DNA of 23,154 nt from an uncultured Pseudomonadota bacterium (lineage in GTDB: Bacteria > Myxococcota_A > Polyangia > HGW-17), in NCBI GenBank assembly GCA_938004375.1, contig CALKWH010000206.1, positions 1 to 23,154 of the forward strand, written 5' to 3'. Below the pieces are notes generated by a model. The model was not told the DNA's origin, made no database searches, and saw only the letters and a program-made list of their open reading frames with translations. Made by a program: the position numbers and the translations under genes. Of the stretch, positions 1-23,154 are shown in pieces. Within the stretch, counting starts at the first letter, position 1, and each line of letters starts with the position of its first letter.

Positions 1-54
1 ATTTCGATTTCGATTTCGATTTCGATTTCGATTTCGATTTCGATTTCGATTTCG
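1..54. repeat. (ATTTCG)9 hexanucleotide tandem repeat at the contig edge
   Basis: Nine perfect head-to-tail copies of ATTTCG fill the first 54 bases with no variation, then the sequence becomes unique (AGAAAGGAG). A six-base unit keeps one reading frame, so it could encode a dipeptide repeat: Ile-Ser, Phe-Arg or Phe-Asp on the plus strand. The Phe-Asp frame stays open to a stop at 144-146. Its position at the exact contig end suggests it broke the assembly, and the true copy number may be larger. It could also be a collapsed or artefactual extension. Confidence 0.9.
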
Positions 55-146
55 AGAAAGGAGATCCTGTCGGGACTTCCGGTGACCGCGAGGAGACCGG
101 GGCGGCGGTGGGGATGATTTTTCAATCCGACTGTGTTAGAGCGTGA
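3..146 (+). CDS. Possible C-terminal fragment of an unknown protein with Phe-Asp repeats
   Basis: A frame open from the contig edge to TGA at 144-146 reads (Phe-Asp)n from the hexamer repeat, then about 30 residues ending in SDCVRA. Many codons between about 60 and 115 end in G or C, as in the real genes of this window, which weakly supports coding. The stop lies 3 bases before the ATG of the downstream lipoprotein and in the same frame, so this would be the end of an upstream gene in the same operon. No start, domain or homologue is recognisable. It could equally be untranslated leader. Confidence 0.25.
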   Translation, partial: FDFDFDFDFDFDFDFDFEKGDPVGTSGDREETGAAVGMIFQSDCVRA

Positions 147-149
147 GTC

Positions 150-2684
150 ATGTGCAGAAGAACCCTCTCCCCCTCCACGTTCCCGTTCGCGATCTTGTTA
201 TCGCTCGCGGTCACGTTCCCTTTCCTGACCGGCTGCAAGTCCGGCTCCTCCGATGACCAGGGCACGAAAACCCCGCCGCCCGGGCCGCCACCCCCGGCCG
301 AGTTGGCCGCCGTCCCCGGCTGGAAGCTGGAGATGGAGGATTTCTCCCTGGTGACCCTGCTGGGCGCCGACTGGGTCCACGCGGTCGCCTTCCAGGGGAA
401 CCAGACCGCGTACCGGCCCGTTGACCAATTGATGATCGCCGCCGCCGACGGCACCGTACGCTGGAAAAAACGCCGCACCATGAAAGTGTACGGCGAGAAC
501 GCACCGTGGAGCCTGCGGGCGGCCGCCCTGGACACGAAGACGATCCTGTACGAGACCCGCTACAAGGCCGTCTTCCATATTTCCGTCGCCGACGGCACCT
601 CCGACCGCGCCCTGGGCAACGTCTTCCACTTCTCCCCCTGCGACCGCCGGCTGTTCGTGGGCGCCGCCACCCCTTACTTCTGGAACCCCGAGGACAAAAA
701 AACCATCGAACTCACCGGCCTCTCACCGCTGTTCGCCGAGCTCGGCGTGGAGACGGCGCCCGGCTTCCCGGCCACCGCACTGGACGCCGACCGGGTCGCC
801 TTCCGCACCATGGACGGCGCGCTGCGCGTGGCCTCCTGCTCCCAAACCAAGGAGTTGTGGCGGTGGGCCGATCCACTGGATCGCAAGAACTGGTCCGTGG
901 ACCTGCCGGTGTCCCAGGGCACCGTGCTGGCGTCCACCCTCATGCCGCCCTTTTTGCCGCGCACGGTGGTGCACGGGCTGTCCGAGGCCGGCCCCGTCGA
1001 GCTGCCCGGCAGCCTGCAGACGTCCATTCCCGTGGGGTTCACCGGAGGAATCGCCTCCTTCGTCACCACCGAGGGACTCCACATGGTGACCCTCCACGGC
1101 GTCGAGGCGGCCACCGGAAAGACCGCCTGGCAGGTGGAGCTGCCCATCCTGCCCTGCACGCGTACCCAGACCTTCCACGCCTGCCGCAACGGCAAGAACG
1201 TCTTCGCCATCGACCTCGCCACCGGGAAAAAGACCCTCGACCAGGCACTTTCGGTCCCGCCGAAGTTCATCGCCGGGCAGGGGGACACCCTCGTCGCGGT
1301 GGGCTCCGACGGCAAGTTCACCACCTTCGACATGCGCGCGAACACCGTGACCTGGACCGGCCCCATCGAGATCAAGACGGCCCCGGTGGAGCTCGTGCAG
1401 GTCGCCCTCGGGCGCCCGGACCGCGTCGTGCTGATCCTGCGTACCCTGTGGCCCGAACGGCCGCATCTGGAGCGCCTGTACCTCCACAGTTTCTCCCCGG
1501 CCGAGCCCGACCGGCCGGTCCAGCTCCAACTGGGCAAGCCCACCGAGCTGCGGGTGCCCGCCCGGGTGGGGAGCGGCGAGCGCGAGTTGACCTTCCCCGC
1601 CTGGGTCCACGACGGCCAGTTGTACACCGCCGTCGACGGCCTGTTCCAGGTGGTCGATCCCGTCCGCGGCACCACCTCCGGGGCCTTCGGGCTCCCCGGG
1701 AAGGGGCCGGCCAGCCTGCTCCGGGTGCGGACCGACGGCGCCGCCCTCATCGAGCGGGGTGACCACCTGGTGCTCGTGAAGCCCCGCGGCGGCATCGCCT
1801 GGACGGCCTCCCTGAAGGACCTTGAGGTGCGGGAGGTGACCTCGTCCACCGTCGTCGTCGCGGGCGCGGACAACCTGGAGGTGTGGTCCCTGGCCGACGG
1901 CAAACCCCAGGGGCCGGGGGCCTCCGGGCTCAAGGGGTCGCCCTCGGTGCGGGCGGCCGACGCCACCCGGGTCTATTTCCACGTGCCCGACGGGAACCAC
2001 GTCCTGGAGAACGGCGAACTGAAAAAAGTCAAGGAATATCCGACCTCCTCCGCCCATCCGGGGGACCGCGACTGGCTGGTCCACACCCGGAACGACCCGC
2101 CGCCGGGCAAGGGCGCCTGGACCGCCCTCGCGCTGGACTCGGGGAAGGAGCTCTGGCGCAAGGTGGTCACGAAGGGTCCCGAGCTCGTGGGCGGCGCGAA
2201 GGACCTGGGCGAGATCGAGCCGAAGGAGGCGTCCTTCCACCCGGCCTCCTGGGTGCGCGCCTCGGCCGAGGGCTTCTGGATCCCGGATCCCTCCCACCGC
2301 TGCCTGTACCTCGTGCGGCCGGCGGACGGACAGGTGATCTGGGTGCGCTGCGCCCAGCGTCTGGGCGGTCCCCCCGCGTTCACCGCCGACGGTCAGTGGA
2401 TGCTGCTGCCGGCCGCCGGACCCTGGCACGAGCCAGGCAAGCCCGTCCCCGAGGGCGCGCCCATCGAGAAGACCCTGAGCCTGGTCGCCCTGCACCTGCG
2501 GGACCGGCACACCCGCGTGCTCTACACCCCCCCCGAGAACCACTCCGTGGCGCTCCCCGTGGCCCCGCTCAAGGGCCCGCAGGTGATCGTCACCGTCTAT
2601 GAAGAGAAGTTCAAGAACCAGAAGTGCTTCCTGCAGTCGCTCACGCTGGGAGCTCCGACAGCACCACCACGCACGGCCCCCTGA
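150..2684 (+). CDS. Large lipoprotein with PQQ-like beta-propeller repeats
   Basis: An 844-residue putative outer-membrane or periplasmic lipoprotein. The N-terminus has a basic start (MCRR), a hydrophobic core and an LTGC lipobox with the acylated Cys at residue 29, followed by a polar and Pro-rich linker. The rest is a string of loosely repeated beta segments with Trp in the outer strands (GKTAWQVELP, KELWRKV, GQVIWVR, GGIAWTASL). This is the look of PQQ-like/quinoprotein propeller blades, probably seven or more, with no visible catalytic motif. By analogy with BamB-like propellers it may be a scaffold or binding protein, but its partner is unknown. The ribosome site is weak (GAG about 8 bases before ATG). 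The 3' end overlaps the convergent glgX by 44 bp. The family call is from repeat pattern only. Confidence 0.85.
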   Translation: MCRRTLSPSTFPFAILLSLAVTFPFLTGCKSGSSDDQGTKTPPPGPPPPAELAAVPGWKLEMEDFSLVTLLGADWVHAVAFQGNQTAYRPVDQLMIAAADGTVRWKKRRTMKVYGENAPWSLRAAALDTKTILYETRYKAVFHISVADGTSDRALGNVFHFSPCDRRLFVGAATPYFWNPEDKKTIELTGLSPLFAELGVETAPGFPATALDADRVAFRTMDGALRVASCSQTKELWRWADPLDRKNWSVDLPVSQGTVLASTLMPPFLPRTVVHGLSEAGPVELPGSLQTSIPVGFTGGIASFVTTEGLHMVTLHGVEAATGKTAWQVELPILPCTRTQTFHACRNGKNVFAIDLATGKKTLDQALSVPPKFIAGQGDTLVAVGSDGKFTTFDMRANTVTWTGPIEIKTAPVELVQVALGRPDRVVLILRTLWPERPHLERLYLHSFSPAEPDRPVQLQLGKPTELRVPARVGSGERELTFPAWVHDGQLYTAVDGLFQVVDPVRGTTSGAFGLPGKGPASLLRVRTDGAALIERGDHLVLVKPRGGIAWTASLKDLEVREVTSSTVVVAGADNLEVWSLADGKPQGPGASGLKGSPSVRAADATRVYFHVPDGNHVLENGELKKVKEYPTSSAHPGDRDWLVHTRNDPPPGKGAWTALALDSGKELWRKVVTKGPELVGGAKDLGEIEPKEASFHPASWVRASAEGFWIPDPSHRCLYLVRPADGQVIWVRCAQRLGGPPAFTADGQWMLLPAAGPWHEPGKPVPEGAPIEKTLSLVALHLRDRHTRVLYTPPENHSVALPVAPLKGPQVIVTVYEEKFKNQKCFLQSLTLGAPTAPPRTAP

Positions 2685-4812
2685 GCACCAGCCGCGACCG
2701 CACCGGGGGCAGGGGACCCTCGAGCTGGATCGCCGGCCGGCCGAACAGGTCGGCGGTGTCCAGCACCAGGCCCCACGAGGCGTCCTGCGGCAGGAAGAAC
2801 TCCACCTGGATGGGCTCGGCGCAGAACAGCAGCTCCAGGCGCCGGTTGAACCGCCCGGCGCCCGGGGCCGGACCCAGCCGCATGCCCAGGACGCGCAGCG
2901 GGGAGCTCCACTCCATCTCGTCGGGGGAGGCCGGGCCGTGCCAGACGACGTCGGGGTGCTCCGGGTCGGGGAGGCCGGTGAAGAACGTGGTCCTGCGCAG
3001 GGCGGGGCACTCCCGCCGCAGCCGGATCAACTGCCGCACGAACCCGTTGAGGTACTCGGCCTCGGCATGATCCCGAGGGTGGTGGTGGTCGGATCCGCCG
3101 GCCGGGGTCGGCTCGAGCAGATCCCAGTGGAACCAGTTCATCGGGTTGTCCTGACAGTAGGCGTTGTTGTTGCCGTGCTGGGTCTTGCCGATCTCGTCGC
3201 CCATGGAGATCATGGGCACGCCCTGGGAGACGAAGAGGGTGGTGAGCAGGTTCTTCATCTGCACGAGGCGCAGGTTGCGGATCGGGCCGTACACGGTGGG
3301 GCCCTCGACCCCGTGGTTGAAGGAGTTGTTGTGGTTCTCCCCGTCCCGGTTGTGCTCGCCGTTGGCGTCGTTGTTCTTGCGGTCGTAGGACACGAGGTCG
3401 CGCAGGGTGAAGCCGTCGTGGGCGGTGATGAAGTTGATGCCGTGGCGCGGGCCGCGGGGCCCGTAGAGATCCTCGCTGCCGGCCAGGCGCGTGGCCAGCG
3501 CGGCGGCCGAACCGTGGGGGCTGAGCCAGAACTGGCGCACGTCGTCGCGGAAGCGGCCGTTCCACTCGGACCAGGAGGTGCCCGGGAAGCTGCCCACCTG
3601 GTAGGCCCCGCCCGCGTCCCAGGCCTCGGCAATGAGCTTGATGCCGCGCAGGATCGGATCCTCGGCGATGCGCTCCACCAGGGGAGGGCGGTCCATGAGG
3701 GTGCCGTCGGTGTCCCGCCCCAGGATGCTCGCGAGATCGAAGCGGAAGCCGTCCACGCGCATCTCGACCACCCAGTAGCGCAGCACGTCGAGGATGAACT
3801 CCCGCACGAACGGGTGGTTGCAGTTGAACGTGTTGCCGCACCCGCTGTAATTTTTATACTTTGATTTATCCGTATCCAGCAGATAGTAAACGCGGTTGTC
3901 CAGGCCCTTGAACGACAGGGTGGGACCGGTGGCGTCGCCCTCGGCGGTGTGGTTGAAGACGATGTCGAGGATGACCTCCAGACCATGCCGGTGGCATGCG
4001 TCCACGAAGCGCTTGCACTCCTCGACCTCACAACCCGGGGACCGGCCGGTGCCGTAGGGCGGGTGCGGGGCGACGAAGGCGAGGGTGGAGTACCCCCAGT
4101 AGTTCGTCAGGCGCTCGCCGGTGACCGGGTTGATGTTGACGTTCTCGTGGGGGGGGAACGCCTGGATGGGGAGCAGCTCGACGGCGGTCACGCCCAGATC
4201 GCGCAGGTGCGGGAGCTTCTCGATGAAACCGTCGAAGGTGCCGGGGAAGGCGACGCCCGAGGACGCGTCCCGGGTAAAGCCGGAGAGGTGCACCTCGTAG
4301 ACGACGGTGTCCTCCCAGGGGACCCGCAGGAAGCGGTTGTCCCGCCACGGGTACGTGTCGTCGAGCACCAGCGAACGGGGCGCGTCGTGGGGGCAGTCGT
4401 GGCGGTAGCCCTTCACGTTCCAGTCGTAGTCGCCCACCACGGCGCGGGCGTAGGGATCGACCAGAAACTTGTTGTCGTCGAAGCGGTGGCCCTCTTCGGG
4501 CTCATGGGGACCGAAGGCCTGCCACGCATAGACCTGGCCGGGGCCGATCCCCTCGATGAAGACCGACCACACGTCGCCGAAGCGGTGGAGCTCGGGGTCC
4601 AGATCGAAGGCCCGCTCGGGCACGGCCGCGCGCTCGTCAGCGAAGAGCACCAGGCGCAGGGCGGTGGCGTGCTGGGAGAAGATCGAGAAGCGCACGCCGC
4701 CATGGCGCACCGACACGCCCAGGGGCAGCGGACGGGCGCGCCGGGCCCGGACGCGGCGCCGGACGGGTTGGAGCAGTTTGGACAGGCGGTCAAGACGCGG
4801 GTGTTCGGTCAC
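2641..4812 (-). CDS. glgX: Glycogen debranching enzyme GlgX (GH13 isoamylase-type)
   Basis: Cytoplasmic alpha-1,6-glucosidase that removes branches from phosphorylase-trimmed glycogen. An N-terminal CBM48-like domain (PLGVSVRHGGVRFSIFS) precedes the GH13 barrel. Conserved regions are visible: DIVFNHTAEG, MRVDGFRFDLAS with the nucleophile Asp, LIAEAWDAGG with the acid/base Glu, and FITAHDGFTL with the transition-state Asp. These are residues 359, 396 and 466 from the chosen start. GDEIGKTQHGNNNAYCQDN is typical of GlgX/TreX. I chose GTG at 4812 because GGAGG (4818-4822) sits five bases upstream. An ATG at 4863 is in frame but lacks such a site and adds 17 residues. The length (723 aa) is normal for the family. 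No glycogen synthase or branching gene is nearby. It diverges from the MopE-like lipoprotein. Confidence 0.95.
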   Translation of the reverse strand: MTEHPRLDRLSKLLQPVRRRVRARRARPLPLGVSVRHGGVRFSIFSQHATALRLVLFADERAAVPERAFDLDPELHRFGDVWSVFIEGIGPGQVYAWQAFGPHEPEEGHRFDDNKFLVDPYARAVVGDYDWNVKGYRHDCPHDAPRSLVLDDTYPWRDNRFLRVPWEDTVVYEVHLSGFTRDASSGVAFPGTFDGFIEKLPHLRDLGVTAVELLPIQAFPPHENVNINPVTGERLTNYWGYSTLAFVAPHPPYGTGRSPGCEVEECKRFVDACHRHGLEVILDIVFNHTAEGDATGPTLSFKGLDNRVYYLLDTDKSKYKNYSGCGNTFNCNHPFVREFILDVLRYWVVEMRVDGFRFDLASILGRDTDGTLMDRPPLVERIAEDPILRGIKLIAEAWDAGGAYQVGSFPGTSWSEWNGRFRDDVRQFWLSPHGSAAALATRLAGSEDLYGPRGPRHGINFITAHDGFTLRDLVSYDRKNNDANGEHNRDGENHNNSFNHGVEGPTVYGPIRNLRLVQMKNLLTTLFVSQGVPMISMGDEIGKTQHGNNNAYCQDNPMNWFHWDLLEPTPAGGSDHHHPRDHAEAEYLNGFVRQLIRLRRECPALRRTTFFTGLPDPEHPDVVWHGPASPDEMEWSSPLRVLGMRLGPAPGAGRFNRRLELLFCAEPIQVEFFLPQDASWGLVLDTADLFGRPAIQLEGPLPPVRSRLVLRGPCVVVLSELPA

Positions 4813-4817
4813 GCGCA

Positions 4818-4822
4818 CCTCC
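4818..4822 (-). promoter_or_regulatory. Shine-Dalgarno site deciding the GTG start of glgX
   Basis: On the minus strand GGAGG is followed by five bases (TGCGC) and GTG. This is the best-spaced ribosome site in the region and argues for GTG at 4812 over the upstream ATG at 4863. Confidence 0.7.
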
Positions 4823-4831
4823 AGAGCGGGC

Positions 4832-4837
4832 AGTATA
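4832..4837 (-). promoter_or_regulatory. Candidate -10 element for glgX
   Basis: TATACT on the minus strand matches five of six bases of the sigma70 -10 consensus and lies 19 bases before the GTG start. I see no convincing -35 at 16-18 bases. It would overlap the upstream alternative ATG leader, which also favours the GTG start. Confidence 0.3.
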
Positions 4838-4878
4838 CGCCACGGGCGTCTTGCGGGCCACAATCTTCAAAGGAACAT

Positions 4879-4906
4879 TTGTCAAACGCCCGTTTCGTGG
4901 TAGAAA
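4879..4906 (+). promoter_or_regulatory. Candidate sigma70 promoter for the MopE-like lipoprotein
   Basis: TTGTCA (4879-4884), a 16-base spacer and TAGAAA (4901-4906) lie just upstream of the ribosome site GGGAGG (4917-4922) and the ATG at 4930. The -35 matches five of six and the -10 four of six consensus bases. It is inside the 117-bp divergent spacer shared with glgX. Confidence 0.45.
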
Positions 4907-4929
4907 AACCCCAACCGGGAGGTCTTCTC

Positions 4930-6171
4930 ATGAAACTGGCCAGCCTTATTCTCACCGCCCTGCTCGCGAGCGGGTTGATCGCCTGCAACCCTGGCAAGGG
5001 CTCCGATCCCAACAACGGCTTCAACTCCACGACCAACAACACCAACAACGGGACGCTGCCAGGGGACAACGACGGAGACGGCTTCCGTCCGGTGGACGGG
5101 GATTGCAACGACAACGACCCCGACATCAACCCGTACGCCTTCGAGATCTGCGGGGACGGCATCGACAACAACTGCAACGGCACCTGGGACATCGAGGAGC
5201 CGGACATGGACAACGACGGCGTCACCGTGTGCGGCGGCGATTGCAACGACTACGACCGGCGCGTCGCCCCCACCAACATCGAGATGATGGGCGACGGACT
5301 GGACAACAACTGCAACGGCGTCATCGACGAGCCCGAGCACCTGTGCGACTGCGCCCGGGACGAGACCACGCTGCAACTGCTGAACATGGGTCCCAACGCC
5401 TCCTTCGGTGACGCCCTGGGCCTGTGCAACACCGCCTGGCACGCACAGCCGCTGACGATCATCGGCGCCCAGAGCGCGGCCATCATCTCTTACGACCCGG
5501 ACGGCACCACGCCCGGCGCCAACGGATGGGGCGCCCTGCGGCCCATCGCCCCCCGCCAGGTCGATCCCGAGGACCCCGTGATGCCCGTTGGCTGCCAGAT
5601 GATCGCGCTGTTCTCCGGCGCCGAGTTCAACCCCGAACCCCAAATGGATGAGACCGCCTCGGACCTGGGCGAGACCTGCGTGGATCCGGTGACCATGATC
5701 GCCAACGCCGAGAGCGACGATCAGGCGGCCGAGTGCCACGACATGACCCAGATCGTCCTGCGGCTGCGCGTGCCCGCCAACGCCGAGGGCCTGGCCTTCG
5801 ACTTCATCTTCCTGTCCAGCGAGTATCCCGAGTGGGTGGGCTCGGAGTTCAACGACACGTTCTACGCGATGATGAAGGACGAGACCGCCGGGGGCCCCCG
5901 CAACAACATCTCGTTCGACACCAACAACAAGGCCATCACGGTCAACAACGACTTTTTCACCCCGGGTGCCCAGGACCTCACGGGCACCGGCTACGACTCC
6001 GACGCCTCCTCGACCCCGTGGCTGACCACCCGCGCCCCCGTGGAACCGGGATCGATCATCGAAATCATTTTCTCGATCCATGATGAGGGCGATGGCATCC
6101 TGGACTCGGCGGTCGTGATCGACAACTTCCGCTGGGTGAAGGACGTCGACGAGGTGATCACCATCCCGTAG
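4930..6171 (+). CDS. Lipoprotein with two MopE-type metal-binding repeats and a choice-of-anchor-like domain
   Basis: A 413-residue predicted lipoprotein. The signal peptide MKLASLILTA... ends in the lipobox LIAC (Cys19), followed by an Asn/Thr-rich linker. Residues about 47-87 and 93-133 are two copies of the putative metal-binding (MopE) repeat, with DGDCND and GDGxDNNCNG cores. Their Asp/Asn and paired Cys suggest Ca2+ binding and disulfides. The C-terminal half contains FDFIFLSSEYPEWVGSEFND and ends near ILDSAVVIDNF, the pattern of choice-of-anchor L-type extracellular domains. The real start is the ATG at 4930 with GGGAGG seven bases upstream. The same frame is open back to 3949, but that part is antisense to glgX. 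Surface adhesion or metal binding is a family-based guess. The 3' end overlaps recO by 14 bp. Confidence 0.85.
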   Translation: MKLASLILTALLASGLIACNPGKGSDPNNGFNSTTNNTNNGTLPGDNDGDGFRPVDGDCNDNDPDINPYAFEICGDGIDNNCNGTWDIEEPDMDNDGVTVCGGDCNDYDRRVAPTNIEMMGDGLDNNCNGVIDEPEHLCDCARDETTLQLLNMGPNASFGDALGLCNTAWHAQPLTIIGAQSAAIISYDPDGTTPGANGWGALRPIAPRQVDPEDPVMPVGCQMIALFSGAEFNPEPQMDETASDLGETCVDPVTMIANAESDDQAAECHDMTQIVLRLRVPANAEGLAFDFIFLSSEYPEWVGSEFNDTFYAMMKDETAGGPRNNISFDTNNKAITVNNDFFTPGAQDLTGTGYDSDASSTPWLTTRAPVEPGSIIEIIFSIHDEGDGILDSAVVIDNFRWVKDVDEVITIP

Positions 6172-6913
6172 GGCCCGCGAACACGCTGCGGCACAGGCCG
6201 CGGGCGTGCAGTTTCTTGTTCAGCACCGTGAAAATCCAGGCGCCCAGGAGGTCGGACATGTCGGACACGTCGGACACGTCAGACACGTCGGACACGTCAG
6301 ACACGTCAGACTCTATCCCGTTCCACGCCGGGTCCCACACCGGCATGGACTGGCCCCGCCCGCATGCCGGGCACAGGAGTCCCCCGGCGGCCACAGAGAA
6401 GCCCCACCCGTCCCCCGGCGGGGCGCGCCGGCAGGCCACGCAGCAGCCCAGCTCCGGGGCCACGCCGGCGGCGGACAGCAGGTCCCGCTCGAAGCGGATC
6501 CAGTCGCGCCAGGTCGGCGCCGGCGGACGGTCCAGCCGCACGAGGAAGGCGTCGAACACGGAGAACACCTCCGGTTCGGGCACCTCCGGCGGACACAACT
6601 CCCGCGCCAGCTCGCTGGCGTACTGTCCGGCGACCATGCGGGCGGGCCGCGTGACCAGCAGTTGTGCGGGTCGCGCCACGGTCATCTCCTCGAGGGACCA
6701 CAGGGAGCCCCGGCGCGCGGGCACCAGGAGGCCTTGGTACAGCAGGCAGGGCGACAGGCCCGCCTGGAAGCGGCGGCGGCTCTTCCGACCGGCGCGGGCG
6801 TAAGCGTCGAGCCGGCCCCGCTCGCGGGTGAACAGCGAGAGCACCAGGTCGCTCTCCCCGGTGGCCACCCGCCGGACCACGTACGCGGTCACCGTGAAGC
6901 CCTGCGCGCCCAT
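6158..6913 (-). CDS. recO: DNA repair protein RecO
   Basis: Recombination mediator of the RecFOR pathway that loads RecA onto SSB-coated gaps. The N-terminal OB-fold is typical (GFTVTAYVVRRVATGESDLVLSLFTRERG, then RRRFQ). A four-Cys zinc site is formed by CVAC and CPAC near residues 153-185. Between the zinc site and the last helix (KKLHARGLCRS) lies an acidic Ser-Asp-Val repeat encoded by seven 9-bp units, unlike normal RecO, where this stretch is helical. At 251 residues the size is normal. The start lies 7 bp after the mgtE stop, so the two are probably co-transcribed. recF, also of this pathway, is in the same window. Confidence 0.93.
   Translation of the reverse strand: MGAQGFTVTAYVVRRVATGESDLVLSLFTRERGRLDAYARAGRKSRRRFQAGLSPCLLYQGLLVPARRGSLWSLEEMTVARPAQLLVTRPARMVAGQYASELARELCPPEVPEPEVFSVFDAFLVRLDRPPAPTWRDWIRFERDLLSAAGVAPELGCCVACRRAPPGDGWGFSVAAGGLLCPACGRGQSMPVWDPAWNGIESDVSDVSDVSDVSDVSDMSDLLGAWIFTVLNKKLHARGLCRSVFAGPTGW
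6251..6313. repeat. 9-bp tandem repeat (7 units) inside recO
   Basis: Seven consecutive 9-mers of the form GTCRGACAC, the two end units varying at the last bases. On the coding (minus) strand they give the tripeptide Ser-Asp-Val repeated. The unit length keeps the frame, so copy-number change would lengthen or shorten RecO without a frameshift. Confidence 0.95.
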
Positions 6914-6920
6914 ATCTTAC

Positions 6921-8300
6921 CTACACCCAGGAGATGACGAAGACGTACAACAGGATGGTGAACACTTCGGACAGGCCCGACATGACCGAGCCGGCGGCCG
7001 AGGCGGGATCCAGGTTCATGCGCTTGAAGACCAGGGGGAGACAGGAGCCCGCCACGCCGGCGAAGACCATGCTCGCGAACACGGTCAGCCCCACGAGCAG
7101 GGGGAACGTCACCTGCAGGCTGGAGCCGTCGCCCCCGAAGACCGGCACCATCGAGAAGGCGAATGCGAACAGCCCGAAGATCAGGCCCAGCACCAGGCTC
7201 ATGACGGACTCCCGCCGCAGGACCTCGAGGAAGTGGCCCCACTTCACGCGGCCCAGGGCGATGCCGCGGACCATCAGTGAGCCGGCCTGGTTGGCGATGG
7301 CCGAGGAGAGCACCAGCAGGATCGGGATCATCAGCAGGAAAAAGAGGTGGTTCCGGTCCGGTTCGCTGAAGAAGGGACGCCGGAAGGCCAGGATCAGGGA
7401 CGACAGCACGCCGGTCAGGAGCGGGAAGAAGATGCTGGTCAGGCGTGGCCGGAACCGCTCGGAGAAGGAGTCCTGGAAGTACTCGATGTCCTGGCCCGCG
7501 CCGGACATCTTGAAGATGTCCTCGGTGGCCTCCTCGCGGATGACCTCGATCACGTCGTCGACGGTGATGACGCCGACCATCCGGTTGGTGTCATCCACGA
7601 CCGGGACCGCCAGAAAGCCGTACCGCTGGACGATCTCGGCGACCTCCTCCTGGTCCATGCTCACCGGCACCGAGATCACCTCGGGGGTCATCAACTCCCG
7701 CAGGGTGGTGACCGGCTTGCAGGTGACCAATTGGCGAAGGGAGACCACGCCGGCGAGCTTCTCGGCGGAATTGTTCACATAAATATAGAAGGTTGTCGCG
7801 TAGTCCTCGGAGGAGCCCTGGAGGAAGTTGATCGCCTCCCCGGCGGTGGCGGTCTGCGGCAGCGCGAGGAACGACGGGTTCATGATGCCGCCGGCGGTGG
7901 AGGCGTCGTAGGCCATCAGTTCCTCGACGGCCTCCTGGTCCTCGTCCTTGAACAGGTTGAGCAGCTTCTCCTTGAGGTCCTCGTCGAGCTCCTCGAGCAG
8001 GTCGGCGAGATCGTCGGAGTCCATGTTCCCCAGGATGCGGGCGGCGTCGACGGGGTCGAGGGCGGAGATCAACTCCACCGCCACGGGCAGGTCGATCTCG
8101 CCGAGGACCTCGGCCTTGACCTGGTCGTCCCCGCAGTGCTCGAAGAGTCGCTTGCGGTCAACAGGGGTGAAATCCCGGAAAAAATAGGCCAACTCCGCGG
8201 GGTGGCGCTTGGATAATATCTTCCTTAAAGGTCCATAGGCGTCCCGATGCAGCAACTTGTTCACGGTGTTGGCCAACACCTGGAGTTTGGGGTTCTGCAT
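6921..8300 (-). CDS. mgtE: MgtE-family magnesium transporter
   Basis: A Mg2+ channel or transporter of 459 residues. An N-domain of superhelical repeats (DPVDAARILGNMDSDDLADLL), two CBS domains (about 140-200 and 205-260) and a five-helix membrane domain from about 290 to 458 are in the usual order. In the CBS linker, LMAYDASTAGGIMNP is typical. The membrane part has ANQAG and LDPASAAG. In Thermus MgtE the last helix carries a TTxxD-like motif whose Asp lines the pore; here the aligned stretch reads SGLSEV, putting Glu445 at that place. A good ribosome site AGGAGG precedes the ATG. It is first in an operon with recO and diverges from the RodZ-like gene. Confidence 0.93.
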   Translation of the reverse strand: MQNPKLQVLANTVNKLLHRDAYGPLRKILSKRHPAELAYFFRDFTPVDRKRLFEHCGDDQVKAEVLGEIDLPVAVELISALDPVDAARILGNMDSDDLADLLEELDEDLKEKLLNLFKDEDQEAVEELMAYDASTAGGIMNPSFLALPQTATAGEAINFLQGSSEDYATTFYIYVNNSAEKLAGVVSLRQLVTCKPVTTLRELMTPEVISVPVSMDQEEVAEIVQRYGFLAVPVVDDTNRMVGVITVDDVIEVIREEATEDIFKMSGAGQDIEYFQDSFSERFRPRLTSIFFPLLTGVLSSLILAFRRPFFSEPDRNHLFFLLMIPILLVLSSAIANQAGSLMVRGIALGRVKWGHFLEVLRRESVMSLVLGLIFGLFAFAFSMVPVFGGDGSSLQVTFPLLVGLTVFASMVFAGVAGSCLPLVFKRMNLDPASAAGSVMSGLSEVFTILLYVFVISWV

Positions 8301-8371
8301 GAGACCTCCTGCCCGGCCGGTTCGATCTCCTGCACGGTGGCACAGGTGAAACAGACGGGAAAACCGGCGGC

Positions 8372-8400
8372 ATTATATGCTCTTTTCCGCACGGTGGAAA
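8372..8400 (-). promoter_or_regulatory. Candidate sigma70 promoter for mgtE-recO
   Basis: On the minus strand TTTCCA (8395-8400), a 17-base spacer and a perfect TATAAT (8372-8377) precede mgtE. The leader to the ATG would be about 65 nt. I saw no clear riboswitch fold in it by eye. Confidence 0.5.
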
Positions 8401-8462
8401 TACGGAAAGGCCTTTCAGGGTTCCATTTTTTGCTTTTTTGGGGAACGTCCCGCAAATGACGC

Positions 8463-8490
8463 TTGACGGACCGCGCAAAACAGCTATTCT
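8463..8490 (+). promoter_or_regulatory. Candidate sigma70 promoter for the RodZ-like gene
   Basis: TTGACG (8463-8468), a 16-base spacer and TATTCT (8485-8490). The -35 matches five of six and the -10 four of six consensus bases. The start ATG at 8531 follows after a leader of about 35 nt carrying AGAGGTG as ribosome site. Confidence 0.6.
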
Positions 8491-8530
8491 CTGGGTTGTC
8501 CTGTCGCCACCGCGACAAGAGGTGTAATTG

Positions 8531-9040
8531 ATGAGCAAAAAGAGAACCCCGAAAATCCCGAGCGAGGCTTCCCGTCCAGAACCGGCCGCGCTGGGATCCC
8601 GTCTGCGGGAGGCCCGTGAGGGCGCCGGCCTGACCCCGGTGCTGCTGCATGAAAAGACCCGGGTCCCCGTGGAGGCGATCACCGCGCTCGAAGAGGAGCG
8701 GTTCGAGGCCTTGCCTGCGGCGGTGTACACGCGCGGCTTCGTGAAGTTGCTGTGCACCGAGCTCGGACTGCCCTATGGCGAGCTCTCCTCGCAACTTCCC
8801 GTGACCGGCCCAGCCCCATCGCCCGCCGCCCTGAGCCTGATCGATCTCCCGGGCAACGCGGCCCGTGATGCCGGCGACAAGGAAGAGGAGAAGCAGTCCC
8901 GCGTCTCCACCGCCCTCGTGCTCTTCATTCTGGTCGTGATCGCCAGCCTCGCCATCTCCTATTTCGCCAGCCAGAAGGAGCGAGAGAGCCTGCAGACGCC
9001 GTCGGCCTCCGAGACCACTCACCTCGACGTCACGGGCTGA
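8531..9040 (+). CDS. Short RodZ-like HTH membrane protein
   Basis: A 169-residue protein with a RodZ-type helix-turn-helix (HTH_25) in the first half: LGSRLREAREGAGLTPVLLH, TRVPVEAITALEEERFEALP and VYTRGFVKLLCTELGL. A charged linker follows, then one transmembrane helix at about 126-146 (STALVLFILVVIASLAISYF). In RodZ the HTH lies in the cytoplasm, binds MreB and organises cell-wall synthesis. Here the periplasmic part is only about 20 residues and lacks the usual DUF4115 beta domain, so it is a reduced RodZ-like protein rather than a standard one. I used the ATG at 8531; the TTG just before it is also in frame. Confidence 0.85.
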   Translation: MSKKRTPKIPSEASRPEPAALGSRLREAREGAGLTPVLLHEKTRVPVEAITALEEERFEALPAAVYTRGFVKLLCTELGLPYGELSSQLPVTGPAPSPAALSLIDLPGNAARDAGDKEEEKQSRVSTALVLFILVVIASLAISYFASQKERESLQTPSASETTHLDVTG

Positions 9041-9084
9041 TCCGCCGGCCTTCGTGACTCGATCCATTTTTCACTGATTTCGTA

Positions 9085-9113
9085 TTGAAATTTGCTTCAA
9101 AGAAAGTGATACT
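9085..9113 (+). promoter_or_regulatory. Candidate promoter for the GspE-N/HEAT protein
   Basis: TTGAAA (9085-9090), a 17-base spacer and GATACT (9108-9113), each matching four or five of six sigma70 consensus bases. It lies in the 130-bp spacer after the RodZ-like gene and leaves a leader of about 57 nt. Confidence 0.45.
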
Positions 9114-9170
9114 CCCGAAACCGCCCGTGGGCGTGCGACTCGTACCCTGTCGCGGGGTTTCCGGAATATC

Positions 9171-11945
9171 ATGGCGAGCAAGCTTTCTTCCATTCTGGTG
9201 AAACTGGGTTTGATTCCCATCCGCAAACTGGATCAGGCGTTCCAGAACCAGGTCATCAACGGAGGCACGCTGGACTCGGCCCTGCTCGAGCTGGGTCTGA
9301 TCCGCGAGAAGGACCTGATCCGCGTGCTTGTCGAGGCCTCGGAGCTGCCCTCCATCCAGCTCGCCGAGCTCACCCTGGACGACTCCCGCGAGCTCGTGTC
9401 GATATTCCCGCAGAAGCTTGCCCTGCGCTACCAGGTCATCCCCGTGGCCCGGGTGGGCGAGCAGGTGGGCGTCCTGGTCAACGCCGAGTTCGACAAGAAC
9501 AAGATCGAGGAGATCGGCTTCATGCTGGGCGTGTCCCTGATCGCCCGCGTGGTCCCCGAGCCGCGGTTGTTGTCATTCGCCTCCCGGATCTACGGCTTCG
9601 AGCTCGACGAGCGGCCGGCCCGCATCCTCGCCAAGCTCGGCGCCGCAATCCCCTACCCGGACACCTTCGTGAAACCCTGGGTGCCGGCGTCGGCCGACGC
9701 GACGGACCCCGACGCGACCCCGACGCGGGACGTCCCCGAGGAGCCGCTGCCCGTCATCGCCTCGGCGGACGCCACGCCGGTCCCCGAGTTCTCTTACCGG
9801 GAACGGCAGGTGTCCCCGCAGATCCTGGTCCCCACGATCACCCGGGAGCGCAGCACCGGCGAGCTCACCCGCCCCTCGATCCCCGAGAAGAAGCCGGGGC
9901 CGCCCCGCTCGCCCGCCGAGCTCGACGATGACGAGAACGGAGAGGACGGAGTCCACGAGGCGGTCACGAGGCCGGGATTCACGTTCCCCGAACGTCGCCG
10001 CCACCAGTCCCCGTTCTCCGAGTCCGGCCCCATCGGACCGATCCCCGAGGGCCTCCCAAAGTTCGCGAACGAGCAGGAAGGCTTCTCCGAGAGCGGCGCC
10101 GTCCGCCAGGTCGTCGTCTCCGACGGGCCCGATGGACCGGACGAGGCCGGGACGCCCGAGACCCGCCTGGAGGAGGCGATGACCGAGCCGATGACCACGG
10201 CCGGGAGCTCGATCCCCCATCGCCCCGAGCGGCTGCCCTCGGACACGACCCAGACCGACACCATCCCGGAGTACGCGCCGGCCCCCGTGGTCGCGCCGGC
10301 CCCCGTGGTCGCGCCGGCCCCTGTGGTCGCGCCGGCCCCTGTGCTCAAGCCTGCACCCGTGGCCCCCGCGGTCGCCGCGACGCGGGCCACCGGCACCCGG
10401 GACCAACTCGTGTCCTTCGACGGATCCGCCATCCAGTTGAACCAGTTCACCGACCTGCTCGTCTCCGCCACCAGCCGCGACGACGTGCTCATCGCCTTTT
10501 TACGCTACTGCGCCAACTACTCCCAGTACCTGTTCCTGTTCACCGTCGAGGGCGAGGCCGCCACCGGTCGCTTCGCCATCTACCGCGGCCAGGTCGACCA
10601 GCACAAGGTGCGCAGTTACCTCATCAGCCTCAACTTCGACTCCGTGCTGCAGAAGGCCGCCCAGAACATCCCCACCTTCGGCGTGTATTCGCCATCGGAA
10701 GGGAACCAGTTCCTCCTCGACCACCTCAGCCTCTCGCCGCCGACGCACATCATGGCGTTGCCGGTGACCGTCGGGAGCCGCATTGTCGCCCTCGTGCTGG
10801 GCACGCACCAACTCGCCCAGGCGCCCACGGCCATGGGAGAGCTCATCGCCGCCAGCGGGTTGCTCAGCCAGGCCCTCCTGCGCCTGATCAAACAGAAAAA
10901 GAGAGAGCGCAAGCCCGCCCACGCGCCCGAGCTCTCCCCCGTCCCCGAGTTGTCCCCCGTCCCCGAGCCGGTGGAGCGCGAGTTCATCGACCCCGCGATC
11001 GCCCACACGCCCGAGGTCGTGACCCCGTACACGGCCGTCACCGTGCCCATCCCCACGCGTCTGGAGCAGCAGAACTCGTTCGTCGAGGAGATCATCGCCC
11101 TGATCGACCAACTCGAACACCTGTCGATCCAACAGGACGCCCTCGACGAGCGCTCCGCCCAGGCCCTGAAGAACCTCGGCGACCGCACCCTCGAGGTCCT
11201 GCACTTCTACTTCCCCGGGATCCTCACCTACCGCGGACACGAGAGCCTGTCCCTGGCGCCGCCGCCCAGCGCCCATGGGCCTCTTCTGCGCTTCATGGTC
11301 GAGTGGGGCCTGCCGGTGGTGCCGGTCCTGATCGATCTTCTGGACTCGGACAACCCGCAGACCCGGCTGTACGCGACCTTCCTGTTCCAGGAGGTCCGCT
11401 TCCCGGACATCCTGTTCCGCATCGCCGAGAAGCTCTTCGATCCCGAGCCCGCCGTGCGCGAAGTGGCCGCCCGCGTCATCCTCTCCTACGAGGGTCATCG
11501 GGAATACGCCGAGATCTCGTCCAACCTGCGCGGCCTCCTCGGCCACCCGGAGCCGGCCATGCAGCGACACGCCGTCGAGGCCCTGGGCCGGCTGCGCGAC
11601 AAGCTCTCCATCGAGCCCATCCTCGCGCTGATGGGCGAGGCCCACCCCGAGGTCCTCCCCAGCATGATACAAACCCTTCGCCAGATCACCCTGCGCGATT
11701 TCGGCAGCCAACTCGAGCGCTGGCAGTCGTGGTGGGCGCTCAATTCCCAGCGACATCGCGTGCTGTGGTTGATCGAGGGACTCCGCCAGACCGACGAGGA
11801 ACTGCGCCGCGACGCGCTGCGCGAGTTGGAGCGCATCGTGGGCGAGTCCATGGACTACAACCCCACGGCCTCCATGGAGCAGCGCGAGGCCGGCGTCCGA
11901 CGATGGGTCAACTGGTGGGAGCTAAAGGGCCGCAACCAACTCTGA
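9171..11945 (+). CDS. GspE-N/MshEN-like domain protein with Pro-rich linker, GAF-like region and HEAT-like repeats
   Basis: A 924-residue cytoplasmic protein (no signal or membrane helix). Residues 1-150 resemble the N-terminal domain of type II secretion/pilus ATPases (GspE-N, MshEN): LVKLGLIPIRKLDQAFQNQ and LLELGLIREKDLIRVL form the two tandem half-motifs, followed by YQVIPVARVGEQVGVLVNAE. No ATPase domain follows. Residues about 160-405 are a low-complexity Pro/Glu-rich linker with an APAPVV repeat. Residues about 411-578 look GAF-like (FLRYCANYSQYLFLFTVEG... MALPVTVGSRIVALVLG). Residues about 704-924 are HEAT-like helices (VVPVLIDLLDSDNPQTRLYA, AVREVAARVILSYEG). It is probably a regulatory scaffold, perhaps in motility or secretion; that is inference. 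It converges with the TPR lipoprotein, 3 bp apart. Confidence 0.8.
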   Translation: MASKLSSILVKLGLIPIRKLDQAFQNQVINGGTLDSALLELGLIREKDLIRVLVEASELPSIQLAELTLDDSRELVSIFPQKLALRYQVIPVARVGEQVGVLVNAEFDKNKIEEIGFMLGVSLIARVVPEPRLLSFASRIYGFELDERPARILAKLGAAIPYPDTFVKPWVPASADATDPDATPTRDVPEEPLPVIASADATPVPEFSYRERQVSPQILVPTITRERSTGELTRPSIPEKKPGPPRSPAELDDDENGEDGVHEAVTRPGFTFPERRRHQSPFSESGPIGPIPEGLPKFANEQEGFSESGAVRQVVVSDGPDGPDEAGTPETRLEEAMTEPMTTAGSSIPHRPERLPSDTTQTDTIPEYAPAPVVAPAPVVAPAPVVAPAPVLKPAPVAPAVAATRATGTRDQLVSFDGSAIQLNQFTDLLVSATSRDDVLIAFLRYCANYSQYLFLFTVEGEAATGRFAIYRGQVDQHKVRSYLISLNFDSVLQKAAQNIPTFGVYSPSEGNQFLLDHLSLSPPTHIMALPVTVGSRIVALVLGTHQLAQAPTAMGELIAASGLLSQALLRLIKQKKRERKPAHAPELSPVPELSPVPEPVEREFIDPAIAHTPEVVTPYTAVTVPIPTRLEQQNSFVEEIIALIDQLEHLSIQQDALDERSAQALKNLGDRTLEVLHFYFPGILTYRGHESLSLAPPPSAHGPLLRFMVEWGLPVVPVLIDLLDSDNPQTRLYATFLFQEVRFPDILFRIAEKLFDPEPAVREVAARVILSYEGHREYAEISSNLRGLLGHPEPAMQRHAVEALGRLRDKLSIEPILALMGEAHPEVLPSMIQTLRQITLRDFGSQLERWQSWWALNSQRHRVLWLIEGLRQTDEELRRDALRELERIVGESMDYNPTASMEQREAGVRRWVNWWELKGRNQL
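10275..10346 (+). repeat. 18-bp tandem repeat (4 units) in the linker of the GspE-N/HEAT protein
   Basis: Four 18-bp units starting GCGCCGGCCC encode Ala-Pro-Ala-Pro-Val-Val repeated. Units one and two are identical, three differs by one base and four by two. The repeat extends a flexible Pro-rich linker between the N-terminal and GAF-like regions. Confidence 0.95.
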
Positions 11946-11948
11946 AGA

Positions 11949-14425
<2,477 letters not shown>

Positions 14426-14452
14426 TCTCCATCCGCACGCGGAGGTGTCGTC

Positions 14453-15250
14453 ATGAAAATCCAGCGTCGCTCCCTCGGTCCCATGCAGTATTTCGTCCAA
14501 CTCGACGGGGAGGATCGCCTCGTCTCGGTGTCCCAGGCCCTCGAACCCCTCTTGCAGGGCCGCGGCCTGTCCACCCCGGCGCTCCTCGAGCGGCTCGCCT
14601 CCCCCGCCGCCGTCATCCTCCCGCCGGTGCCCGTGGGCAAGATCATCGCCATCGGGCTCAACTACCGCGCCCACGCCGCCGAGTTCAACAAGCCGCTCCC
14701 CGAGGAGCCGCTGATCTTCATGAAACCCGCCTCCGCCGTCATCGCCCACCAGGAGGCGATCCTGCTCCCGGCCCAGAGCCAGGAGGTCCACTTCGAGGGC
14801 GAGCTGGCCGTGGTCATCGGCGCCACCGCCCGGGACGTCACCGCCGCCGCCGCGCCCTCCCATATCCTGGGTTACACGATCCTCAATGACGTGACCGCCC
14901 GGGACATCCAGCGCCGCGAAGGCAAATACACCCGCGCCAAGGGCTTCGACACCTTCGCGCCCATGGGACCTTGCCTGGTCACCGAGCTCGATCCCCTCGC
15001 CGTCACCCTTGAGACCCGCGTCAACCATGAGCTCCGGCAGCACAGCCCTTGCAGCGACATGATCTTCACCATCCCCGAACTGATTGCCTTCGTTTCCGCG
15101 GTGATGACCCTGAACCCGTTCGACGTGATCACCACGGGCACGCCGTCGGGCGTCGGCCCCATCGTCCACGGCGACACCGTCCGGATCACCATCTCCGGCC
15201 TCGGCACCCTCGAGAACCCGGTGCGCGCCCGCGATTACGGCCACGCCTGA
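14453..15250 (+). CDS. Fumarylacetoacetate hydrolase family protein
   Basis: A 265-residue enzyme of the FAH superfamily, which cleaves or decarboxylates beta-dicarbonyl acids such as acylpyruvates and oxaloacetate. Metal ligands are visible: Glu115 and Glu117 in HFEGELAVVIG and Asp146 in GYTILNDVTARD. KGFDTFAPMGP and TTGTPSGVGP are further family hallmarks. The size fits the single-domain members (YcgM, FAHD1, HpaG-like) rather than true tyrosine-pathway FAH. The substrate cannot be told from sequence. GGAGG stands nine bases before the ATG. It follows serS at 27 bp and probably shares its transcript; there is no aromatic-degradation cluster around it. Confidence 0.92.
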   Translation: MKIQRRSLGPMQYFVQLDGEDRLVSVSQALEPLLQGRGLSTPALLERLASPAAVILPPVPVGKIIAIGLNYRAHAAEFNKPLPEEPLIFMKPASAVIAHQEAILLPAQSQEVHFEGELAVVIGATARDVTAAAAPSHILGYTILNDVTARDIQRREGKYTRAKGFDTFAPMGPCLVTELDPLAVTLETRVNHELRQHSPCSDMIFTIPELIAFVSAVMTLNPFDVITTGTPSGVGPIVHGDTVRITISGLGTLENPVRARDYGHA

Positions 15251-15263
15251 ATTCCCCCGAAAA

Positions 15264-15293
15264 TTGACAGATCGTATTGTGCGGACATAGGAT
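15264..15293 (+). promoter_or_regulatory. Candidate sigma70 promoter for glmS
   Basis: A perfect TTGACA (15264-15269), an 18-base spacer and TAGGAT (15288-15293) lie in the 76-bp gap before glmS. The leader would be about 25-30 nt, so there is no room for a glmS ribozyme. Confidence 0.6.
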
Positions 15294-15326
15294 TCGCCAT
15301 TGCGCCGAGAAGGCGAGGAGTGTCCC

Positions 15327-17144
15327 ATGTGCGGAATCGTAGCTGCCGCTGGAACCGAAAACGTCATCCCCATGCTCCTGCAGGGCCTGCAAAAGCTTGA
15401 ATACCGAGGCTACGACTCCTCCGGGATCGCGTTCTTCGACAACAAAAAGATCCATATCATCAAAGAGGTCGGGAAACTGTCGCGTCTCGCCGAGCTCCTC
15501 CAGACCCATCCGGCCGCCAGCCCCACGGGCATCGGCCACACGCGCTGGGCCACCCACGGCAAGCCGTCCACGATCAACTCCCATCCCCATTACTACGAGG
15601 GGGTCGCCGTCATCCACAACGGCATCATCGAAAACTACGCCGAGCTCAAGGCTAAAATCATTGCACAAGGGCACATATTTTCAAGCCAGACCGACACCGA
15701 GGTGATCAGCCACCTCATAGCGAACGCCCTCAAGGCGGGCCATGCCCCCCTCGAGGCCATCTCCCGCGCCCTGGAGGCGTGCAAGGGCACCTGGGCGCTG
15801 GCCATCCTCATCCAGGGTTACGAGCAGCAGGTCTGGCTCGCCCGCAAGGGCAGTCCGCTCTTCATCGGCGCGGGCGCCGGCTTTCACCTCGTGGCCTCCG
15901 ACATTCCCGCGATCCTGCCCTTCACCCAGCGGATCCTGCCGCTACAGGATCATGAGCTCGCCGAGCTCAGTGCTTCGGAGCTTCGCATCTTCACGAGCGA
16001 CCTGCACCCGGTCACCCGCGCCTTCAAGACCGTCGCCTACAACCCTTTGATGGCTGAAAAGGAAGGCTACAAACACTACATGCTCAAGGAGATCTTCGAG
16101 CAGCCGCGGGCGGTCTACAACACCATCACGGCGTATCTCCACCACGAAGACTACACCGTCGATGTGCCCGGAATTCCTGGTGACTTCCCGATGCCGGACA
16201 AGATCTTCATCGTCGCCTGCGGCACCTCCTATTACGCCGGCCTGGTGGGCAAGTTCTATCTCGAACAGGCCACCCGCATTCCGGTCGAGGTTGAAATCGC
16301 CTCCGAGTTCCGGTACCGCGATCCCCTGGTGCTCCCCAGCCATCTGGTCATCGCCATTTCGCAGTCCGGTGAGACCGCCGACACCCTGGCCGCCATCGGC
16401 ATCGCCCGGCAGAAGGGCGCACGCATCCTGGCCATCACCAACTCGCCTCATTCCCAGATTCACCAGATCGCCGACGCCCGACTCGAGACCATCGCCGGCC
16501 CCGAGATCGGCGTGGCCTCCACCAAGGCTTTCACCACCCAGCTCGTGGGACTGCTCGTCCTCAGCCTCTACCTCGCCCAACGCCTGGGTCGCACCGAGCT
16601 CGTCTCCTCCTGGATCGACGCCCTGTTCGATTGCCCCAGCCAGATGCACCACATCCTCAACCAGGCACCCCAGATCCAGGTCATGGCTCGGCGTTACGCC
16701 CATGCCACCCATTTCCTGTACCTGGGTCGTGGAAATCTCTACCCCATCGCCCTCGAAGGTGCCCTCAAACTCAAGGAGATCTCCTACATTCACGCCGAAG
16801 GCTACCCCGCCGGCGAGATGAAGCACGGTCCCATCGCCCTGATCGACGAGGACCTGCCCACCGTCGTGCTGGCTGTCCGTAACGCGCACTACGAAAAGAT
16901 CATGAGCAATCTCGAAGAGGTCCTCTCCCGCAACGCCAAGGTCCTGGCCGTGGCCTCGGCTTCGGACATGCACATCGGCACCCTGGTCAACGACCTCGCG
17001 CTCATCCCCGCCGAGGTGCCCGAGGTGATCCAACCCCTCCTGTGCATCCTGCCTCTGCAGTTGCTCGCCTATCATATCGCCGACTTCAAGGGCACCGACG
17101 TCGATCAACCACGCAACCTGGCCAAATCCGTCACCGTCGAGTGA
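15327..17144 (+). CDS. glmS: Glutamine--fructose-6-phosphate aminotransferase (isomerizing)
   Basis: Makes glucosamine-6-phosphate from fructose-6-phosphate and glutamine, the first step to UDP-GlcNAc for peptidoglycan and LPS. The start is fixed by MCGIVAAAG: Cys2 becomes the N-terminal nucleophile of the Ntn glutaminase after Met removal. GAGGAG is six bases upstream; the frame opens nine codons earlier but those would block the Cys. The glutaminase domain covers about 2-215 (LEYRGYDSSGIAF, TRWATHGKPS). Two SIS sugar-isomerase domains follow (CGTSYYAG near 298, SQSGETADTL near 344, KHGPIALID). The C-terminus DVDQPRNLAKSVTVE is the universal ending. The length of 605 is normal. Confidence 0.98.
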   Translation: MCGIVAAAGTENVIPMLLQGLQKLEYRGYDSSGIAFFDNKKIHIIKEVGKLSRLAELLQTHPAASPTGIGHTRWATHGKPSTINSHPHYYEGVAVIHNGIIENYAELKAKIIAQGHIFSSQTDTEVISHLIANALKAGHAPLEAISRALEACKGTWALAILIQGYEQQVWLARKGSPLFIGAGAGFHLVASDIPAILPFTQRILPLQDHELAELSASELRIFTSDLHPVTRAFKTVAYNPLMAEKEGYKHYMLKEIFEQPRAVYNTITAYLHHEDYTVDVPGIPGDFPMPDKIFIVACGTSYYAGLVGKFYLEQATRIPVEVEIASEFRYRDPLVLPSHLVIAISQSGETADTLAAIGIARQKGARILAITNSPHSQIHQIADARLETIAGPEIGVASTKAFTTQLVGLLVLSLYLAQRLGRTELVSSWIDALFDCPSQMHHILNQAPQIQVMARRYAHATHFLYLGRGNLYPIALEGALKLKEISYIHAEGYPAGEMKHGPIALIDEDLPTVVLAVRNAHYEKIMSNLEEVLSRNAKVLAVASASDMHIGTLVNDLALIPAEVPEVIQPLLCILPLQLLAYHIADFKGTDVDQPRNLAKSVTVE

Positions 17145-17180
17145 TCGGACGCGCGCCCCGAGGTAGGAACGCGTCAAGCC

Positions 17181-18740
17181 ATGACCCTGTCAGAAGTACT
17201 CTTCGCCGTTGCCAGGAGCCTGAAACCCTTTCGGGCCCGACTCATTCTCGCCCTGGGATTCATCCTTCTGCACACGGCCTTCGGTTTTTTCCTGATCTTC
17301 TCCACCGGACGGTTCGCCCTGTCCACGCTCCCGATCTTCATCGTCCTGCTCTTCTCGCTGCACCACCTGCTGTCCGTCTTCGATGACTGGATTCTCACCA
17401 GCGTCTCCACCCGGTGGGTCTCCCAGACCCGTAAAAAGAGTCTTCAGGCTTTTTTGTCCACCCGTGACAAGTCCACTCAGAACAGCGTCCTTGATTGGAG
17501 TGGGCTCCAACTCGAGATTCAATGGCTCGGAGAATCCATTTTTTCCCTGCTTCGCGGTACCCTGCGAAAAATCCTGCAAATTTTCGTTTTCTCCGTCGCG
17601 CTGATCTGGCTGTCTCCGAGTCTCTTTCTCTTTTGTGTCGCCCTATTTCTGGCTGTCTTCCTGCTGGGTTTTTTCCTCGGGCGTTGGATCAACCGGGAAC
17701 AGGAAGACGTCATCCTCGCCCAATCCGCGGTCGCCAATTTCGAGCTCGAGGCGGCCCGGGCGATGCCCCTCGTCAAAGCCTTCCGTCAGGCGGCGTTTTT
17801 TGCGCGCCTTCACGAACGCTTTTTGGATTCAACGACGACCCGATCCATCCGGCTCGCCAGGCTCCGCATGATCGCGCATCCCATTCAAATCGTACTCTTC
17901 CTGGGTACCTTGACCGCCGTCTATGCGGTGGGTTCGTCCCAGGTCGCCGGCGGATCCCTCACCCAGACCAGTTTCCACTCCTTCATCGCCGGTCTCTCCT
18001 TGCTGCACGCTCCTCTGAGCGCTCTCTCCGCCGACATTTCGTCTTTTCTGAGTTATCGCTCCATGACGTTTCTGCCCCTGATCCTCGAAGACCCTGCAGA
18101 AGAAACCGCACAGCCGCCGTCGCCTGAGCCCTCTCGGATTGATGCATCTCAACTGCGTTTTCACTATCCCGATGGTCCGGAGCTCTTCACACCCCTCGAT
18201 TTCTCCCTCACGAAGGGCTCCATCATCGGCTTCGAAGGGCCCAACGGTTGCGGGAAGACCACCGTCGCGCTCCTGATCGCCGGCGTACTCAAGCCCACCG
18301 GCGGAGCCCTGGAATTTTCTCCTCTGGATTCCGGGCGATCCGGCGTGTCCTTTGTCGACCAGAACGGGACTGTCTTCACCCTCAATCTACAAGAGAATCT
18401 CTTCCTGGAATCAACACCGGTCACCGAATTCCTTCAAACACCTTATCTTCGACAGATCCGATCCGATCGGATCAACAATCAACTCAGTCAGGAGGCCCTT
18501 TCCTCCGGACAAAGAAAGACCATCAGCCTGCTGCGCGCCTTCGAACACAATCATGGCGTTCTCCTGGTGGATGAGCCGGAAAACGCCCTGGACCAGGAAA
18601 CTCAGCAGCAACTCCGAGATACGCTGAAAAGATTCAAGAACACCGAAAAATTGATCGTTCTTTTTTCACACAGCGAATTCTTTCTTTCCATTTGTGATCA
18701 ACGAATCCGAATACAACCTCCCCAACCGGAGGTCTCCTAG
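17181..18740 (+). CDS. ABC exporter half-transporter (fused membrane and ATPase domains)
   Basis: A 519-residue protein, short for a type IV exporter half-molecule (usually about 580). The N-terminal 300 residues carry hydrophobic helices (ILALGFILLHTAFGFFLIF, LFLFCVALFLAVFLLGFFLG, IVLFLGTLTAVYAVG). The ATPase domain has Walker A GPNGCGKTT (353-361), Q-loop FVDQNG, a signature LSSGQ (440-444) in place of LSGGQ, Walker B LLVDEP with Glu465, and switch His497 in SHSEF. The segment between Walker A and the Q-loop is a few residues shorter than usual. It would act as a dimer; the substrate is unknown. It starts 36 bp after glmS, probably co-transcribed, but with only a weak, distant GAGG ribosome site. 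Codons become less GC-rich towards its end. Confidence 0.88.
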   Translation: MTLSEVLFAVARSLKPFRARLILALGFILLHTAFGFFLIFSTGRFALSTLPIFIVLLFSLHHLLSVFDDWILTSVSTRWVSQTRKKSLQAFLSTRDKSTQNSVLDWSGLQLEIQWLGESIFSLLRGTLRKILQIFVFSVALIWLSPSLFLFCVALFLAVFLLGFFLGRWINREQEDVILAQSAVANFELEAARAMPLVKAFRQAAFFARLHERFLDSTTTRSIRLARLRMIAHPIQIVLFLGTLTAVYAVGSSQVAGGSLTQTSFHSFIAGLSLLHAPLSALSADISSFLSYRSMTFLPLILEDPAEETAQPPSPEPSRIDASQLRFHYPDGPELFTPLDFSLTKGSIIGFEGPNGCGKTTVALLIAGVLKPTGGALEFSPLDSGRSGVSFVDQNGTVFTLNLQENLFLESTPVTEFLQTPYLRQIRSDRINNQLSQEALSSGQRKTISLLRAFEHNHGVLLVDEPENALDQETQQQLRDTLKRFKNTEKLIVLFSHSEFFLSICDQRIRIQPPQPEVS

Positions 18741-18745
18741 GCTCA

Positions 18746-18761
18746 TGTTTCACGTGAAACA
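18746..18761. other. parS centromere site (ParB binding)
   Basis: TGTTTCACGTGAAACA is the exact 16-bp palindrome bound by chromosomal ParB in most bacteria, and one more matching base on each side (A/T) makes an 18-bp perfect palindrome. It begins five bases after the ABC transporter stop. Chromosomal parS sites cluster near oriC and seed the ParABS segregation complex. The linked recF and dnaN genes fit that position. ParA and ParB genes are not in the window. Confidence 0.95.
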
Positions 18762-18850
18762 TCTTTCCCTTGAATTGGCAACTGGTTTGGTTCGTCCGAG
18801 AAATTCCAGGAACTTTGCATTCCGAAGATTCCCGGATATGGTATTTTCGT

Positions 18851-18879
18851 TTGAAGGTCCAAATAGCGTCGTCTCTATT
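18851..18879 (+). promoter_or_regulatory. Weak candidate promoter for the small exported protein
   Basis: TTGAAG (18851-18856), a 17-base spacer and TCTATT (18874-18879), four of six matches each, 22 bases before the ATG at 18902. It sits about 90 bp downstream of parS in the 161-bp spacer. Confidence 0.3.
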
Positions 18880-18901
18880 CACTCATCTTGAGGTTAGACC
18901 C

Positions 18902-19471
18902 ATGTTCTTTCCCATCGTTCTTCTGACCAGTCTTCTACTACCCGGAGTCAATCCTCCTGCCACCGCTCCAGCGAAACCGCAGAACGTGTCGGTGCTGAAG
19001 TATGCGGGAGTGTCTCCTCCCAAGCCGGAATTACCCAAGGAAATTCCACCCCCTGGTGGTAAATGTGTGCTGCTCTGGCCAGGTTTTCAACTCAAACCTT
19101 CTCCGGGCGGCTCCCGATTCTTCTTCCTGTTCTCCACTTCCTTCCAATTGCAAAGCCAGGACCTTGCGGAAGATCAGGTTCGGATCCTCCGGTTGTCGGC
19201 TCCGGGATGCTCGGCCTGGCAAAAACACGCCTGGCGTGATTTGATCACGCGCTTTTTCCAGACTCCCATCGAGAAGGTGTCGTTTTTTCGGGATGACAAA
19301 GGCACCAAACTGATCGTGGATTTCCTGTACAAAACCGGTACCACCGTCGTCAAGCCGGAAATCACTCACCTGCCCTTCCTGAATTATTACCTGTTGATGG
19401 TCGATTTTCCGGCGGAGAAGAGCGCAACGACCAATCCGACGACTACCCCCCCTGCGACGCCAACCAAGTGA
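18902..19471 (+). CDS. Small exported protein of unknown function, possibly AMIN-like
   Basis: A 190-residue protein with an apparent Sec signal (MFFPIVLLTSLLLPG, cleavage probably after the TA of PPATA) and Pro-rich stretches after it and at the C-terminus. The core has alternating hydrophobic beta strands (SRFFFLFSTSFQL, DQVRILRL, KVSFFRDDKGTKLIVDFLY, YYLLMVDF), loosely like AMIN domains that bind cell-wall polymers or secretins. I do not recognise a family with certainty. The start is ATG at 18902 with GAGG eight bases before; an in-frame ATG at 18770 would put 44 non-signal residues in front. It converges with recF at 5 bp and follows parS. Confidence 0.7.
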   Translation: MFFPIVLLTSLLLPGVNPPATAPAKPQNVSVLKYAGVSPPKPELPKEIPPPGGKCVLLWPGFQLKPSPGGSRFFFLFSTSFQLQSQDLAEDQVRILRLSAPGCSAWQKHAWRDLITRFFQTPIEKVSFFRDDKGTKLIVDFLYKTGTTVVKPEITHLPFLNYYLLMVDFPAEKSATTNPTTTPPATPTK

Positions 19472-19475
19472 TCTT

Positions 19476-20495
19476 TCAGGTTGTTAACAGGATATCTCGA
19501 TCCGAAGCGCGATGAATCATTTTGCTGGTCACGATGACCTGAGACTCGGATTGATCCAGTACTTCCTGGATGTTTTGGAGGGTGTTGGAGTCGAGCTCTG
19601 ATTCGATGTCATCCAGGCATATCAGGCATTGAAGCCCAGCCTCTTGACGAAGCAACTCCATAAAAGAAAAGTGAAGGGCGAGATTGACGACCTTCTTTTC
19701 GCCGTTGCTGAAGGTGCTTCGAACGTCCTTGCCGTGTTCCAGGAAGTCCAACTCTTCTTTGTGACACCCGTATAGGATTCTCTCCTGGGCCAACTCTTTT
19801 TCCAGATAGTTGTCGGGAATCTGTCGCTTCCGGTATTTCATCTGACTGTTCTTGAGCTTGGGATTCAATCTCTCCAGATACTCTTGAAAGAGCGGATTCA
19901 ACCGGTCGATGAACCAACCGCGATCATCGGAAATCTCGTTGGAAATGACACGAAAGGCTTGGCTATCCAAATCCAATAGCGACCTTTTTCGTGTGGTTTT
20001 GGAGAGCAGAATCTGGAGTTTCTTCTGCCTGAGCGTGGAAAAATTCAGCAACTTTTGCAGATAGGGCTTTCGAAGAGCGCTCAGATAGCGATCCAGCAGG
20101 GCTCTTCGGATCTCCTGACTTTGAAAGAAAATCTGGGTTTCATCCGGCGAAAAGTACAGAATATTCTTCCCTCGGACAAACTCGAGGCTTTTGACTCTTT
20201 CCTGCTGCAGCATGAAAGATTTCTCCATATCGTTTATGGAAAAGGTCATGCCACTTCGTTGTGCGTTGATATCCGCCTGCAGATGAAAATAGGGTTCTCC
20301 TGTCTTCACGCAATCTCTCAGGGATTTGCGATTTCGAAAGCTTCTGGAGGTAAAGAGAATATAGATAGCCTCCAACAGATTGGTTTTTCCAGTCCCGTTC
20401 AGACCGAAAATATGTAGTTGTTTTCTCTGATCAATTTGTAGGGAAAAGTCTTTGAAATTCCTGAAGTTTTGTAGAAACAAATTCTCCAGGATCAT
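19476..20495 (-). CDS. recF: DNA replication and repair protein RecF
   Basis: SMC-like ATPase that with RecO and RecR directs RecA to gapped DNA and stalled forks. Typical features are the start LFLQNFRNFKDFSLQ, Walker A GLNGTGKT (31-38), SPDETQIF...RRALLDRYLS (RecF signature, about 116-139), an ABC signature variant FSNGEKK (262-268) instead of the common LSxGQxK, and Walker B LICLDDIESELD (D295-D296). At 339 residues it is a little shorter than usual (about 360). The start lies 7 bp after the dnaN stop with only a weak ribosome site, suggesting translational coupling. Its codons are clearly AT-richer than those of the left half of the window. Confidence 0.93.
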   Translation of the reverse strand: MILENLFLQNFRNFKDFSLQIDQRKQLHIFGLNGTGKTNLLEAIYILFTSRSFRNRKSLRDCVKTGEPYFHLQADINAQRSGMTFSINDMEKSFMLQQERVKSLEFVRGKNILYFSPDETQIFFQSQEIRRALLDRYLSALRKPYLQKLLNFSTLRQKKLQILLSKTTRKRSLLDLDSQAFRVISNEISDDRGWFIDRLNPLFQEYLERLNPKLKNSQMKYRKRQIPDNYLEKELAQERILYGCHKEELDFLEHGKDVRSTFSNGEKKVVNLALHFSFMELLRQEAGLQCLICLDDIESELDSNTLQNIQEVLDQSESQVIVTSKMIHRASDRDILLTT

Positions 20496-20502
20496 CCGGT
20501 TG

Positions 20503-21615
20503 TCAATCGAGCCGAATGGGCATGAGCACGGCGATGAAATTGCTGGTTTCGATGGGTTTGATCAGGGCCGGACTTTTCGGATTGTGTAAAAACATCGAAA
20601 ATTCCTTGCCTTGAATCTTGTTTACGATGGTATCAAAAAATTTGATATTGAAGGCAATCTGCATAGCTTCGCCGGTGAAATCAACTTCAATTTCTTCTGT
20701 GCCCTTACCCTTGAGGGTGTCGATACCGGTGAGTACGACGCTGTCTTTCTGTATTTTTAGAATCACACCAGCATCACTTCCTTCAAAAAGAAGGTTTATT
20801 CTCTTCAAGGCACCCAGAAAGTCTTCCTTGGGCATGACGAGACGATTGTCCTGATACTGGGGAATGACCTGCTCATAGGGGGGAAACTTGGAATCGATTA
20901 GTTTGATGTTCATGCGCGCACTGTCGGTGCGCAGTCCCAGTATCTTCAGTTCCTTGTCATAGTGCATTCCCACGTTGGCGGAGTCGTCGTTGATCATTTT
21001 CATGATGTCGTTGACTCCCTTTCGGGGAATGATGATGCCGTTGGGCACGCCGAATTTTCCCTCGTAGGGATATTCCGCGAGGGCGAGCTTGTGCCCGTCG
21101 GTGGCCACAGCCTTGGCGATGTTCTTCTCGGTCACCAGATAGATTCCGCCCAGATGCGGTTTGGTCTCGTCCGAAGCAACCGCAAACAGCGTGTGTTCGA
21201 GCAGTTCCCTCAGAATCTGCGCCTCAAAACTCACATAGGAATTGTCTTCATAAAAACTGAAGTTGGGGAAGTCCTCGTCGCGCAGCGCGTTGAGCTCGAA
21301 GCGACTCTTCTGGGCCGTGATCCAGATGGCATTGTCCTTTTTTTCGAGGGTGACTTCCTTGTGGGTGAGATTGGAAATCAACTGATAGAGCAATTTGCCG
21401 TTGACCGTGGCGGTCCCCGGTGCGAACACCTCGGCCTGGAACTCACTGGTGACCGAGGTGCTCATGTCAGTGGCCCGACACAGGATCTTACCGTCCTGTT
21501 GTGCGGTCAATTGGACGTTCGAAAGTATCGGCTGGATGCTTGCATTGCCTTCGGATATCTTCTGGGGAAGGAACAGGCCGTTGAGAAAAGTGGATTTGTT
21601 CAACGTGATTTTCAT
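20503..21615 (-). CDS. dnaN: DNA polymerase III beta subunit (sliding clamp)
   Basis: Ring-shaped processivity clamp of the replicative polymerase, 370 residues in three similar domains. Hallmarks seen are the MKITLNKSTFL start, TDGHKLALAEYP in the middle domain, LIDSKFPPYEQVIP, and the C-terminal MPIRL motif, here extended by one Asp. GGAGAGG stands before the ATG with a short spacer. It leads a dnaN-recF operon on the minus strand. The usual upstream neighbour dnaA is missing; instead the 5' side is a divergent spacer with repeated motifs and the zinc-ribbon gene. Confidence 0.97.
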   Translation of the reverse strand: MKITLNKSTFLNGLFLPQKISEGNASIQPILSNVQLTAQQDGKILCRATDMSTSVTSEFQAEVFAPGTATVNGKLLYQLISNLTHKEVTLEKKDNAIWITAQKSRFELNALRDEDFPNFSFYEDNSYVSFEAQILRELLEHTLFAVASDETKPHLGGIYLVTEKNIAKAVATDGHKLALAEYPYEGKFGVPNGIIIPRKGVNDIMKMINDDSANVGMHYDKELKILGLRTDSARMNIKLIDSKFPPYEQVIPQYQDNRLVMPKEDFLGALKRINLLFEGSDAGVILKIQKDSVVLTGIDTLKGKGTEEIEVDFTGEAMQIAFNIKFFDTIVNKIQGKEFSMFLHNPKSPALIKPIETSNFIAVLMPIRLD

Positions 21616-21757
21616 GACACCTCTCCAGGTTGGAGAAACTATCCCTTTTTGAGAGAGAAAGCAATCCGACTTTTGAGGGGATTAAACAGAAGAAATGAAG
21701 AATAGGCCTGCCGCCAATGTTGGGATTTTCCCATTTCTTTTGTTTGTATGAATGTTT

Positions 21758-21851
21758 TTATCGACAGGCCTCCGCGATGAACGGAGGGTTGTGGACAGGT
21801 CCATGTGATTGGATTGTCGGCAAGTCTCCCGGATGGTTTTTTGTCGACAGC
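21758..21851 (+). repeat. Four-copy iteron-like direct repeat (TTRTSGACAG)
   Basis: Copies at 21758-21768, 21789-21799, 21814-21824 and 21841-21851. Three match TTRTSGACAG fully; the third is degenerate in its last bases. All have one orientation. Confidence 0.6.
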
Positions 21852-21872
21852 TGTCGTCGACCGGTTTACAAT
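21844..21872 (+). promoter_or_regulatory. Near-consensus sigma70 promoter of the zinc-ribbon gene
   Basis: TCGACA (21844-21849), a 17-base spacer and TACAAT (21867-21872), five of six matches in each box with ideal spacing. The predicted start of transcription is about 20 nt before the ATG. The -35 box overlaps the fourth copy of the direct repeat, so whatever binds the repeat would likely block this promoter. Confidence 0.65.
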
Positions 21873-21898
21873 TCTTCGATTTTTTTCCGAGGAGTGTC

Positions 21899-23112
21899 AT
21901 GAAGAAACGTTGTATGCAGTGCCAGGCAGTCCTGATGGAAAACGTGACGCAGTGTCCGCTCTGCTATCGGGACATCGTTGATAGCGAACCCCTCTTTTCC
22001 CTCGAAGATGTGCCCACGCTCTTCGTGAAACGGAAAAATGACAAGATATTCGGCCCATTTCCCAAGGCCAAGGTAGTTTCCCTCGTGTCCACTGGGAAAC
22101 TGGAGGCCACCGAAGCGGTGTCCGATGATCGAGAAACCTGGGTGCCCGTGTCCGGGATCCAGGACTTTGCCGCCTTGCTCAAGGCGGGCGCCCCGGTGGC
22201 CGAGCTCCGCGAGCAGCCGGATCTTCCGGCACACAAGACTCCCGGCGCTGGCTCGGTCGAGCTTCCGGGGCTCAAGCCGCCGCCGGTCGCGGCCGATCTG
22301 CCCGGGCTCAAGCAGGCGCCGGTCGCGGCCGACCTTCCGGGGCTCAAGCCGCCGCCGGTCGCGGTCGACCTTCCGGTCCTGAAACCGGCGGGGGCCATCC
22401 CGAGTTCCCAGATCCCGACCCTTCTGGTGCCGGGGAAAAACGCCGGTACTCCCACTCCCGTGACCGATCTCCCCGGGATGAAGACGGACCTCCCGGGTGT
22501 TCGAACGGACCTACCTGGAATGAGGACGGACCTCCCGGGGGTGCGCACGGATCTTCCGGGAGCTCGGACGGACCTCCCGGGAATGCGCACGGATCTTCCG
22601 GGAGCCCGGACGGACCTCCCGGGAGCTCGGACGGACCTCCCAGAACTGAAAATCGAGCTACCCGCCCCCGCCTCCTCGTTTCCCGGTATGCGCGAGGGGA
22701 AGCCCTCCAATCTGGAGAACGAGGACCTGGAACGGGAAAAAAATCGGGATTTCTCCCTGCCGCCGTTGGGGGGTGGGGTGGTTCCGGAGATGAAATTGGA
22801 GTTGAATCCCGGTAAGGCGCATCCCCTCGAGTTGGGGGATCCGGACGCAGGCAAGCCGGGTGAACCGGGCGTCAAGATTCCCCCAAGCCTGTTCGATAGC
22901 TCCGATGGGGTGGATCTCTCGGCGTTGGGAGGTGGGAGTGTGCCGGGTCCGGGAAACAAGAGTGGTCTGGATCTGGACCACCCACCCTCCTCTTTGCCTC
23001 CGTCGGGGATGTCCCTCTCGCTGAGCGATGAAGAGTTGGCACCCCAGGGAGCCGTGGCCGGCCGACCTGTCGACGGAACTTCTCGGTCGAAGAAGACCGG
23101 CAAGGAAAGCAG
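21899..23112 (+). CDS. Zinc-ribbon/GYF_2-like protein with DLPG repeats (3' truncated)
   Basis: A partial protein, about 404 residues before the contig runs into adapter. Residues 5-22 form a CxxC-x10-CxxC zinc ribbon (CMQC, CPLC). Residues about 40-95 look like a GYF_2/DUF4339 domain (LFVKRKNDKIFGPFPKAKVV, then ETWVPVSGI). A low-complexity stretch follows: three 12-residue units LPGLKPPPVAAD from residue 122, then nine heptads DLPGxRT (190-252), then acidic, Gly/Pro-rich sequence. ATG at 21899 is chosen for the GAGGAG four bases upstream; the frame opens at 21809 but lacks that site. The apparent stop at 23132-23134 lies inside the adapter and is false, so the natural C-terminus is unknown. 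The architecture resembles deltaproteobacterial zinc-ribbon regulators or scaffolds; its function is unknown. Confidence 0.8.
22262..22369 (+). repeat. 36-bp tandem repeat (3 units) in the zinc-ribbon/GYF_2-like gene
   Basis: Three in-frame 36-bp units at 22262, 22298 and 22334 encode LPGLKPPPVAAD-like dodecapeptides, followed by a partial fourth (LPVLKPAG). Confidence 0.9.
22466..22654 (+). repeat. 21-bp tandem repeat (9 units) encoding DLPG heptads
   Basis: Nine in-frame 21-bp units encode DLPG(M/V/A)(K/R)T, the last diverging to DLPELKI. Synonymous and position-five differences (Met, Val, Ala) distinguish units, so the array has aged by point mutation and shuffling rather than being freshly amplified. 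Confidence 0.95.
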
Positions 23113-23154
23113 AGATCGGAAGAGCGTCGTGTAGGGAAAGAGTGTAGATCTCGG
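23113..23154. other. Illumina TruSeq adapter contamination
   Basis: From AGATCGGAAGAGC at 23113 onward all 42 bases match the reverse complement of the TruSeq universal adapter (…GTCGTGTAGGGAAAGAG… …ATCTCGG). It is not biological sequence. It should be trimmed, and nothing translated from it should be trusted. Confidence 0.98.

Follow-up and report, generated by a model that had tools for sequence, protein, structure and literature searches.

In many bacteria, the replication origin lies beside dnaA. Where oriC occupies a dnaA-dnaN locus, an AT-rich gap beside dnaN holds several 9-bp elements and coincides with a switch in GC skew, and the DnaA boxes follow the consensus TTATCCACA or TTWTNCACA (PMC5043019 and PMC11317965, both as excerpted). 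The chromosomal ParABS systems of Myxococcus xanthus and Pseudomonas aeruginosa have parS sites with a 16-bp core near the origin. Excerpts of one review describe plural parS sites near oriC for most species with ParAB-parS, give 22 sites of TGTTCCACGTGGAACG for M. xanthus, and state that a single parS suffices (PMC7022226).

The initiator itself has also been described in some detail. Residues 432-435 and 438-439 of DnaA helix 5 contact bases (excerpt of PMC5043019), and Asp433, reported to be highly conserved across all classes, reads box position 7 together with Leu438 (excerpt of PMC8235120). In Epsilonproteobacteria, a clade-wide change of helix 5 goes together with a changed box that has a TTCAC core, with T at position 5 and variation at residues 435 and 438-439, whereas the 433-434 dyad is highly conserved (PMC5043019, same excerpt). 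The ATP-DnaA boxes of H. pylori, E. coli, and C. crescentus also vary in the part read by Asp433 and Leu438, but there it is position 7 that differs and Asp433 is conserved (PMC8235120, in part).

The locus described here lies in a window of 23,154 nucleotides from an uncultured Myxococcota-type bacterium, which is the whole stretch of DNA that was analysed (Table 1). Like the known chromosomal ParABS systems, it has a parS of the 16-bp core type near a likely origin, and two relatives carry parA-parB genes of the chromosomal kind; in those two relatives, however, parAB lie on a contig other than that of parS, and there is one parS per genome. Like a dnaA-dnaN locus, it has an AT-rich gap with 9-bp elements and a skew switch, but dnaA is on another contig in the relatives and the elements are of the TTATCGACA type rather than the known consensus. 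Unlike in the Epsilonproteobacterial and ATP-DnaA cases, the altered box base is a G at position 6, and Asp433 is lost from the DnaA of the relatives. We consider it likely (with a probability of roughly 0.78) that the palindrome is the centromere parS of a chromosomal ParABS system beside oriC, and that oriC most likely corresponds to the gap between dnaN and the divergent gene.

Table 1. Features of the window, with positions counted from its first letter
Feature	Positions	Strand	Remarks
glmS	15327..17144	+	SIS and glutamine amidotransferase domains (Pfam), name presumed from these; a more distant conserved neighbour on the side of parS
ABC transporter-type gene, 519 aa	17181..18740	+	PF00005, PF00664; conserved neighbour left of parS
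parS	18745..18762	none	18-bp perfect palindrome holding the 16-bp core TGTTTCACGTGAAACA
189-aa gene, function unknown	18902..19471	+	between parS and recF; no Pfam match
recF	19476..20495	-	PF02463, E 1.7e-24; several relatives named RecF by their sources
dnaN (DNA polymerase III beta clamp)	20503..21615	-	PF00712, PF02767, PF02768
Putative oriC, 283-bp gap, 46% GC	21616..21898	none	between dnaN and the divergent gene
DnaA-box-like TTATCGACA	21758..21766	+	G001 and G003 carry it at the aligned position
DnaA-box-like TTGTGGACA	21789..21797	+	31 bp beyond the first; G001 has TTGTAGACA at this offset
DnaA-box-like TTGTCGACA	21841..21849	+	52 bp after the second; identical in G001, G002, G003
Divergent gene, 5' part	21899..23112	+	ended by the contig edge; 1239 aa in L001
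Adapter artefact, not genomic	23113..23154	none	42-base exact match

The parS palindrome and its surroundings

A pattern search of the window found that TGTTTCACGTGAAACA matches the parS core exactly (18746-18761, no mismatches), and this is the sole match even when up to three mismatches are allowed, against a mean of 0.04 in 100 dinucleotide shuffles. No perfect palindrome in the window is longer than the enclosing ATGTTTCACGTGAAACAT, which is also the only one of 18 bp; the runner-up has 16 bp (8265-8280). The enclosing palindrome sits 4 bases past the stop codon of the ABC-type ORF (17181-18740), in a 161-bp gap that extends from the end of this gene at 18740 to the start of the 189-aa gene at 18902. 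The stop codon of recF is 714 bp away, and the near and far ends of dnaN are at 1.74 and 2.85 kb. These values bear out the earlier note, which had claimed a perfect parS palindrome at 18745..18762, in a non-coding gap just past a stop codon and 0.7-2.9 kb from recF and dnaN, and had judged a chance match of 16 bases very unlikely. An 82-codon ORF on the minus strand overlaps parS, but the palindrome is conserved in three relatives in which its flanks have diverged, which argues against this ORF being coding. The site thus contains TGTTNCACGTGNAACA, the palindromic core of a ParABS centromere, and it is conserved, non-coding, and, as judged by synteny and skew, origin-proximal.

The three relatives were found through an alignment of RecF and 12 homologues; they are HGW-Deltaproteobacteria-22 (G001), a Myxococcota MAG (G002), and HGW-Deltaproteobacteria-17 (G003). 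All 16 genes of the window have syntenic counterparts in G001 and G002, and so do the nine for which the G003 contig has room; identities to the window are 88-89% for dnaN and 52% for RecF. A parS occupies the same gap in all three, exact in G001 and G002 and with one mismatch in G003. Other sites in these genomes have two mismatches each (two in G001, two in G002, and one in G003). One such parS-like site, TGCTCCACGTGAAACA, is common to G001 (C201:70822-70837) and G002 (C30:43993-44008), and its G001 copy is about 51 kb from parS.

The search was extended to the family of G001 (8 genomes) and to 96 genomes of the class. Further parS copies, whose search the earlier note had recommended, did not appear in the family: TGTTNCACGTGNAACA occurs exactly once in each of the eight genomes, although these are draft MAGs and the single copy may be an undercount. 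At least one copy is present in 58 of the 96 class genomes. The gene order around parS is seen in full in four of the eight family genomes and by half in three, and in one the parS contig carries none of these genes. In the four cases with an unbroken contig, parS lies between the block of dnaN, recF, and the small gene and the block of the ABC gene and glmS. One of these is G072, a more distant family member in which dnaN, recF, the 189-aa gene, parS, the ABC gene, and glmS follow one another on a single contig, with 4.7 kb between parS and recF. In G019, G037, and G085, parS follows the matched part of the ABC gene at a distance of 0.3 to 1.6 kb, and this gene adjoins glmS; the dnaN block is on a separate contig in G019 and G037 and was not found in G085. 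The parS of G010 is on a 3.1-kb contig without these neighbour genes.

Several other features of this region are worth recording. The 189-aa protein is kept beside recF in seven of the eight family genomes (the G085 locus was not seen). Its gene is 75-77% identical in G001-G003, where the protein is better conserved than RecF, and 43-60% identical in G010, G019, G037, and G072. RecF is divergent in this clade, with 17 matches of at least 51% identity (two of them the window's own) followed by matches at about 30%. A GC trough centred near recF (17000-22000) reaches 48% in 2-kb windows, compared with 64-71% at least 5 kb leftward, and third codon positions share it (0.58-0.67 in four genes versus mostly 0.83-0.93 further left); the minimum of the trough in G001-G003 is 41-43%. 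The divergent gene has two CxxC motifs at its N-terminus in L001, and the portion present in the window has no Pfam match. Its ORF end is an assembly artefact, given that the last 42 bases of the window (23113-23154) are the reverse complement of an Illumina TruSeq adapter. At the other end, ATTTCG is repeated nine times in tandem (positions 1-54), which may reflect the assembly or the contig end. An Rfam scan of the window gave no matches at the gathering threshold. A plasmid origin of this DNA was also considered and rejected, since the dnaN matches in 337 plasmid records are all below 60% identity and thus indicate no plasmid kinship.

GC skew and DnaA-box-like elements upstream of dnaN

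The cumulative GC-skew minimum is 0.7 kb from parS in the window and 1.1, 4.0, and 1.1 kb from it in G001, G002, and G003. Because gene strand can mimic a skew switch, plus-strand genes were scored alone. Their GC3 skew is negative left of parS (-0.23, -0.11, -0.18, and -0.25 in the window, G001, G002, and G003) and positive beyond dnaN (+0.14, +0.05, +0.04, and +0.04, the window value coming from one gene). Minus-strand genes show no sign change, being positive on the left in three of the four (-0.04 in G003) and present right of parS in G002 only, where the skew goes from 0.07 to 0.19. The strand-corrected step at dnaN is 0.16, 0.20, and 0.29 in G001-G003, and the window has too few right-hand genes for this measure. 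Counting against a clean placement, the best single split in G001 (0.19) is near a contig end and not at dnaN. The skew check that the earlier note had proposed thus comes out in its favour, the plus-strand genes switching sign near parS in the window and three relatives, with the caveats that the four profiles come from related genomes that are not independent, that they cover local contigs rather than whole chromosomes, and that the switch typical of an oriC rests mainly on the relatives.

The gap upstream of dnaN contains TTATCGACA and two variants that resemble the DnaA box TTATCCACA with C6 replaced by G. All three occurrences of TTNTNGACA in the window fall in this 283-bp gap (21758, 21789, 21841), and G001 has the same spacing. 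Over eight dnaN gaps, TATCGACA is the top 8-mer with 12 occurrences, level with three shifted neighbours (11 in a previous count, made on five selected gaps). It is found in six of the eight, namely those of the window, G001, G003, G019, G037, and G072. The G002 gap carries TTGTCGACA without TATCGACA and weaker versions only, and G010 has no box in its 448-bp stretch, which runs to the contig edge. When each gap was shuffled 1000 times, the observed count of TRTCGACA was never reached for the window, G001, G003, G037, and G019; it was reached 7 times for G072 and 11 times for G002, and G010 has no TRTCGACA. The pattern was derived from four close genomes before G019, G037, and G072 were considered, and these three are therefore fresh tests, with the reservation that G072 has one box at the edge of the stretch, perhaps within the start of the divergent gene. 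No gap among the eight contains TTWTNCACA, a lone TTGTTCACA occurring in G019, and a cluster of DnaA boxes of known consensus is accordingly lacking there. Two classical TTWTNCACA boxes in the window (18662 and 20583) were set aside, both being outside the dnaN gap.

The genome-wide totals of TTATCGACA, with the number inside the gap in parentheses, are 5 (2) in G003, 40 (3) in G037, 32 (2, one at the edge) in G072, 54 (1) in G019, 5 (1) in G001, 5 (0) in G002, and 52 (0) in G010; G085 has 9, and its gap was not seen. Among 40 dnaA/recF loci of other class genomes, the element occurs once each in two (G091 and G046). An inverted pair, TGTCGATA-N30-46-TATCGACA, is found in 4 of the 96 class genomes, once in each and always at the dnaN gap, with a spacing of 42 in G019, G037, and G072 and of 34 in G003; its reversed control is found in none of the 96. 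The pair is absent from G001, G002, G010, G085, and the window gap. It was defined from the four genomes that carry it, so that only its absence elsewhere is informative. Among the matches listed from open-licence literature, TTATCGACA together with DnaA turned up in two papers, both on Staphylococcus aureus, with one occurrence each.

The DnaA recognition helix and the identity of the repeats

DnaA proteins of the relatives show the expected domain III/IV homology: PF08299 scores above its cut-off, the proteins align to 8btg (E 3.3e-53), and equivalents of Arg399 and Pro423 are present (by eye, E. coli numbering). The recognition helix reads KSHSSV in G001-G003, RAHSTI in G010, and KAHSTV in G019 and G037, compared with RDHTTV in B. 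subtilis. Thus, the Asp433-His434 dyad is broken in all six family DnaA proteins, which have Ser or Ala in place of Asp433 and keep His434. G072 and G085 gave no DnaA match. Outside the family, position 433 in 41 class genomes is Asp in 37, His in one (G048), and Ser in one (G046), with two unread. Among the best 120 protein matches listed to the G001 DnaA, the 12 closest (57-99% identical) have Ser in 11 cases and Thr in one, although the nearest of these may be sisters of G001 and not all are independent of G001-G003. The other 108 have Asp in 93, His in three, and Asn in one, with 11 unread by the pattern.

The altered base, position 6, adjoins the position-7 contact, and loss of the acidic side chain might permit G there. 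We tentatively propose, at odds a little short of even, that this Myxococcota-type family has re-specified its initiator, such that DnaA has lost the near-universal Asp433, the boxes have changed from TTATCCACA to TTATCGACA, and the origin is upstream of dnaN instead of beside dnaA, with one parS. The link between helix and box is a correlation, and G046 argues against any simple rule. Loss of Asp433 as a sufficient cause of G-containing boxes was rejected on the basis of this genome, which has Ser433 and whose 14 copies of TTATCGACA are on 14 different contigs. Separately, the DnaA of G048 (L122) has His433 (KHHTTV), and there are two TTATCCACA boxes in its 7.5-kb dnaA-recF stretch, so that losing Asp433 does not by itself have to alter the box.

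Perhaps the TTATCGACA repeats are instead transcription-factor operators for dnaN and the divergent gene, with no role for DnaA and with the loss of Asp433 being unrelated. We regard this explanation as doubtful but serious. The repeats lie between divergent genes, and the third is followed after about 20 bp by a -10-like TACAAT (21867-21872), and some of the gap may therefore serve as a promoter; this box near the -10-like element is conserved in four genomes. Inverted pairs would also suit a dimeric repressor. Furthermore, G046 combines Ser433 with an absence of dnaN-adjacent boxes, its nearest TTATCGACA being 3.6 kb upstream, and G010 combines Ala433 with the box-free stretch noted above. 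Against an operator, the repeats match TTATCCACA at eight of nine places, they are located at the skew switch, and they occur in both orientations with varied spacing, two of them standing head to tail with 2 bp between them in G019; for E. coli DnaA, a spacing of 2 or 3 bp within box pairs is the preferred one (excerpt of PMC11317965). Overall, the surroundings of parS suggest a variant origin code.

The position of the origin

The search for dnaA proposed in the earlier note was successful in part: the gene was found in three relatives (G001-G003), but on a contig other than the one that carries dnaN, recF, and parS. It is conceivable, though in our estimation unlikely, that parS is real and that replication starts at dnaA, with the dnaN-recF-parS region merely being near the origin. 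Epsilonproteobacteria have their origin beside dnaA (excerpt of PMC5043019), and in G001-G003 no contig links dnaA to parS. However, no TTATCCACA-like box with up to one mismatch is present in the stretches covered at dnaA, which measure 40 kb in G001, 37 kb in G002, and 6.4 kb in G003, TTNTCGACA is absent from the same stretches, and the looser TTNTNGACA occurs just once each in those of G001 and G002. Moreover, the strand-corrected skew step at dnaA is only -0.05 in G001 and 0.06 in G002. The separation of dnaA from recF was dismissed as a novelty of this family, given that 19 class genomes (chosen examples rather than a whole-class count) also have dnaA and their best RecF-like match on different contigs.

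The partner proteins of parS were sought in the relatives as well, as the earlier note had advised. An HTH_ParB domain was found in two of the three (G001 and G003), in each case with parA adjacent, and there was no HTH_ParB match in G002. These ParB proteins align with the structures 7bnk (E 1.8e-59) and 6t1f, from Myxococcus and Caulobacter. At the four positions that set ParB or Noc specificity (Caulobacter 173, 179, 184, and 201), they have Arg, Ala, Arg, and Gly. Arg173 and Gly201 are ParB-like, Noc proteins having Gln and Arg there, and Arg184 is unusual. It is very improbable that the palindrome is a chance match, a Noc-type site, or some other operator, for although its single copy departs from the plurality reported for most ParAB-parS species, one site is enough according to the same review excerpts (PMC7022226), the core is exact, its place is conserved with one copy per genome across the family, the reversed control pattern occurs in just 2 of the 96 class genomes, and two positions carry ParB-type residues.

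Taken together, the synteny of parS in relatives, the parAB genes, and the skew switch support the anchoring of this contig in a ParABS/oriC domain claimed in the earlier note, without proving it. On our preferred reading of a parS beside oriC, ParB encoded elsewhere in the genome would load onto parS and spread, and the bound ParB would let ParA move the freshly copied origin region. Replication would most likely begin 2.9 kb from parS, in the AT-rich gap upstream of dnaN, where DnaA, made from a gene that is not beside dnaN, would probably bind the few spaced boxes related to TTATCGACA.

The parS site itself is ordinary: it belongs to a known kind, is well supported, and seems to mark the origin region. 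What surrounds it offers a natural example, open to testing, of a possible joint change in an initiator and the site to which it binds. If true, a clade without Asp433 and with one altered box base would show drift of an essential protein-DNA code, and it would explain why origins in genomes of this sort could go unnoticed in standard box searches.
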